A DNA stretch of 64,000 nt. Source: Streptantibioticus ferralitis (GTDB lineage Bacteria > Actinomycetota > Actinomycetes > Streptomycetales > Streptomycetaceae). How positions within the stretch are numbered: the stretch's first letter is position 1; every line of letters starts with the position of its first letter. The stretch is from contig NZ_JARHTQ010000013.1 in NCBI RefSeq assembly GCF_029223525.1, positions 62,001-126,000 on the forward strand, read 5' to 3'. This document shows, one piece after another, positions 1-64,000 of the stretch. Made by a program: the position numbers and the translations under genes. Under the pieces are notes generated by a model. It was not told the origin of the DNA. It did no database searches and saw only the letters and a program-made list of their open reading frames with translations.

Positions 1-46
1 GGCGCGCACCCGCACGCTGGGATCTCCCGCACGGAGGTACCACAGG

Positions 47-1900
47 ATGTCCGCAGTGTCGCAGCCCACAGCGCCAGAATCGCCCGCCGCGACCCGGGAG
101 CAGCCGCCCGATACCGGCGACCGCCACAAGCTCACCGCCCTCGGCGGACTGGCCGCGCTCTCGCTGGACGCGATGGCGTCCGTGGCGTACGGACCCGAGT
201 CGATCGTGCTGGTGCTGGCCGCGGCCGGGGCACACGGTCTGGGGTTCACCCTCCCGGTGACGCTGGCGATCGCGGCGCTGCTCGCGGTGCTGGTCGCCTC
301 GTACCGGCAGGTCATCGCGGCGTTCCCGAACGGTGGCGGGTCCTACGCGGTCGCCAAGACTCATCTGGGGCGCCGTACCAGTCTGGTGGCGGCCGCCTCG
401 CTGATCCTGGACTACGTCCTCAACGTGGCCGTTTCGGTGACCGCCGGTGTGGCGGCGCTCACCTCCGCCTTCCCGTCCCTCTACGGCGACCGGGTGTGGC
501 TGTGCCTCGCGGTGCTCGTCGCGGTCACCGGGGTCAACCTGCGCGGCATCGCCGAGTCCGCGCGGGTGTTCATGATCCCGACCTTGGTCTTCGTCGGGTC
601 GATCCTGGCCCTGATAGTGGCGGGCCTCTTCCGCGACCACCCGGTGAGCACGGCGACGGCCGCCGGGCACAGCTCGGTACTGGCCGGCAACGCCACGACG
701 GTGGGCGCGCTACTGCTGCTGAAGGCGTTCTCCGCCGGGTGCTCCGCACTGACCGGTGTCGAGGCGATCGCCAACGCCGTACCGTCCTTCCGCACACCGA
801 AGGTGAAGCGGGCGCAGCGCACCGAGGTCGCGCTGGGCGCGCTGCTCGGCGTCATGCTGATCGGTCTGTCGGTGCTGATCGGCCGGTTCCATCTGCAGCC
901 GGTGGAGGGGGTCACCGTCCTCGCCCAGCTCGCGGACGCCTCGCTCGGCCACAACTGGGCCTTCTACGTGGTGCAGTTCGCCACGATGATCCTGCTGGCG
1001 CTGGCCGCCAACACCTCCTTCGGCGGGCTGCCGGTGCTGATGGCGCTGCTGGCCCGCGACAACCACCTGCCGCATGTCTTCGCGCTGAAGGCCGACCGCC
1101 AGGTGCACCGGCACGGCGTGCTGGCGCTGGCGGCCGTCTCGGCGGCACTGCTGGTGTTCTCCGGCGGCGACACCAACACGATCGTGCCGCTGTTCGCCAT
1201 CGGCGTCTTCGTCGGCTTCACCATCTGCCAGGTGGGCATGGTCATCCACTGGCGCGCGGAGCAGTCCCCCGGCTGGGCCGCCAAGGCCGCGCTCAACGCC
1301 TTCGGCGCCGTGCTGACCGGGATCGCCGCGGTCATCGTGACGGCGACCAAGTTCACCGAGGGCGCCTGGATCATCGTGGTCGCGCTGCCGCTGCTGGTGG
1401 TGCTCTTCGAACGGATCCACCGGGCGTACGGCCGGATCGGTGAGTCCCTGGGCCTCGGCCGGGTGCCGGAACCGCCGCGCCGCGACCGCTCGTTGGTCAT
1501 CGTGCCGGTCTCCACACTGTCCCGGCTGACCAGCGAGGCGCTGACGGCGGCCACCTCACTCGGCGACGAGGTGATGGCGGTGACGGTCGCCGCGTCCGAC
1601 CCGGAGGACCGGGCGCACACCGAGTCGCTCCGACGGGACTGGGACCTGTGGAACCCGGGCGTACCGCTGATCGAACTCCCCTGCCCCCGTCGTGCGTTGG
1701 GCCGCCCGGTGACCCAGCTGATCCGCGAGCTGACGGCCGAGCGCCCCGGCACCCGGATCACCGTGATGATCCCGGAGGTCGAGCCCGCCCATGTGTGGCA
1801 GCGCCTGCTGCAGAACCAACGCGGCGCGGTCCTGGCCCACGCGGTCCGCAGAGACACCGACGCGGTGATCTGCCGCCTCCGCTTCCGCCTCAACACGTAA
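47..1900 (+). CDS. KimA-like APC-superfamily potassium transporter candidate
   Basis: A 617-residue inner-membrane permease with about 12 hydrophobic helices (residues ~30-460) and a ~150-residue soluble C-terminal domain. The N-terminal DAMASVAYG segment, the GGGSYAV loop, the LLLKAFSAGCSALTGVEAI stretch and the C-terminal LVIVPVSTL region all resemble Bacillus KimA (YdaO) as I remember it, a high-affinity K+:H+ symporter whose cytosolic domain binds c-di-AMP. The total length also fits KimA rather than ordinary amino-acid permeases of 450-500 residues. The ATG at 47 follows a GGAGG ribosome site at the right distance. Potassium uptake is therefore inferred from family resemblance; an amino-acid substrate remains possible. 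The upstream regulatory region lies outside the window. Confidence 0.8.
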   Translation: MSAVSQPTAPESPAATREQPPDTGDRHKLTALGGLAALSLDAMASVAYGPESIVLVLAAAGAHGLGFTLPVTLAIAALLAVLVASYRQVIAAFPNGGGSYAVAKTHLGRRTSLVAAASLILDYVLNVAVSVTAGVAALTSAFPSLYGDRVWLCLAVLVAVTGVNLRGIAESARVFMIPTLVFVGSILALIVAGLFRDHPVSTATAAGHSSVLAGNATTVGALLLLKAFSAGCSALTGVEAIANAVPSFRTPKVKRAQRTEVALGALLGVMLIGLSVLIGRFHLQPVEGVTVLAQLADASLGHNWAFYVVQFATMILLALAANTSFGGLPVLMALLARDNHLPHVFALKADRQVHRHGVLALAAVSAALLVFSGGDTNTIVPLFAIGVFVGFTICQVGMVIHWRAEQSPGWAAKAALNAFGAVLTGIAAVIVTATKFTEGAWIIVVALPLLVVLFERIHRAYGRIGESLGLGRVPEPPRRDRSLVIVPVSTLSRLTSEALTAATSLGDEVMAVTVAASDPEDRAHTESLRRDWDLWNPGVPLIELPCPRRALGRPVTQLIRELTAERPGTRITVMIPEVEPAHVWQRLLQNQRGAVLAHAVRRDTDAVICRLRFRLNT

Positions 1901-2101
1901 CGGCACCCACACCCGTGATGGCACGCACCGGGCACCCCCGTTTCCGGCAAGGTGAGCGAGCCGCAGTGACATCAGCGGCCTCCGGCCGCGGAGCGCGCCG
2001 CTGCCGAAAGAGACGAAGACACGGGAGCGCGGCGACCGCCCGGCGAGGAGTGTCGGCACAGGGTAAAGCGCCCGGCGGCGAACGAACACAAAAAGGGGGG
2101 C

Positions 2102-2133
2102 GGGGCGGCGCCTTCCGCACAAGGCGCCGCCCC
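2102..2133 (+). terminator. Strong hairpin terminator after the KimA-like gene
   Basis: A perfect 13-bp stem (GGGGCGGCGCCTT pairing with 2121-2133) with a 6-nt loop, 200 bp after the transporter stop codon. It has no T tract, which is normal for streptomycete terminators. The rest of the spacer from 1901 to 2100 shows no gene. Confidence 0.75.
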
Positions 2134-2180
2134 ATGTGAGGGTTTCCGGTAGTGGCTTAGGGAGTCGGGCGAATCTCACG

Positions 2181-2210
2181 GTCGCTGCGGAAGCCTTCTT
2201 CCGCAGCGAC
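2181..2210. terminator. 12-bp hairpin between convergent genes
   Basis: A perfect inverted repeat, GTCGCTGCGGAA at 2181-2192 and its complement at 2199-2210, with a 6-nt loop. It lies downstream of ppdK on the minus strand and can stop transcription from either side of the convergent pair. Confidence 0.6.
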
Positions 2211-2244
2211 GGCGCGGACCGGCGGTGTCGAACCGGCCGCAACC
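2209..2244. repeat. Copy of a dispersed intergenic repeat
   Basis: 36 bp that match 33899-33934 at 31 of 36 positions, in the same orientation. Both copies are intergenic, near the 3' end of a minus-strand gene. A related but more diverged copy lies in the other orientation at about 33583-33612. Confidence 0.5.
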
Positions 2245-2257
2245 AGTCGTCGGAACG

Positions 2258-2280
2258 CCGCTGAGGCCAAGCCTCAGCGG
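2258..2280 (-). terminator. Hairpin overlapping the ppdK stop codon
   Basis: A perfect 10-bp stem, CCGCTGAGGC at 2258-2267 and its complement at 2271-2280, with a 3-nt loop. The ppdK TGA at 2276-2274 is inside the right arm, so the last codons of ppdK form part of the terminator. Confidence 0.6.
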
Positions 2281-4988
2281 TGGTCGCTGCCCTCGCTCTG
2301 CGACGCGGCGCGGCCCGCCTCCAGACGGGCGACCGGGATGCGGAACGGCGAGCAGGAAACGTAGTCCAGTCCCACCTCGTGGAAGAAGTGGACGGACTCC
2401 GGGTCACCGCCGTGCTCACCGCACACCCCGAGCTTGAGGTCGGGACGCGTGGCCCGGCCCGCCTCGACCGCCGACTTCACCAGCGAGCCCACACCATCGC
2501 GGTCGATGGTCTCGAACGGGCTGACGCCGAAGATGCCCTTCTCCAGGTACGCGGTGAAGAAGCTGGCCTCGACGTCATCGCGGGAGAAGCCCCACACCGT
2601 CTGGGTCAGGTCGTTGGTGCCGAAGGAGAAGAACTCCGCGGCCTCCGCGATCTGCCCGGCGGTGAGCGCGGCGCGCGGCAGCTCGATCATCGTGCCGAGC
2701 TTCAGCCCCAGTTCGACGCCGTGCTCGGCCTCCACCTCCGCGATGACCTTCTCCGCGTCCTCGCGAACCAGCTCCAGCTCCTGCACCGTGCCCACCAGCG
2801 GGATCATGATCTCCGCGCGCGGGTCGCCGTTCGCCTTGCGGCGCTGGGCCGCGGCCTCCGCGATGGCCCGTACCTGCATGGTGAACAGGCCGGGGATGAC
2901 CAGGCCGAGCCGCACACCGCGCAGGCCGAGCATCGGGTTCTGCTCATGCAGCCGGTGGACCGCCTGCAGCAGCCGCAGGTCGTTCTCGTGGGACTCCTTG
3001 CGCGACTCGGCGAGCGCCACCCGTACCGACAGGTCGGTGATGTCGGGCAGGAACTCGTGCAGCGGCGGGTCCAACAGCCGTACGGTGACCGGCAGTCCGT
3101 CCATCGCCTCGAACAGGTCGATGAAGTCCTGGCGCTGGAGCGGCAGTAGGGCTTCGAGTGCGCTGGCGCGCTCGTCGTCGTGGTCGGCGAGGATCAGCCG
3201 TTCGACCAGCTCCCGGCGGTCGCCGAGGAACATGTGCTCGGTGCGGCACAGTCCGATGCCCTGCGCGCCGAACCGCCGTGCGCGGGCCGCGTCCTCGGCG
3301 TTGTCGGCGTTGGCGCGTACTCGAAGGCGGCGTACCCGGTCCGCGTAGGCCATGATGCGGTGCACGGCCTGGACGAGTTCGTCGGCGTCGTCGGCGCCCG
3401 CGTGCATCCGGCCCTCGAAGTACTCCACGACAGGGGACGGCACGACCGGCACCTCGCCGAGGTAGACCTTGCCGGTGGAGCCGTCGATGGAGACCAGGTC
3501 GCCCTCCTCGACCACGACGCCGCCGGGAGCGGTCAACCGCCGCCGTTTGGTGTCGACTTCGAGCTCCTCGGCGCCGCACACACAGGTCTTGCCCATGCCG
3601 CGGGCGACCACGGCCGCGTGCGAGGTCTTGCCGCCGCGCGAGGTCAGGATGCCCTCGGCGGCGATCATGCCGTTGAGGTCATCGGGGTTGGTCTCCCGGC
3701 GGATCAGGATGACCTTCTCGCCCGAGCGGGACCACTTGACGGCGGTGTACGAGTCGAAGACCGCCTTGCCGACCGCCGCGCCCGGCGAGGCCGCGATGCC
3801 CCGGCCCAGCTTCTCCGCCTTGGCGCTCTCATCGAAGCGCGGGAACATCAGCTGGGCGAGCTGCGCCCCGTTGACCCGCTGCAGCGCCTCGGCCTCGTCG
3901 ATCAGCCCCTGGTCCACCAGCTGGGTGGCGATGCGGAACGCGGCGGCGGCGGTGCGCTTGCCCACCCGGGTCTGCAGCATCCACAACTTGCCGCGCTCGA
4001 TGGTGAACTCGATGTCGCACAGGTCCTTGTAGTGCGTCTCCAGCGTCTCCATGATCTGCATCAGCTGGTCGTACGAGGACTTGTCGATGCGCTCCAGCTC
4101 GGAGAGCGGCACGGTGTTGCGGATGCCCGCGACGACGTCCTCGCCCTGCGCGTTCTGCAGGTAGTCGCCGTAGACGCCCTGCTGGCCGCTGGCCGGGTCA
4201 CGGGTGAAGGCCACACCGGTGCCCGAGTCGGGTCCGAGGTTGCCGAAGACCATCGAGCAGACGTTGACGGCGGTGCCGAGGTCGTGCGGGATGCGCTCCT
4301 GGCGGCGGTAGAGCTTGGCGCGCTCGGTGTTCCACGAGTCGAAGACCGCCCTTATGGCGAGGTCCATCTGCTCGCGCGGGTCCTGCGGGAACTCCCGGCC
4401 CGCCTCCTTGAGCACGATCTGCTTGAAGTCCTCGACCAGTTGCCGCAGGTCGGCGGCGTCCAGGTCGAGGTCGCTGCCGGCGCCCTTGGCCTGCTTGGCC
4501 TCCTCCAGGGCCTCCTCGAACAGATCGCCGTCCACGCCCAGCACCGTCTTGCCGAACATCTGGACAAGGCGGCGGTACGAGTCCCAGGCGAACCGCTCAT
4601 CGCCCGCCTGGGCGGCGAGGCCGGATACCGAGGTGTCGGACAGGCCGATGTTGAGGACGGTGTCCATCATTCCGGGCATGGAGAACTTCGCTCCGGACCG
4701 CACCGACACCAGCAGCGGATCGTCGCTCTGGCCAAGGCGCTTGCCCATCCGCTGCTCCAGTGCGTCGAGGTGCGCGCTCACCTCGTCGCGCAGCTCGGCG
4801 GGCTCACTGCCGGAATCCAGGTAGACCTTGCACGCCTCGGTGGTGATGGTGAAGCCGGGCGGTACCGGCAGACCGAGGTTGGTCATCTCGGCCAGATTCG
4901 CGCCCTTGCCACCGAGCAGGTCCTTCAGGTCCTTGTTGCCCTCAGTGAAGTCGTAGACGAACTTCCGGGGTGTTTGCTGTAGCGACAC
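2274..4988 (-). CDS. ppdK: Pyruvate, phosphate dikinase
   Basis: Cytosolic enzyme interconverting pyruvate + ATP + phosphate and phosphoenolpyruvate + AMP + diphosphate, at the glycolysis/gluconeogenesis branch. The 904-residue product has an N-terminal ATP-grasp domain (LLGGKGANLAEM near residue 30), a central swivelling phosphohistidine domain with the catalytic GGKTSHAAVVARGMG motif near 455, and a C-terminal TIM barrel with the acid/base cysteine in GVCGEHGGDP (Cys856). I chose the GTG at 4988 because GAGGAG lies about 8 nt upstream and the protein then begins as in relatives (SLQQTPRKFVYDF); the ATG at 5048 would add 20 residues without family support. Monocistronic, convergent with the transporter gene. 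Confidence 0.96.
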   Translation of the reverse strand: MSLQQTPRKFVYDFTEGNKDLKDLLGGKGANLAEMTNLGLPVPPGFTITTEACKVYLDSGSEPAELRDEVSAHLDALEQRMGKRLGQSDDPLLVSVRSGAKFSMPGMMDTVLNIGLSDTSVSGLAAQAGDERFAWDSYRRLVQMFGKTVLGVDGDLFEEALEEAKQAKGAGSDLDLDAADLRQLVEDFKQIVLKEAGREFPQDPREQMDLAIRAVFDSWNTERAKLYRRQERIPHDLGTAVNVCSMVFGNLGPDSGTGVAFTRDPASGQQGVYGDYLQNAQGEDVVAGIRNTVPLSELERIDKSSYDQLMQIMETLETHYKDLCDIEFTIERGKLWMLQTRVGKRTAAAAFRIATQLVDQGLIDEAEALQRVNGAQLAQLMFPRFDESAKAEKLGRGIAASPGAAVGKAVFDSYTAVKWSRSGEKVILIRRETNPDDLNGMIAAEGILTSRGGKTSHAAVVARGMGKTCVCGAEELEVDTKRRRLTAPGGVVVEEGDLVSIDGSTGKVYLGEVPVVPSPVVEYFEGRMHAGADDADELVQAVHRIMAYADRVRRLRVRANADNAEDAARARRFGAQGIGLCRTEHMFLGDRRELVERLILADHDDERASALEALLPLQRQDFIDLFEAMDGLPVTVRLLDPPLHEFLPDITDLSVRVALAESRKESHENDLRLLQAVHRLHEQNPMLGLRGVRLGLVIPGLFTMQVRAIAEAAAQRRKANGDPRAEIMIPLVGTVQELELVREDAEKVIAEVEAEHGVELGLKLGTMIELPRAALTAGQIAEAAEFFSFGTNDLTQTVWGFSRDDVEASFFTAYLEKGIFGVSPFETIDRDGVGSLVKSAVEAGRATRPDLKLGVCGEHGGDPESVHFFHEVGLDYVSCSPFRIPVARLEAGRAASQSEGSDHR

Positions 4989-5422
4989 GGATCCGACTCC
5001 TCGCCCACGGGGGTGTGCCCTGACGGCGGGGAGCGTACCCATCTCCAAGGCGGCGCAGTGCGTCTATGGCCATGTCATATGGGCGTAACCACCCGTCTGC
5101 CAGCAGATCCAAAGCGGAATGGCTCATCCGGCCTGGGATCTACACGCGCAGTCCGATCGCTCATCCGTGTTTAATACCTGAACACATGAGCGCGGAAGTC
5201 GCGCGTTTAACTTGTCGATGACTACTCAGTGTAGCCCTTACCTCAAGCCGGTGAACCCAACGAGCGTGACACCCGGTGCCATCCATTGGAAACGTAACGA
5301 CACTCAATGCCACGTCTGCTTGCCGCTCAAATGAGCAGGTGACTAATCATGCGTGGCGAGAATCACGCGCTCGACGCCGCTCGCATCTCACATGCTGGAC
5401 GCCCGGAACGCCCTGGAAACAC
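4989..5422. other. Gene-free spacer upstream of ppdK
   Basis: About 430 bp without a convincing gene. The stretch from about 5160 to 5400 is less GC-rich than its surroundings and presumably holds the ppdK promoter; TATTAA read on the minus strand near 5171-5176 is one possible -10, and GTGTT-N9-AACAC at 5167-5185 is a weak inverted repeat. No tRNA or riboswitch fold was recognised. Short open frames starting near 5349 on the plus strand look like chance. Confidence 0.4.
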
Positions 5423-6550
5423 TCAGCCGCCGGAAGTGTCCAGTTCCGCGTCAGCACTCACCACGGCGCAGTCGTACGGATCCTTCAGCCAGCCGTCCGG
5501 CAGCACCACCCGCTTCGTGCCAGCGGTGCGTCCGCGCGGGCCTTCGGCACCTTCAGGCCACGGCTGATCCAGGTCCACCGCGCTCAGATGATCGTCGAGT
5601 TCGGCCAGCGAGGACGACATGGCCAGCCGCTGGCGCATCTGCGAACCGACCGAGAAGCCCTTGGTGTACCAGGCCACGTGCTTACGGAAGTCGATGACGC
5701 CGCGCTCCTCGTCGCCCAGCCACTCGGCGAGGAGTTCGGCATGGCGGCGCATGACCAGCGCCACCTCCTTGAACGACGGCCGGGCGCTGTCTCCCCCGCC
5801 CTCGAAGGCGTTGACCAGGTCGCCGAACAGCCACGGCCGCCCCAGGCAGCCGCGGCCGACGACCACACCGTCACAGCCGGTCTCGCGCATCATCCGCACC
5901 GCGTCGTCCGCGCACCAGATGTCGCCGTTGCCCAGAACCGGGATCTCCGGAACAGCCTCCTTCAGCCGGGCGATGGCCGGCCAGTCGGCGGTGCCGCCGT
6001 AGTGCTGCGCCGCCGTACGGCCGTGCAGCGCGACGGCGGTGACGCCCTCCTGCACCGCGATCCGGCCCGCGTCGAGGTAGGTGAGGTGGTCGTCGTCAAT
6101 GCCCTTGCGCATCTTGATCGTCACCGGCAGCGCGCCCGCGTTGCCCACCGCCTCCCGCAGGATGGCGCGCAGCAGGTTCCGCTTGAACGGCAGGGCCGAC
6201 CCGCCGCCCTTGCGGGTCACCTTGGGCACCGGGCAGCCGAAGTTGAGGTCGATGTGGTCGGCGAGGTCCTCGTCGACGATCATGCGGACCGCCTTGCCGA
6301 CGGTCACCGGGTCCACGCCGTACAGCTGGATCGAGCGCGGTCGCTCGGTCTGGTCGAAGTGGATCAGCTGCATGGTCTTGTCGTTCCGCTCGACCAGCGC
6401 CCGGGTCGTGATCATCTCGGAGACGAACAGTCCCTTGCCGCCCGAGAACTCCCGGCAGAGCGTACGGAACGGTGCGTTGGTGATCCCCGCCATCGGCGCG
6501 AGCACGACGGGCGGCGACACGGTGTGCGGACCGATCTGCAGGTTCGTCAT
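5423..6550 (-). CDS. dusB: tRNA-dihydrouridine synthase (DusB type)
   Basis: FMN-dependent enzyme that reduces uridines in tRNA D-loops to dihydrouridine. The 375-residue TIM-barrel protein starts with the family N-terminus (VLAPMAGITNAPFR, residues 17-30), carries the catalytic cysteine in LNFGCP (Cys106) with the following KVTRKGGGSAL loop, and an FMN phosphate-binding VLGNGDI region; a C-terminal helical tRNA-binding domain follows. The ATG at 6550 has GAAGGA about 10 nt upstream. A GACAAT -10-like element at 6602-6597 (minus strand) would give a leader of about 40 nt. Confidence 0.94.
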   Translation of the reverse strand: MTNLQIGPHTVSPPVVLAPMAGITNAPFRTLCREFSGGKGLFVSEMITTRALVERNDKTMQLIHFDQTERPRSIQLYGVDPVTVGKAVRMIVDEDLADHIDLNFGCPVPKVTRKGGGSALPFKRNLLRAILREAVGNAGALPVTIKMRKGIDDDHLTYLDAGRIAVQEGVTAVALHGRTAAQHYGGTADWPAIARLKEAVPEIPVLGNGDIWCADDAVRMMRETGCDGVVVGRGCLGRPWLFGDLVNAFEGGGDSARPSFKEVALVMRRHAELLAEWLGDEERGVIDFRKHVAWYTKGFSVGSQMRQRLAMSSSLAELDDHLSAVDLDQPWPEGAEGPRGRTAGTKRVVLPDGWLKDPYDCAVVSADAELDTSGG

Positions 6551-6624
6551 CGCGGCGGGATTTCCTTCGGGCGGCGGATGGTACGGGCGATCTCCCATTG
6601 TCCCCCACCGGCGCGAGGCCTCGC

Positions 6625-7491
6625 TCAGACGGCCACCGGCACCCGTTCCGAGGCCGCCACGGCGAGCTGGTGCAACCGCTCCAGGCGGCTGCGGGTCTGG
6701 TCGTCCAGCGGGGTGTAGACGACCATCCGGGTGCCGCTGCGCGGCCGCAGCCACATACTGGTGTGCTCCAGGTTGAGCAGGCCGACCCGGCTGTTGAGGA
6801 AGCGCTTGGGACGGTTGGACGGCGGGGCCACCTCATGCTCCCGCCAGATCTCGCGGAACTCCTCGGACCCCCGCTCCAGCCGCTTGACCAGGTGCGTCCA
6901 GACCGGCTCCGCCACATGCTCGCCCATCCCGGCCCGGAACTGGGCGGTGCAGCGGCGCATGACCTCGTCCCGGTCGACCACCGCCTCGCGCCAGGCGGGA
7001 TCGGTGAACACCAGCCACAACACGTTGCGGTCCTCGGCGGGCAGCGCGTCCAGGTCGTTCACCAGCCGACCGTAGGTGCGGTTGTACGCGAGGATGTCGT
7101 ACCGGCTGTTCATGACGCAGGCGGGCAGCGGCTCCAGTTGCTCCATGGCGGCCCGTACCGCGGGCGTCACCGTGGGGCAGTCCTTGGGCGGCATCGGGTC
7201 GGAGGCCCCGGCCAGCACGAACAGATGGGCACGCTCGCCCGGATCGAGCATGAGCGTACGGGCCACCGCGTCCAGCACCTGCGCGGAGACCTGGATGTCG
7301 CGGGCCTGCTCAAGCCACGTGTACCAGGTGACGCCGACCGCGGACAGCTGCGCCACCTCCTCACGGCGCAGCCCCGGGGTGCGGCGCCGTGAACCGGCGG
7401 GCAGGCCCACCTGGTCGGGGGTGATCCGCTCGCGGCGACTGCGCAGGAAGTCGGCCAGTTCACGTCGGCGTACATCGGTGCTCACGCTCAT
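6625..7491 (-). CDS. XRE-family regulator with MmyB-like ligand-binding domain
   Basis: Predicted cytoplasmic transcription factor of 288 residues. An N-terminal helix-turn-helix (residues ~5-80, including TPGLRREEVAQLSAVGVTWYTWLEQ) precedes the conserved C-terminal domain found in MmyB-like regulators, with the RNVLWLVFTDPAWREAVVD and MWLRPRSGTRMVVYTPLDD segments. Such regulators commonly control a divergent oxidoreductase or exporter gene and autoregulate; here an MFS exporter is divergent and a CCAGGT/ACCTGG inverted repeat lies between them. The ATG at 7491 was preferred over one six codons upstream (7509); neither has a strong ribosome site. Confidence 0.88.
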   Translation of the reverse strand: MSVSTDVRRRELADFLRSRRERITPDQVGLPAGSRRRTPGLRREEVAQLSAVGVTWYTWLEQARDIQVSAQVLDAVARTLMLDPGERAHLFVLAGASDPMPPKDCPTVTPAVRAAMEQLEPLPACVMNSRYDILAYNRTYGRLVNDLDALPAEDRNVLWLVFTDPAWREAVVDRDEVMRRCTAQFRAGMGEHVAEPVWTHLVKRLERGSEEFREIWREHEVAPPSNRPKRFLNSRVGLLNLEHTSMWLRPRSGTRMVVYTPLDDQTRSRLERLHQLAVAASERVPVAV

Positions 7492-7523
7492 GGGACCAGC
7501 TTGCCGCACCCTTCAGCCAGTTG

Positions 7524-7544
7524 CCAGGTTCTTCCAATACCTGG
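7524..7544. promoter_or_regulatory. Candidate operator between XRE regulator and MFS exporter
   Basis: Inverted repeat CCAGGT-N9-ACCTGG in the divergent promoter region, 33 bp from the regulator start and about 43 bp before the exporter start. Position and symmetry suit binding by the XRE regulator; this is inference from sequence only. Confidence 0.5.
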
Positions 7545-7586
7545 ATAACCACACTCTGGTACCCCCTTAAATCAGCCAGCATCGTA

Positions 7587-9080
7587 GTGGCCGTGAAGAC
7601 ACAGACCGCACAGACCGAAGTCCGGCCTTCGAGGGCCACGGTGCTGCCGAGCGTGCGCCGCCTCGGCGCCCAGGCGTCCGGCCCGGACTCGGCCGCGTCC
7701 CCGGCGCTCGGCCCGCTCGGGTTGCTCACCCTGCTCCTCGGCGCGGCACTCCCCATGATCGACTTCTTTATCGTCAATGTCGCGCTCCCGACCATCGAGC
7801 GCGATCTGCACACCGGCCCCGCACTGCTGGAGATGGTCGCGGCGGGCTACGGCGTGGCGTACGCCGTGCTGCTGGTGCTCGGCGGCCGGCTCGGCGACAT
7901 GATCGGGCGCCGCCGGCTCTTCCTCATCGGAACGGCGCTGTTCGCGCTGACCTCGCTGGCCTGCGGCCTGGCGCCGAACGCCTGGACGCTGGTCGGCGCG
8001 CGGGTCGCCCAGGGCGCGGCGTCCGCGCTGATGCTGCCGCAGGTGCTGGCGACCATCCAGTCCACCACCACCGGCGCCCGGCGCGGCCGGGCACTCGGCC
8101 TGTACGGCGCCACCGGCGGTATAGCGGCGGTGGCGGGCCAGGTGCTGGGGGGCTGGCTGGTGGCCGCGGACATCGCGGGCACCGGCTGGCGCTCCATATT
8201 CCTGGTGAACGTACCGGTGGCGGCGGCCGCGATGGTGCTCGCGCTGCGTACGGTCCCGGAGACGCGGTCGGCGAAGCCCGCGCGGATCGACGTCACGGGC
8301 ACGGTTCTGCTGGGTGCGACGCTGCTCGCGCTGCTGGTGCCGCTGATGGAGGGCAGGGCGGTCGGCTGGCCGCTGTGGTGCTGGCTGCTGCTGGCCGCCG
8401 CGCCGTTCGTGGCGGCCGGGTTCTGGCTGGCCGAGCGGCGCGCCGAGCGCACCGGCCGCGACCCGCTGGTGCCGCCGTCGCTGCTGGGCAATCACGGGAT
8501 GCGCAGCGGTCTGCTGGTGGCGCTGCCGTTCTTCACCGGGTTCGGCGGCTTCATGTTCGTGATGGCGGTCGGGCTTCAGCAGGGGCTGAGGCTTGGTCCG
8601 GTGTCGGCGGGCACCGCGCTCGCACCGATGGCGGTGGCGTTCTTCACGGCCTCGCTGCTCGCACCGCGACTGGTGGTGCGGCACGGGCGCCGGGTGGTGA
8701 CCACCGGGCTGGCCGTGCAGGGCGTCGGGCTGCTGATCGTGGTGGCGGCAACGCTGGCGAGCTGGCCGCACATGGGGCCGCTGGACTTCGCGCCGGGCAT
8801 GGCGGTGCTCGGCTTCGGCCAGGGGCTGGCGATGAGCACGGTGTTCCGGATCGTGCTGTCGGAGGTTCCGGCGGACCGCGCCGGGGTGGGCAGCGGCGTG
8901 ATGGTGACCACCCAGCAGTCATCGCTGGCGCTCGGCGTCGCGACGCTGGGCACCCTGTTCCTGTCGCTGGCGTCCTCGGTCGGCATGCGCGACGCGCTGG
9001 TGACGGCGATCCTGGTGCAGGTCGCGGGGGGTGCGGCGGCGGTCGTGCTGAGCCTGCGGCTACCGCGTCAGGTGCGGTGA
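7587..9080 (+). CDS. MFS drug/metabolite exporter (DHA2/EmrB-like)
   Basis: Inner-membrane proton-coupled exporter of about 497 residues with 14 predicted hydrophobic helices. It shows the motif-A loop GGRLGDMIGRRRLFLIG after helix 2, the antiporter motif-C-like stretch around GGIAAVAGQVLGGWL, and the helix-1 signature MIDFFIVNVALPTIERDL typical of the EmrB/QacA branch. The substrate cannot be read from sequence. The GTG at 7587 was chosen because the frame upstream is not protein-like; a GTG at 7593 is equally possible and no clear ribosome site is present. Divergent from, and probably controlled by, the XRE regulator. Confidence 0.87.
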   Translation: MAVKTQTAQTEVRPSRATVLPSVRRLGAQASGPDSAASPALGPLGLLTLLLGAALPMIDFFIVNVALPTIERDLHTGPALLEMVAAGYGVAYAVLLVLGGRLGDMIGRRRLFLIGTALFALTSLACGLAPNAWTLVGARVAQGAASALMLPQVLATIQSTTTGARRGRALGLYGATGGIAAVAGQVLGGWLVAADIAGTGWRSIFLVNVPVAAAAMVLALRTVPETRSAKPARIDVTGTVLLGATLLALLVPLMEGRAVGWPLWCWLLLAAAPFVAAGFWLAERRAERTGRDPLVPPSLLGNHGMRSGLLVALPFFTGFGGFMFVMAVGLQQGLRLGPVSAGTALAPMAVAFFTASLLAPRLVVRHGRRVVTTGLAVQGVGLLIVVAATLASWPHMGPLDFAPGMAVLGFGQGLAMSTVFRIVLSEVPADRAGVGSGVMVTTQQSSLALGVATLGTLFLSLASSVGMRDALVTAILVQVAGGAAAVVLSLRLPRQVR

Positions 9081-9089
9081 CGGTCGGCC

Positions 9090-9145
9090 ACGGGCCCGCG
9101 GGGCACGGCGATACGGGGGTGATCGCCGTGTATCCGCGGGCCCGT
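9090..9145 (+). terminator. Two-part hairpin terminator after the MFS exporter
   Basis: A 12-bp outer stem (9090-9101 with 9134-9145) encloses a 9-bp inner stem (CACGGCGAT at 9104-9112 with 9122-9130), beginning 9 bp after the stop codon. Confidence 0.75.
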
Positions 9146-9174
9146 TGTCACACCCCGCTGACACGATCTACGGC

Positions 9175-9756
9175 ATGAGCGAAGCACAGCCGATCACCCA
9201 CCCGTCCGAGGCCCGGGACCGCGGCGCGTTGGCCGCCCTGGTGGCTTCCGGGGTGACCCCCAAGTACCTGATGTTCTGGGGCCATCGGCCCAAGCGGGAC
9301 GGAAGCCTGGGGGCCGGGTGCCTCAGCCAGTGGTGGCCCGCGGAGTTCACCGTCGACGGCGTCCGGTACCCGACGGCCGAGCACTGGATGATGGCGGGAA
9401 AGGCCCGGCTGTTCGAGGACGAGGAGACCGCGGCCGCGGTGCTGGCCGCCGGGCACCCCAACGAGGCGAAGACACTCGGCCGCCAAGTGCGCGGCTTCGA
9501 CGAGGAGTTGTGGGCACGGCACCGCTGGCACCTGGTGGTCGAGGGGAACGTGGCCAAGTTCGGTCAGGATCCGGCGCTGCGCGACTTCCTGCTGAGCACC
9601 GGGTCCCGAGTGCTGGTGGAGGCGAGCCCGCTGGACCGGGTCTGGGGCATCGGGCTGGCGGCCGATGACGAGCGCGCACCGGATCCGGCGCGGTGGCGGG
9701 GCCTCAATCTGCTGGGCTTCGCCCTCATGGAGACCAGGTCACGGTTGAGCCGGTAA
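9175..9756 (+). CDS. NADAR-family (YbiA-like) N-glycosidase
   Basis: 193-residue cytosolic protein of the NADAR/DUF1768 family. The motifs are those of the family: FWGH at the start of the core, CLSQWWPAEFTVDGVRYPTAEHWMMAGKARLF in the middle and the C-terminal GxNLLGFALMxxR. The Escherichia coli member YbiA hydrolyses the N-glycosidic bond of a riboflavin-pathway intermediate, and other members have been linked to removal of ADP-ribose-type modifications, so a hydrolase acting on a ribosylated metabolite or on modified nucleic acid is the best prediction. It stands alone between two regulated modules. The ATG at 9175 lacks a ribosome site, and CACGAT lies 7 nt upstream, compatible with a leaderless mRNA. 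Confidence 0.85.
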   Translation: MSEAQPITHPSEARDRGALAALVASGVTPKYLMFWGHRPKRDGSLGAGCLSQWWPAEFTVDGVRYPTAEHWMMAGKARLFEDEETAAAVLAAGHPNEAKTLGRQVRGFDEELWARHRWHLVVEGNVAKFGQDPALRDFLLSTGSRVLVEASPLDRVWGIGLAADDERAPDPARWRGLNLLGFALMETRSRLSR

Positions 9757-9772
9757 ACCCACAATCGAAGAT

Positions 9773-9802
9773 GCGATGACAGATATTGAAATCTGTCATC
9801 GC
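9773..9802 (+). promoter_or_regulatory. Candidate TetR operator before the aldo/keto reductase
   Basis: Perfect 12-bp inverted repeat GCGATGACAGAT-N6-complement, 50 bp upstream of the reductase start codon. It is AT-rich in the centre and includes TATTGA, which could be a -10 element. The TetR-type gene 1.1 kb downstream in the same unit is the natural ligand-sensing partner (inference). Confidence 0.6.
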
Positions 9803-9851
9803 GCATGCCATGCTTGTCGGGCGCCCCCCTTTTCTGAAGGAGCAACCCGCA

Positions 9852-10856
9852 ATGCACACCCGAACCCTCGGTACCAACGGTCCCGTCAGCTCGGCGATCG
9901 GCCTCGGCTGCATGGGCATGTCCGCGCTGTACGGCGAGACCGACCGCGGCGAGTCCATCGCCACCATCCACGCCGCCCTCGACGCCGGAATCACCCTGCT
10001 CGACACCGGCGACTTCTACGCCATGGGCCACAACGAACTGCTCATCCGGGAGGCCCTGGAGAGCAGCAGGCAGGGCCGCGACAACGCGCTGCTGAGCGTC
10101 AAGTTCGGCGCCCTGCGCGACCCCGACGGAGGCTGGTCCGGCCATGACGGCCGCCCCGAGGCGGTCAAGAACTTCCTCGCCTACTCGCTCCAGCGGCTCG
10201 GCACCGACCACATCGACGTCTACCGGATCGCCCGGGCCGACCCTGCGGTACCGATCGAGGAGACCGTCGGCGCGATCGCCGAGGCCGTACAAGCCGGGCA
10301 CGTACGGCACATCGGCCTGTCCGAGGTCGGCGCGGACACCATCCGCCGGGCCGCCTCGGTGGCGCCGATCAGCGATCTGCAGATCGAGTACTCGCTGTTC
10401 TCCCGCGACATCGAGCAGCGGATCCTGCCGACCTGCCGTGAGCTCGGCATCGCGGTGACCGCCTACGGCGTGCTCTCCCGCGGCCTGCTCAGCGGCCACT
10501 GGACCCGCGACCGGCAGACCGCGGCGGGCGACTTCCGCAGCGGGAGCCCGCGTTTCAGCGGCGAGAACCTGGACCGCAACCTCGGCCTGGTCGACGCACT
10601 GCGGCAGATCGCCGACGCCAAGGGTGCTACCGTCGCCCAGATCGCCATCGCCTGGGTGCTCTCCCGCGGCGAGGACATCGTGCCCCTGGTCGGCGCGCGG
10701 CGCCGGGACCGCCTCACCGAGGCACTGGGCGCGCTGGACGTGACCCTGGACGCGGAGGACCTGGCGGCGATCGAGAAGGCCGTCCCGGCCGGGGCCGCCG
10801 CGGGCGAGCGCTACCCGACCGCGCAGATGAGCTACCTCGACAGCGAGCAGCAGTAG
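9852..10856 (+). CDS. Aldo/keto reductase
   Basis: NADPH-dependent oxidoreductase of 334 residues with the AKR TIM-barrel landmarks: LGTNGPVSSAIGLGCMGMS at the N-terminus, the catalytic Asp/Tyr region LLDTGDFYAMGHNE, the catalytic lysine in LLSVKFG, and the cofactor-binding C-terminal IVPLVGARRRDRLTEAL. The position usually holding the catalytic histidine reads IARADP, as in a subgroup of bacterial AKRs. The ATG at 9852 follows GAAGGAG. It precedes the TetR gene by 26 bp and probably shares its transcript; the palindrome at 9773-9802 suggests induction by a substrate-like ligand. Confidence 0.9.
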   Translation: MHTRTLGTNGPVSSAIGLGCMGMSALYGETDRGESIATIHAALDAGITLLDTGDFYAMGHNELLIREALESSRQGRDNALLSVKFGALRDPDGGWSGHDGRPEAVKNFLAYSLQRLGTDHIDVYRIARADPAVPIEETVGAIAEAVQAGHVRHIGLSEVGADTIRRAASVAPISDLQIEYSLFSRDIEQRILPTCRELGIAVTAYGVLSRGLLSGHWTRDRQTAAGDFRSGSPRFSGENLDRNLGLVDALRQIADAKGATVAQIAIAWVLSRGEDIVPLVGARRRDRLTEALGALDVTLDAEDLAAIEKAVPAGAAAGERYPTAQMSYLDSEQQ

Positions 10857-10882
10857 CAGACGAGAAAGGCCGGACCCCCTCC

Positions 10883-11473
10883 ATGCCGCCGGAGCCCCTG
10901 ACCCCCGACCGCATCCTCGAAGCCACCGAGGACGTGCTGCGCCGATTCGGCCCCGCCAAGGCGACCGTGGTCGACGTGGCACGGGCGCTGGGGGTCAGTC
11001 ACGGCAGCGTGTACCGGCACTTCCCCAGCAAGGCCGCGCTGCGTGAGGCGGTGACCGAACGCTGGCTCGACCAGTCGCACGCCGCCTTGTCCCAGATCGC
11101 GCGGGCCGCCGGCCCCACACCGCAGCGGCTGCGCGACTGGCTGGCGGCGCTGTTCGCGGCCAAGCGGGCCAAGGCGGGCGGCGATCCGGAACTGTTCGCC
11201 ACGTACATGGTGCTCGCCGGCGAGAGCAGCGAGGTCGTCGACCGTCACATCGACACAGTGGTCGGGCAGTTGGCGCAGATCATCGAAGAGGGCGTGGGGA
11301 AGGGCGAGTTGAGCCTCCCCGCCGACACGGAACCGGCCGTGACGGCCCGCGCCGTATGGGACGCCACCTGCCGATTCCACGACCCGGCCTACGCGACCGA
11401 CTGGGGCGACGAGAGCATTCACCCCGCCTTCGACGCGGTCTGCGCACTGGTCCTTCGCGGCCTCGGCGGATAG
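10883..11473 (+). CDS. TetR-family transcriptional regulator
   Basis: 196-residue one-component repressor. The N-terminal helix-turn-helix is clear (ILEATEDVLRRFGPAKATVVDVARALGVSHGSVYRHFPSKAAL, residues ~10-52), followed by an all-helical ligand-binding domain with a C-terminal TetR_C-like region. It lies 26 bp after the aldo/keto reductase in the same direction, so it is likely co-transcribed and autoregulated through the palindrome at 9773-9802. Ligand unknown. Confidence 0.9.
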   Translation: MPPEPLTPDRILEATEDVLRRFGPAKATVVDVARALGVSHGSVYRHFPSKAALREAVTERWLDQSHAALSQIARAAGPTPQRLRDWLAALFAAKRAKAGGDPELFATYMVLAGESSEVVDRHIDTVVGQLAQIIEEGVGKGELSLPADTEPAVTARAVWDATCRFHDPAYATDWGDESIHPAFDAVCALVLRGLGG

Positions 11474-11528
11474 CCGTCCGGGCCCGTCGCCCCCGGCGGG
11501 CGGCCAACCCGTTTGAGCCACCAACGAG

Positions 11529-11570
11529 TTAGTTGTACTCTTGAAATAATTACATACATACAACTAATAC
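11529..11570 (+). promoter_or_regulatory. Promoter with candidate MarR operator
   Basis: An unusually AT-rich segment carrying TTGAAA (11541-11546), an 18-bp spacer and TAATAC (11565-11570). The inverted repeat TTAGTTGTA (11529-11537) / TACAACTAA (11559-11567) flanks the -35 and overlaps the -10, the arrangement expected for repression by the MarR protein encoded at the end of this two-gene unit. Confidence 0.65.
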
Positions 11571-11585
11571 TCATAGGGGTGGGCC

Positions 11586-13031
11586 GTGCCAGAGCTGAGC
11601 CGCAGAAGACGCTTCCTCGTGTTGGCCATCTGCTGCATGTCCCTGCTGATGGTCAGCCTGGACAACACGGTGCTCACCGTCGCGCTGCCGTCGATGCAGA
11701 AGGAGATGCACACCACCGTCTCCGGCCTGCAGTGGACGATCGACGCCTACACGCTGGTGCTGGCCAGCTTCCTGATGCTCTCCGGTTCGACCGCCGACCG
11801 GATCGGCCGCCGCCGTACGTTCCAGGTCGGCCTGACGGTCTTCACCCTCGCGTCCCTGCTGTGCAGCCTCGCTCCCGGCCTGCCCTGGCTGGTGGGCTTC
11901 CGGATGCTGCAGGCGATCGGCGGTTCGATGCTCAACCCGGTGGCGATGTCGATCATCACCAACGTCTTCACCGAGCCGAAGGAGCGCGCCCGGGCGATCG
12001 GCGTGTGGGGCGGGGTGGTCGGCATCAGCATGTCGGCCGGTCCGGTGATCGGCGGGCTGCTGGTGGAGACCACCGGATGGCGCACCATCTTCTGGCTGAA
12101 CGTCCCCATAGGTCTGCTGGCCCTCACGCTGACCAAGCTGTTCGTCCCGGAGTCCCGCGCCCCCAAGCCGCGCCGGGTCGACCCGATCGGCCAGCTGCTG
12201 ATGATCGCGCTGCTCGCCGGGGTGACCTACGCGATCATCGAGGCCCCCGGCAAGGGCGTGACCAACCCGCTGATCGTCACCTGCGCGGTGGTCGCCGCGG
12301 CCTCGCTCGCCGGACTGCTGTGGTACGAGCCGCGGCGCGACGAACCCCTGCTCGACCTGCGGTTCTTCCGTAGCGCCCCGTTCTCGGGCGCGACCGTGAT
12401 AGCGATCTGCGGCTTCGCCGCGCTCGGCGGGTTCCTCTTCCTCAACACCCTGTACCTGCAGAACCTGCGGCACCTCGACGCACTGCACGCGGGCCTGACC
12501 ATGCTGCCGATGGCCGCGATGTCGCTGTTCTTCGCCCCGCTGTCCGGCCGGATCGTCGGCGCCCGTGGGCCGCGGCTGCCGCTGCTGCTCGCCGGGACGG
12601 CGATGTGCCTGAGCAGTGTGGTGATGGCGACGCAGTTCTCCGCGAGCACCTCGCTCGGGCTGGTGATCGGCGGATACATCGTCTTCGGCATCGGTTTCGG
12701 CCTGGTCAACGCCCCGATCACCAACACAGCGGTGTCCGGTATGCCGCGCTCCCAGGCCGGTGTGGCGGCCGCCGTCGCCTCCACCAGCCGCCAGGTCGGC
12801 AGCTCGCTCGGGGTCGCGGTGATCGGCTCGGTGATGGCCTCCGGCGCGGCCGGGGGTTACGGCGCGGGCTTCACCGACGCCAGCCGGACCGCCTGGTGGA
12901 TCATCGCCGGCTGCGGAGCCGCCATCTTCGTCATCGGCAGCATCACCTCCGGCCGCTGGGCGCGCCGCACGGCGGACCGTACCGCGGACCGCCTGACGAC
13001 CGACGAGATCAAGATGCCGGTGAACGCATGA
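11586..13031 (+). CDS. MFS exporter, DHA2/EmrB-QacA family
   Basis: 481-residue membrane exporter with 14 predicted helices. Key segments: LMVSLDNTVLTVALPSMQKEM in helix 1, LSGSTADRIGRRRTFQVG (motif A), and VVGISMSAGPVIGGLLVE (motif C, typical of drug:H+ antiporters). The GTG at 11586 follows an AGGGG ribosome site. Its stop codon overlaps the start of the MarR gene (ATGA), so both proteins are made from one mRNA. The context indicates efflux of a toxic or signalling compound sensed by MarR; the compound is unknown. Confidence 0.92.
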   Translation: MPELSRRRRFLVLAICCMSLLMVSLDNTVLTVALPSMQKEMHTTVSGLQWTIDAYTLVLASFLMLSGSTADRIGRRRTFQVGLTVFTLASLLCSLAPGLPWLVGFRMLQAIGGSMLNPVAMSIITNVFTEPKERARAIGVWGGVVGISMSAGPVIGGLLVETTGWRTIFWLNVPIGLLALTLTKLFVPESRAPKPRRVDPIGQLLMIALLAGVTYAIIEAPGKGVTNPLIVTCAVVAAASLAGLLWYEPRRDEPLLDLRFFRSAPFSGATVIAICGFAALGGFLFLNTLYLQNLRHLDALHAGLTMLPMAAMSLFFAPLSGRIVGARGPRLPLLLAGTAMCLSSVVMATQFSASTSLGLVIGGYIVFGIGFGLVNAPITNTAVSGMPRSQAGVAAAVASTSRQVGSSLGVAVIGSVMASGAAGGYGAGFTDASRTAWWIIAGCGAAIFVIGSITSGRWARRTADRTADRLTTDEIKMPVNA

Positions 13032-13447
13032 TGGACGACAGGATCGAGACCGCCGAGCACGCATGGCACGGCCTGCGCGTCCTGCTCCTGGAGCAGCACG
13101 ACCGCCGCAAGGAGGTCGCCGAGGCACTCGGGATGAGCTTCAACCGGGTCAAGGCGCTGCGCCGGATAGCCAACCAGCCGTGCACCCTGCGCTCCCTCGC
13201 CGAGTTCATGGTGATCGACGCGCCCTACGCCACCGTGATCGTCGACGACCTGGCCAAGCGCGGCCTGGTGGAGCGCACCGCCAACCCGGCGGACCGCCGC
13301 TCCAAACTGGTCCGCGTCACGCCGCCCGGCCGAGCCGCGGCCGAGGAGGGCAACCGCATCCTGGACACCCCGCCCGACGCGCTGCTCGCCCTGCCGCCCG
13401 ACGACCTGGCGGCACTGGACCGGATCGTCACCCGACTGCTGGACTGA
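13028..13447 (+). CDS. MarR-family transcriptional regulator
   Basis: 139-residue winged-helix regulator. The DNA-binding core with recognition helix and wing is seen in TLRSLAEFMVIDAPYATVIVDDLAKRGLVERTANPADRRSKLVRVT (residues ~55-100), including the DRR wing motif. Its ATG overlaps the exporter stop codon (ATGA), so translation is coupled. It probably represses the promoter at 11529-11570 until a ligand exported by the MFS protein binds. A second ATG one codon later is possible. Confidence 0.9.
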   Translation: MMDDRIETAEHAWHGLRVLLLEQHDRRKEVAEALGMSFNRVKALRRIANQPCTLRSLAEFMVIDAPYATVIVDDLAKRGLVERTANPADRRSKLVRVTPPGRAAAEEGNRILDTPPDALLALPPDDLAALDRIVTRLLD

Positions 13448-13450
13448 CAC

Positions 13451-13490
13451 GGCAAGGGGGCTGGGGGCCGAAGCCCCCAGCCCCCTTGCC
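13451..13490. terminator. Very strong bidirectional terminator
   Basis: Perfect 18-bp stem (13451-13468 with 13473-13490) and CGAA tetraloop between the convergent MarR gene and glyS. Confidence 0.85.
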
Positions 13491-13500
13491 GATCGTGGCC

Positions 13501-14883
13501 TCAGCAGCCGAGCAGACGGCTGCCCAGGTAGGCCTGCACCTGGTCCAGCGACACCCGCTCCTGCTTCATGGTGTCGCGCTCACGCACGGTCACCGCGTTG
13601 TCCTCAAGGGTGTCGAAGTCGACCGTCACGCAGAACGGGGTACCGATCTCGTCCTGGCGGCGGTAGCGGCGGCCGATGGCGCCCGCGTCGTCGAACTCGA
13701 TGTTCCAGTTCTTCCGCAGGTCGGCGGCGAGGCCCTTGGCCTTCGGCGACAGCTGCGGGTTGCGGGACAGCGGCAGCACGGCGACCTTCACCGGGGCGAG
13801 CCGCGGGTCGAGGCGCATCACGGTGCGCTTCTCCATCTGGCCCTTGGCGTTCGGCGCCTCGTCCTCGTTGTAGGCGTCGAGCATGAAGGCGAGCATGGCG
13901 CGGTTGACACCGGCCGCGGGCTCGATCACGTACGGGGTCCAGCGCTCCCCCGCCTCCTGGTCGAAGTACGACAGGTCCTGGCCGGAGGCCTTGGAGTGCG
14001 CGTTCAGGTCGTAGTCCGTGCGGTTGGCCACGCCCTCGAGCTCGGAGAACTCGGTGCCGCCGAAGTTGAAGCGGTACTCGATGTCAGCGGTGCGCTTCGA
14101 GTAGTGGGAGAGCTTCTCCTTCGCGTGCTCGTACCAGCGGATGTTCTCCTCGCGGATGCCCAGGTCGCGGTACCAGTTCCAGCGCTGGTCCATCCAGTAC
14201 TCGTGCCACTGCTCGTCCTCGCCCGGCTTGACGAAGAACTCCATCTCCATCTGCTCGAACTCCCGGGTGCGGAAGATGAAGTTGCCCGGAGTAATCTCGT
14301 TGCGGAAGGACTTGCCGATCTGGGCGATACCGAACGGCGGCTTCTTGCGCGAGGTCTGCTGGACGGCGGCGAAGTTGGTGAAGATGCCCTGCGCGGTCTC
14401 CGGACGCAGGTAGGCGACCGAGCCGGAGTCCTGGGTCGGGCCGAGGTGGGTGGAGAGCAGGCCGGAGAACTGCTTGGGCTCGGTGAAGCCGCCCTTGTTG
14501 CCGCAGTTGGGGCAGTTGATGTCGGCGAGGCCGTTGATCGGCATACGGCCGTGCTTCGCCTCGTACGCCTCCTCCAGGTGGTCAGCGCGGAAACGCTTGT
14601 GGCAGGAGGTGCACTCGGTGAGCGGGTCGGTGAAGGTGGCCACGTGACCGGAGGCCTCCCAGACCTCGCGGGCCAGGATCACCGACGAGTCGATACCGAC
14701 CACGTCGTCGCGCGAGGTGACCATGGAGCGCCACCACTGGCGCTTGATGTTCTCCTTGAGCTCCACGCCCAGCGGTCCGTAGTCCCAGGCGGCACGCTGG
14801 CCACCGTAGATCTCGGAGCAGGGGTAGACGAAGCCACGGCGCTTGCTCAGGCTGACGATGGTGTCGATCTTGTCGGCGGCCAC
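13501..14883 (-). CDS. glyS: Glycyl-tRNA synthetase (class II, dimeric type)
   Basis: 460-residue enzyme charging tRNA-Gly. The single-chain alpha2 type is clear from the N-terminal [35 protein letters not shown], the class II motif 2 region ([28 protein letters not shown]), motif 3 ([14 protein letters not shown]) and the C-terminal anticodon-binding domain. A zinc-finger-like insertion carries CTSCHKRF and [11 protein letters not shown] start at 14883 with a GAAGAGAG ribosome site. It is divergent from zur; no T-box or leader peptide was seen. Confidence 0.97.
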
Positions 14884-15099
14884 GGTGCTCTCTTCAGTAC
14901 GACGAAGCGGTCAATGTGGGATCCGCCGGCACCTCGCGCGTCGTAACGGTGCGGCCCGCTGCGGCCCAGCGAATAACTCAGGTTACCGGCGCTTGAGCCC
15001 TCCGGACCAAATCGGTTTCCCTTTACGATCATCAACCACTGGCACAATGGGAGCGAGCCAGCGAACCGCAGTGCCCGCAGGAACGAGGAGGACGAGACC
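14884..15099. promoter_or_regulatory. Divergent glyS/zur promoter region
   Basis: 216 bp between the two start codons. CACAAT at 15043-15048 is a possible -10 for zur. I looked for a Zur box of the type TGAAAATGATTTTCA and found none. Confidence 0.4.
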
Positions 15100-15516
15100 G
15101 TGGCCACCGCCAACCCCCCCGTCCAGGGACGTGCCACCCGACAGCGTGCCGCGGTATCGGCCGCCCTCGCGGAGGTCGACGAGTTCCGCAGCGCGCAGGA
15201 GCTGCACGACCTGCTGCGGCACCGCGGCGACTCGGTGGGCCTGACCACCGTCTACCGCACCCTGCAGTCGCTCGCCGACGCCGGCGAGGTGGACGTGCTG
15301 CGGACCAGCGAAGGCGAGGCCGTCTACCGCCGCTGCAGCAGCGGCCACCATCACCACCTGGTCTGCCGCAGCTGCGGCAAGGCCGTCGAGGTCGAGGGCC
15401 CCGCGGTCGAGAAGTGGGCCGACGCCATCGCCGCCGAGCACGGCTACGTGGACGTGGACCATACGATCGAGATCTTCGGGACCTGCGCGGACTGCGCGGC
15501 CGCCGCGCAGAAGTAG
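15100..15516 (+). CDS. zur: Zinc uptake regulator Zur (Fur family)
   Basis: 138-residue zinc-sensing repressor. The N-terminal winged helix (RATRQRAAVSAALAEVDEFRSAQELHDLLRHRG ... VGLTTVYRTLQSL) is followed by a dimerisation/metal domain with the histidine cluster HHHHLVC, the structural zinc pair CRSC near residue 89 and CADC near the C-terminus. The GTG at 15100 follows GAGGAGG. In other streptomycetes I recall a zinc ABC transporter operon between glyS and zur; here zur directly faces glyS. A paralogous Fur-family identity is possible, but length and motifs fit Zur best. Confidence 0.9.
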   Translation: MATANPPVQGRATRQRAAVSAALAEVDEFRSAQELHDLLRHRGDSVGLTTVYRTLQSLADAGEVDVLRTSEGEAVYRRCSSGHHHHLVCRSCGKAVEVEGPAVEKWADAIAAEHGYVDVDHTIEIFGTCADCAAAAQK

Positions 15517-15520
15517 CCGC

Positions 15521-15546
15521 TTCCGGGGGGCCGAGCCCCCCCGGAA
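15521..15546. terminator. Hairpin between zur and uppS
   Basis: A 10-bp stem (TTCCGGGGGG with 15537-15546), 4 bp after the zur stop codon and 11 bp from the uppS stop; it can serve both convergent genes. Confidence 0.7.
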
Positions 15547-15556
15547 CGCTCTCTCC

Positions 15557-16360
15557 CTAGGGGTTCGGGAGCGCGCCGCCGAAGCGGCGGTCGCGCGAGG
15601 CGTACTCAAGGCAGGCGCGCCACAGATCGCGACGGTCGAAATCCGGCCACAGTACGTCCTGGAACACCATCTCCGCATAAGCGCTCTGCCAGATCAGGTA
15701 GTTGGACGTGCGCTGTTCGCCGGAGGGGCGGACGAACAGGTCGACGTCCGGCATGTCCGGGTAGTACATGTACTTGGCGAGCGTCTTCTCGTTGACCTTG
15801 GACGGGTCGAGCCTGCCCGCCTTGACGTCCGCGGCCAACCTCGCCGCCGCGTCCGCGATCTCCGCACGGCCGCCGTAGTTGACGCAGAAGTACAGCGTCA
15901 TGGCGTCGTTGTCCTTGGTCTGCTCCTGGGCGATCTGCAGTTCCTGGACAACGGACTTCCACAGCTTCGGCATCCGGCCGGTCCACCGGATCCGGATGCC
16001 CAGCGCATCCATCTCATCGCGGCGGCGGCGGATCACATCGCGGTTGAAGTTCATCAGGAAGCGGACCTCTTCCGGCGACCGCTTCCAGTTCTCCGTCGAG
16101 AAGGCGTACAGCGAGAGGTTCTTGACCCCCATCTCGATGCAGCCCTTGAGGACGTCGAGCACCACGCCCTCGCCCACCTTGTGGCCCTCGGTACGCGGCA
16201 GTCCGCGCTGCTTCGCCCAGCGGCCGTTCCCGTCCATGACGATCGCGACATGGTTCGGGACCAGTTCGGCAGGGATCTTCGGCGGTCGCGCGCCCGACGG
16301 GTGCGGGTCCGGCACCTGGTATTCGCGCCGACCACGACTGAGGATCCCACGACGTGCCAT
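15557..16360 (-). CDS. uppS: Isoprenyl (undecaprenyl) diphosphate synthase
   Basis: 267-residue cis-prenyltransferase adding isopentenyl units to an allylic primer to make polyprenyl diphosphate carriers for cell-wall synthesis. Diagnostic motifs are all present: the Asp-containing P-loop [14 protein letters not shown] (residues ~36-49), [12 protein letters not shown], and the C-terminal [24 protein letters not shown]. The chain length of the product cannot be decided. The ATG at 16360 has an AGGGGAAAAG ribosome site, and recO ends only 13 bp upstream, so recO and uppS form one unit. Confidence 0.96.
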
Positions 16361-16373
16361 GTGCTCTTTTCCC

Positions 16374-17150
16374 CTACTTCCCTGCTTCTACTTCCCGACG
16401 GACCGCATTCTCCACGAACCGCAGCGAGCGCAGCCCCCGCTCCAGATGCCACTGCAGGTACGCGGCCACGATCCCGCTGCCCTCCCGGGAGTGGCGCTCC
16501 TCGCAGGCATCCGCCGTTTCCCAGTCCCCGGTGAGCAGCGCCCCCAGGAGTTCCAGTGACTCCGCAGAGGGTACGACGCTGCCGGGAACGCGGCACTGAG
16601 CGCATACCACTCCGCCCGATGCGACCGAGAAGAACCGGTTCGGCCCGGGCAGCCCGCATTTGGCGCAGGCCTCGAAGCTGGGCGCATAGCCGTTGACAGC
16701 GAGCGAGCGCAGCAGGAAGGCGTCCAGCACCAGCCGTGGGTCATGCGCGCCGCTGGCCAGTGTCCGCAGTCCCCCGACCAGCAGCAGGTACTGCTGCACG
16801 GCAGGTTCTCCCTCGTGATCCGTGAACCGCTCGGCGGTCTCCAGCATCGCCGTACCGGCGGTGTAGCGGGCGTAATCGGTGACGATGCCGCTGCCGTAGG
16901 CCGCGATCGACTCGACCTGGGTGCACAACGGCAGCCCACGGCCGACCAGTTCGCCGCCGCGGGCGAAGAACTGCGCATCGACGTGGGAGAACGGCTCCAG
17001 GCGAGCGCCGAACTTCGACTTGGTACGGCGAACGCCCCGGGCCACGGCCCGCACCCGCCCCTGCCGCCGAGTGAGGAACGTGATGATCCGATCCGCCTCG
17101 CCCAGCTTCTGGGTGCGCAGCACTATGCCGTCATCGCGAAACAGAGTCAT
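16374..17150 (-). CDS. recO: DNA repair protein RecO
   Basis: 258-residue recombination mediator that loads RecA together with RecR. An N-terminal OB fold ([36 protein letters not shown]) and a C-terminal helical domain with a zinc site (CAKCGLPGP ... VVCAQC) are evident. The ATG at 17150 overlaps the TGA of a 43-codon upstream ORF that is a duplicate of recO's own first codons, so translation may be coupled to that ORF. The catalytic region itself is intact. Upstream of the translated start the ribosome site is weak. Confidence 0.93.
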
Positions 17151-17278
17151 CGACCGCACCCGCCACTGCCCGGCTGGGGGTACGGGGGTCGCCCCCCGGA
17201 AGAAAACAGCATGACCCGATCCGCCTCGCCCAGCTTCTGGGTGCGCAGCACTATGCCGTCATCGCGGAACAGACTCAT
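17082..17278 (-). repeat. Direct duplication of the recO 5' end
   Basis: Two 69-bp copies, 17082-17150 and 17210-17278, identical at 65 of 69 positions and separated by 59 bp. Each begins (minus strand) with an ATG and encodes the RecO N-terminus ([19 protein letters not shown] or [19 protein letters not shown]). Confidence 0.9.
17147..17278 (-). pseudogene. 43-codon recO N-terminal duplicate ORF
   Basis: Starts at ATG 17278, repeats the first ~22 codons of recO, then runs through 59 bp of unrelated sequence and stops at a TGA (17149-17147) that overlaps the recO ATG (ATGA). A GACAAT element 7 nt upstream (17291-17286) resembles a leaderless promoter. It could be a dead remnant, or a short upstream ORF that delivers ribosomes to recO. 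No independent function is claimed. Confidence 0.6.
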
Positions 17279-17304
17279 GCCACTCATTGTCCCGCATGGA
17301 CGCC

Positions 17305-18024
17305 CTACGACGGCGTGCGGGCAGCCGCCTCCAGCAGCCGGTCGGTGTCCTCCGCGGGCAGCCGCAGCGAGCGGCCGACGGCGGCGAGGGCCTCACGTTC
17401 GGCGGGCAGGTACGGGCCGTCGGCGAGCGCGATCCGCGCGCCCTGGAGCAGGACGCGCTCGCGGCCCTGCGGAGCGAGGTGCCTGGTAAGCGGCTCCAGG
17501 GCCTCGTGGAGCTCGATCGACAGCCAGGTCCCGCAGCCGTCCAGGGCGCCCGCCAGGGAGTCGTACGCGCCGGGCAGCCGTCCCTCGTCCGCGGCCAGCG
17601 CGGCCAGCAGGCCGATGAGCTGGTCCTCGGTGCAGTCGCTGAACCCGGCCTCGCGCACCGCCTCCAGGGCGGCCTGGCGGGCGTGCCGGGAGCTGGCGCC
17701 GCCCGCGGTCAGCACGGCGAGGGCGATGGTGTGCACCGCGTCCCTGAGCATCGCGGAGAAGCGGCTGCTGGTGGGCGCGTCCAGTACGTCGAGCCCGTAG
17801 CGGCGGTGGCAGACGCCGCACTCGGCGATGGTGCCCGCCGGGCCCCGGGAGAGCAGCGGCACCCCCAGCACGGTGAGGCGCCGAACGCCGCTGCGGCGGC
17901 AGTAGTTGCGGTCACCGCCGCAGTTCGGGCAGTAGAACTCACCGTCGCCCTCGGTGTGCCAGACGGTCCGTACCCCCCAGACGTACCGGCCCCGACAGCG
18001 CAGTTCCAGCGATGGCAGGCCCAC
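17305..18024 (-). CDS. TerB-like protein with N-terminal zinc ribbon
   Basis: 239-residue cytosolic protein. The N-terminal third contains two Cys pairs (FYCPNCGGDRNYC near residue 30 and ECGVCHRRYG near 70), consistent with a zinc ribbon. The C-terminal two thirds form a helical TerB-type domain (ALADGPYLPAEREALAAVGRSLRLPAED). TerB domains occur in tellurite-resistance and phage-defence gene sets, but this single gene has no such neighbours and its role is unknown. The GTG at 18024 has GGAGGG at the right spacing; longer versions starting near 18141 are not supported. Confidence 0.8.
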   Translation of the reverse strand: MGLPSLELRCRGRYVWGVRTVWHTEGDGEFYCPNCGGDRNYCRRSGVRRLTVLGVPLLSRGPAGTIAECGVCHRRYGLDVLDAPTSSRFSAMLRDAVHTIALAVLTAGGASSRHARQAALEAVREAGFSDCTEDQLIGLLAALAADEGRLPGAYDSLAGALDGCGTWLSIELHEALEPLTRHLAPQGRERVLLQGARIALADGPYLPAEREALAAVGRSLRLPAEDTDRLLEAAARTPS

Positions 18025-18216
18025 GATGCACCCTCCGGCGGCTCGTCCTGGCACGTGCGAACATCCCACTACGTCGCGTTGCGTCGCACGGCGCGAGCGT
18101 GGGAGCCAGCGCGATGCCGCGCATAGGTAACGCTCCGGCAACGTCGCCGTGTTGGAGTGATGTTAGCCACACCGATGACGTGCAGTCAGTACCGCGTACC
18201 CACCGGGTTACGAAAA

Positions 18217-18252
18217 CGCGGTTCCGGCCACCGCCTGGTGGCCGGAACCGCG
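18217..18252 (-). terminator. 16-bp hairpin terminator of leuA
   Basis: Perfect 16-bp stem (18217-18232 with 18237-18252) and GCCT loop, 17 bp after the leuA stop codon on the minus strand. Confidence 0.85.
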
Positions 18253-18268
18253 GGGTTCGTCCGCCAGG

Positions 18269-20125
<1,857 letters not shown>

Positions 20126-20144
<19 letters not shown>

Positions 20145-20173
20145 CAGCTAAGAAGAAGCAGCCCGAAACGCAT
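20126..20173 (-). CDS. leuA leader peptide
   Basis: Fifteen-codon ORF reading MRFGLLLLSCRGEGL, with four consecutive leucine codons (CTG CTT CTT CTT) and a fifth at the end, 87 bp before the leuA ATG. The CTT codons are rare in this GC-rich genome, which would sharpen stalling when charged tRNA-Leu is low. The composition and place are those of an attenuation leader. The ribosome site is weak. Confidence 0.75.
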
Positions 20174-20342
20174 GATGTGGGAAGCCTAGCCCGGCAGGCC
20201 CCACGACGCACAGGAGAAGCCCGGTTCCTCTCAGTATGCAAGACGGCGGGCCAACACGTCGTAAACGTTGATCTTCCACTCGTTCTTGGGAATTCCGGAC
20301 ACGAGCGGTGACAACCGAGCTACGCAGTGCCAGATTGCGGGA

Positions 20343-21482
20343 ATGACCAATGCGCCTGCCAGCCGTCCTGTTTTCTGCTCGATCGTCCCGCCGCATCTGC
20401 TTGACTCGCTCGCCCGGCACGAGGATCCCGACGTGCACCTTCCGGCGCGGTACACGCTGGAGCTCGACGCCGCTCACCGCACCCGGCGCCGGATCGGCGC
20501 CCTGCCGACCGCCGTGCCCGACACGGCCACCGGCCCCGACCACCCCGTCCGCACGATCTACGACGCCCGGCACCAGCAGACGCTGCCCGGCGAGAAGGTG
20601 CGGGCGGAGGGCGCCGGTCCCGCCAAGGACCAGCCGGTCAACCACGCCTACGACGGGCTGGGCGCCACCTTCACGCTCTATCTGAGGGCGTACGGACGGC
20701 ACTCCATCGACGGCCGCGGCCTGCCGCTGAACGCGAGCGTCCACTACGGGCAGGGCTACAACAACGCCTTCTGGGACGGCAAGCAGATGGTCTTCGGCGA
20801 CGGCGACGGCCGGATCTTCCAGGACTTCACCGGCTCCGTCGACGTGATCGGCCACGAGCTGACGCACGGCGTCACCCAGTACACCGCCAACCTGGAGTAC
20901 TTCGGGCAGTCGGGGGCGCTCAACGAGTCGGTCTCCGACGTCTTCGGCTCGGTCATCAAGCAGTACGCACTGCGGCAGACCGTCGACCAGGCCGACTGGC
21001 TGATCGGCGCGGACGTCCTCGCGCCCGGGATCCACGGCACCGCGCTGCGCTCGATGAAGGCGCCCGGAACGGCCTACGACGACCCCACGCTCGGCAAGGA
21101 CCCGCAGCCCGCCACCATGGACGGCTACGTCAGCACCTCGCAGGACAACGGCGGTGTGCACATCAACTCGGGCATTCCCAACCACGCCTTCTACCTGGTC
21201 GCCGCGGCGCTCGGCGGTCACAGCTGGGAGCGCGCGGGCCAGATCTGGTACGACACCCTCACCGGCGGCGCCCTGGCGTCGGACGCCGATTTCGCCGCCT
21301 TCGCCCGGGCCACCGCGACCGCGGCGCAGACCCGGTACGGGGACGGGGAGGAGTACCAGACGGTGCTCAAGGCCTGGTCCCAGGTCGGGGTGCCGGCCGC
21401 GCCGACCGGCACCGCACTCCCCCGGCAGGCGTCCCCCCAGCAGCAGGCACCGGAAGGTGCACAGCCCCCGTCCCAGGGGTAG
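20343..21482 (+). CDS. Protealysin-like M4 metalloprotease
   Basis: 379-residue thermolysin-family zinc protease. The zinc motif HELTH lies at residues 171-175 with the third ligand Glu in LNESVSD about 20 residues on; GVHINSGIPNHAFY and the catalytic His near the C-terminal half are also conserved. There is no signal peptide, only a short N-terminal propeptide-like region (PVFCSIVPPHLLDSLA and RTIYDARHQQTLPG), the hallmark of protealysin-like proteases. The next gene, 9 bp downstream, encodes a probable emfourin-type inhibitor. The ATG at 20343 was chosen because the family N-terminus begins there; it has a weak GCGGGA ribosome site. Confidence 0.92.
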   Translation: MTNAPASRPVFCSIVPPHLLDSLARHEDPDVHLPARYTLELDAAHRTRRRIGALPTAVPDTATGPDHPVRTIYDARHQQTLPGEKVRAEGAGPAKDQPVNHAYDGLGATFTLYLRAYGRHSIDGRGLPLNASVHYGQGYNNAFWDGKQMVFGDGDGRIFQDFTGSVDVIGHELTHGVTQYTANLEYFGQSGALNESVSDVFGSVIKQYALRQTVDQADWLIGADVLAPGIHGTALRSMKAPGTAYDDPTLGKDPQPATMDGYVSTSQDNGGVHINSGIPNHAFYLVAAALGGHSWERAGQIWYDTLTGGALASDADFAAFARATATAAQTRYGDGEEYQTVLKAWSQVGVPAAPTGTALPRQASPQQQAPEGAQPPSQG

Positions 21483-21491
21483 ACGACCATC

Positions 21492-21758
21492 ATGCGGATA
21501 GCGGTGACCAGGACCGGCGGCTTCGCCGGAATCACCCGCCGGGCGGAGCTGGACACCACCGGCCGCCCCGACGCGGGGCGCCTGCACGCCCTCGCCCACG
21601 AGGTACTCACCGCGAGCGACTCCGGGACGCCGGTCGGCGTCCCGGACGGGTTCGTCTACGAGATCACGGTGGACGGCCGCACCGTACGGTGCGCCGACCC
21701 GCACCTGAGCGGGGCCCAACGGAAGCTGATCCAGCAGGTGTTGAAGGAAGGGGCGTAG
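21492..21758 (+). CDS. Emfourin-like protease inhibitor
   Basis: 88-residue small protein beginning MRIAVTRTGGFAGI and ending in YEITVDGRTVRCADPHLS, which resembles emfourin, the inhibitor of protealysin described in Serratia. It follows the M4 protease by 9 bp in the same direction, as expected for a protease-inhibitor pair that keeps a cytosolic protease in check until release. Family identity is from remembered motifs; inhibition here is inferred. Confidence 0.82.
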   Translation: MRIAVTRTGGFAGITRRAELDTTGRPDAGRLHALAHEVLTASDSGTPVGVPDGFVYEITVDGRTVRCADPHLSGAQRKLIQQVLKEGA

Positions 21759-21776
21759 CGGCTCGGGCCGCCGTAC

Positions 21777-22718
21777 TCAGAAGCCCAGCTTCCGCAGCTG
21801 CTTCGGGTCGCGCTGCCAGTCCTTGGCGACCTTCACATGCAGATCCAGGAAGACCGGCGTGCCCAGCAGCGCCTCGATGTGCTTGCGGGCCTTGGTGCCG
21901 ACGTCCTTCAGACGGGCGCCCTTCGGGCCGATGATGATGCCCTTCTGGCTGGGGCGTTCGATGTAGATGTTGGCGTGCACATCGAGCAGCGGCTTGTTCT
22001 CCGGGCGCCCCTCGCGCGGCAGCATCTCCTCGACGACGACCGCGATCGAGTGCGGCAGCTCGTCCCGTACCCCCTCCAGGGCCGCCTCGCGGATCAGCTC
22101 GCCGACCATGACCTGCTCGGGCTCGTCGGTCAGGTCGCCCTGGGGGTAGAGCGCCGGGCCCTCCGGCAGCAGCGGCACCAGCAGGTCGGCGAGGAGCGAG
22201 ACCTGCTTGTCACCCACGGCCGACACGGGCACGATCTCCGCCCACTCGATGCCGAGTTCCTTGCCCAGCTGATCGACCGCGATCAGCTGGGCGGCGAGCC
22301 GCTCGGAGTCGACCAGGTCGGTCTTGGTGACGATGGCGACCTTCGGCGTCTTCTTGATCTCGGCCAGTTCCTTGGCGATGTAGCGGTCGCCGGGGCCGAG
22401 CTTCTGGTCGGCGGGCAGGCAGAAGCCGATCACGTCGACCTCGGACCAGGTGGTCCGTACGACGTCGTTGAGCCGCTCGCCGAGCAGCGTGCGCGGCTTG
22501 TGCAGCCCGGGGGTGTCCACCAGGACGAGCTGCGCGTCCGGGCGGTGCACGATGCCGCGCACGGTGTGCCGGGTGGTCTGCGGACGGTTGGAGGTGATCG
22601 CCACCTTCTGGCCGACCAGAGCGTTCGTAAGGGTGGATTTGCCCGCGTTGGGCCGACCGACGAAGCAGGCGAAACCGGCCCGGTGGGAGTTCTGCGGGGA
22701 GTCTGTACGAACGCTCAT
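21777..22718 (-). CDS. era: GTPase Era
   Basis: 313-residue essential GTPase for 30S ribosome maturation and 16S rRNA 3'-end processing. G motifs: GRPNAGKST (G1), DTPGLHKP (G3) and TKTD (G4), followed by a C-terminal KH domain with GIIIGPKGARLKDVG. I chose ATG 22718 (MSVRTDS); an ATG three codons earlier (22727) is possible. GACAAT lies exactly 7 nt before ATG 22718 (22731-22726), suggesting a leaderless transcript. It sits downstream of ybeY and phoH, genes that also act on ribosome quality and RNA. Confidence 0.95.
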   Translation of the reverse strand: MSVRTDSPQNSHRAGFACFVGRPNAGKSTLTNALVGQKVAITSNRPQTTRHTVRGIVHRPDAQLVLVDTPGLHKPRTLLGERLNDVVRTTWSEVDVIGFCLPADQKLGPGDRYIAKELAEIKKTPKVAIVTKTDLVDSERLAAQLIAVDQLGKELGIEWAEIVPVSAVGDKQVSLLADLLVPLLPEGPALYPQGDLTDEPEQVMVGELIREAALEGVRDELPHSIAVVVEEMLPREGRPENKPLLDVHANIYIERPSQKGIIIGPKGARLKDVGTKARKHIEALLGTPVFLDLHVKVAKDWQRDPKQLRKLGF

Positions 22719-22778
22719 GCCGCCCATTGTCCCCGATGGGCGGCCATGCCCCGGCCCGCTCCGCTCGTGATCGACGCG

Positions 22779-23129
22779 CTAGGCGTCCAGCCGGGCCCGC
22801 AGCGTTCCGTCGCCCGAGGCGAGCAGGATCGGCGTGCCCTGGCCGCCGAGCTCACGTACGACCGCCTGGTCCTCCTCCGGCACGCTGTCCGCGTCGGAGA
22901 CGACGGCCGCCGCCTCCAGCGACTTCGCGCCGCTGGCGACCGCCATCGCGATGGCGGTCCGCAGTGCGCTCAGCTTCAGCGAAGCCAGATCCACCGACCC
23001 GGCGACATACGTACGGCCCGTCTCATCCCGTACGGCCGCGCCCTCGGGCACACCGTTGCGGGCGCGCACCGACCGGGCAAGGGTGATGATCTTGCGGTCC
23101 TCGGGATCGATGGCTGCTGCGTCGCTCAT
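22779..23129 (-). CDS. Cytidine deaminase-like protein lacking catalytic residues
   Basis: 116-residue protein placed just before era, where actinobacteria often carry an ORF annotated as cytidine deaminase. The overall pattern (KIITLARSVRARNGVPEGAAVRDETGRTYVAGSVDLASLKLSALRTAIAMAVASGA) follows the deaminase fold, but the HAE and PCxxC zinc-site motifs are absent and there is not a single cysteine, so catalysis is not expected. TATGCT stands 6 nt before the ATG, compatible with a leaderless mRNA. Its role is unknown. Confidence 0.7.
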   Translation of the reverse strand: MSDAAAIDPEDRKIITLARSVRARNGVPEGAAVRDETGRTYVAGSVDLASLKLSALRTAIAMAVASGAKSLEAAAVVSDADSVPEEDQAVVRELGGQGTPILLASGDGTLRARLDA

Positions 23130-23151
23130 GGAGCGAGCATACGGCGGGCGG

Positions 23152-23520
23152 TCAGCTCGCCACCGGGCGGATCGTCTCCCGCCACCCCTCCGGGGACGCC
23201 AACCGCTCCAGCTTTTCCGCGGTGTCCGTGCCGGGCACGGGATTGTGCATCACGGTCGTCAGGTCCGGCCGGGCCGAAATCGGCGGCTGGGTGCTCTCGA
23301 AGCGCAGCAAGCCGATCCCCGGGTGCGCGATCTCCTTCACCATCTGCCCGCCGGGCCGCACATCGCCGCGGCCCCGCAGCTCGGCGAACTCCTCGCTGAC
23401 AGCCAGCAGTTCACTGACGACCGTGCGGAACCCCTCGTCGTCCGAGTACTCGAAGGCGGCGGCGGGGTCGCGGTGGGCTCGGAACCGCCGCGCGGCATGG
23501 TGGTCGCCGGCCGTCGCGGC
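23152..23520 (-). pseudogene. Truncated XRE/MmyB-type regulator remnant
   Basis: The open frame (…FRAHRDPAAAFEYSDDEG…VSELLAVSEEFAEL…GGQMVKEIAHPGIGLLRFES…LERLASPEGW…) matches the C-terminal ligand-binding domain of MmyB-like regulators such as the intact one at 6625-7491. No helix-turn-helix part exists upstream: the frame loses similarity near 23520 and runs into the 3' end of the CBS-domain gene. It therefore looks like the 3' half of a deleted regulator gene. A GTG at 23361 could still start a 69-residue fragment. Confidence 0.65.
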
Positions 23521-23576
23521 TGAAGGAATCCTTCCGCCGCGACAGCGCGATGCGGCTGAACCCGTCGGCGCGGGCG

Positions 23577-24896
23577 TTACCCGTCCGCCGCCAACTCGCC
23601 CTCGTCGGTGCGGGATACCGCGGACACCAGGACCGTGCCGATGCGGTTGCGGCGGCCCGCCGGGGACTCGGCGGTCAGCCGAAGCGCGGTCGGGACGGCC
23701 GGGGCATGCGGAGTGGAGGCATCCGCGGGGAGTTCCACGACCGCGCTGGCGCCCGGGATCGGCACCCGGCCAAGGGCCTTCGCCAGCAGTCCGCCGACCG
23801 TCTCCACGTCCTCGTCGTCCAGCTTCACCCCGTACAACTCGCCGAGGTCACCGATGTCCAGCCGGGAGGTGACCCGGAAGCTGCCGTCCCCCAACTCCTC
23901 GACCGGCGGCAGTTCGCGGTCGTACTCGTCGGTGATCTCGCCGACGATCTCTTCGAGGATGTCCTCGATGGTGACGATCCCGGCCGTACCGCCGTACTCG
24001 TCGATGACGACCGCGACATGGTTGCGGTCCCGCTGCATCTCGCGCAGCAGATCGCCCGCGTTCTTGGTGTCGGGCACGAACGTGGCGGGTCGCATGACCG
24101 TGGCGACCGGATCGTTCTCGGACTCGCGGTTGATGTGCACCCGCCGTGCCAGGTCCTTGAGGTAGACCATGCCGACCACGTCGTCCTCGTTCTCGCCGGT
24201 GACCGGAATACGGGAGAAGCCGCTGCGCAGCGCGAGGGTGAGGGCCTGACGGATCGTCTTCGTCCGCTCGATCATGACCAGATCGGTTCGTGGCACCATC
24301 ACCTCGCGCACGATCGTGTCACCGAGTTCGAAGACCGAGTGCACCATCCGGCGCTCCTCGTCCTCGATGAGCGAGTCCTGCTCGGCGAGGTCCACGAGTG
24401 CGCGCAGTTCGGCCTCGGAGGCGAACGGGCCCTGGCGAAAGCCCCTGCCTGGAGTGAGCGCGTTACCGATGAGGATGAGCAGCTTGGGTACCGGCCCCAT
24501 GATCCGGGCCAGCGGCAGCAGCACGTACGCGGCGGCGGTGGCCGTGTTCAGCGGGTGCTGGCGGCCGATGGTGCGCGGTGAGACCCCGACGGCCACATAG
24601 CTGACCAGCACCATCACGCCGATGGCGACGGCCAGCGCCTGCCATGTGCGGTCGAAGGAGCGCAGGCAGACCGTGGTGATGAAGGCGGCCGCGGCCATCT
24701 CGCAGCCGACCCGCACCAGCAGCGCCACATTGAGGTAGCGGGTGGGGTCGGAGGCGATCTGGAGGAGCTTCGCGCTGCCACGCCGGCCGGCCCTGGCCGC
24801 CTCCTCGGCGCGGAACCGCGAGGTACGGGCCAGACCGGCCTCGGCGCAGGCAGCGAGCCAGGCGATGACGACCAGGAGGACGCTTGCGATGATCAC
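23577..24896 (-). CDS. Hemolysin-C/CorC-like membrane protein with CBS domains
   Basis: 439-residue inner-membrane protein. An N-terminal DUF21/CNNM domain with about four hydrophobic helices (residues ~1-140) is followed by a CBS pair (IVREVMVPRTDLVMIERTKTI and VATVMRPATFVPDT) with the signature VAVVIDEYGGTAGIVTIEDILEEIVGEI, and a C-terminal CorC_HlyC domain (~350-425). Family members are linked to Mg2+/Co2+ transport. I chose GTG 24896, five bp after the ybeY stop, because upstream frame sequence is not protein-like; coupling to ybeY is likely. Confidence 0.9.
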   Translation of the reverse strand: MIIASVLLVVIAWLAACAEAGLARTSRFRAEEAARAGRRGSAKLLQIASDPTRYLNVALLVRVGCEMAAAAFITTVCLRSFDRTWQALAVAIGVMVLVSYVAVGVSPRTIGRQHPLNTATAAAYVLLPLARIMGPVPKLLILIGNALTPGRGFRQGPFASEAELRALVDLAEQDSLIEDEERRMVHSVFELGDTIVREVMVPRTDLVMIERTKTIRQALTLALRSGFSRIPVTGENEDDVVGMVYLKDLARRVHINRESENDPVATVMRPATFVPDTKNAGDLLREMQRDRNHVAVVIDEYGGTAGIVTIEDILEEIVGEITDEYDRELPPVEELGDGSFRVTSRLDIGDLGELYGVKLDDEDVETVGGLLAKALGRVPIPGASAVVELPADASTPHAPAVPTALRLTAESPAGRRNRIGTVLVSAVSRTDEGELAADG

Positions 24897-24901
24897 GGCG
24901 G

Positions 24902-25399
24902 TCAGTGGGTGGTGGGGGCCGGAGACGGCCCCTCGACGCCGCGCGCAGCGCGCCAGTCGTCCAGGATCGCCTTCTGCAGGCCGAACATCTCGGCCTTCTC
25001 GCCCGGCTCCTCGTGGTCGTAGCCGAGCAGGTGCAACACACCGTGCACGGTGAGGAGTTGCAGCTCCTCGTCCATCGAGTGCTGGGTCGGCGCCTGCTCG
25101 CCCTGCTTCTTGGCGACCTCGGGGCACAGCACGATGTCGCCGAGCAGGCCCTGCGGCGGCTCTTCCTCGTCCTTGCCCGGCGGACGCAGCTCGTCCATCG
25201 GGAAGGACATCACATCGGTGGGACCGGGCAGGTCCATCCACTGGATGTGCAACTGCTCCATGGCTTCGGCGTCGACGACGATGATCGAGAGCTCGGACAT
25301 GGGGTGGATACGCATGCGCTGGAGTGCGTAACGGGCGACTTCGAGCACCGACTGCTCGTCGATCTCCGTGCCGGACTCGTTGTTGACGTCGATCGCCAT
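24902..25399 (-). CDS. ybeY: rRNA maturation endonuclease YbeY
   Basis: 165-residue single-strand endoribonuclease for 16S rRNA maturation and 70S quality control. The zinc site [11 protein letters not shown] gives the family H-x3-H-x5-H pattern near residue 130. N-terminal [10 protein letters not shown] matches actinobacterial relatives. It lies 13 bp after phoH and 5 bp before the CBS-domain gene, forming the usual phoH-ybeY-corC-like-era gene group. Confidence 0.96.
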
Positions 25400-25412
25400 G
25401 GTGCGGTGTCTT

Positions 25413-26450
25413 TTACTTTCCCTTGCCGGCGTGGCCGCTGGTATGGCCACCGTTGCGGTTGTCGTAGGCCTCGTAGGCGTCCACGATCCGGCCGACCAGC
25501 TTGTGGCGGACCACGTCGGTGCTGGTGAGCCGGGAGAAGTGCACGTCCTGGACGCCGTCCAGGATCTCCACGACCTGCCGCAGCCCGCTCTTGGTGCCGC
25601 CGGGCAGGTCGACCTGGGTGATGTCACCGGTGATGACGATCTTGGAGTCGAAGCCGAGGCGGGTCAGGAACATCTTCATCTGCTCGGCGGAGGTGTTCTG
25701 CGCCTCGTCCAGGATGATGAAGGCGTCGTTGAGGGTGCGGCCGCGCATGTAGGCGAGCGGGGCGACCTCGATCGTGCCGTTCGCCATCAGCCGCGGGATC
25801 GAGTCGGGGTCGATCATGTCGTGCAGCGCGTCGTACAGCGGGCGCAGATACGGGTCGATCTTCTCGTAGAGCGTGCCGGGCAGGAAGCCGAGCCGCTCGC
25901 CCGCCTCGACCGCGGGCCGGGTCAGGATGATCCGGTTGACCTGCTTGGACTGCAGCGCCTGTACGGCCTTGGCCATCGCCAGGTAGGTCTTGCCGGTACC
26001 GGCCGGGCCGATGCCGAAGACGATGGTGTGCTTGTCGATCGCGTCGACGTACCGCTTCTGGTTGAGCGTCTTGGGGCGGATGGTGCGACCGCGGGTGGAG
26101 AGGATGTTCTGGGTGAGGACCTGTGCCGGGGTCTCCTCGAGACCGTCCGGTCCGCTGTCCTGCCGGAGCATGGCGATCGACCGCTCCACTGCGTCCTCCG
26201 TCATGGGCGCGCCGGTGCGCAGCACCAGCATCATTTCATCGAAAAGGCGCTGCACCAACGCGACTTCCGCCGCGTCTCCGGCAGCGCTGACCTCGTTGCC
26301 ACGGACATGGATGTCCACGGTCGGGAACGCCCGCTCGATCACGCGCAGCAGCGAGTCACCCGATCCCAGGACAGTGACCATGGGGTGCTTGGCCGGTACG
26401 ACGAAATGTGCGCGCGCCTGCGGTTGCTGCTGCGTGGGTGTCTGTGTCAT
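25413..26450 (-). CDS. phoH: PhoH-like ATPase
   Basis: 345-residue cytosolic P-loop ATPase of the PhoH family, often co-encoded with YbeY and likely to act on RNA. Walker A GPAGTGKT near residue 145, followed by the family segments [18 protein letters not shown] and the Walker B-like [10 protein letters not shown], then [12 protein letters not shown] small N-terminal nucleic-acid-binding-like segment (residues ~20-90) precedes. No clear ribosome site before ATG 26450. First gene of the phoH-ybeY-corC-like unit. Confidence 0.95.
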
Positions 26451-26573
26451 GGGCTCGGCTCTGCGGCCTGCGTCCCGCTTCCGTACTCGACATGCCTGTT
26501 AGGGCCTGGGGTTCAAGGGTACGACGGGTCGGGGGCAGGCCCGAGAGGTTTTCCGCCCCGATTCCCGGACCGC

Positions 26574-26873
26574 TCAGGCCGCCCGGCCGCGCAGGGTGAG
26601 GGCGGCGCCACGCAGGTCGGTCTTGTGCGAGCGGATGCCGCGGACCAACTCGGCCATGGCTCCCGCCGGGGGAGAGATCGGCTCGCCCGACTCCTCCAGG
26701 TACATCCGGGCACACGCGGCGCCGACCGCCGCGTTGCCGTCCTCGAACGGTTCGAGCAGCGACATGCTGTGCAGCAGGGCCGCGGCCCGTGTCGCCGCCT
26801 CCTCGCAGTACGGGTAGTACGGCTCGTTCGCGAAGCGCTCGAAGGCGTGTCGCTCGGCTGTTTCGGGGCTCAC
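26574..26873 (-). CDS. Degenerate Fic/Doc-like small protein
   Basis: 99-residue protein whose core RAAALLHSMSLLEPFEDGNA matches the Doc/Fic catalytic region (Doc proteins read LLHSI...HPFxDGNKRT), followed by an ACARMYLEESG helix like that of Doc toxins. The catalytic histidine is replaced (LEPF instead of HPF) and the Lys-Arg after GN is missing, so AMP or phosphate transfer is doubtful. Its GTG overlaps the stop of the upstream PfkB kinase (GTGA), coupling translation; no Phd-like antitoxin gene is present. Function unknown; a regulatory partner of the kinase is one possibility. Confidence 0.6.
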   Translation of the reverse strand: MSPETAERHAFERFANEPYYPYCEEAATRAAALLHSMSLLEPFEDGNAAVGAACARMYLEESGEPISPPAGAMAELVRGIRSHKTDLRGAALTLRGRAA

Positions 26874-27955
26874 ATCTGCCGGAACCCGATCGTCGGCACC
26901 GCGCGGCGCAGTGGCCAGGGGCGGGCGCCGGTGGGCAGCAGGTCGTCCAGGAAGGCGTAGCGGCGCAGGGCGCTGCGGTCCTGGTCGTCGTACTGCTTGG
27001 CGTGCTGCCACCAGGCGGCGACCTCGATCCAGCCGGGTGCGGAGAGCGACCCGCCGAACTCCTGGACGGACAGGGCCGCGGTCAGGCTGGCGAAGGCGAG
27101 CCGGTCGGTGAGCGGCCAGTCGGCGAGCGTCCCGGTGATGAACCCGGCCACGAAGACATCACCGGCGCCGGTCGGATCGAGGGCGTCGACAGTGAGCGCG
27201 GGCACCTCCGCGGCCTCCCCGCTGGACGAGTCAACCGCGTACGCACCCTCTTCGCCCAAAGTGACGACCGCCAGCGGCACCAGTTCGGCGAGCTTGCGGG
27301 CGGCACGGCGCGGGCACTCGGTACGGGTGTAGCGCATGGCCTCTGCCGCGTTGGGCAAGAACGCCTCGCAGTGCCGCAGGTCGGTCAGATCATGGGGGTC
27401 CCAGCGCCCGGAGTCGTCCCACCCGACGTCGGCGAAGATCCGGCTGCCGTACCGGGCCGCGTGCCCGATCCACTCCTCCCGGCGGCCCGGGCTGAGGGAG
27501 GCCACACAGGCTCGGGCGGGCGGCGGGCACACCGGTGCGGGCTCCTCGGGAGGCGGCGCCTCATGGCCGTGGCTGACCATGGTCCGTTCGCCCTCGTACG
27601 CCATGGAGACGGTGACGGGCGAATGCCAGCCCGGCACCCTGCGGGACAGCGACAGCTCGATGCCCTCGTCATGCTCCAGGCTCTCCCAGCAGTAGTCGCC
27701 GTACATGTCGTCGCCGAACGCCGCCGCGAGGGAGGTGTGCAGGCCCAGCCGGGCGAGCGCGGTGGCCATGTTGGCCACGCCCCCGGGGCTGGAGCCCATC
27801 CCGCGGGCCCAGGACTCGGTGCCGCGCACCGGCGCGCTGTCCAGGCCGGTGAAGATGATGTCGAGGAACACGGTGCCGGTCAGATACACATCGGTCGCCG
27901 GGTCACCCGGGGCGCGGACCGCGGCGAGCGGGTCGAGGACGGGTTGGTCTGCCAC
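26870..27955 (-). CDS. PfkB-family carbohydrate kinase
   Basis: 361-residue sugar kinase of the ribokinase fold. It has the N-terminal GSSPGGVANMATALARLG substrate/ATP motif and the C-terminal PfkB signature DALDPTGAGDVFVAGF with the catalytic Asp and anion hole. The GTG at 27955 follows GGAAGGAG. It is divergent from a GH4 glycosidase, so both may act on one sugar route, and it is coupled to the Fic/Doc-like ORF. The substrate is not readable from sequence. Confidence 0.9.
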   Translation of the reverse strand: MADQPVLDPLAAVRAPGDPATDVYLTGTVFLDIIFTGLDSAPVRGTESWARGMGSSPGGVANMATALARLGLHTSLAAAFGDDMYGDYCWESLEHDEGIELSLSRRVPGWHSPVTVSMAYEGERTMVSHGHEAPPPEEPAPVCPPPARACVASLSPGRREEWIGHAARYGSRIFADVGWDDSGRWDPHDLTDLRHCEAFLPNAAEAMRYTRTECPRRAARKLAELVPLAVVTLGEEGAYAVDSSSGEAAEVPALTVDALDPTGAGDVFVAGFITGTLADWPLTDRLAFASLTAALSVQEFGGSLSAPGWIEVAAWWQHAKQYDDQDRSALRRYAFLDDLLPTGARPWPLRRAVPTIGFRQM

Positions 27956-28145
27956 CAGTGGCTCCTTCCGGCGGACGCGTGATCGCGTGTTGCACACTGT
28001 GCCCCAGGACATCGGGGGACGCGGTGAATGCAGCATTACAGGACGCGCAGCCGGTACGCCGCATCCGCGGCTGCCTGGCCGCACACGGCATACTCGCCCG
28101 CACCTGCCGCCTCGGGGCGGAGAAGCGATTCCAGAGGGAGGAAGC

Positions 28146-29465
28146 GTGCGGCTGACGATTCTCGGCGGTGGGGGATTCCGCGTCCCGCTGGTGTACCGGG
28201 CCCTGTTCGCGGAGCCGGGATCGCCGGGCGCGGTCAAGGAGTTGGTGCTCTACGACACCGACCATCAGCGGCTGTCCGTGATCGCCTGCGTACTGGCCGC
28301 TCAGGCGCACAGCGCACCCGGCGCGCCCATCGTGCGGATCGCCCAGGGGCTGGACGACGCGCTGCGCGGCGCGGACTTCGTCTTCTCCGCGATCCGGGTG
28401 GGCGGTATGGCGGGCCGGGTGTGCGATGAGCGGATCCCGCTGGACGAGGGCGTGATCGGCCAGGAGACGGTCGGCGCGGGCGGGGTGCTGTACGGGCTGC
28501 GCACGCTGCCGGTGGCGGTGCACATCGCCGAGCGGGTGCGGGCCGTGGCACCCGACGCCTGGGTGATCAACTTCACCAATCCGGCGGGGATGGTGACCGA
28601 GGCGATGCAGCGGGTCCTCGGCGAGCGGGTCGTCGGCATCTGCGACTCGCCGGTGGGCCTGGTGCGCCGGGCGGCGCGGGCGGCGGGCGTCGACCCGGAC
28701 GCGGTGAGCTACGACTACGTGGGGCTCAACCACCTCGGCTGGCTGCGGCGGTTGGAGTCGGGCGGCCGGGATCTGCTGCCGGAGCTGCTGGCGGACCCCG
28801 CGGCGCTGGGGTCGTTCGAGGAGGGGCGGCTCTTCGGGGCCGAGTGGCTGGGAGCGCTGGGCTCGCTGCCCAACGAGTACCTGCTCTACTACTACTTCAC
28901 CCGCGAGACGCTCGCCGCGGCCCGCGCCGCCGCGGCCACCCGGGGGGAGTTCCTCGACCGGCAGCAGTCGGAGTTCTTCGCGCAGGCGGGCGCCGACTCC
29001 TCGAAGGCGTACGAGCTGTGGGAGGCGACCCGGCTGGAGCGCGAGGAGATGTACATGGCCGACGCCCGCGCGGCGACCGGCGGTTGGCAGCGGGACGCCG
29101 CCGACCTGGAGGGCGGCGGATACGACCGGGTGGCGCTGGCGCTGATGCGGGCGATAGCCCGCGGCGAGCGCACGCAGTTGATCCTCAACGTCCGCAATGG
29201 CACGGCCCTGCCGCTGCTCGACCCCGACGCGGTGATCGAGGTGCCGTGCGCGGTGGGTCCGGACGGTCCCCGGCCGCTTCGGGTCGCCGCGCCGGACGCG
29301 CATCAGGCGGGACTGATGCTGTCGGTCAAGGCGGCCGAGCGCGCCACCATCGAGGCGGCGGCGACCGGTTCGCGCACCGCCGCACTGCGCGCGCTGGCGC
29401 TGCACCCGCTGGTGGACTCGGCGGCGGTGGCCTCGCGCATCCTGGACCGGGCGGGGATCAGCTGA
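28146..29465 (+). CDS. GH4 family 6-phospho-glycosidase
   Basis: 439-residue NAD+- and metal-dependent glycosidase that cleaves phosphorylated disaccharides by a redox mechanism. Seen: the N-terminal Rossmann motif LTILGGGGFRVPLVYRAL, the conserved GQETVGAGG loop, the metal ligands Cys and His in VVGICDSPVGL and VGLNHLGW, and INFTNPAGMVTEA. It is closest to the 6-phospho-beta-glucosidase type. GTG 28146 has a GGGAGGAAG ribosome site. Its 3' end overlaps the convergent HAD-GT20 gene by 8 bp. No PTS genes are nearby, so how the substrate is phosphorylated is open; the divergent PfkB kinase is a candidate. Confidence 0.92.
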   Translation: MRLTILGGGGFRVPLVYRALFAEPGSPGAVKELVLYDTDHQRLSVIACVLAAQAHSAPGAPIVRIAQGLDDALRGADFVFSAIRVGGMAGRVCDERIPLDEGVIGQETVGAGGVLYGLRTLPVAVHIAERVRAVAPDAWVINFTNPAGMVTEAMQRVLGERVVGICDSPVGLVRRAARAAGVDPDAVSYDYVGLNHLGWLRRLESGGRDLLPELLADPAALGSFEEGRLFGAEWLGALGSLPNEYLLYYYFTRETLAAARAAAATRGEFLDRQQSEFFAQAGADSSKAYELWEATRLEREEMYMADARAATGGWQRDAADLEGGGYDRVALALMRAIARGERTQLILNVRNGTALPLLDPDAVIEVPCAVGPDGPRPLRVAAPDAHQAGLMLSVKAAERATIEAAATGSRTAALRALALHPLVDSAAVASRILDRAGIS

Positions 29466-31593
29466 CCTCGCAGTCGGCCGCCGCCGCGCCCAGGCCGACC
29501 GCCGAGGGGTGCCGGGCGGCCCGGCCGTCCTGGTCGGGGCGCTGGATGGCGCTGACGATCCTGGCCGCCCAGTCCGCGGGATGATCGTGGCCGAGGAGGC
29601 GGGCCAGGTGCGCCAGGCGGGTACGGCGTTCCGCCGGGGCGAGCGCCAGGGCCCGCCGCAGGACCTCGACCAGGTCCTCGGGTGAGCGGGGATCGGTGAA
29701 GAGCGCCGCGGAGCCGAGTTGCGCGGCGGCACCCGCGTACCGGGAGAGCACCAACACTCCGCAGCGGCCCGCGGCGGCCTGGGCGGCCTGGGCGGCCTGG
29801 GCGGCGATGAACTCCTTCGCGGTGAGGTTCATGCCGTCCTGCAGTGAGGTCACCCAGAACACGTCGGCGGCGAGGTAGTGGTCGACCAGTTCGGCGATGG
29901 GCAGACTACGGGGCAGGTACTCGACGGGCCGCCAATCACCCGTGCGCCAGGCATCGTTGACCTCGGCTACGCGCTGTTCCAGTGCCCGCCGGGTCGCGTC
30001 GTAGGCGGTGATGCCGGGTTCGGGGGGCGGGCACACCAGCCGGAACCGCAGGCGTCCGCGCAACTCCGGGCAGCGGCCGAGCAGTGCCGCGACGGCCTCG
30101 ACCTTCTGCACCGGGGCCTTGGCATAGTCCAGGCGCTCGACGGAGAGCACCAGCGGCCCGTCGATCGGCTGATGGTGCGGCATCCGCGCCCGGGCCAGCG
30201 CTTCGACGGCGTCACGGTCGATGCCCAGCGGATGCACGCCCAGCCGCGGTGGCCGAGGGGTGCCCGCCAGGGTCTGCCGGAAGTGCTCGGCGAAGTCGGT
30301 GGTGTGGAATCCGGCCCAGTCCAGGCAGCCGAGCGAGGCGCGGATCTCCGGGGCGGTGGGCAGCGCGGCGAAGATCTCCGGCGGCGGGAACGGGGTGTGG
30401 TGGAACAGCCCCAGCCGCAGGTCGGGGCGGGTCGGGCGGAGCATGCCCGGCACCAGCCACAGGTTGTAGTCGTGCAGCCAGACGGTCGCGCCCGGGGCCG
30501 CGATGTCGCTGATGTGGTCGGCGAACCGCGCGTTGACCGCCCGGTAGGCCGCCCAGGCGGCCGGATCCGGGCGCAGCCGCTCCGGCTGGCTCATCAGCAC
30601 CGGCCACAGCGTCTCCTTGCAGGCCCGGTGGAAGTACCCGGCCCACTCGGCGGGGCTCAGCCGCAGGAAGGACAGGGGCAGCCCGGTGTTGTGCCCGTCG
30701 AGACGGGCCGCCGGGACGTCCTGCCCGAGGACCGCGGCGGCCGCCCACACGGCCCGCAGGTCTCCGGTGAACATGCCGCGCAGGGTGGGCAGGATGCCGT
30801 TGGGGCTGGACGGTTCCTGCCAGCCGCCGGGCGTCCAGCGCACCGGCGGGCGGTGGTAGCCGACCACCAGCGGGTATCGGCGCTCCACCCAGCCGAGTTC
30901 CTCAAGCGCCGCCAGGATCCCGGCCGCCCCCGGCCGGTCGGACCGCGAAGTGCTGCCGCCGGGCGGTACCGCCGCGAGCAGTGCGGGCTCGGCGTTGCCG
31001 ACGATCACCCCGTGTGCGCCGAGTCGGAACAGCGACAGGTCGTTGAGGGAGTCGCCCGCGACCAGGATCGAGGTCATCGGCCAGTGCCGCTCGCGGGCCA
31101 GGGCCGCGAGGGCACTGCCCTTGCCCGCACCCGGCGGCAGTACGTCGAAGTAGCGGTCCGCCGAGTACAGCCACCCGCACCCCAACTCCACCACGGCGTC
31201 GGTGATCTCGCGCGTCAACCGCTCGGGGCGCAGGTAGAACGAGCAGCGGCCGTCCTGGGCCGCCCCGTCCTGGTAGGTCAGCTCCGGGAAGCGGCGCAGC
31301 GCGGCACGGATCCGATCCGCGCCGGGCCAGCCGGCCCGTAATCCCCGCTGCAGCGGCTCGACCGGCGCCAGGTCCGTACCGTCGATCACGCTCGCGCCGA
31401 CGTCGGCGATGATCCAGCGCGGCCGCGGCACCAGTGGGTCCCGCAGCGCCGCGCGCACCGAGGGCAGTCCGCGGCCGGTCGCGAAGACCACCGTCACCTC
31501 CGGATGGCGGTCCAGAGCGGCACGCAGGCTGCGCCGGTCGGCCTCGCCACCCTCCAGGAGCGTGCCGTCCAGGTCGGCGACCAGGATCTTCAT
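29458..31593 (-). CDS. HAD-GT20 fusion, probable glucosylglycerol-phosphate synthase/phosphatase
   Basis: 711-residue fusion. Residues ~1-230 form a HAD phosphatase (DLDGTLLEG, ATGRG, PPGAGKGSAL, AGDSLNDLSLF); residues ~235-690 form a GT20 synthase. The order (phosphatase first) and GT20 motifs HDYNLWLVP, FHHTPFPPPEIF, SVERLDYAKAP and LQDGMNLTAKEF resemble glucosylglycerol-phosphate synthases such as cyanobacterial GgpS and the Azotobacter GgpPS fusion; trehalose-6-phosphate synthases instead read HDYHLL and FLHIPFP. Predicted to make the osmoprotectant glucosylglycerol from ADP- or UDP-glucose and glycerol-3-phosphate. A 9-bp tandem repeat (29771-29803) encodes AAQAAQAAQ. Confidence 0.85.
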   Translation of the reverse strand: MKILVADLDGTLLEGGEADRRSLRAALDRHPEVTVVFATGRGLPSVRAALRDPLVPRPRWIIADVGASVIDGTDLAPVEPLQRGLRAGWPGADRIRAALRRFPELTYQDGAAQDGRCSFYLRPERLTREITDAVVELGCGWLYSADRYFDVLPPGAGKGSALAALARERHWPMTSILVAGDSLNDLSLFRLGAHGVIVGNAEPALLAAVPPGGSTSRSDRPGAAGILAALEELGWVERRYPLVVGYHRPPVRWTPGGWQEPSSPNGILPTLRGMFTGDLRAVWAAAAVLGQDVPAARLDGHNTGLPLSFLRLSPAEWAGYFHRACKETLWPVLMSQPERLRPDPAAWAAYRAVNARFADHISDIAAPGATVWLHDYNLWLVPGMLRPTRPDLRLGLFHHTPFPPPEIFAALPTAPEIRASLGCLDWAGFHTTDFAEHFRQTLAGTPRPPRLGVHPLGIDRDAVEALARARMPHHQPIDGPLVLSVERLDYAKAPVQKVEAVAALLGRCPELRGRLRFRLVCPPPEPGITAYDATRRALEQRVAEVNDAWRTGDWRPVEYLPRSLPIAELVDHYLAADVFWVTSLQDGMNLTAKEFIAAQAAQAAQAAAGRCGVLVLSRYAGAAAQLGSAALFTDPRSPEDLVEVLRRALALAPAERRTRLAHLARLLGHDHPADWAARIVSAIQRPDQDGRAARHPSAVGLGAAAADCEVS

Positions 31594-31661
31594 TCAGCGC
31601 CCTCTATGGCTGCGCGGGGCCCCAACCGATGGGCCGGAGCACATCTCGGACCAGGGTGAAC

Positions 31662-31702
31662 GGAACATCAACTGGAACAGTACACGGGGTAATTGACGTT
31701 CC
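31662..31702 (-). promoter_or_regulatory. Inverted repeat upstream of the HAD-GT20 gene
   Basis: GGAACATCAACT at 31662-31673 and the near-complement AATTGACGTTCC at 31691-31702 (10 of 12 pairs), 69-109 bp before the start codon. Possible operator for an osmotic or stress regulator; no regulator gene adjoins. Confidence 0.35.
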
Positions 31703-31731
31703 GCTCTGTGTCACCGGGCGCCGGGCGCAGC

Positions 31732-32727
31732 TCAGCCGAACCTGTGCGCCGCCACTTCCGCGAGGTACCCCGCCCGGGTCTGCTCGTCCAGGAAGGCCGC
31801 CTTGAAGGAGTTGGCGGCGAGCATGCGCAGCGTCTCGTGGTCAAGGCCGAGAGCGTCCTTTACGGCGCCGAAGTTGTCCGCCACGTAGCCGCCGAAGTAG
31901 GCCGGGTCATCGGAGTTGACGGTGACCAGGAGTCCCGCGTCGATCATCTTGGGCAGCGGGTGCTCGGCGAGGGTGTCCACACAGCGCAGTCGCACGTTGG
32001 ACAGCGGGCACACGGTGAGCGGCACCCGCTCCCGGGCCAGCCGCTCGACCAGTGCCGCGTCCTCCAGGCAGCGCAGCCCGTGGTCGATCCGCTCGACGCC
32101 GAGGACGTCCAGGGCCTCGGTGATGTACTCGGCGGGGCCCTCCTCGCCCGCGTGCGCGACGCGGTGCAGTCCGGCCTCCGCCGCGCGTTGGAAGACCTCG
32201 CGGAACTTCGACGGCGGGTTGCCGACCTCGGCCGAGTCCAGGCCGACCCCGTGGATGCGGCGCAGATGGGGCCTGGCCGCCTCGAACGTCTCAAGGGCGG
32301 ACTCCGCGGACTCGTCGCGCAGGAAGCACATGATCAGCCGGGTGCTGATGCCGTGCCGTTCCTCGCTGCGGTCCAGCGCCCGGCCGAGCCCCTCGATAAC
32401 GACGCCTATCGGCACCCCGCGCGCGGTGTGGGCCTGCGGATCGAAGAAGATCTCGGCGTGCCGCACGCCCTGCGCGGCGGCGCGGGCCAGATAGCCGTCG
32501 GCCAGCTCCGCGAAGTCATCCTCGGTTCGCAGTACGGCCATCAACGCGTAGTACAGATCCAGGAAGGACTGCAGGTCCGAGAAGGAGTACGCGCGGCGCA
32601 GCTCGTCGGTGGTGGCATACGGGAGGGTGACGCCGTTGCGCTCGGCGAGCGCGAACGCCAGCTCGGGTTCGAGAGTGCCTTCGATGTGAAGGTGCAGTTC
32701 GGCCGTGGGGAGAGGCTTCGCAGGCAT
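31732..32727 (-). CDS. Adenine/adenosine deaminase family protein
   Basis: 331-residue amidohydrolase of the adenosine deaminase superfamily. Zinc ligands HLH in AELHLHIEGTLEPE (residues ~12-14), the catalytic VAHAGEEGP region (~190), the later His in RIDHGLRC and the Asp pair VNSDDPAYFGG. The HIEGxLEPE opening and the EIFFDPQAHTARG segment are those of the adenine deaminase branch more than classical adenosine deaminases (which read HLDGA), so adenine to hypoxanthine is the likelier reaction. ATG 32727 has TACGAT 6 nt upstream, suggesting a leaderless mRNA. Confidence 0.9.
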   Translation of the reverse strand: MPAKPLPTAELHLHIEGTLEPELAFALAERNGVTLPYATTDELRRAYSFSDLQSFLDLYYALMAVLRTEDDFAELADGYLARAAAQGVRHAEIFFDPQAHTARGVPIGVVIEGLGRALDRSEERHGISTRLIMCFLRDESAESALETFEAARPHLRRIHGVGLDSAEVGNPPSKFREVFQRAAEAGLHRVAHAGEEGPAEYITEALDVLGVERIDHGLRCLEDAALVERLARERVPLTVCPLSNVRLRCVDTLAEHPLPKMIDAGLLVTVNSDDPAYFGGYVADNFGAVKDALGLDHETLRMLAANSFKAAFLDEQTRAGYLAEVAAHRFG

Positions 32728-32753
32728 TCCGCCATCGTAATGTGCCGACGCTA

Positions 32754-32775
32754 TATTTGCGCGGGCACGCAAATA
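32754..32775. promoter_or_regulatory. Palindrome in the deaminase/mgtC-like divergent promoter
   Basis: TATTTGCG-N6-CGCAAATA, perfect 8-bp arms, in the 103-bp region between divergent start codons. Strong candidate operator; the regulator is not encoded next to it. Confidence 0.6.
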
Positions 32776-32830
32776 GCTGCCACGAACGGGACGGACACCG
32801 TCCCGTCACCGTCTTCGAGGAGGTGCGCCC

Positions 32831-33559
32831 ATGCACACCCTGTCCACCGTGGACTTCGTCGTCCGGCTCATTACCGGCCTGGGCTGCGGCGCGCTGATCG
32901 GCGTCGAGCGGCAGTGGCGCGCCCGGATGGCCGGGCTGCGGACGAACGCGTTGGTGGCGACCGGCGCGACGCTGTTCGTCCTGTACAGCGAGGCGGTCGG
33001 GGACACCGGCAGCCCGACCCGGGTCGCCTCCTATGTGGTCTCCGGCATCGGTTTCCTCGGCGGCGGTGTGATCCTGCGCGAGGGCGCGAGCGTACGGGGC
33101 CTGAACACCGCGGCCACCCTGTGGTGTTCGGCGGCCGTCGGGGTACTGGCCGCTTCCGGGCGGCTGCCGCTGGCCGTCCTCGGCACGCTGGGCGTCATCG
33201 GCGTACATCTGCTGCTGCGGCCGGCCGGGCGGCTGATCGACCGCGTTCCGCAGGACGACCCCGACACCGGCCCGGCGCAGGCCACGGTGCATCTGGTCTG
33301 CGACCGGCGCGACGAGACCCACATCCGCGCGCTGCTGCTGCAGGCCCTGACCGCGGTGGGCCTCACCCCGACCGCGCTGCGCGCTCGCCGCGACCAGTCC
33401 GAGAGCACCCGTCTGCAGGCCGTGGTCAGCGTCACGGGCGACCCGGCCCAGGGGCTTGAGCAGCTCGTCTCCCGCCTGTCCCTGGAACCGGGCGTCCGCG
33501 ACCTGCACTGGCATCTGGAGACGGAATCTCTGGAGGAGAGCGCCGAAGCGAGGGCCTAG
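32831..33559 (+). CDS. MgtC/SapB-family membrane protein
   Basis: 242-residue inner-membrane protein. The N-terminal half has about four to five hydrophobic helices with the family motifs GLGCGALIGVERQWRARMAGLRTNALV and GIGFLGGGVILREGASVRGLNTAATLW; the C-terminal ~100 residues form a soluble ACT-like domain. MgtC proteins modulate F-type ATPase and Mg2+ homeostasis in pathogens; the role in soil actinobacteria is unsettled. ATG 32831 follows GAGGAGG. Divergent from the deaminase gene. Confidence 0.9.
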   Translation: MHTLSTVDFVVRLITGLGCGALIGVERQWRARMAGLRTNALVATGATLFVLYSEAVGDTGSPTRVASYVVSGIGFLGGGVILREGASVRGLNTAATLWCSAAVGVLAASGRLPLAVLGTLGVIGVHLLLRPAGRLIDRVPQDDPDTGPAQATVHLVCDRRDETHIRALLLQALTAVGLTPTALRARRDQSESTRLQAVVSVTGDPAQGLEQLVSRLSLEPGVRDLHWHLETESLEESAEARA

Positions 33560-33569
33560 TTCCGGCCGG

Positions 33570-33941
33570 ATTTCGGGGTTTGGGTTGCGGTCGGTTCGGC
33601 ACAGCCGGGCCGTGGGGGTTGCTCGCTGTCGCGGCGGTCATTTTTTTGGGGGCAAGCCCCCAAACCCCCAGCGGGGCGATCTGTCGGGGCAAGCCTCCAA
33701 CACCCGTGGGGGCTCAGGGGCTTGCCTTCGGCGGATCGGCGGGGCTTGGTCACCCGAACGATCTGCCCACCGCGGGGCTTGGGAGCCCGCCCACCCAACA
33801 GAGCAGCACGCCGCGGGGGCCGACCCAACGAGTCGAGCGGCCAAGGGGCTCGGGGGCTTGCCCCCGAAAAACGTCCGCCGCGATGGCGAGCGACCCCCAC
33901 GGCGTGGACCGGCGGTGCCGAACCAACCGCAGCCCCGAAAC
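33570..33941. repeat. Intergenic element with long imperfect inverted arms
   Basis: The whole spacer between the mgtC-like gene and rnz. The left arm (about 33570-33665) and right arm (about 33845-33941) are imperfect complements over roughly 95 bp, each with the block TTTTT-GGGGGCAAGCCCCC near its inner end and a copy of the dispersed GGTTCGGCAC-type repeat near its outer end. The 180 bp between the arms are GC-rich and hold no gene. It resembles a small non-autonomous element or a large structured terminator. Confidence 0.6.
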
Positions 33942-33962
33942 CCGATATCCACCGAAAGGGCG

Positions 33963-34868
33963 CTAAGCCCGCCTGGGTACCGGGATCCGGTCCAGGTCCC
34001 GGGCGATGGTCAACTCCCCGGTGAAGCCGGCCTCCCGGGCTTGGCGGGCGAACTCCGCCGGATCCGGGTAGCGCTGGGAGAAGTGCGTCAGCACAAGATG
34101 CCGCACGCCGCAGTAGGCGGCGACCCGGGCGGCCTGGCCCGCCGTGAGATGGCCGTGCTCGCTGGCCAGCGGCTCGTCCTCGTCGAGGAAGGTCGACTCG
34201 ATGACCAGCAGGTCGCAGTCCTCCGCGAGGGCGAACACGCCGTTGCACAGCCGGGTGTCCATGACGAAGGCGAACCGCTGGCCGCGCCGCGGCTCGCTGA
34301 CGTCTTCGAGCAGAACCCCGCGCAGTTCGCCCTCGCGCTGCAGGCGGCCGATGTCCGGGCCCTGGATCCCGCAGGCGGCAAGCCGCTCGGGCAGCATCCG
34401 GCGGCTGTCCGGCTCCACCAACCGGTAGCCGAAGGACTCGACGGGATGGTCGAGCCTGCGGGCGTACAGCGTGAAGCCCTGCGTGGTCGTCAACTCGCCG
34501 CTCTCCGCGATCGGTTGCTCGCGCAGCCGCACCGTCTCGCGGTACGCGGTGGCGTACCGCAGCCGTTCGAAGAAGCGCTGCCCGCTGGCCGGGTAGTACG
34601 CGGTGATGGGGTGCGGGACGCGGTCGAGGTTGACGCGCTGGATGACCCCGGCCAGGCCCAGGCTGTGGTCCCCGTGGAAGTGGGTGACACAGATCCGGGT
34701 GAGGTCGTGCGCGGCGACCCCGGCGTGCACCATCTGCCGCTGGGTGCCTTCGCCGGGGTCGAAGAGGATGCCCTCGCCGTCCCAGCGCAGGACGTAACCG
34801 TTGTGGTTGCGGTGCCGGGTGGGCACCTGGCTGGCGGTGCCGAGGACGATGAGCTCTCGCTGGGACAA
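33963..34868 (-). CDS. rnz: Ribonuclease Z
   Basis: 301-residue metallo-beta-lactamase-fold endonuclease that trims tRNA 3' ends. The zinc motif [11 protein letters not shown] is near residue 64, with [17 protein letters not shown] at the N-terminus, an exosite arm-like region, DTRLCNGV, and the late [11 protein letters not shown] and LTHFSQRY histidines. The TTG at 34868 is the likely start: GAAGGA stands just upstream and the conserved protein begins there. Transcribed with the HIT gene 28 bp upstream. Confidence 0.92.
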
Positions 34869-34896
34869 GGAATCCTTCTCGTGGCGCGAAGCGCCT

Positions 34897-35256
34897 TTAT
34901 CCGGGCGGCCAGTTGAAACCGCGGCCGCCGAGCACGTGGGCGTGCGCGTGCCACACGGTCTGGCCCGCGCCGGAACCGGTGTTGAAGACGACGCGGTAGC
35001 CGGTGCCGTCCACCTTCTCCTGCGCGGCGACCTCGCCCGCCTCGCGCAGTATGTCCGCGCACAGCTGCGGGGCCTGGACCGCGAGGGTGGCCGCGTCCGG
35101 GTAGTGCGCCTTGGGGATGACCAGGACGTGCGTGGGGGCCTGCGGGTTGATGTCGCGGAACGCGACCGTCGTGTCGGTCTCCCGGACGATCGTCGCGGGG
35201 ACATCCCCCGTCACGATCTTGCAGAACAGGCAGTCGGCCTGCGGTTCTCCCGGCAC
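34897..35256 (-). CDS. HIT-family nucleotide-binding protein (HinT-like)
   Basis: 119-residue purine nucleotide phosphoramidase-type protein. It begins with the zinc-binding CLFC pair typical of actinobacterial HIT proteins and ends with the histidine triad [15 protein letters not shown] 35256 has GAGGGAG upstream. Likely co-transcribed with rnz; physiological substrate unknown. Confidence 0.92.
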
Positions 35257-35284
35257 GGATGTGTCTCCCTCATCGGGTGTGTGA

Positions 35285-35320
35285 CCTACGGGGCGCATGC
35301 TACCGGGCGCGCCCCGTAGG
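35285..35320 (-). terminator. Hairpin between the tricorn protease and HIT genes
   Basis: Perfect 12-bp stem CCTACGGGGCGC (35285-35296) with 35309-35320 and a 12-nt loop, 18 bp after the tricorn stop codon and 29 bp before the HIT start; it separates the two units. Confidence 0.65.
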
Positions 35321-35337
35321 AGTGGCGGTGCGCCGGG

Positions 35338-38300
35338 CTACGGAAGGACGGGCGGCGTCTTCGCGGGAGAGGACGCCAGTGCCTCCAGTGCGAGGGTGAT
35401 GGCCGTGTCGAGTTGCGGATCGCGGCCCGCCGCCCAGTCCTGCGGGGCGTGCACCACCTCGACGTCGGGGTCCACCCCGTGGTTCTCCACGTCCCAGCCG
35501 TATCCCTCAAGCCAGATCGCGTACTTGGGCTGGGTGACCCCCGTACCGTCCACCAGGTCGTAGCGCGAGTCGATGCCGATCACCCCGCCCCAGGTGCGGG
35601 TGCCGACCACCGGGCCGATGCCCAGGGCCTTGATGGCGGCGTTGACGATATCGCCGTCGGAGCCCGAGTGCTCGTTGGCGATCGCCACGACCGGGCCGCG
35701 CGGTGCGTCGACCGGGTAGCTCGACGGCCGCACACCGCGCGGCACGTCCCAACCCACGATCCGGCGGGTCAGCTTCTCCACGACCAGCTGCGAGGTGTGG
35801 CCGCCGCGGTTCTCCCGCAGATCGACCAACAGCCCTTCGCGGGCCACCTCGACCCGCAGATCGCGGTGGAGCTGCGCCCAGCCGGAGCCGACCATATCGG
35901 GTACGTGGAGGTAGCCGAGACGGCCGCCGGTCTGCCGGTGGACATGGGCGCGGCGGCCCGCGACCCAGTCGTGGTACCGCAGCGGTTCCTCGTCGGCGAT
36001 CGGGACCACGACGACCGCGCGGGTCTCCGGGGTACCGGAGTTGCCGGGAGCGATGGTCAGTTCGACCGGTTTGCCCGCGGTGCCGATCAGCAGCGGACCG
36101 GGTCCGGTCAACGGATCCACCGGATGACCGTTGACCGCCAGAATGCCGTCCCCGGCACGTACCGCGACACCCGGCGCCGCCAGCGGTGAGCGGGCCGCCG
36201 GGTCGGAGGTCTCCGAGGGCAGCACCCGGTCGATCCGCCAAACCCCTTGCTGGTCGCGGGAGATGTCGGCGCCGAGCAGGCCCTGGCGGCGCAGCGCGTC
36301 ACCGTGTCCGCCGGGCGGCGAGACATACGCGTGCGAGGTGCCCAGCTCGCCCTGCACCTCCCAGAGCAGGTCGACCAGGTCGTCATGGGTGGCGACCCGG
36401 TCCAGGACCGGACGGTAGCGGTCCAGTACCGCGTCCCAGTCCACCCCCGACATGTCCGGCCGCCAGAAGTGGTCTCGCATCAGACGGCCGGTCTCCCCGT
36501 ACATCTGGCGCCACTCGGCCGCCGGGTCGACGGTCACCCGGACCCGCGAGAGGTCGACGGTGACGCTGCTGTCGCCGTCCTCCTCATCGGACGCCTTGCT
36601 GTCGGCCGGTACCAGCCGCAGCTTGCTGCCGCAGTTCAGCAGCAGCCGCTCACCGTCTCCGGTGACCGCGAAGTCATCGACGTCCTCGGCGAGTTCGTCG
36701 GTGCGCAGCCGCTGCAGGTCGTACCGCTCCAGCGTGGTGGCGGGCGGCTGTGCCTGCGGTGTGGCCAGTGCCGAGCCGAGGACGCCGGAGAGCGGATGGC
36801 GCAGCCACAGCACGCCGTCCTTGGCGGTCCGCATCCCTGAGTAACGGGCGGCCTCCACGGGGAAGGGCACGATGCGGTCGGCGAGGCCTTCGAGGTCGAC
36901 GCGGGTGACCGGAGCACGGTGCTCGTCACCGCTCGCGGTGTCGCCGTCGTGCTTGTCGCCGTCCGGCTTCTCCTCGGGCGGTGCGCCGAGGGGACGCCCA
37001 TGGCGCTGCGGACCGAACGGGGACGGTGTGTCGGCGGCGAGCGTGATCAGGTGCGGGCGGCACGCGTTGGGGAACGACAGGTCGAAGACATGCGCGTCGT
37101 AGACCGGGTCGAAGGCCCGCTCGGACAGGAACGCCAGGTGCTTGCCGTCCGAGGTGAACGCGGGCGCGAAGTCGTTGAAGCGCAGCGGTGTCGCGTCGGC
37201 GACCGCGAGCGTCGTGGTGTTGGCGATCCGCAACTGCCGCAGCGGGTCGGGACCCGGCTGCGACCAGGCGAGCCACCCGGAGTCGGGCGAGAACGCCACC
37301 CCGCTGGCGTCGCCGTGCTCGCTGGTGGAGACCTCGCGCACCTCGCCGGTCTCCCGCTCCACGAGCAGCACCCGCCCGTCGTGCGAGGCGACGGCGATCC
37401 GGCGGCCGTCCGGTGAGACGACGAGCTCAAGGACCCGGCCCAGCCGGCCCGCTGCCAGCCGACGCGGTGCGCTGCCGGCCGGGAGACCGGTGGCGGGCGC
37501 CTGCTCCAGCGCGTCCTCACCCTCGGCATCGGTCACCCAGACGACCTGCGGCGCGCCCTCGCCGCCCACCCGGAACGTACGGGGCAGCCGGGCGCGTACC
37601 CCGGGCTCGGCGGCGAGCGCGCGCGCCGGGCCCTCGCGGTGGGTCAGCCAGTGGATCGAGCCGCGCACCTCCACGGCGCTGCCGCGGCCGGTGTGGTCGG
37701 GGTACGCGTCGCCGAGGTGGTGTGCGGCGCGGATCGGGTGCGGGCGCAGGTCGCTGCGCTGGCCGCCGAGCCGGATGGCGAGCGGACGCGGCTCGGCACC
37801 GCCGGGCAGGTCGTCGATCAGATGGAGTTCACCGGCGCGGGTGTAGGCGACACGAGTGCCGTCGGTGGCCGCCTGGCGGGCGTAGAAACCTTCAAGGGGC
37901 GTGTGCCGCCGCAGGTCGGAGCCGTCGGGCAGGCTGGAGTAGAGGGCTCCGGTGCCTTCGTGGTCGGACAGGAACGCGATCCGGTCCCCCACCCACAGCG
38001 GGCATTCGAGATTCCCGGCGAGATCGGCGTGAATCCGCTGGAACTCCCCGCTGCCGTCCGCGTCGAGCCACAACTTGCCCGCCGTGCCGCCCCGGTAGCG
38101 CTTCCAGGCGGCGGCATCGCGGCCCATGGTGGTGGACAGCAGCAGTACGGCGGCCCCCGGCCCGTAGGCGACCGCGCCGACCGGACCGTACGGCAGGACG
38201 CGCGCGGGTCCACCGTCCACCGGGACCGCCCAGGCCCAGGTGCGGCGCACCGAAGCCTGTCCGTAGCTGCTGGTCGCGACCACCTCGCCGTCGGGCGTCC

Positions 38301-38592
38301 AGCCGCAGACCGCGGTCTTCGAACTCCCCCAGTACGTCAGCCGGTTGACCGGGCCGCCGTCGACCGGCGCCACATGCACCTCGGGTGCGCCGTCACGCGT
38401 TGAGGTGAAGGCGATGTACTCGCCGTTCGGCGAGATACACGGATGGCGTACGGGCATGTTGTCCGCGCTGACCCGCCAGGCCCGACCACCGTCGAGCGGC
38501 GACGCCCAGACGTCGTCCTCGGCTGTGAAAGTGATCAGATCGCCGTGCGGATGCGGATACCGAAGGTACGAAGGCTGCGTCACAGCGGCCAC
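35338..38592 (-). CDS. Tricorn protease homologue (S41 peptidase)
   Basis: About 1,084 residues, the size of tricorn protease, which acts on oligopeptides released by the proteasome. An N-terminal six- and seven-bladed beta-propeller region (repeats such as ISPNGEYIAFTS and FSPDSGWLAWS, residues ~1-640) leads to a helical bundle, a PDZ domain (~785-850) and an S41 catalytic domain with GTSHAYV and the nucleophile region ANEHSGSDGDIV. Streptomycetes encode a proteasome, so the pathway is plausible. Start uncertain between GTG 38592 and GTG 38583; neither has a ribosome site. An acidic, Asp/Lys-rich linker (EEKPDGDKHDGDTASGDEH) sits near the middle. Confidence 0.93.
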   Translation of the reverse strand: MAAVTQPSYLRYPHPHGDLITFTAEDDVWASPLDGGRAWRVSADNMPVRHPCISPNGEYIAFTSTRDGAPEVHVAPVDGGPVNRLTYWGSSKTAVCGWTPDGEVVATSSYGQASVRRTWAWAVPVDGGPARVLPYGPVGAVAYGPGAAVLLLSTTMGRDAAAWKRYRGGTAGKLWLDADGSGEFQRIHADLAGNLECPLWVGDRIAFLSDHEGTGALYSSLPDGSDLRRHTPLEGFYARQAATDGTRVAYTRAGELHLIDDLPGGAEPRPLAIRLGGQRSDLRPHPIRAAHHLGDAYPDHTGRGSAVEVRGSIHWLTHREGPARALAAEPGVRARLPRTFRVGGEGAPQVVWVTDAEGEDALEQAPATGLPAGSAPRRLAAGRLGRVLELVVSPDGRRIAVASHDGRVLLVERETGEVREVSTSEHGDASGVAFSPDSGWLAWSQPGPDPLRQLRIANTTTLAVADATPLRFNDFAPAFTSDGKHLAFLSERAFDPVYDAHVFDLSFPNACRPHLITLAADTPSPFGPQRHGRPLGAPPEEKPDGDKHDGDTASGDEHRAPVTRVDLEGLADRIVPFPVEAARYSGMRTAKDGVLWLRHPLSGVLGSALATPQAQPPATTLERYDLQRLRTDELAEDVDDFAVTGDGERLLLNCGSKLRLVPADSKASDEEDGDSSVTVDLSRVRVTVDPAAEWRQMYGETGRLMRDHFWRPDMSGVDWDAVLDRYRPVLDRVATHDDLVDLLWEVQGELGTSHAYVSPPGGHGDALRRQGLLGADISRDQQGVWRIDRVLPSETSDPAARSPLAAPGVAVRAGDGILAVNGHPVDPLTGPGPLLIGTAGKPVELTIAPGNSGTPETRAVVVVPIADEEPLRYHDWVAGRRAHVHRQTGGRLGYLHVPDMVGSGWAQLHRDLRVEVAREGLLVDLRENRGGHTSQLVVEKLTRRIVGWDVPRGVRPSSYPVDAPRGPVVAIANEHSGSDGDIVNAAIKALGIGPVVGTRTWGGVIGIDSRYDLVDGTGVTQPKYAIWLEGYGWDVENHGVDPDVEVVHAPQDWAAGRDPQLDTAITLALEALASSPAKTPPVLP

Positions 38593-38650
38593 ACTAATAC
38601 TGTGTTTTTTCCGACGCGTCAGCGCCCGGAAAACCGCTTCCGGATCGTGC

Positions 38651-39388
38651 TCAGGCCCAGCGGCCGGTGCGGCCCAGCAGCAGCGCGGTCGCGGCGACGC
38701 CCGCCGTCGAGGTGCGCAGCACCGTCGGGCCGAGGCGGTACGGTTTACCGCCCGCCGCGGCGAAGGCGTCCAACTCGTCCGGCGCGACCCCGCCTTCCGG
38801 GCCGACGACCAGCACGATGTCGCCCTCGGTGGGCAGCGGGGCGGTGGCCAGCGGGGCGCTGCCCTCCTCGTGCAGTACTGCGGCGAAGGCGGCGCCGGAG
38901 AGCAGTTCGGCAACCTGACGGGTAGTCATGAGGTCGTGCACCTGCGGCAGTCGCAGCCGCCTGGCCTGCTTGCCCGCCTCGCGCGCGGTGGCGCGCCACT
39001 TCGCCAGCGCTTTCGTGCCGCGCTCGCCCTTCCACTGGGTGATACAGCGGGACGCCGCCCACGGCACCACCGCGTCGACACCGGTCTCGGTCATCGTCTC
39101 GATGGCCAACTCGCCCCGGTCGCCCTTGGGCAGCGCCTGGACGACGGTGATCCGGGGGGCCGGCGCGGGCTCGGTCCGCACCTGCGTGACGGTGACCTCA
39201 AGCCGGTCCTTGCCTTCGACGGCGGCGACCGTGCCGTAGGCGCCGGTGCCTTCGCCGTCGGTCAGCACGATCTCCTCGCCGACCCGCAGCCGTCGCACCG
39301 AGACCGCGTGGCGGCCTTCGGGGCCGGTCAGCGTGAGGCGCTCACCGGTCAACTCGCCCGGCTCGACCAGGAAGACCGGCGCGGTCAC
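38651..39388 (-). CDS. rsmE: 16S rRNA (uracil-1498-N3) methyltransferase
   Basis: 245-residue SPOUT-fold methyltransferase for U1498 of 16S rRNA. An N-terminal PUA-like domain precedes the trefoil-knot SAM site LVVGPEGGVAPDELDAF and RLGPTVLRTSTAGVAA at the C-terminus. The GTG at 39388 overlaps the stop of the nitronate monooxygenase gene (GTGA), so it is translationally coupled; GAAGGG lies upstream. Confidence 0.95.
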   Translation of the reverse strand: MTAPVFLVEPGELTGERLTLTGPEGRHAVSVRRLRVGEEIVLTDGEGTGAYGTVAAVEGKDRLEVTVTQVRTEPAPAPRITVVQALPKGDRGELAIETMTETGVDAVVPWAASRCITQWKGERGTKALAKWRATAREAGKQARRLRLPQVHDLMTTRQVAELLSGAAFAAVLHEEGSAPLATAPLPTEGDIVLVVGPEGGVAPDELDAFAAAGGKPYRLGPTVLRTSTAGVAATALLLGRTGRWA

Positions 39389-40452
39389 GAACGGCCCTTC
39401 GCCAACAACTCGCGTGCCGCCTCGAGTTCGGCACCGAGCACATCGACCAGACGGGCGGCGGGCAGCTCTCGGGCCAGCCGGTGCCCCTGCCCGGCCCACA
39501 GCGCCATCGCCTGCGGATCGCCCGCCCCGGCGGCCGCCTTGCGCAGCCCCGAGGTCAGATGGTGCACCTGCGGGTACGCGGCAGGCGCGTACGGGCCGTG
39601 CTCCCGCATGAAGCGGTTGACCAGGCCGCGGGCCGGACGGCCGGAGAAAGCCCTGGTGAGCTCGGTGTGGCTGAAGAGCGGGTCGGTCAGCGCCCGCTTG
39701 TGCAGCACGTTCGCCCCCGACTCGGGGCAGACCAGGAACGCGGTGCCGAGCTGGGCCGCACTGGCACCCGCCGCCAGCACCGCGGCGATCTGCGCACCGC
39801 GCATGATGCCGCCCGCGGCGATGATCGGTAGTTGAACCGCCTCGCGTACCGCAGGGATCAGCGAGAGCAGCCCGGCCCCGGCCCCGTCCAGCTGCGGGTC
39901 GTCGCGGTGCGTGCCCTGATGGCCGCCCGCCTCGACGCCCTGGACGCACACCGCGTCCGCGCCCGCCCACTGGGCCGCCTGCGCCTCGGCGACCGAGGTG
40001 ACGGTGACCACGGTGTACGTACCCACGCGGGCGAACCGGTCGATGACGGCACGGCTGGGGCAGCCGAAAGTGAAGCTGACCACCGGAACGGCGTCATCCG
40101 TGAGCACCGCGACCTTGGCGTCGAAGGCGTCGTCGGTGCCCGCGTCCGGATCGCCGAGCGCGATGTCGTACCAGCTGGCCTCACCGGCGAGTTGCTCCCG
40201 GTACACCTCAACGGCGGCCGGGTCGGCGGTGTTCGGCTGCGGCATGAACAGGTTGACGCCGAACGGCCGCGAGGTCAGCGTCCGCAGCTGTTTGACCTCC
40301 TGGTACATCGCCTCAGGGGTCTTGTACCCGGCCGCGAGGAACCCTAGGCCCCCGGCCTCGCTCACCTCGGCGGCGAGCAGCGGACATGACGCGCCGCCCG
40401 CCATCGGGGCCTGGATGACGGGCAGTACGAGGAGGTCGGTCAACGCGGCCAT
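39385..40452 (-). CDS. Nitronate monooxygenase (2-nitropropane dioxygenase family)
   Basis: 355-residue FMN-dependent TIM-barrel enzyme oxidising alkyl nitronates such as propionate-3-nitronate, probably for detoxification. The family landmarks are VIQAPMAGGAS at the N-terminus, VSFTFGCPS, the catalytic-His segment GVEAGGHQGTH, and IIAAGGIMRG plus GASAAQLGTAFL in the FMN phosphate site. ATG 40452. Coupled to rsmE and lying downstream of hrcA-dnaJ. Confidence 0.93.
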   Translation of the reverse strand: MAALTDLLVLPVIQAPMAGGASCPLLAAEVSEAGGLGFLAAGYKTPEAMYQEVKQLRTLTSRPFGVNLFMPQPNTADPAAVEVYREQLAGEASWYDIALGDPDAGTDDAFDAKVAVLTDDAVPVVSFTFGCPSRAVIDRFARVGTYTVVTVTSVAEAQAAQWAGADAVCVQGVEAGGHQGTHRDDPQLDGAGAGLLSLIPAVREAVQLPIIAAGGIMRGAQIAAVLAAGASAAQLGTAFLVCPESGANVLHKRALTDPLFSHTELTRAFSGRPARGLVNRFMREHGPYAPAAYPQVHHLTSGLRKAAAGAGDPQAMALWAGQGHRLARELPAARLVDVLGAELEAARELLAKGRS

Positions 40453-40595
40453 GGGTACATCCTGTCACGGTGGTGTGACAGCACCATCGGCCGGGGTGCC
40501 GCCCGGAGGCGGTGCCCCTGGACCTCAACCCCGAAGCGGGGGCCCGGAAGCGGAACCCTCGTCTTCGCGGCCGAGAGCCACCCCCGAAGGCGGGC

Positions 40596-40614
40596 CCGGG
40601 GGCGCAGCCCCCGG
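40596..40614 (-). terminator. Hairpin downstream of dnaJ
   Basis: 8-bp stem CCGGGGGC with 40607-40614, 28 bp after the dnaJ stop. The 189-bp spacer 40453-40641 is otherwise GC-rich with short imperfect repeats and no gene. Confidence 0.55.
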
Positions 40615-40641
40615 AAACCACCCCCATCGAGCACGCCTGTG

Positions 40642-41781
40642 CTAGCGGCCGTTGAACGCGTCCTTCAAGCGGGAGAACAAGCCCTGCTGGCCCGGCTGGA
40701 AGTGACCGGACGGCCGCTCCTCGCCGCGTAGCACGGCCAAGCGGCGCAGCAGCTCCTCCTGCTCGGGGTCGAGCTTGGACGGCGTCTGAACCTCCACATG
40801 GACGATCAGATCGCCGCGGCCGCCGCCACGCAGGTGGGTGATGCCGCGCTGGTGCAGCGGGATCGACTGGCCCGACTGGGTGCCGGGGCGGATGTCGACC
40901 TCTTCGAGGCCGTCCAGCGTCTCCAGCGGGACCTTGGTGCCCAGCGCCGCCGCCGTCATCGGGATGGTCACCGTGCAGTGCAGGTCGTCGCCGCGCCGCT
41001 GGAACACCGAGTGCGGCAGCTCACGGATCTCGACGTAGAGGTCACCGGCCGGGCCGCCGCCGGGGCCGACCTCGCCCTCGCCCGCCAGCTGGATCCGGGT
41101 GCCGTTGTCGACGCCCGCGGGGATCTTGACCGTGAGGGTCCTGCGGGAGCGGACCCGGCCGTCCCCCGCGCACTCGGGGCACGGCGTCGGCACGACCGTG
41201 CCGAACCCCTGGCACTGCGGGCACGGCCGCGACGTCATGACCTGGCCCAGGAAGGACCGGGTGACCTGGGAGACCTCACCGCGGCCGCGGCACATGTCAC
41301 AGGTCTGCGCCGACGTACCGGGCGCCGCGCCCTCACCGCTGCAGGTGGTGCAGGTGACGGCGGTGTCCACCTGGATGTCCTTGGTGGTGCCGAACGCGGC
41401 CTCGTCCAGCTCGATTTCGAGCCGGATCATCGCGTCCTGGCCGCGCCGGGTCCGCGACCGCGGGCCGCGCTGCGACGCCTGGCCGAAGAAGGCGTCCATG
41501 ATGTCGCTGAAGTTGCCGAAGCCCGCGCCGAAGCCGCCCGCTGCGCCCGCACCGGCGCCGGACGCCGACAACGGGTCCCCGCCCAGGTCGTAGACCTGCT
41601 TCTTCTGCGGGTCGGAGAGCACCTCGTAAGCGGCGTTGATCTCCTTGAACCGCTCCTGGGTCTTCGGGTCGGGGTTGACGTCCGGATGCAGCTCGCGAGC
41701 GAGACGGCGGAACGCCTTCTTGATCTCGTCCTGGCCTGCGTCGCGTCGTACACCCAGGACCGCGTAATAATCCGTGGCCAC
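40642..41781 (-). CDS. dnaJ: Chaperone DnaJ (second copy type)
   Basis: 379-residue co-chaperone stimulating DnaK. J domain with HPD (residues ~32-34), Gly-rich linker (~75-95), four CxxCxGxG zinc motifs (CTTCSGEG, CDMCRGRG, CPQCQGFG, CPECAGDG) and C-terminal substrate domains. The GTG at 41781 directly abuts the hrcA stop codon. Being linked to hrcA rather than dnaK-grpE, it matches the dnaJ2 locus of streptomycetes; heat induction through CIRCE upstream of hrcA is expected. Confidence 0.95.
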   Translation of the reverse strand: MATDYYAVLGVRRDAGQDEIKKAFRRLARELHPDVNPDPKTQERFKEINAAYEVLSDPQKKQVYDLGGDPLSASGAGAGAAGGFGAGFGNFSDIMDAFFGQASQRGPRSRTRRGQDAMIRLEIELDEAAFGTTKDIQVDTAVTCTTCSGEGAAPGTSAQTCDMCRGRGEVSQVTRSFLGQVMTSRPCPQCQGFGTVVPTPCPECAGDGRVRSRRTLTVKIPAGVDNGTRIQLAGEGEVGPGGGPAGDLYVEIRELPHSVFQRRGDDLHCTVTIPMTAAALGTKVPLETLDGLEEVDIRPGTQSGQSIPLHQRGITHLRGGGRGDLIVHVEVQTPSKLDPEQEELLRRLAVLRGEERPSGHFQPGQQGLFSRLKDAFNGR

Positions 41782-42798
41782 TTACGACTCCGCCAGGATC
41801 TGTCCGACGTACCTCGCCACTGCGCGTACCGCTCCCATCGTTCCGGGGTAGTCCATGCGGGTCGGGCCGACCACGCCGAGCCTGGCGACCGCCTCGTCGC
41901 CCGAACCGTAGCCCACCGCGACGACCGACGTGGAACTCAGGCCCTCATGGGCGTTCTCATGGCCGATTCGTACCGTTACACCAGAGTCCTTGACCTCGCC
42001 GAGGAGCTTGAGCAGTACCACCTGCTCCTCCAGCGCCTCAAGGACCGGGCGGATTGTCAGGGGGAAGTCATGGTTGAAGCGGGTCAGGTTCGCGGTGCCG
42101 CCGAGCATGATCCGCTCCTCGGTCTCCTCGACGAGCGTCTCCAGCAGCGTCGCGAGCACGGTGGCGACCGTCGGGCGGTCGTCGTGCTCGAAGGAGTCCG
42201 GCAGATCCTGCACCAGCGACGGCACGTCCGAGAAGCGGTGGCCCACCACCCGGCTGTTCAGCCGGGCCCGCAGGTCCGCCAGCACGGTCTCGCCGACCGG
42301 CGACGGGCAGTCCACCAGCCGCTGCTCGACCCGACCGGTATCCGTGATCAGCACCAGCATCACCCGCGCCGGAGCGAGCGAGAGCAGCTCCACATGGCGC
42401 ACGGTTGACCGGGTCAGCGACGGATACTGGACGACCGCGACCTGCCGGGTGAGCTGCGCCAGCAGCCGTACCGTACGCGCCACCACGTCGTCGAGGTCCA
42501 CCGCGCCGTCCAGGAAGCTCTGGATCGCACGGCGCTCGGCGGCGGTCAGCGGCTTGACCCCGGCCAGCTTGTCGACGAAGAGACGGTAGCCCTTGTCGGT
42601 CGGGATCCGGCCCGCGCTGGTGTACGGCTGCTGGATGAAGCCCTCTTCCTCCAGCACCGCCATGTCGTTGCGCACCGTGGCAGGCGACACCCCCAGCCGG
42701 TGACGCTCGGTGAGCGCCTTGGAGCCGACCGGCTCCTCGGTGCCGACGTAGTCCTGGACGATGGCGCGCAGCACTTCGAGTCTGCGTTCGCTGAGCAT
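41782..42798 (-). CDS. hrcA: Heat-inducible repressor HrcA
   Basis: 338-residue repressor of heat-shock genes that binds CIRCE and needs GroEL for activity. N-terminal winged helix ([28 protein letters not shown] and [20 protein letters not shown]), middle GAF-like domain and C-terminal region ending in [17 protein letters not shown] 42798 follows GGAGGTG. A CIRCE element 60-87 bp upstream shows autoregulation; dnaJ is in the same operon. Confidence 0.96.
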
Positions 42799-42858
42799 TG
42801 CGCACACCTCCAAGCCGTGGTCCCGTTGCGGGTCGTTCAGTCCTTCAGGTACTTCCCC

Positions 42859-42885
42859 CTGGCACTCATTAGCCACGAGTGCCAG
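42859..42885 (-). promoter_or_regulatory. CIRCE operator
   Basis: CTGGCACTC-N9-GAGTGCCAG, a perfect 9-9-9 inverted repeat that matches the CIRCE consensus (TTAGCACTC-N9-GAGTGCTAA) except at the outer three positions of each arm, where the changes are compensatory. It lies upstream of hrcA-dnaJ. Confidence 0.88.
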
Positions 42886-43021
42886 AAATCCCGCAGCCAG
42901 TGTACGGCCGAGTAGTAAGGGCACGGCAAGGGTGTGCCCCGACCCCGCCTTGACCTGCTGCGACAACCCGCCAGCCACGGTACCGCGCGCGCCGCCCGCC
43001 ACCCGCCGATAGCGTCGTCCT

Positions 43022-43765
43022 GTGGATAACGCGGAGGGCAAGGCGGCGCACGCCGGTGAAGGCGGCGAGGTCTGGGAAAGGCTCGCACCGGGGGTCGCCC
43101 GGCGCCGACTGCCGTTCCTCGATGTGACGATCGGCGTGGTGGTCGGCACGAACGACGTGCTGGTGATCGACACCGGGTCCACGGTACGTACCGGCGCCGA
43201 GCTGAACCGCCAGGTGAACGAGTTGACCGGGCGCCCGGTCTGCCATGTCGCCCTCACCCACGGCCACTTCGACCATGTCTTCGGCACCGCCGCCTTCACC
43301 GGCGCCCAGGTGTACGGGGGCAAGGCGCTGGACGTCTATCTGGCACAGGAACGCGAGGCGCTGCGCGCGGACGCGGTACGGCACGGAACCGCGCCGGACG
43401 ACGCCGCCGAGGCGTGTGACGCGCTGGTCCGTCCGAACCGCCTGGTCGACAACCGGTACGAGATCGATCTCGGCGACCGCGAGGTGCGGCTCGTCCACCC
43501 CGGGCGCGGCCACACCGACCACGACCTGGCCGTGCTCGTCCCGGGCACGCCGACCGTGGTCTTCTGCGGCGACCTCGTCGAGGAGTCCGGCGAGCCGCAG
43601 GCCGGGCCGGACGCGGTACCCGGTGAGTGGCCGGGAACCCTCGACCGGCTGCTGGAACTGGGCGGCGAGACGGCGCTGTACGTCCCCGGACACGGCGCGA
43701 CCGTCGACGCCCGGTTCGTACGCCGCCAACGCGACGCGCTCGCCCGGCGTTTCGGGGTGTCGTGA
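43022..43765 (+). CDS. MBL-fold metallohydrolase
   Basis: 247-residue metallo-beta-lactamase-fold hydrolase with the metal motif [11 protein letters not shown] near residue 79, a later [13 protein letters not shown] His, [10 protein letters not shown] and [10 protein letters not shown] near the C-terminus. The fold covers glyoxalase II-like and quorum-lactonase-like enzymes and the substrate is not evident. GTG 43022 has no ribosome site but TAGCGT stands 6 nt upstream, so a leaderless mRNA is likely. Divergent from hrcA. Confidence 0.87.
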
Positions 43766-43789
43766 CGGGTCGCGGATACCATCTGGCGT

Positions 43790-44614
43790 ATGCGCAGCAG
43801 GAGTTACGGCCCGGATCTGACCCCGCCCTGGAAGCGGAGCAAGCCCGCCCCCGAGGTCGCGGCAGAACCGGACCTGGTGGTGGAGGAGGTCACCACCGGC
43901 TTCTGCGGTGCGGTGGTGCGCTGTGAGAAGACCGCGCAGGGCCACACGGTGACCCTGGAGGACCGTTTCGGCAAGCACCGTGTCTTCCCCATGGAACCGC
44001 GCGGCTTCCTGCTGGACGGCAAGGCGGTCACGCTGGTGCGTCCGGCCCCCGCGGCGGCGTCACACGGGCCGAAGCTCACCGCCTCCGGTTCGATAGCGGT
44101 CCCCGGCGCCCGGGCGCGGGTCGCCCGGGCGGGCCGCATCTATGTGGAGGGCCGCCACGACGCCGAGCTCGTCGAACGCGTCTGGGGCGATGACCTGCGC
44201 ATCGAGGGCGTGGTGGTGGAGTATCTGGAGGGCGTCGACGATCTCCCGGCGATCGTCGCCGAGTTCGCCCCCGGCCCCGACGCACGGCTTGGCGTCCTGG
44301 TGGACCACCTGGTCCCCGGCTCGAAGGAGTCCCGGATCGCCGAGCAGGTCAGCGGCGACGACGTCCTGGTGGTCGGCCACCCGTACATCGACGTCTGGGA
44401 GGCGGTGAAGCCCGCGGCCATCGGCATCCCCGAGTGGCCGAGGGTGCCGCGGGGCCAGGACTGGAAGACCGGCGTGTGCCGGGCCCTCGGCTGGCCGCAG
44501 AACACCGGCCAGGCGTGGCGGCGGATCCTCGGGTCCGTCCACTCGTACAAGGACCTGGAGCCGCAGCTCCTGGGCCGCGTCGAGGAACTGATCGACTTCG
44601 TGACGGCGCCCTGA
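43790..44614 (+). CDS. DUF3097 protein
   Basis: 274-residue protein of the actinobacterial DUF3097 family, beginning RSRSYGPDLTPPWKRS. The segment RIYVEGRHDAELVERVWGDDLRIEGVVVEYLEGVDDL resembles a TOPRIM core (Glu followed by an acidic DxD-like pair), suggesting action on nucleic acid, and the end (QAWRRILGSVHSYKDLEPQLLGRVEELIDF) is conserved. No experimental function is known to me. TACCAT 7 nt before the ATG indicates a leaderless mRNA. It follows the MBL gene by 24 bp. Confidence 0.85.
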   Translation: MRSRSYGPDLTPPWKRSKPAPEVAAEPDLVVEEVTTGFCGAVVRCEKTAQGHTVTLEDRFGKHRVFPMEPRGFLLDGKAVTLVRPAPAAASHGPKLTASGSIAVPGARARVARAGRIYVEGRHDAELVERVWGDDLRIEGVVVEYLEGVDDLPAIVAEFAPGPDARLGVLVDHLVPGSKESRIAEQVSGDDVLVVGHPYIDVWEAVKPAAIGIPEWPRVPRGQDWKTGVCRALGWPQNTGQAWRRILGSVHSYKDLEPQLLGRVEELIDFVTAP

Positions 44615-44641
44615 GGCGACGCGGTCGCCGACGGCGAGCAA

Positions 44642-44665
44642 CCGCCCACCCGCACGGGTGGGCGG
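44642..44665. terminator. Bidirectional terminator
   Basis: Perfect 10-bp stem CCGCCCACCC with 44656-44665 and a 4-nt loop between the convergent DUF3097 gene and hemW. Confidence 0.75.
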
Positions 44666-44683
44666 GCCGGAAGGCCAGCCCGC

Positions 44684-45916
44684 TCAGTCCACCAGATCCC
44701 GCACGACGGCATCGGCCAACAACCGCCCCCGCAGCGTCAGCACCGCCCGCCCTTCCGCATAGGGCTCGGACTGGAGCAGACCGTCGGAGACGGCCCGCGC
44801 CGCGGCACGGGCCCCGGCCGGGGCGAGCAGTTCCAGAGGGCAGCCCTGGGCGAGCCGCAGTTCCAGCAGGATCCGTTCCACCCTGCGGTCCTCCGCCGAG
44901 AGGACCTCGCGCCCGGCCCCGGGCGACCGTCCCTCGGCGAGCGCCTGGGCGTACGCCCCGGGATGCTTCACGTTCCACCAGCGCACACCGCCCACATGGC
45001 TGTGGGCGCCAGGCCCGGCGCCCCACCAGTCGGCGCCGCGCCAGTAGAGCTCGTTGTGCCGGCACCGGCCCGGGACCGAGGTCGCCCAGTTCGACACCTC
45101 GTACCAGCCGAACCCGGCAGCCGACAGCGTCTCCTCCGCCATCAGGTAGCGGTCGGCGTGGACGTCGTCGTCGGTCATCGGGATCTCACCCCGGCGGATC
45201 CGCCGGGCCAGCTGGGTGCCCTCCTCGACGATCAGCGCGTACGCGGAGACATGGTCGGGACCGGCCGCGATCGCCGCGTCGAGGGACGCCTGCCAGTCCT
45301 CGTCGCTCTCACCGGGCGTGCCGTAGATCAGGTCGAGGTTGACATGGTCGAACCCGGCCGCGCGCGCCTCACTGACGCAGGCCTCCGGCCGTCCGGGCGT
45401 ATGGGTGCGGTCCAGGATCTTCAGCACGTGCTGCCGGGCGCTCTGCATACCGAACGAGACACGGTTGAAGCCGCTCGCCCGCAGCTGAGCCAGATACGCC
45501 GGATCCACGGATTCCGGATTCGCCTCCGTGGTGATCTCGGCGCCGTCCGCGAGCCCGAACTCATCCCGGATCGCCGCCAGCATCCGCCCGAGGTCGGCGG
45601 CCGCCAGCAGGGTCGGGGTGCCGCCGCCGACGAAGACCGTCTCCACCTGGCGCGGGTCGTCGCCCAGCACCTTGCGGGCCAGCCGGACCTCGTCGACCAG
45701 CGTCTGCGCGTAGTTGTCCCGCGAGGCGAGCACGCCGCCGGAACCGCGCAGCTCAGTGGCGGTGTAGGTGTTGAAGTCGCAGTACCCGCAGCGGGTCGCG
45801 CAGTAGGGCACATGCAGATAGAAGCCCAGCGGCCGGTCGGCCGCGCCCGCCAGGGCAGGGGCGGGCAGCGAACCGTCGTGCGGCACGGGCTCGCCGTCGG
45901 GCAGTACGGATGGCAT
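44684..45916 (-). CDS. hemW: Heme chaperone HemW (radical SAM)
   Basis: 410-residue radical-SAM protein related to oxygen-independent coproporphyrinogen oxidase. The 4Fe-4S motif YCATRCGYC (Cys39, Cys43, Cys46) lacks the fourth cysteine of HemN, and the HNELYW heme-binding motif supports HemW, which inserts heme into respiratory proteins. The ATG at 45916 has GACAAT 6 nt upstream (45928-45923), compatible with a leaderless transcript; a longer start eight codons upstream is less likely. Confidence 0.93.
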   Translation of the reverse strand: MPSVLPDGEPVPHDGSLPAPALAGAADRPLGFYLHVPYCATRCGYCDFNTYTATELRGSGGVLASRDNYAQTLVDEVRLARKVLGDDPRQVETVFVGGGTPTLLAAADLGRMLAAIRDEFGLADGAEITTEANPESVDPAYLAQLRASGFNRVSFGMQSARQHVLKILDRTHTPGRPEACVSEARAAGFDHVNLDLIYGTPGESDEDWQASLDAAIAAGPDHVSAYALIVEEGTQLARRIRRGEIPMTDDDVHADRYLMAEETLSAAGFGWYEVSNWATSVPGRCRHNELYWRGADWWGAGPGAHSHVGGVRWWNVKHPGAYAQALAEGRSPGAGREVLSAEDRRVERILLELRLAQGCPLELLAPAGARAAARAVSDGLLQSEPYAEGRAVLTLRGRLLADAVVRDLVD

Positions 45917-46003
45917 ACCGCCATTGTCCCGTATGCCCACGGCAAGCCCGCCGGGCCCGCTTCGCCGAGGGGGCCCGGCCCGACGCGCTCTGGCGTGCTG
46001 CGG

Positions 46004-47884
<1,881 letters not shown>

Positions 47885-47937
47885 GACAACCTCCGGGGGC
47901 CCGCATCATTGCCAGGTCATTGCTTGTGACTCATCAG

Positions 47938-47962
47938 TAACCTTCGAGCAGGGATCAGGTTA
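47938..47962 (-). promoter_or_regulatory. Inverted repeat upstream of the acyl-CoA synthetase
   Basis: TAACCT-N13-AGGTTA, 54-78 bp before the start codon. A candidate operator for a fatty-acid regulator; no adjoining regulator gene. The rest of 47885-48143 shows no gene. Confidence 0.35.
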
Positions 47963-48143
47963 GACGCCAGGCACCCGGCACGTAAGGGTCTACGGGCCCC
48001 TCGTTCAAACCGTGACGACCGAGTTAGGTGCCCGATGCATGGAAAATGGGGCCGGTGCGATTAAGACGCGCCAACCCGTTAAAACGGGCCAGCACGGAAA
48101 AAGGGGTCTGCCGAATGCGGACCGGACCGCCCGTACGCGCGAA

Positions 48144-48171
48144 GGGCCCGGCGCGCGATGGCGCCGGACCC
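48144..48171 (-). terminator. Terminator of the small secreted protein gene
   Basis: 11-bp stem (48144-48154 with 48161-48171, one G-U pair) and 6-nt loop, 12 bp after the stop codon on the minus strand. Confidence 0.7.
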
Positions 48172-48182
48172 AAAGACAGCGA

Positions 48183-48524
48183 TCAGTGACGGCCGACGGG
48201 CAGTCCGCCGAGCAGCCCCTGGGACTGGTGGTGGGGGCCGGGCGGCGGGCTGTCGACCGCGTGGCACAGGCCGCTCACACTGTCGCCCCCCGGAGCGATC
48301 CTGGCGTTGTTGAAGGCCTTCGGGAGCTTGCCGGTGGTCAGCACCGTCCACCCGGCCTCGGTGAGGTCCTTGGTGGCACAGGAAGCACCGTTGTTCACGC
48401 TCAGATGGCCGCTGTCGAACCTGTTGGCCTCGTCGGCGAACGCCAGCGGGGACGCCGCTCCGAACGCCAGCGCCGAGGCCGCCGCCACGAAGATCGCCCG
48501 CTTGGCAACCGGGGAGTCAGTCAC
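48183..48524 (-). CDS. Small secreted protein of unknown function
   Basis: 113-residue protein with a signal peptide: basic start (PVAKR), hydrophobic core IFVAAASALAFGAASPLAFA and a cleavage site near AFA/DE (about residue 30). The mature part of about 83 residues contains two cysteines that could form a disulfide (GASCATK and GLCHAV) and a Gly/Pro/His-rich tail. I do not recognise a family; it is not a chaplin. GTG 48524 follows GAGAAGGGA. Confidence 0.75.
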   Translation of the reverse strand: MTDSPVAKRAIFVAAASALAFGAASPLAFADEANRFDSGHLSVNNGASCATKDLTEAGWTVLTTGKLPKAFNNARIAPGGDSVSGLCHAVDSPPPGPHHQSQGLLGGLPVGRH

Positions 48525-48675
48525 AGTGCAGTCCCTTCTCTCGCGCCGCGCCCTCGCGCCGCAGCCACCGTGCGTAACGGCCGGGCGGCCCGGCCGTTAC
48601 GGTGCGACTACGTCGTACGAGTGGGACCCGTGACTAGTACTACAGAGGTACTACGGGGCTACAGGGCGGGCAGGG

Positions 48676-50544
<1,869 letters not shown>

Positions 50545-50636
50545 GCAGGGTCCTGATTCTCGACTCATGGTCGACGTCTGTGGGCGGATCGATACGTTGC
50601 CCTCCATAGTCCCATGCACGACGGGTGGACAGCGGT

Positions 50637-50700
50637 TTGGGAGCCGTATGGACCTGCTGGTAGCCTGGACCACTGTGCCTCGTGCCCTCTAACCCGAGGC
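50637..50700 (+). promoter_or_regulatory. rpsT promoter and leader hairpin
   Basis: TTGGGA (50637-50642), 18-bp spacer, TAGCCT (50661-50666). Shortly downstream GCCTCG (50677-50682) can pair with CGAGGC (50695-50700) at the start of the leader, a possible site for S20 feedback control. Confidence 0.5.
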
Positions 50701-50741
50701 GCTCAGTCGATTTACTCAGTCAAACCTGAAAAGGCTCATTC

Positions 50742-51008
50742 GTGGCGAACATCAAGTCCCAGATCAAGCGGATCAAGACCAACGAGAAGGCCCGTCAGCG
50801 GAACAAGGCCGTCAAGTCGGAGCTCAAGACCCTGATCCGCCGCACCCGTGAGGCCGTCGCGGCCGGCGATGTCGAGAAGGCCACCGAGGCCGCGCGCGCC
50901 GCCTCGCGCAAGCTGGACAAGGCTGTCAGCAAGGGTGTCATCCACAAGAACGCGGCCGCCAACAAGAAGTCGGCGCTGGCCGGCTCGGTGTCCTCGCTCA
51001 AGGGCTGA
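50742..51008 (+). CDS. rpsT: 30S ribosomal protein S20
   Basis: 88-residue basic helical protein binding 16S rRNA, starting [20 protein letters not shown] and ending in the [10 protein letters not shown] helix. GTG start at 50742 with AAAAGG upstream. Monocistronic and divergent from lepA. Confidence 0.97.
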
Positions 51009-51146
51009 ATCTCAGCTTTCCGTCGGTAGGGACCCAAGCGGACCCTCTCAACCGCTCCACGCCGACAACCCCCTCCGCCTAGTCGCGGAATCGCGCCGCA
51101 CGCGGCCTGCGTTCGCCACGCGGGTGCGGCGCACAAGCAGTCCGGC

Positions 51147-51191
51147 CGAAGGCCCCGCCACCGTCATTCCCCGACGGCAACGGGGCCTTCG
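51147..51191 (+). terminator. Compound hairpin downstream of rpsT
   Basis: 11-bp outer stem CGAAGGCCCCG (51147-51157) with 51181-51191 enclosing a 5-bp CCGTC/GACGG stem (51161-51165 with 51173-51177). Confidence 0.65.
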
Positions 51192-51210
51192 CCGTGTCTG
51201 GGGGTGGCCG

Positions 51211-51350
51211 GGGGCTCCGCCGTGGGGGGACTTCTGGGGGCACCGCAGTCGGGGGCTGCTGTTCGGGGCCACGCCGTCGAGCGGGGTGCTTCTCGGGGCG
51301 TCACGTCGAGCGGGGTGCTTCGGGGCTCCGCCGTCGGACCACTTCGCGAC
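51211..51350. repeat. Degenerate ~28-bp tandem repeat, five units
   Basis: Five head-to-tail units start at 51211, 51237, 51265, 51295 and 51322, each opening with GGGGC and containing a CCGCCGTCG-like middle and a GGGGTGCTTC-like end. Units 3 and 4 are the closest. No spacers as in CRISPR. The flanks up to 51444 are GC-rich without a gene. Confidence 0.55.
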
Positions 51351-51444
51351 GGGCCCCTCTCGTCCCGAGCCCGCCCGGCAGGGGAACTCGCTTCGAGCCC
51401 GCGGGCCTGGGGACTGCCCGTCCCCCAAGCCCGCCCCGCAGGGG

Positions 51445-52431
51445 CTACCGCCGGGAGCGGGCCGCGCGGGCGATGGTGACGACCGCCTTTTCCAGCGCGT
51501 ACGCCGGGTCGGCGCCCGCGCCCTTGACCGCCGCGTCCGCCTCGGCGACCGCCCGCAGCGCGGCCGCAACGCCATCCCCGGACCAGCCGCGCATCTGCTG
51601 CCGGACCCGGTCGATCTTCCACGGCGGCATCCCGAGCTCACGGGCCAGATCGCCGGGACGCGCACCCCGCGGGGCGGTCGCGAGCTTGCCGATCGCCCGC
51701 ACCCCGGAGGCCAGCGCGAAGGTGATGCCCGGCAGCGGCTGTCCCACCGCGAGAGCCCACCGCAAGCGCTCAAGTGCTTCCGCCGTACGGCCGGTGACGG
51801 CAAGGTCGGCGACCTCGAAGCCGGTCGCCTCGGCGCGGCCGGTGTAGTAGCGGGCGACCACGGCCTCGTCGATCGTGCCGTCCACATCCGCGGCCAGCTG
51901 CGCACAGGCGGAGGCCAGTTCCCGCAGGTCGCTGCCGATGGCGTCGACAAGCGACTGGCACGCCTCCGGAGTCGCCGACCGGCCCACGGTGCGGAACTCA
52001 GCCCGTACGAAGGCCAGTCGGTCGGCCGGCTTGGTCATCTTCGGGCAGGCGACCTCACGGGCGCCCGCCTTCCGGGCGGCGTCCAGCAGCCCCTTGCCCT
52101 TGGCGCCGCCCGCGTGCAGCAGGACCAGCGTGATCTCCTCGGCGGGCGCGTCGAGATACGCCTTGACGTCCTTGACCGTGTCGGCCGACAGGTCCTGTGC
52201 CGCGCGCACCACGACGACCTTGCGCTCCGCGAACAGCGACGGGCTGACCAGCTCGGCGAGCGTGCCGGGCTGGAGCGCGTCCGGGGTCAGGTCCCGCACG
52301 TCGGTGTCGGAGTCGGCGGCTCGGGCGGCCGCCACGACCTGCGCCACGGCACGGTCGAGCAGCAGCTCCTCCTGTCCGACGGCGAGCGTCACAGGGGCGA
52401 GCGGGTCATCGGTCGACGTCTTCTTGGCCAT
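51445..52431 (-). CDS. holA: DNA polymerase III subunit delta
   Basis: 328-residue clamp-loader subunit that opens the sliding clamp. The AAA+-like fold has no functional Walker A, as usual for delta; conserved segments are VGQEELLLDRAVAQVV, the helical middle, and the C-terminal collar (GMPPWKIDRVRQQMRGW). ATG 52431 follows GGAGCG. Located beside the competence genes comEA-comEC, as in other streptomycetes. Confidence 0.92.
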   Translation of the reverse strand: MAKKTSTDDPLAPVTLAVGQEELLLDRAVAQVVAAARAADSDTDVRDLTPDALQPGTLAELVSPSLFAERKVVVVRAAQDLSADTVKDVKAYLDAPAEEITLVLLHAGGAKGKGLLDAARKAGAREVACPKMTKPADRLAFVRAEFRTVGRSATPEACQSLVDAIGSDLRELASACAQLAADVDGTIDEAVVARYYTGRAEATGFEVADLAVTGRTAEALERLRWALAVGQPLPGITFALASGVRAIGKLATAPRGARPGDLARELGMPPWKIDRVRQQMRGWSGDGVAAALRAVAEADAAVKGAGADPAYALEKAVVTIARAARSRR

Positions 52432-52514
52432 CGCGCTCCAGCATCCCACGTGCCACTGACAGTCCACCCGTACCTGCCGGAAGGCGGGCTCCGGCCGTAT
52501 CCGACAATGTGGCC

Positions 52515-52760
52515 GTGAGCGATGTTCGACATGTGCTGGTACTCCCCGACCGCGACGCGGCGGAGGAGGTGGCCGAAGAAGCGGCGGAGCGTTTCGGCCT
52601 TGATCATGAGCCGCAGCTGGTAAGGGAAGCGCTGGCAGGCGAGGACGACGCCGAGGACGCCCAGTGGCTGGTCGTCATCGAGGACGCGGACGGACAACTC
52701 GACCCGACCCAGCTCGACGCCCTGGCCGAGGAGTACGACGGCTGGCGCGAGGAGGAGTAA
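52515..52760 (+). CDS. Small acidic conserved protein
   Basis: 81-residue protein, SDVRHVLVLPDRDAAEEVAEE..., rich in Asp/Glu (pI low) with an alpha/beta look and a repeated EDAxDxxQ pattern. No family known to me. GACAAT (52503-52508) is 6 nt before GTG 52515; an in-frame GTG at 52509 would overlap that element, so 52515 is preferred and a leaderless mRNA is likely. Divergent from holA. Confidence 0.75.
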   Translation: MSDVRHVLVLPDRDAAEEVAEEAAERFGLDHEPQLVREALAGEDDAEDAQWLVVIEDADGQLDPTQLDALAEEYDGWREEE

Positions 52761-52780
52761 CGCCAACGGCTCCGGCAGGC

Positions 52781-54052
52781 CTACGTCACACGTGTCACGC
52801 CCGCCGGGGCCGCCTGCCGCTCCTCCGCCGGTTCCGGAAGTTCGCGGAGCTTCGGCACCGGCGAGGGCAGCAACCAGAGCACGGCCGTGAGAGCCCCGGC
52901 TGCCCCGATCCAGATCGTGACGTGCACCCCGAGCACGGTGCCCAGCACACCGGCAACCATCGCCCCAAGCGACCGCACTCCGTAGTTGAGGGTGCGGTGG
53001 GCGCCCATGACACTGGAGCGCAGAGTATTCGGGACGATTGCGGCACGCAGGGTGTTCATGGCGATGTCCAGCACCATCACGCCGAACCCCGAGCCGAACT
53101 CGGCGAGGAACAGCAGCGCCAGGACGAGCGGCGTCGGCCCGCCCGCGAGGGGGACGAGGAGCAGCGGCGCCGGAAACGCGGCACAACCGGCGACGACGGC
53201 CGGCCCGATGCCGATACGGCGGATGAGGCGGGCGGTGAGGAACGCGCCGATGACGCTGCCGATCGCTCCGGCGCCCAACACCGCGCCGAGGAAGACGGGT
53301 TGCAGGTGCAGATCCTCGGTCGCGTAGAGCGCGAAGAGCGTGAAGAAGACGAAGTTGAAGAAATTGACGGTGGCGACGGCGGCGAGAGTGGCTCGCATGA
53401 CGCGGTTGCGGGCTATCCAGCGCAGCCCCGCGGTCAGTTGTCCCCTGCCCGGGCGGGTGGATGGCGGCTCCACGGGTTGGACGCGGGACAGGCAGGCGGC
53501 GGAGACGAGATAGGAGACCGCGTCCACGAGCAGCGCGACCGGCGCCGCGAATATCTGCACGAGGAAGCCGCCGATGCTCGGGCCGACGACGAAGGACATG
53601 GCGCGGCTGCCGCTGAGTAGCGAGCTCCCCTCCACATATGCGGTGGCGGGTACGAGTGAGGGATACAGGGCCGCATCGCACACATCGAACAGCACCGCCA
53701 GCGTGCCGATGCCGAACGCCGCCCCGTAGAGCTGGCCGAGGCTCAAGCCTCCCAGCACGTAACCGATCGGCAGGGACGCGAGGAGCAGGGCCCGGCCGAG
53801 ATCGGCAGTGATCATGAGTTGTCTACGCCGTGCGCGGCCGTCCACCAACGCACCGACCAGCAGCGAGAACACCAGCGCGGGAAGTAGCTCCGCCGTCGAG
53901 AGCCAGCTCATTCGTGCCGCGTTGGCGTGCAACGTGAGAACGGCGGTGAGTGGGATGGCGATCTGGGATACCTGGTCGCCGAGGAGCGAGACGGTCTGGC
54001 CGGTCCAGTAACGGCGGAACGCCCGCTCCCTCAGTAACGCGGGGATCCTCAT
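52781..54052 (-). CDS. MFS transporter under ArsR-type control
   Basis: 423-residue membrane transporter with 12 predicted helices of the enterobactin exporter (EntS)/MFS_3-like type, starting RIPALLRERAFRRYWTGQTVSLLGDQVSQIAIPL. Likely drug or siderophore efflux; substrate not readable. Its ATG overlaps the regulator's TGA by one base (TGATG), so both proteins are translated from one message controlled by the double palindrome at 54663-54690. Confidence 0.9.
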   Translation of the reverse strand: MRIPALLRERAFRRYWTGQTVSLLGDQVSQIAIPLTAVLTLHANAARMSWLSTAELLPALVFSLLVGALVDGRARRRQLMITADLGRALLLASLPIGYVLGGLSLGQLYGAAFGIGTLAVLFDVCDAALYPSLVPATAYVEGSSLLSGSRAMSFVVGPSIGGFLVQIFAAPVALLVDAVSYLVSAACLSRVQPVEPPSTRPGRGQLTAGLRWIARNRVMRATLAAVATVNFFNFVFFTLFALYATEDLHLQPVFLGAVLGAGAIGSVIGAFLTARLIRRIGIGPAVVAGCAAFPAPLLLVPLAGGPTPLVLALLFLAEFGSGFGVMVLDIAMNTLRAAIVPNTLRSSVMGAHRTLNYGVRSLGAMVAGVLGTVLGVHVTIWIGAAGALTAVLWLLPSPVPKLRELPEPAEERQAAPAGVTRVT

Positions 54053-54657
54053 CACGGCTGCTCCACGGTGCGGGTCGATGACGGAAGGGCCGCGCGGATC
54101 AGCGTGATGAGACGGGCGCCGTCCGGTCGGCGGTCTGGATCCGCCAGCCGATCGGCGTACGGTTCCAGCAACTCGTTCATTCGCTCCCCCAGTTCGGTCA
54201 GTTCGGCAGCCGTCAGGTACAGCAGGACATCGCTGAGCTGCTCGGCCTCCCGCCACTCACGGGTATCGCTCTGCCGCGCCTCCAGTCGCGCCGTCATCAG
54301 CTCGAAGTACCGCTCGACGACCGCGAGGCTGAGCGCATCGGATGCCTCAGCGACCGCCGGGTCCTCGGAGAAGTTCGGCCAGTTGGTGAAGCGTGCGGTC
54401 GCCCGCCACGGCTTCTCCCTCCCCTGGCCGCCCTCGGCTGTCTCCACCAACCCGTACTTGGCGAGCATCCGCAGGTGGTACGAGCAGCTGGCGACGGATT
54501 CCCCGGTCAGTTCGGCCGCCCGGGTGGCGGTGAGGGGGCCTTCACGGCGCAACAGGCCGACGAGCGCCATCCGTGTCGGATGGGCATAGGCACGCAGGGC
54601 GCGGGGGTCGGTGAGATGGATGGTGCTGTCGTGGCGCGAGACAGAAGGCTCGGTCAT
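54052..54657 (-). CDS. ArsR-like winged-helix regulator
   Basis: 201-residue helix-turn-helix protein: DPRALRAYAHPTRMALVGLLRREGPLTATRAAELTGESVASCSYHLRMLAKYGLVE (residues ~17-72) is the ArsR/YfjI-type DNA-binding domain; a longer helical C-terminal part probably dimerises. No metal-binding cysteines of classical ArsR sensors. It precedes the MFS gene and its promoter contains two tandem palindromes, indicating autorepression. Confidence 0.88.
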   Translation of the reverse strand: MTEPSVSRHDSTIHLTDPRALRAYAHPTRMALVGLLRREGPLTATRAAELTGESVASCSYHLRMLAKYGLVETAEGGQGREKPWRATARFTNWPNFSEDPAVAEASDALSLAVVERYFELMTARLEARQSDTREWREAEQLSDVLLYLTAAELTELGERMNELLEPYADRLADPDRRPDGARLITLIRAALPSSTRTVEQP

Positions 54658-54662
54658 GTATC

Positions 54663-54694
54663 TAAAGATATCTTTATAAAGATCCCTTTACAAG
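54663..54694 (-). promoter_or_regulatory. Promoter with double palindromic operator
   Basis: Two adjacent 14-bp palindromes, TAAAGATATCTTTA (54663-54676, perfect) and TAAAGATCCCTTTA (54677-54690, imperfect centre). On the minus strand TTGTAA (54694-54689), a 17-bp spacer and TATCTT (54671-54666) form a promoter inside them. The comEC stop codon lies at its edge. Confidence 0.75.
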
Positions 54695-57274
54695 GCTCGC
54701 CCGTAGTCCCTCCGGTCCATCTCCCGTGATCGCGATCGGGCCGTCCGTGTCGGTGCGCAGCACTGTGGTGCCCTCCGCGTGGAGGGCGGTGATCGTGCGG
54801 GGGGACGGGTGGCCGTATCTGTTGCCTGCGCCGCAGGAGATCAGGGCTAGGCGGGGGTGGAGTCGGGTGAGTAGGGCCGGGTCCTGGTTGGACGAACCGT
54901 GGTGGGCGACCTTGAGCACGTCGACCGGCGGTAGTTCGGGGTGCTGGGTGAGCAACTCCCGCTGCGCCGGGGGCTCCAGGTCGCCGAGGAGTATCAGGGT
55001 GAGGCCCGCCGTCCTGACCAGGAGTGTGACGCTGGAGTCGTTGGGGCCCGCGTCCGGCAGGCCCGCGGTGCGGTAGTCGGCCGCGGGCTCGGCGGCGCCC
55101 GCCCCGGCCGTGCCCGGCAGCGGCGGCCAGAGCACCTGCCAGTCCAGTTCGCCGAGCCGCCGCCGCTCCCCCGCCGCTGCCCGGACCACGGGGATGTGTG
55201 CGGCCGCGGCGCGGCGTCGTACGGACGCGGCTTCGCCGGGCGGTGCGTCCACGGTGGTGGTCTCGATCGCGCCGACGGTGCGACCGGTCAGGACGCCGGG
55301 GAGTCCGGCGACATGATCGGCGTGGAAGTGGGTCAGGATCAGCAGCGGGATCGTCGTCACGGCGAGCGATCTCAGACAGCGGTCGGCGAGCATCGGCTCG
55401 GGGCCGGTGTCGACCACAACGGCCGAGCCGTCACCGTCACCGGAGTTGAGCACCAGGGCGTCCCCCTGGCCGACATCGCACGCCGCCATCCGCCATCCCG
55501 CGGGCGGCCAGCCCGTGGTGAGCCGGGTGAGCGGGGCGGGCGCCAGCACCGCGACCAGCAGCAGCACCGCCAGTGCCGCGCAGATCCATGGGTGGCGGGC
55601 GATGCGCCGGGAGCACAGCAGCACGGCGGCGGTGACGGCGGCGAGCAGCAGTCCGCCGGTCCAGCCGCCGGGCCAGTCCAGCGCCGCACCGGGAAGTGCG
55701 GCGCCCTTGCGGGCCACCGTGGAGACCCACACCACCGGCCAACCCGCCAGCCAGGCAAGGCCTTTGGCAGCCGGCATCGATACCGGCGCGGCCAGCAGGG
55801 CCCCGAAGCCCAGCACGGTCGCCGGGGGTACCGCCAACTCGGCCAGCAGGTTGCACGGGATGGCCACCAGGCTGATGTGCGCGGCAAGCACGGCGACCAG
55901 CGGCGCGCACAGCGCCTGGGCGGCCGCGGCGGCCGCCAAGGCCTCCGCCAAGTGGGCTGGCACGCGGCGCCGTCGCAGGGCCGCGCTCCACCCCGGGGCG
56001 AGCGTCAGCAGCGCGGCCGTGGCCAGCACCGACAGCGCGAAACCGTACGAGCGGGCGAGCCATGGATCGTAGAGGACGAGGGCGATGACGGCGGCCGCGA
56101 GCGCGGGCAGCAGAGCGCGGCGACGGCCGGTGCCGATCGCCAGGAGGGTGATCAGGCCGCAGACAGCGGCTCGTAGCACGCTGGGGTCCGGGCGGCACAG
56201 CACCACGAAGCCGATGGTCAGCAATCCACCGAGCACGGCGGTGAGCCGCAGCGACAAGCCCAGCCGGGCGGCGATCCCGCGGCGTTCCGCGCGTACCGCG
56301 AGGGAGGAGGGGCCGATCAGCAGGGCGAGGATCACGGTGAGATTGGATCCGCTGACCGCGAGCAGATGGGTGAGATCGGTGGCGGCGAAGGCTTCCTGGA
56401 GGTCGGGCGGAACGCGGGAGGTGTCTCCGACCACGAAACCGGGGAGCAACGCCCGTGCGTCCGGCGTCAGTTGGTCGGTCGCGTCCCGCAGTCCGCCGCG
56501 CAGCGCTCCGGCCAGGCGCTGGATCGCCGAGGGCGGCCGGGTGACATGCGGCGGACCGCGCACCTGGAGGACGGCGGCGCTGCGGTCCACCTCCCGTGTG
56601 GTGGGGGCGAGTTGGCCCTCCAGGGTGAGGCCGGTGGAGGGCAGCAGGCCCAGCCAGGCCGGTGTGCTGTCGCCGGGCTGGGCGATCAGCAGCACAGGGG
56701 TGTGCACAGCGGTGGTCGTACCGCGGGACGTGACGTGTGCGGCTTCGGCTTCCGCGAGGACGGATGCCGGGGCCGGGGCCGAACCGCGTACCCGGGGGTG
56801 CGCCGCCCGCGGGTCACCGGTGAGCGTCAACTGGACGGTGACCCGGGCATGTTGGGTGGCCAACGCCGGAATCGGCCCTCGGTGCAGCCCCGCCACACTC
56901 AGCCCGGCCACGCCCGCGGCCACGCAGGCGCACAGGAGAGTGGCGGCCGCCACCGCGGCGGTGCCGGCGCCCGGCCGGGTCGGGATCCACCCGGCCGCCG
57001 CGCCGGACAACCCCCGGGTGCCCCTGCGATGCGCGACACACAGGGCGAGGGCGGCGGCGAGGCACGCTCCGGCCCCGATGGCGACCCAGCGGCCCGGAGC
57101 GCTGAGCGCGATGATGGCGGCTAGCCAGGTCGCCAGCGCTGGCGGCACGAGGCGGAGATCGGCCGGGCCGTCCTGCTGCGGCCGGGACGCTCCGAGCCGA
57201 CCGCCCGCCGCGGCCCGTCCCCGCCGATCCCGCGCCGGTGCGGAAGCGGAAGATGTCGACCGCTCCGCGTTCAT
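54674..57274 (-). CDS. comEC: ComEC/Rec2-type DNA internalisation protein
   Basis: 866-residue membrane channel protein of competence systems. Multiple hydrophobic helices (residues ~35-560, including the competence domain with LLAVSGSNLTVILALLIGPSS), an OB-like N-terminal part and a C-terminal metallo-beta-lactamase domain with LTHFHADHVAGL (~665). The ATG overlaps the comEA stop (ATGA). Natural transformation is not known for most streptomycetes, so the role may differ; the 3' end reaches into the ArsR promoter. Confidence 0.92.
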   Translation of the reverse strand: MNAERSTSSASAPARDRRGRAAAGGRLGASRPQQDGPADLRLVPPALATWLAAIIALSAPGRWVAIGAGACLAAALALCVAHRRGTRGLSGAAAGWIPTRPGAGTAAVAAATLLCACVAAGVAGLSVAGLHRGPIPALATQHARVTVQLTLTGDPRAAHPRVRGSAPAPASVLAEAEAAHVTSRGTTTAVHTPVLLIAQPGDSTPAWLGLLPSTGLTLEGQLAPTTREVDRSAAVLQVRGPPHVTRPPSAIQRLAGALRGGLRDATDQLTPDARALLPGFVVGDTSRVPPDLQEAFAATDLTHLLAVSGSNLTVILALLIGPSSLAVRAERRGIAARLGLSLRLTAVLGGLLTIGFVVLCRPDPSVLRAAVCGLITLLAIGTGRRRALLPALAAAVIALVLYDPWLARSYGFALSVLATAALLTLAPGWSAALRRRRVPAHLAEALAAAAAAQALCAPLVAVLAAHISLVAIPCNLLAELAVPPATVLGFGALLAAPVSMPAAKGLAWLAGWPVVWVSTVARKGAALPGAALDWPGGWTGGLLLAAVTAAVLLCSRRIARHPWICAALAVLLLVAVLAPAPLTRLTTGWPPAGWRMAACDVGQGDALVLNSGDGDGSAVVVDTGPEPMLADRCLRSLAVTTIPLLILTHFHADHVAGLPGVLTGRTVGAIETTTVDAPPGEAASVRRRAAAAHIPVVRAAAGERRRLGELDWQVLWPPLPGTAGAGAAEPAADYRTAGLPDAGPNDSSVTLLVRTAGLTLILLGDLEPPAQRELLTQHPELPPVDVLKVAHHGSSNQDPALLTRLHPRLALISCGAGNRYGHPSPRTITALHAEGTTVLRTDTDGPIAITGDGPEGLRASLVKGSL

Positions 57275-58107
57275 GGCCGAACCAAGGGCTGTAGTTCCTG
57301 GAAACGACGCTCCCCCACCCCGCTGACCTGGCGCAGCTGGCTGACGGAGGTGAAACCGCCGTGCTGGGTGCGGTATTCGACGATGTGGCGGGCGAGGACC
57401 GGGCCGACGCCGGGGAGGGCGTCAAGCTGCTCGGCCGTGGCGGTGTTGAGACTGAGCGGCCCCGGGCCCGCCGCGCCGCCGCCTCGGATGCCCGCGGCAT
57501 CGTTGGGCGGCGGCGGGGGCTGCCCGACCACGACCTGTTCCCCGTCCGTGAGCAGCCGGGCGAGGTTGAGGCCGCTGGTGTCGGCGCCCGGCAGCGGTCC
57601 GCCCGCCGCCTTGAGCGCGTCGGTGACACGTGCACCGGTCGGGAGGTGCCGCACCCCCGGGGTGCGCACCTTGCCCGCGATGTCCACCACCACGTCCGCG
57701 GGCGACGGTCTGCCCGTCGGCGGCGCCGACGCGCCGCTCAGCTGCCCCACGGGGGATGTGACGGCCCGCGTGACGGGTGGCGGCTGCACGGTCCGTGGTC
57801 TGCCCGCCCAGAAGTGGTGCACCGCGAAGGCGGCAGCGAGCACCAGTACACCGGCGAGGGCGGCGACCGTGCGCAGTTCCATCCCGCATCTCAACTGCAC
57901 CCACACCGGCAGCCGTTCGACGACGGCCTCCCGCCACGACGAGCGGCCCGACGGACGGCGCGACCGCACCGGGCCCGGCTCCGCAGCGGAATCTGCGGCC
58001 AGCGGCTCCCGTACCGGCGGTGGCCTGTCGAAGAGCGCGCCCGCACGCGCTCGGGCGGCGCTGTCGACATCGCTTGGGCGAGGGGCGGTTACGGTGTGCG
58101 TTCCCAT
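57271..58107 (-). CDS. comEA: ComEA-type DNA-binding protein
   Basis: 278-residue membrane-anchored DNA receptor. A cytoplasmic basic N-terminus, one hydrophobic helix (TVAALAGVLVLAAAFAVHHF, ~80-99), a SLBB-like domain (VVVDIAGKVRTPGVRHLPTGARVTDALKAAGG) and a C-terminal helix-hairpin-helix pair (SLNTATAEQLDALPGVGPVLARHIVEYR). Coupled to comEC. No clear ribosome site at ATG 58107. Confidence 0.92.
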   Translation of the reverse strand: MGTHTVTAPRPSDVDSAARARAGALFDRPPPVREPLAADSAAEPGPVRSRRPSGRSSWREAVVERLPVWVQLRCGMELRTVAALAGVLVLAAAFAVHHFWAGRPRTVQPPPVTRAVTSPVGQLSGASAPPTGRPSPADVVVDIAGKVRTPGVRHLPTGARVTDALKAAGGPLPGADTSGLNLARLLTDGEQVVVGQPPPPPNDAAGIRGGGAAGPGPLSLNTATAEQLDALPGVGPVLARHIVEYRTQHGGFTSVSQLRQVSGVGERRFQELQPLVRP

Positions 58108-58227
58108 GCCAACCGACGGTAGGCGCCCTGGCCGATCTCCGTTCCGCCCCGCCGAATCCCGTGGATTACCCAGCAGTTGTGGATAACTCCATCACCCGGC
58201 CGAGCGAAATCGAGGCCGGGCCTGGTG

Positions 58228-58245
58228 GTCTCACCGCGGTGAGAC
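58228..58245 (-). terminator. Palindrome overlapping the degV stop
   Basis: Perfect 18-bp palindrome GTCTCACCGCGGTGAGAC that includes the degV stop codon; an unusually tight hairpin or a protein site. Confidence 0.45.
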
Positions 58246-59076
58246 AACCGCCCCCAGCAGCCCCGGCCCGGTATGCGCGCCGATCACCGCACCGACCTCG
58301 CTCACATGCAGGTCCGCCAGCCCCGGCACACGTGCCCGAAGGCGCTCGGCCAGTGCCTCGGCCCGGTCGGCGGCGGCCAGATGGTGGACGGCGATGTCCA
58401 CCGTGGCCTGCCCCGCCCGCTCCGCCACGATCTCCTCCAGGCGCGCGATGGCACGGGAGGCCGTGCGCACCTTCTCCAGCAGTTGGATCCGCCCCTCCGC
58501 GAGCTGCAACAGCGGCTTGACCGCCAGCGCCGAGCCCAACAGGGCCTGCGCCGCGCCGATCCGGCCGCCGCGCCGCAGATAGTCGAGGGTGTCCACGTAG
58601 AAGTAGGCGGACGTCCCCGCGGCACGCTTCTCGGCCGCCGCCACGGCGTCGTCCACCGTGCCGCCCGACTCCGCCGCCTCGGCCGCCGCCAGCACCGGAA
58701 AGCCCAGTGCCATCGCCACCATGCCGGTGTCCACCACCCGTACCGGAACCGGCGCCGACTCGGCCGCGACGCAGGCCGCGTCGTAGGTACCGGAGATCTC
58801 GGCGGACAGATGGAGGGAGACCACGGCGCTGGCGCCCGCGTCCGCCGCGCCGCGATACGCGGCGGCGAACCGCTCGGGCCCGGGCCGCGAGGTGGTCACC
58901 GGTCGGCGGCGCTGCAACGCGGCGGCGACCGAGCGGGCCGATCCCTCGGTGCCCTCCTCCAGCGCCTCGGCACCGAGGATCACGGTAAGCGGAACGACCG
59001 TGATGTGATGGCGGGTCAGCGCCTCCTGCGGCAGGTAGGCCGTGGAGTCGGTGACGATGGCGACATGGGCAGACAT
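58231..59076 (-). CDS. DegV family fatty-acid-binding protein
   Basis: 281-residue protein of the DegV/FakB fold: VAIVTDSTAYLPQEAL at the N-terminus, TSRPGPERFAAAY, SLHLSAEISGTYDAA and the FYVDTLDYLRRGGRIGAAQALLGSALAVKPLL segment. In Firmicutes, FakB proteins hold fatty acids for the kinase FakA; here no fakA is adjacent, so the partner is unknown. ATG 59076. Confidence 0.93.
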   Translation of the reverse strand: MSAHVAIVTDSTAYLPQEALTRHHITVVPLTVILGAEALEEGTEGSARSVAAALQRRRPVTTSRPGPERFAAAYRGAADAGASAVVSLHLSAEISGTYDAACVAAESAPVPVRVVDTGMVAMALGFPVLAAAEAAESGGTVDDAVAAAEKRAAGTSAYFYVDTLDYLRRGGRIGAAQALLGSALAVKPLLQLAEGRIQLLEKVRTASRAIARLEEIVAERAGQATVDIAVHHLAAADRAEALAERLRARVPGLADLHVSEVGAVIGAHTGPGLLGAVVSPR

Positions 59077-59161
59077 GAGCGGGACCCTACCCGTGAACTC
59101 TGTGCTGACAACACCGCGACCGGGCCCGCGGCGCCGACCGCCGACATCGCGGTCGACCGGC

Positions 59162-59779
59162 TCAACGGCGGTTGCGCGAACGCCCCCGGCCCAGCTCCGA
59201 ACGTACCGCGGCGCTATCCGGAGCCTCAACTTCCGTCGGCACCCAGTGCCGCAGCGCCCCCGCCTCCACCTCGATCTGCCGCCCGAGCGCGGCGAGATCG
59301 TCGTCATCGAACTGCCGGGCCCGGTCCTGGGCCGCCCAGCGCAGCGAGTCCGCGGAGTGCGTGACCCGTTCCGTGCGCTGCCGCAGTTCCGGCAGGCGGG
59401 CGGCGATCCGGCCCTTGTCGGGCTCCCGCTCCAGCAGCCTCAACTCGTCGTCGAGGGTGTGCGCGTGCTCCCGCAGCCGGTTCAGCAGGGCCAGCGCCTC
59501 CGCCAGCGACGGGTCGGCCGCGACGCCCGACTCCAGCGCCTGCCGGGTGCCGATCATGGAGTCGCGCAGGTCAAGCCGGAGGGAGGCCAGCTCGCCGAGA
59601 GCGCCCGGCTGTCCGTACTTCTTGGCCTTCAGGGTCGTCTCCTCGACCACCCGGCGCGCCTGTGCGCCGGTCCGCTCCACACCGCGCCGCACGGCCCGTA
59701 CGGTCCTGACCGTCGCGATGGTGCCGAATACCACGGCGATCAGCAGGACCAGCGCGAGCACACCGAAAACGGCAACCAT
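59162..59779 (-). CDS. Membrane-anchored coiled-coil protein of unknown function
   Basis: 205-residue protein with one N-terminal hydrophobic helix (VFGVLALVLLIAVVFGTIATV) and a long charged helical region with heptad-like patterns (residues ~60-170, e.g. LRLDLRDSMIGTRQALE and LNRLREHAHTLDDELRLLERE). It is likely a bitopic cytoplasmic coiled coil, widespread in streptomycetes between leuS and degV. Family name not known to me. ATG 59779 follows GAGAGGGAG. Confidence 0.8.
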   Translation of the reverse strand: MVAVFGVLALVLLIAVVFGTIATVRTVRAVRRGVERTGAQARRVVEETTLKAKKYGQPGALGELASLRLDLRDSMIGTRQALESGVAADPSLAEALALLNRLREHAHTLDDELRLLEREPDKGRIAARLPELRQRTERVTHSADSLRWAAQDRARQFDDDDLAALGRQIEVEAGALRHWVPTEVEAPDSAAVRSELGRGRSRNRR

Positions 59780-59831
59780 GGACGCTCCCTCTCACACCAC
59801 GCCGACGCCAGTCCCTCCACGGTAGACCGAC

Positions 59832-59872
59832 GGGGCCGGTCGGGGGTTCCAGTGGAACCCTCAACCGGCCCC
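59832..59872 (-). terminator. Terminator of leuS
   Basis: 19-position stem (59832-59850 with 59854-59872, 17 Watson-Crick pairs plus one G-U and one mismatch) and a 3-nt loop, 25 bp after the leuS stop codon. Confidence 0.75.
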
Positions 59873-59897
59873 GAGTCGGCCCCTAGGGGAAGCCCTG

Positions 59898-62777
<2,880 letters not shown>

Positions 62778-62881
62778 GTCCCTCGAAGCTCCATCGATGT
62801 CATGACAGGCGTACGCCCGGTCTGCCTTCGGATCGTTTCGCCCGGACCCCGGCCCCACATCCAGACCCTGATCCGGAAACG

Positions 62882-62905
62882 AAAAAACCCCTCGCACAGG
62901 AGGGG
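62882..62905 (-). terminator. leuS attenuator terminator
   Basis: CCCCTC-N6-GAGGGG followed by TTTTTT on the minus strand, about 105 bp before the leuS start. It is the only terminator in the window with a classical U tract. Confidence 0.85.
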
Positions 62906-62909
62906 ACGC

Positions 62910-62938
62910 CGCACTGACTGTTTCCTCGTCAGCGCGGC
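62910..62938 (-). promoter_or_regulatory. Pause hairpin of the leuS attenuator
   Basis: CCGCGCTGAC and GTCAGTGCGG, separated by 9 nt, pair over 10 bp (one G-U). The left arm includes the end of the leader peptide reading frame, so ribosome position decides whether it forms. Confidence 0.65.
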
Positions 62939-62967
62939 TGGCTAAGCAGAAGGCGTACGGCACGCAT
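62929..62967 (-). CDS. leuS leader peptide
   Basis: Twelve-residue [15 protein letters not shown] with three consecutive leucine codons (CTT CTG CTT, two of them rare here), ending 24 bp before the attenuator terminator. Structure and position fit ribosome-mediated attenuation, which has been predicted for leuS in some streptomycetes. Confidence 0.82.
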
Positions 62968-62993
62968 GGGCTCAGGGTACCCCAGTGCGGGAA

Positions 62994-63023
62994 GGGCCCG
63001 CACCGGTGTACCGGTGCGGGCCC
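62994..63023. terminator. Terminator of the S53 protease gene
   Basis: Perfect 13-bp stem (62994-63006 with 63011-63023) and TGTA loop, 28 bp after the protease stop codon on the minus strand, also just upstream of the leuS promoter. Confidence 0.8.
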
Positions 63024-63050
63024 CTACGCTCTGCGGTTGCGTGGTGCCGA

Positions 63051-64000
63051 TCAGTGGCCGTGCGGACGGTAGGAGTCCACGTAGCCGTCAGCGGGGCTGC
63101 CGACACCGGTGACGTTGTCGTAGCCGGACGTCGCGTTCAGCGAGCTGTCGTGGCCCAGGGTGCGCAGCGAGGTGATGAAGCCGCCCTTGGCGTCGAAGCC
63201 GTTCTTGAAGTCGACGCGCACATCGGCGATGGACTGGCCCTGGCCGAGCGGGTGGTCGGTCACGTCGTGGTACGCCGAGGTGCCGAACCGGTCGTAGATG
63301 CCCGGGTTGGCGAAGCCGATCGGCACGCCGCCGCGGGCCTGCTGGGCGAGCGCCTGGATCGCGGAGATCACCGGCGCGGCCAGCGAGGTGCCGCCGATGC
63401 GGTACTCGCTGTACTTGACCGAACCGTCGGGGAAGGTCTGCGACTGGCCGACCAGGAAGCCGGTGGACGGGTCGGCGACCGCCGAGATGTCCGGAACCAC
63501 GCGCTGCGGGGTGGCGCCGTTCTGCTTGCTCAGCGTGTCCGGCACGACACCGCGCTGGTAGAACGGCTGCGGGGTGAGCTTGCTGGTACCGCCGCCGGCC
63601 CCGTAGAGGTAGTTGCCGGGGAGCGCGGCCCAGTTCTTGCCGTCCGCGGAGAGCAGCGACTTGGTGGTGCCCCAGCCGGTCTCCCACTGGTACTTGTCGC
63701 CCTTGCCCATGGCCAGCGAGGTGCCGCCGACCGCGGTGGCCCAGGCGGAGTTGGCCGGGGTGTCGACCTGCTTCGTACCGGTGTTGGCGACCTCGTCACC
63801 GTTGTCACCGGAGGAGAAGTAGAAGCCGATGCCCTCAACGGCGCCCTGCTGGAAGACCTGGTCGTAGGCCGCGGCCACGTCCGGGGTCTCGTTGGCCTCC
63901 ACATCGCCCCAGGAGTTGGAGACGATGTCGGCGAGGCGGTTGTCGACGACCTTGTTGAGGCTGTCGAGCAGGTCGGCGTCGTTGCAGGAGGCCGCGCCGG
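63051..64000 (-). CDS. S53 (sedolisin-type) peptidase, 5' truncated by window edge
   Basis: The C-terminal ~316 residues of a secreted serine-carboxyl peptidase. Visible: SNSWGD near the window edge, the oxyanion Asp region FSSGDNGDE, the nucleophile motif GGTSLAAPV, and a C-terminal calcium-site region ending in GYDNVTGVGSP. The catalytic Glu/Asp pair and any signal and pro-peptide lie beyond 64000. Sedolisins act in acidic medium on proteins outside the cell. The open frame continues through the edge of the window. Confidence 0.93.
   Translation of the reverse strand, partial: GAASCNDADLLDSLNKVVDNRLADIVSNSWGDVEANETPDVAAAYDQVFQQGAVEGIGFYFSSGDNGDEVANTGTKQVDTPANSAWATAVGGTSLAMGKGDKYQWETGWGTTKSLLSADGKNWAALPGNYLYGAGGGTSKLTPQPFYQRGVVPDTLSKQNGATPQRVVPDISAVADPSTGFLVGQSQTFPDGSVKYSEYRIGGTSLAAPVISAIQALAQQARGGVPIGFANPGIYDRFGTSAYHDVTDHPLGQGQSIADVRVDFKNGFDAKGGFITSLRTLGHDSSLNATSGYDNVTGVGSPADGYVDSYRPHGH

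Follow-up and report, generated by a model that had tools for sequence, protein, structure and literature searches.

The minus strand of the window, by which is meant the whole 64,000-nucleotide stretch of Streptantibioticus ferralitis DNA that was analysed, carries a gene at 29458–31593 encoding a fusion of a HAD-IIB phosphatase with a GT20 glycosyltransferase. The question raised by this locus is whether the fusion makes glucosylglycerol, as the initial annotation held in naming it a probable glucosylglycerol-phosphate synthase/phosphatase, or some other glucoside. The frame reads from an ATG at 31593 to a TGA at 29458, exactly the span first proposed, which came without a strand, and encodes 711 amino acids (P0001); the plus strand across 29458–31593 contains in-frame stops. 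Other actinobacteria have full-length homologues that are 58–81% identical and agree in start and length, and this conservation marks a true gene rather than a chance reading frame of GC-rich DNA. The contig belongs to an 8.8 Mb genome, and a scan for promoters and terminators at the gene found none.

The protein is composed of two domains in the order originally read from its letters, HAD first and GT20 second. The HAD-IIB phosphatase domain, detected as Pfam S6PP (6e-47), occupies residues 2–231 (30901–31590, minus strand) and keeps DLDGT, T39, K158 and GDSLND. It is followed by a GT20 domain of GT-B fold at residues about 240–684 (29542–30876, minus strand), identified by Pfam (Glyco_transf_20, 4e-75), AlphaFold and Foldseek. 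An N-terminal HAD domain with a C-terminal GT20 domain is the domain order of GgpPS (PMC10873239). Across 39 proteins of the fusion family and GgpPS the HAD catalytic residues are invariant or nearly so, and with the GT20 donor and nucleotide contacts also present, both catalytic sites of the fusion are intact. The AlphaFold model, built from 39 relatives, consists of two well-formed halves (mean pLDDT 86.8).

In BLAST comparisons, GgpPS of Azotobacter vinelandii matches the fusion collinearly from end to end (38% identity over 757 columns, 431 bits; 43% for the HAD half and 36% for the GT20 half), against 173 bits for E. coli OtsA and 127 bits for the separate OtsA encoded in the Streptantibioticus ferralitis genome itself. 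The HAD half alone is 40–49% identical to GgpPS HAD domains and 35–41% to separate GgpP, and is of the SPP/GgpP type, not the OtsB type. With the GT20 half alone, GgpPS and GgpS score above nearly all OtsA proteins tried, the ranges overlapping where an OtsA-OtsB fusion, at 220 bits, exceeds the GgpS of Tistrella, at 213 bits. None of the NCBIfam models reaches its cut-off with this half; the GgpS equivalog TIGR02398 scores 288 bits, far below its 569, the OtsA model 276 bits (cut-off 565) and the OtsA-OtsB fusion model PRK14501 300 bits. Among plasmid records, the first non-actinobacterial matches come from Dinoroseobacter and Falsirhodobacter, where genes annotated as ggpS follow a HAD gene and one for glycerol-3-phosphate dehydrogenase in an operon. 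The expectation that automatic annotation would say trehalose-phosphate synthase proved wrong, as the NCBI pipeline names three homologues “HAD-IIB family hydrolase”, a label which hides a GgpPS-type enzyme.

Phylogeny of the GT20 domain separates the fusion from OtsA. In a tree of 90 rows, OtsA, GgpS, GgpPS and the fusion family each come out whole, and in a 44-row tree OtsA is split from GgpS, GgpPS and the fusion family together with a support of 100/99; the clustering with OtsA that was to count against the proposal does not occur. The AU test rejects (p = 0.011) a topology in which the fusion family joins the streptomycete OtsA clade. The GgpPS rows group together (98/96) to the exclusion of the fusion family. 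Neither GgpPS (AU p 0.16) nor GgpS (AU p 0.35) is rejected as its nearest relative, support for the order among the three being 71/23; with the root placed by midpoint only, the fusion family could be sister to both. Its stem, at 1.47–1.72 changes per site, greatly exceeds the GgpS and GgpPS stems in length. The fusion family is a third, purely actinobacterial clade on the GgpS/GgpPS side, old and much changed.

The motifs cited in the initial annotation as GgpS-type are all present in the GT20 domain (minus strand), differing in diagnostic value. HDYNLW (residues 374–379, 30457–30474) contains the GgpS-type N377 and W379, and FHHTPFP (residues 397–403, 30385–30405) the GgpS-type H398 beside the donor-binding H399. 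N377, W379 and H398 are diagnostic, being invariant in GgpS, GgpPS and the fusion family and absent from the OtsA rows. ERLDYAKAP (residues 486–494) is likewise present, but with VERLDYSKG in E. coli OtsA its ERLDY has no diagnostic value. The GgpS-type H247, N265, K326 and E327 are also retained; K326 (30616–30618), at a position where OtsA has mostly Asn, lies near W330, the equivalent of the acceptor residue Trp85. Overall, the fusion matches 14 of the 25 signature columns that distinguish GgpS/GgpPS from OtsA and two of the nine that mark OtsA.

Residues of the active site were mapped in the crystal numbering of E. coli OtsA, whose Tyr76 and Trp85 we take to be contacts of glucose 6-phosphate. 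The OtsA donor and nucleotide contacts R262, K267, D361, N364, E369 and H154 are all retained in the fusion, as are the equivalents of Arg9 and Trp85. R248 (30850–30852, minus strand) corresponds to Arg9, a contact of the acceptor phosphate, and the contact roles of Arg9, Arg262, Lys267, Asp361, His154, Glu369 and the Arg300 equivalent have been described (PMC3441724). Two positions differ throughout the clade. At the first, F321 (30631–30633, minus strand), the equivalent of Tyr76, 43 of 45 family rows have Phe and all OtsA, GgpS and GgpPS rows have Tyr; the neighbouring position changes the opposite way in the fusion family, which leaves room for a register shift of one residue. At the second, E525 (30019–30021, minus strand), the equivalent of Arg300, which binds the acceptor phosphate in OtsA, Glu stands in 44 of 45 family rows, against Arg in 22 of 22 OtsA rows and Ala, Ser or Asn in 23 of 23 GgpS and GgpPS rows; the fusion and GgpS are alike in lacking this Arg. 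In addition, a loop that is 50 residues long in all GgpS and GgpPS rows is reduced to about 16 in the fusion family, about 34 fewer. This pattern of acceptor-site residues suggests an acceptor that is very probably phosphorylated and other than glucose 6-phosphate, with glycerol 3-phosphate a likely candidate.

The explanation that we prefer, with a confidence slightly above even, is a bifunctional GgpPS-type glucosyl-phosphate synthase/phosphatase which most likely converts glycerol 3-phosphate to glucosylglycerol. The GT20 half would carry out a retaining transfer of glucose from a nucleotide sugar to an acceptor that is small and phosphorylated, glycerol 3-phosphate being the likeliest, and the HAD half would then strip the phosphate to leave a neutral alpha-glucoside, most likely glucosylglycerol. 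The A. vinelandii GgpPS gene has been used for glucosylglycerol synthesis in potato (title of Sievers 2013, cited in PMC6753628). Reaction, donor, acceptor and a role as compatible solute we infer from these comparisons. The core of the initial annotation survives in that the enzyme is not an OtsA and that both its halves and its domain order are closest to those of GgpPS and GgpS; the product is less firmly placed, given the separate clade, the 288 bits against a cut-off of 569, the altered acceptor contacts and the PfkB kinase considered below. We regard the family assignment as right and the product as probably, not certainly, glucosylglycerol. It is the likeliest single product, with about an even chance, and a related glucosyl-polyol is a serious alternative.

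With regards to the donor, Synechocystis GgpS needs ADP-glucose (PMC6004087). No GlgC scoring over the cut-off was found in the Streptantibioticus ferralitis genome, in 23 of 29 distinct fusion holders tested, or in the GgpPS carriers A. vinelandii CA and Stutzerimonas KOS6. As these two carriers are also without it, a missing GlgC is not decisive as an argument against GgpS activity; its absence from the host, most holders and both carriers makes UDP- or GDP-glucose a more likely donor than ADP-glucose in Streptantibioticus ferralitis. According to PMC5247666, GDP-glucose is used by streptomycete OtsA.

The fusion family comprises at least 44 distinct loci, all actinobacterial, from Kitasatospora, Streptomyces, Streptantibioticus, Embleya, Saccharothrix, Actinokineospora, Frankia, Protofrankia and Nocardia. 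In 18 of the 44 the fusion gene is preceded on its own strand, at a distance of 25–370 nt, by a gene for a PfkB-type kinase. These kinases, among them WP_331741673.1 of Kitasatospora sp. NBC_00039, are 53–79% identical to one another, and the paired loci include deeply placed members from Actinokineospora and Embleya. A genome-wide search found no kinase orthologue in 22 holders without an adjacent kinase, both kinase-bearing control genomes having scored. Nine changes are needed to place the presence of the kinase on the tree (19 rows with, 24 without), and among the models compared, the operon kinase is nearest to ribokinase, at 94 of 300 bits, too low a score to name a substrate. No other neighbour of the fusion gene recurs; none of osmotic-stress, glycerol, glycerol-3-phosphate supply or glucosylglycerol-degrading genes, nor a cyclitol cluster, is conserved near it.

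The kinase bears most directly on the reading in which the chemistry is the same and the acceptor another, namely a phosphorylated polyol, sugar, cyclitol or nucleoside whose phosphate would be made in many strains by the upstream enzyme; the resulting glucosyl-polyol might serve as a specialised metabolite instead of a salt solute. This we consider a substantial possibility, though falling short of probable. The substrates of PfkB kinases are sugars and nucleosides, not glycerol, and we know of no ordinary glucosylglycerol pathway with a PfkB kinase. The upstream gene is at odds with an acceptor drawn from ordinary glycerol 3-phosphate. The clade-wide changes of Tyr76 to Phe and Arg300 to Glu, along with the shortened loop, point in the same direction and hint that the acceptor of the family may have changed. 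Also consistent with it are a patchy distribution, with the gene in 42 of 299 genomes (6 of 17 genera) in an even draw from the host's family, and its location on megaplasmids in several strains. However, the kinase is missing in more than half of the holders, Streptantibioticus ferralitis included, so that the acceptor phosphate must have another source there, and the GgpS-type Lys326 and Glu327 are retained together with Arg9. A bolder form of this reading, which we think possible but less likely than not, is a three-step actinobacterial pathway (PfkB kinase, GT20, HAD) leading to an as yet undescribed alpha-glucoside, with a phosphorylated polyol, sugar or nucleoside as the acceptor; the pathway would derive from glucosylglycerol synthesis through a re-tooled acceptor pocket and would run kinase-free in some lineages, among them Streptantibioticus ferralitis.

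In Streptantibioticus ferralitis the fusion gene is located between an adenosine deaminase gene and a PhoH-PfkB-GH4 block. This block is ancestral and is kept in many genomes of the host's family that are without the fusion gene, which rules out a functional link of the fusion to the adjoining GH4 glycosidase and PfkB kinase; these neighbours are therefore no evidence of its function. The PfkB of the window is likewise ruled out as the missing operon kinase, with 33–34% identity against 53–79% among true partners, and no operon-type kinase was found in the genome (best match 34%).

Compared with GgpPS of Azotobacter, Stenotrophomonas, Pseudomonas and Marinobacter, on which the preferred assignment is modelled, the fusion shares domain order, collinearity, GgpS-type motifs and intact catalytic sites, and differs in its separate, long-stemmed clade, its shorter loop, the Phe and Glu at Tyr76 and Arg300, and the frequent upstream PfkB kinase of its family. 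Systems with GgpS and GgpP as separate genes (cyanobacteria; Dinoroseobacter, Falsirhodobacter) have the HAD/GT20 pairing and the YHR, SPNG, HDYNLW and FHHTPFP motifs in common with it, whereas here the two are fused, the score is below the TIGR02398 cut-off and no glycerol-3-phosphate dehydrogenase gene is adjacent.

A trehalose-6-phosphate synthase/phosphatase with swapped domain order is very unlikely. The fusion does share the GT20 fold and the nucleotide and donor contacts of OtsA, and Foldseek against the PDB matches its GT20 half to OtsA/Tps1 structures only (E about 1e-30); a PDB sequence search with the fusion protein found no GgpS structure, so these matches do not separate the options. 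PRK14501 also scores slightly above the GgpS model, both far below cut-off. Against this stand the position outside the OtsA clade, Glu in place of Arg300, a HAD half that is not of OtsB type and the presence of a separate OtsA in the genome. Least probable of all is a VldE/ValL-like pseudoglycosyltransferase for C7-cyclitol coupling, which shares the GT20 family and a streptomycete host (PMC3441724) but only barely detectable sequence similarity (in the PDB sequence search about 27 bits to VldE over a short stretch, compared with 175 bits to OtsA). The fusion has kept OtsA-like nucleotide contacts, and no cyclitol gene cluster recurs beside it, the PfkB kinase being the one recurrent close neighbour.

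A literature search that included few subscription papers found no paper on glucosylglycerol synthesis or GgpPS in streptomycetes, and none on glucosylglycerol and Kitasatospora. Accounts of streptomycete osmotic physiology usually name ectoine, trehalose, proline and betaine; to these, an enzyme of GgpPS type in about one-seventh of the sampled family genomes would add either a solute like glucosylglycerol or a new glucoside. PMC10513789 mentions in passing that glucosylglycerol is made by actinomycetes; the Micromonospora osmolyte ABAGG is a different compound and not a glucosylglycerol. The two clade-wide changes of acceptor contacts, combined with the kinase operon, offer a direct route to the identity of the acceptor.

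Homologues with a GT20 domain only were considered as a second architecture and set aside, since most reflect frame breaks or alignment gaps at the linker. At one locus on a complete chromosome (L197) the internal loss of the HAD half is genuine; a Nocardia protein (L103) is also without this half.

The fusion gene (29458-31593, minus strand) lies beside a block of PhoH, PfkB kinase and GH4 glycosidase genes (25413-29465), in which the kinase occupies 26870-28084 on the minus strand and the glycosidase about 28167-29465 on the plus strand, the latter forming a convergent pair with the fusion gene through an 8-base overlap. This block is kept throughout the taxonomic family, with or without the fusion gene. 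At 18 of the 44 distinct fusion-family loci, including L062 (10654-11643), a PfkB-type kinase gene is located immediately 5' of the HAD-GT20 gene, and this upstream kinase was not found anywhere in the genomes of tested holders without an adjoining kinase gene. The HAD half itself is missing in two fusion-family members, L103 of Nocardia pseudobrasiliensis and L197 of genome G504; in L197, situated on a complete chromosome, the GT20 domain is fused straight onto a leftover of the HAD start.

No GlgC above the family cut-off was found in the whole genome carrying the window, and GlgC is also missing from most holders of the fusion gene and from two GgpPS-carrying proteobacteria (A. vinelandii CA and Stutzerimonas KOS6), which raises the question of the GgpPS donor sugar in general. 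The genome's own OtsA (L002, contig C25, 122583-123983) falls within a highly divergent clade of streptomycete OtsA proteins whose stem exceeds 2 changes per site, a placement in line with the GDP-glucose use reported for streptomycete OtsA (PMC5247666).

Only 2 of 297 genomes of the phylum pass the GgpS cut-off (TIGR02398, 569 bits). A canonical GgpS scoring 675 bits is encoded at L032 (genome G148), within the window's phylum but in another actinobacterial lineage, with a GgpP-like HAD gene separate from the GgpS gene.
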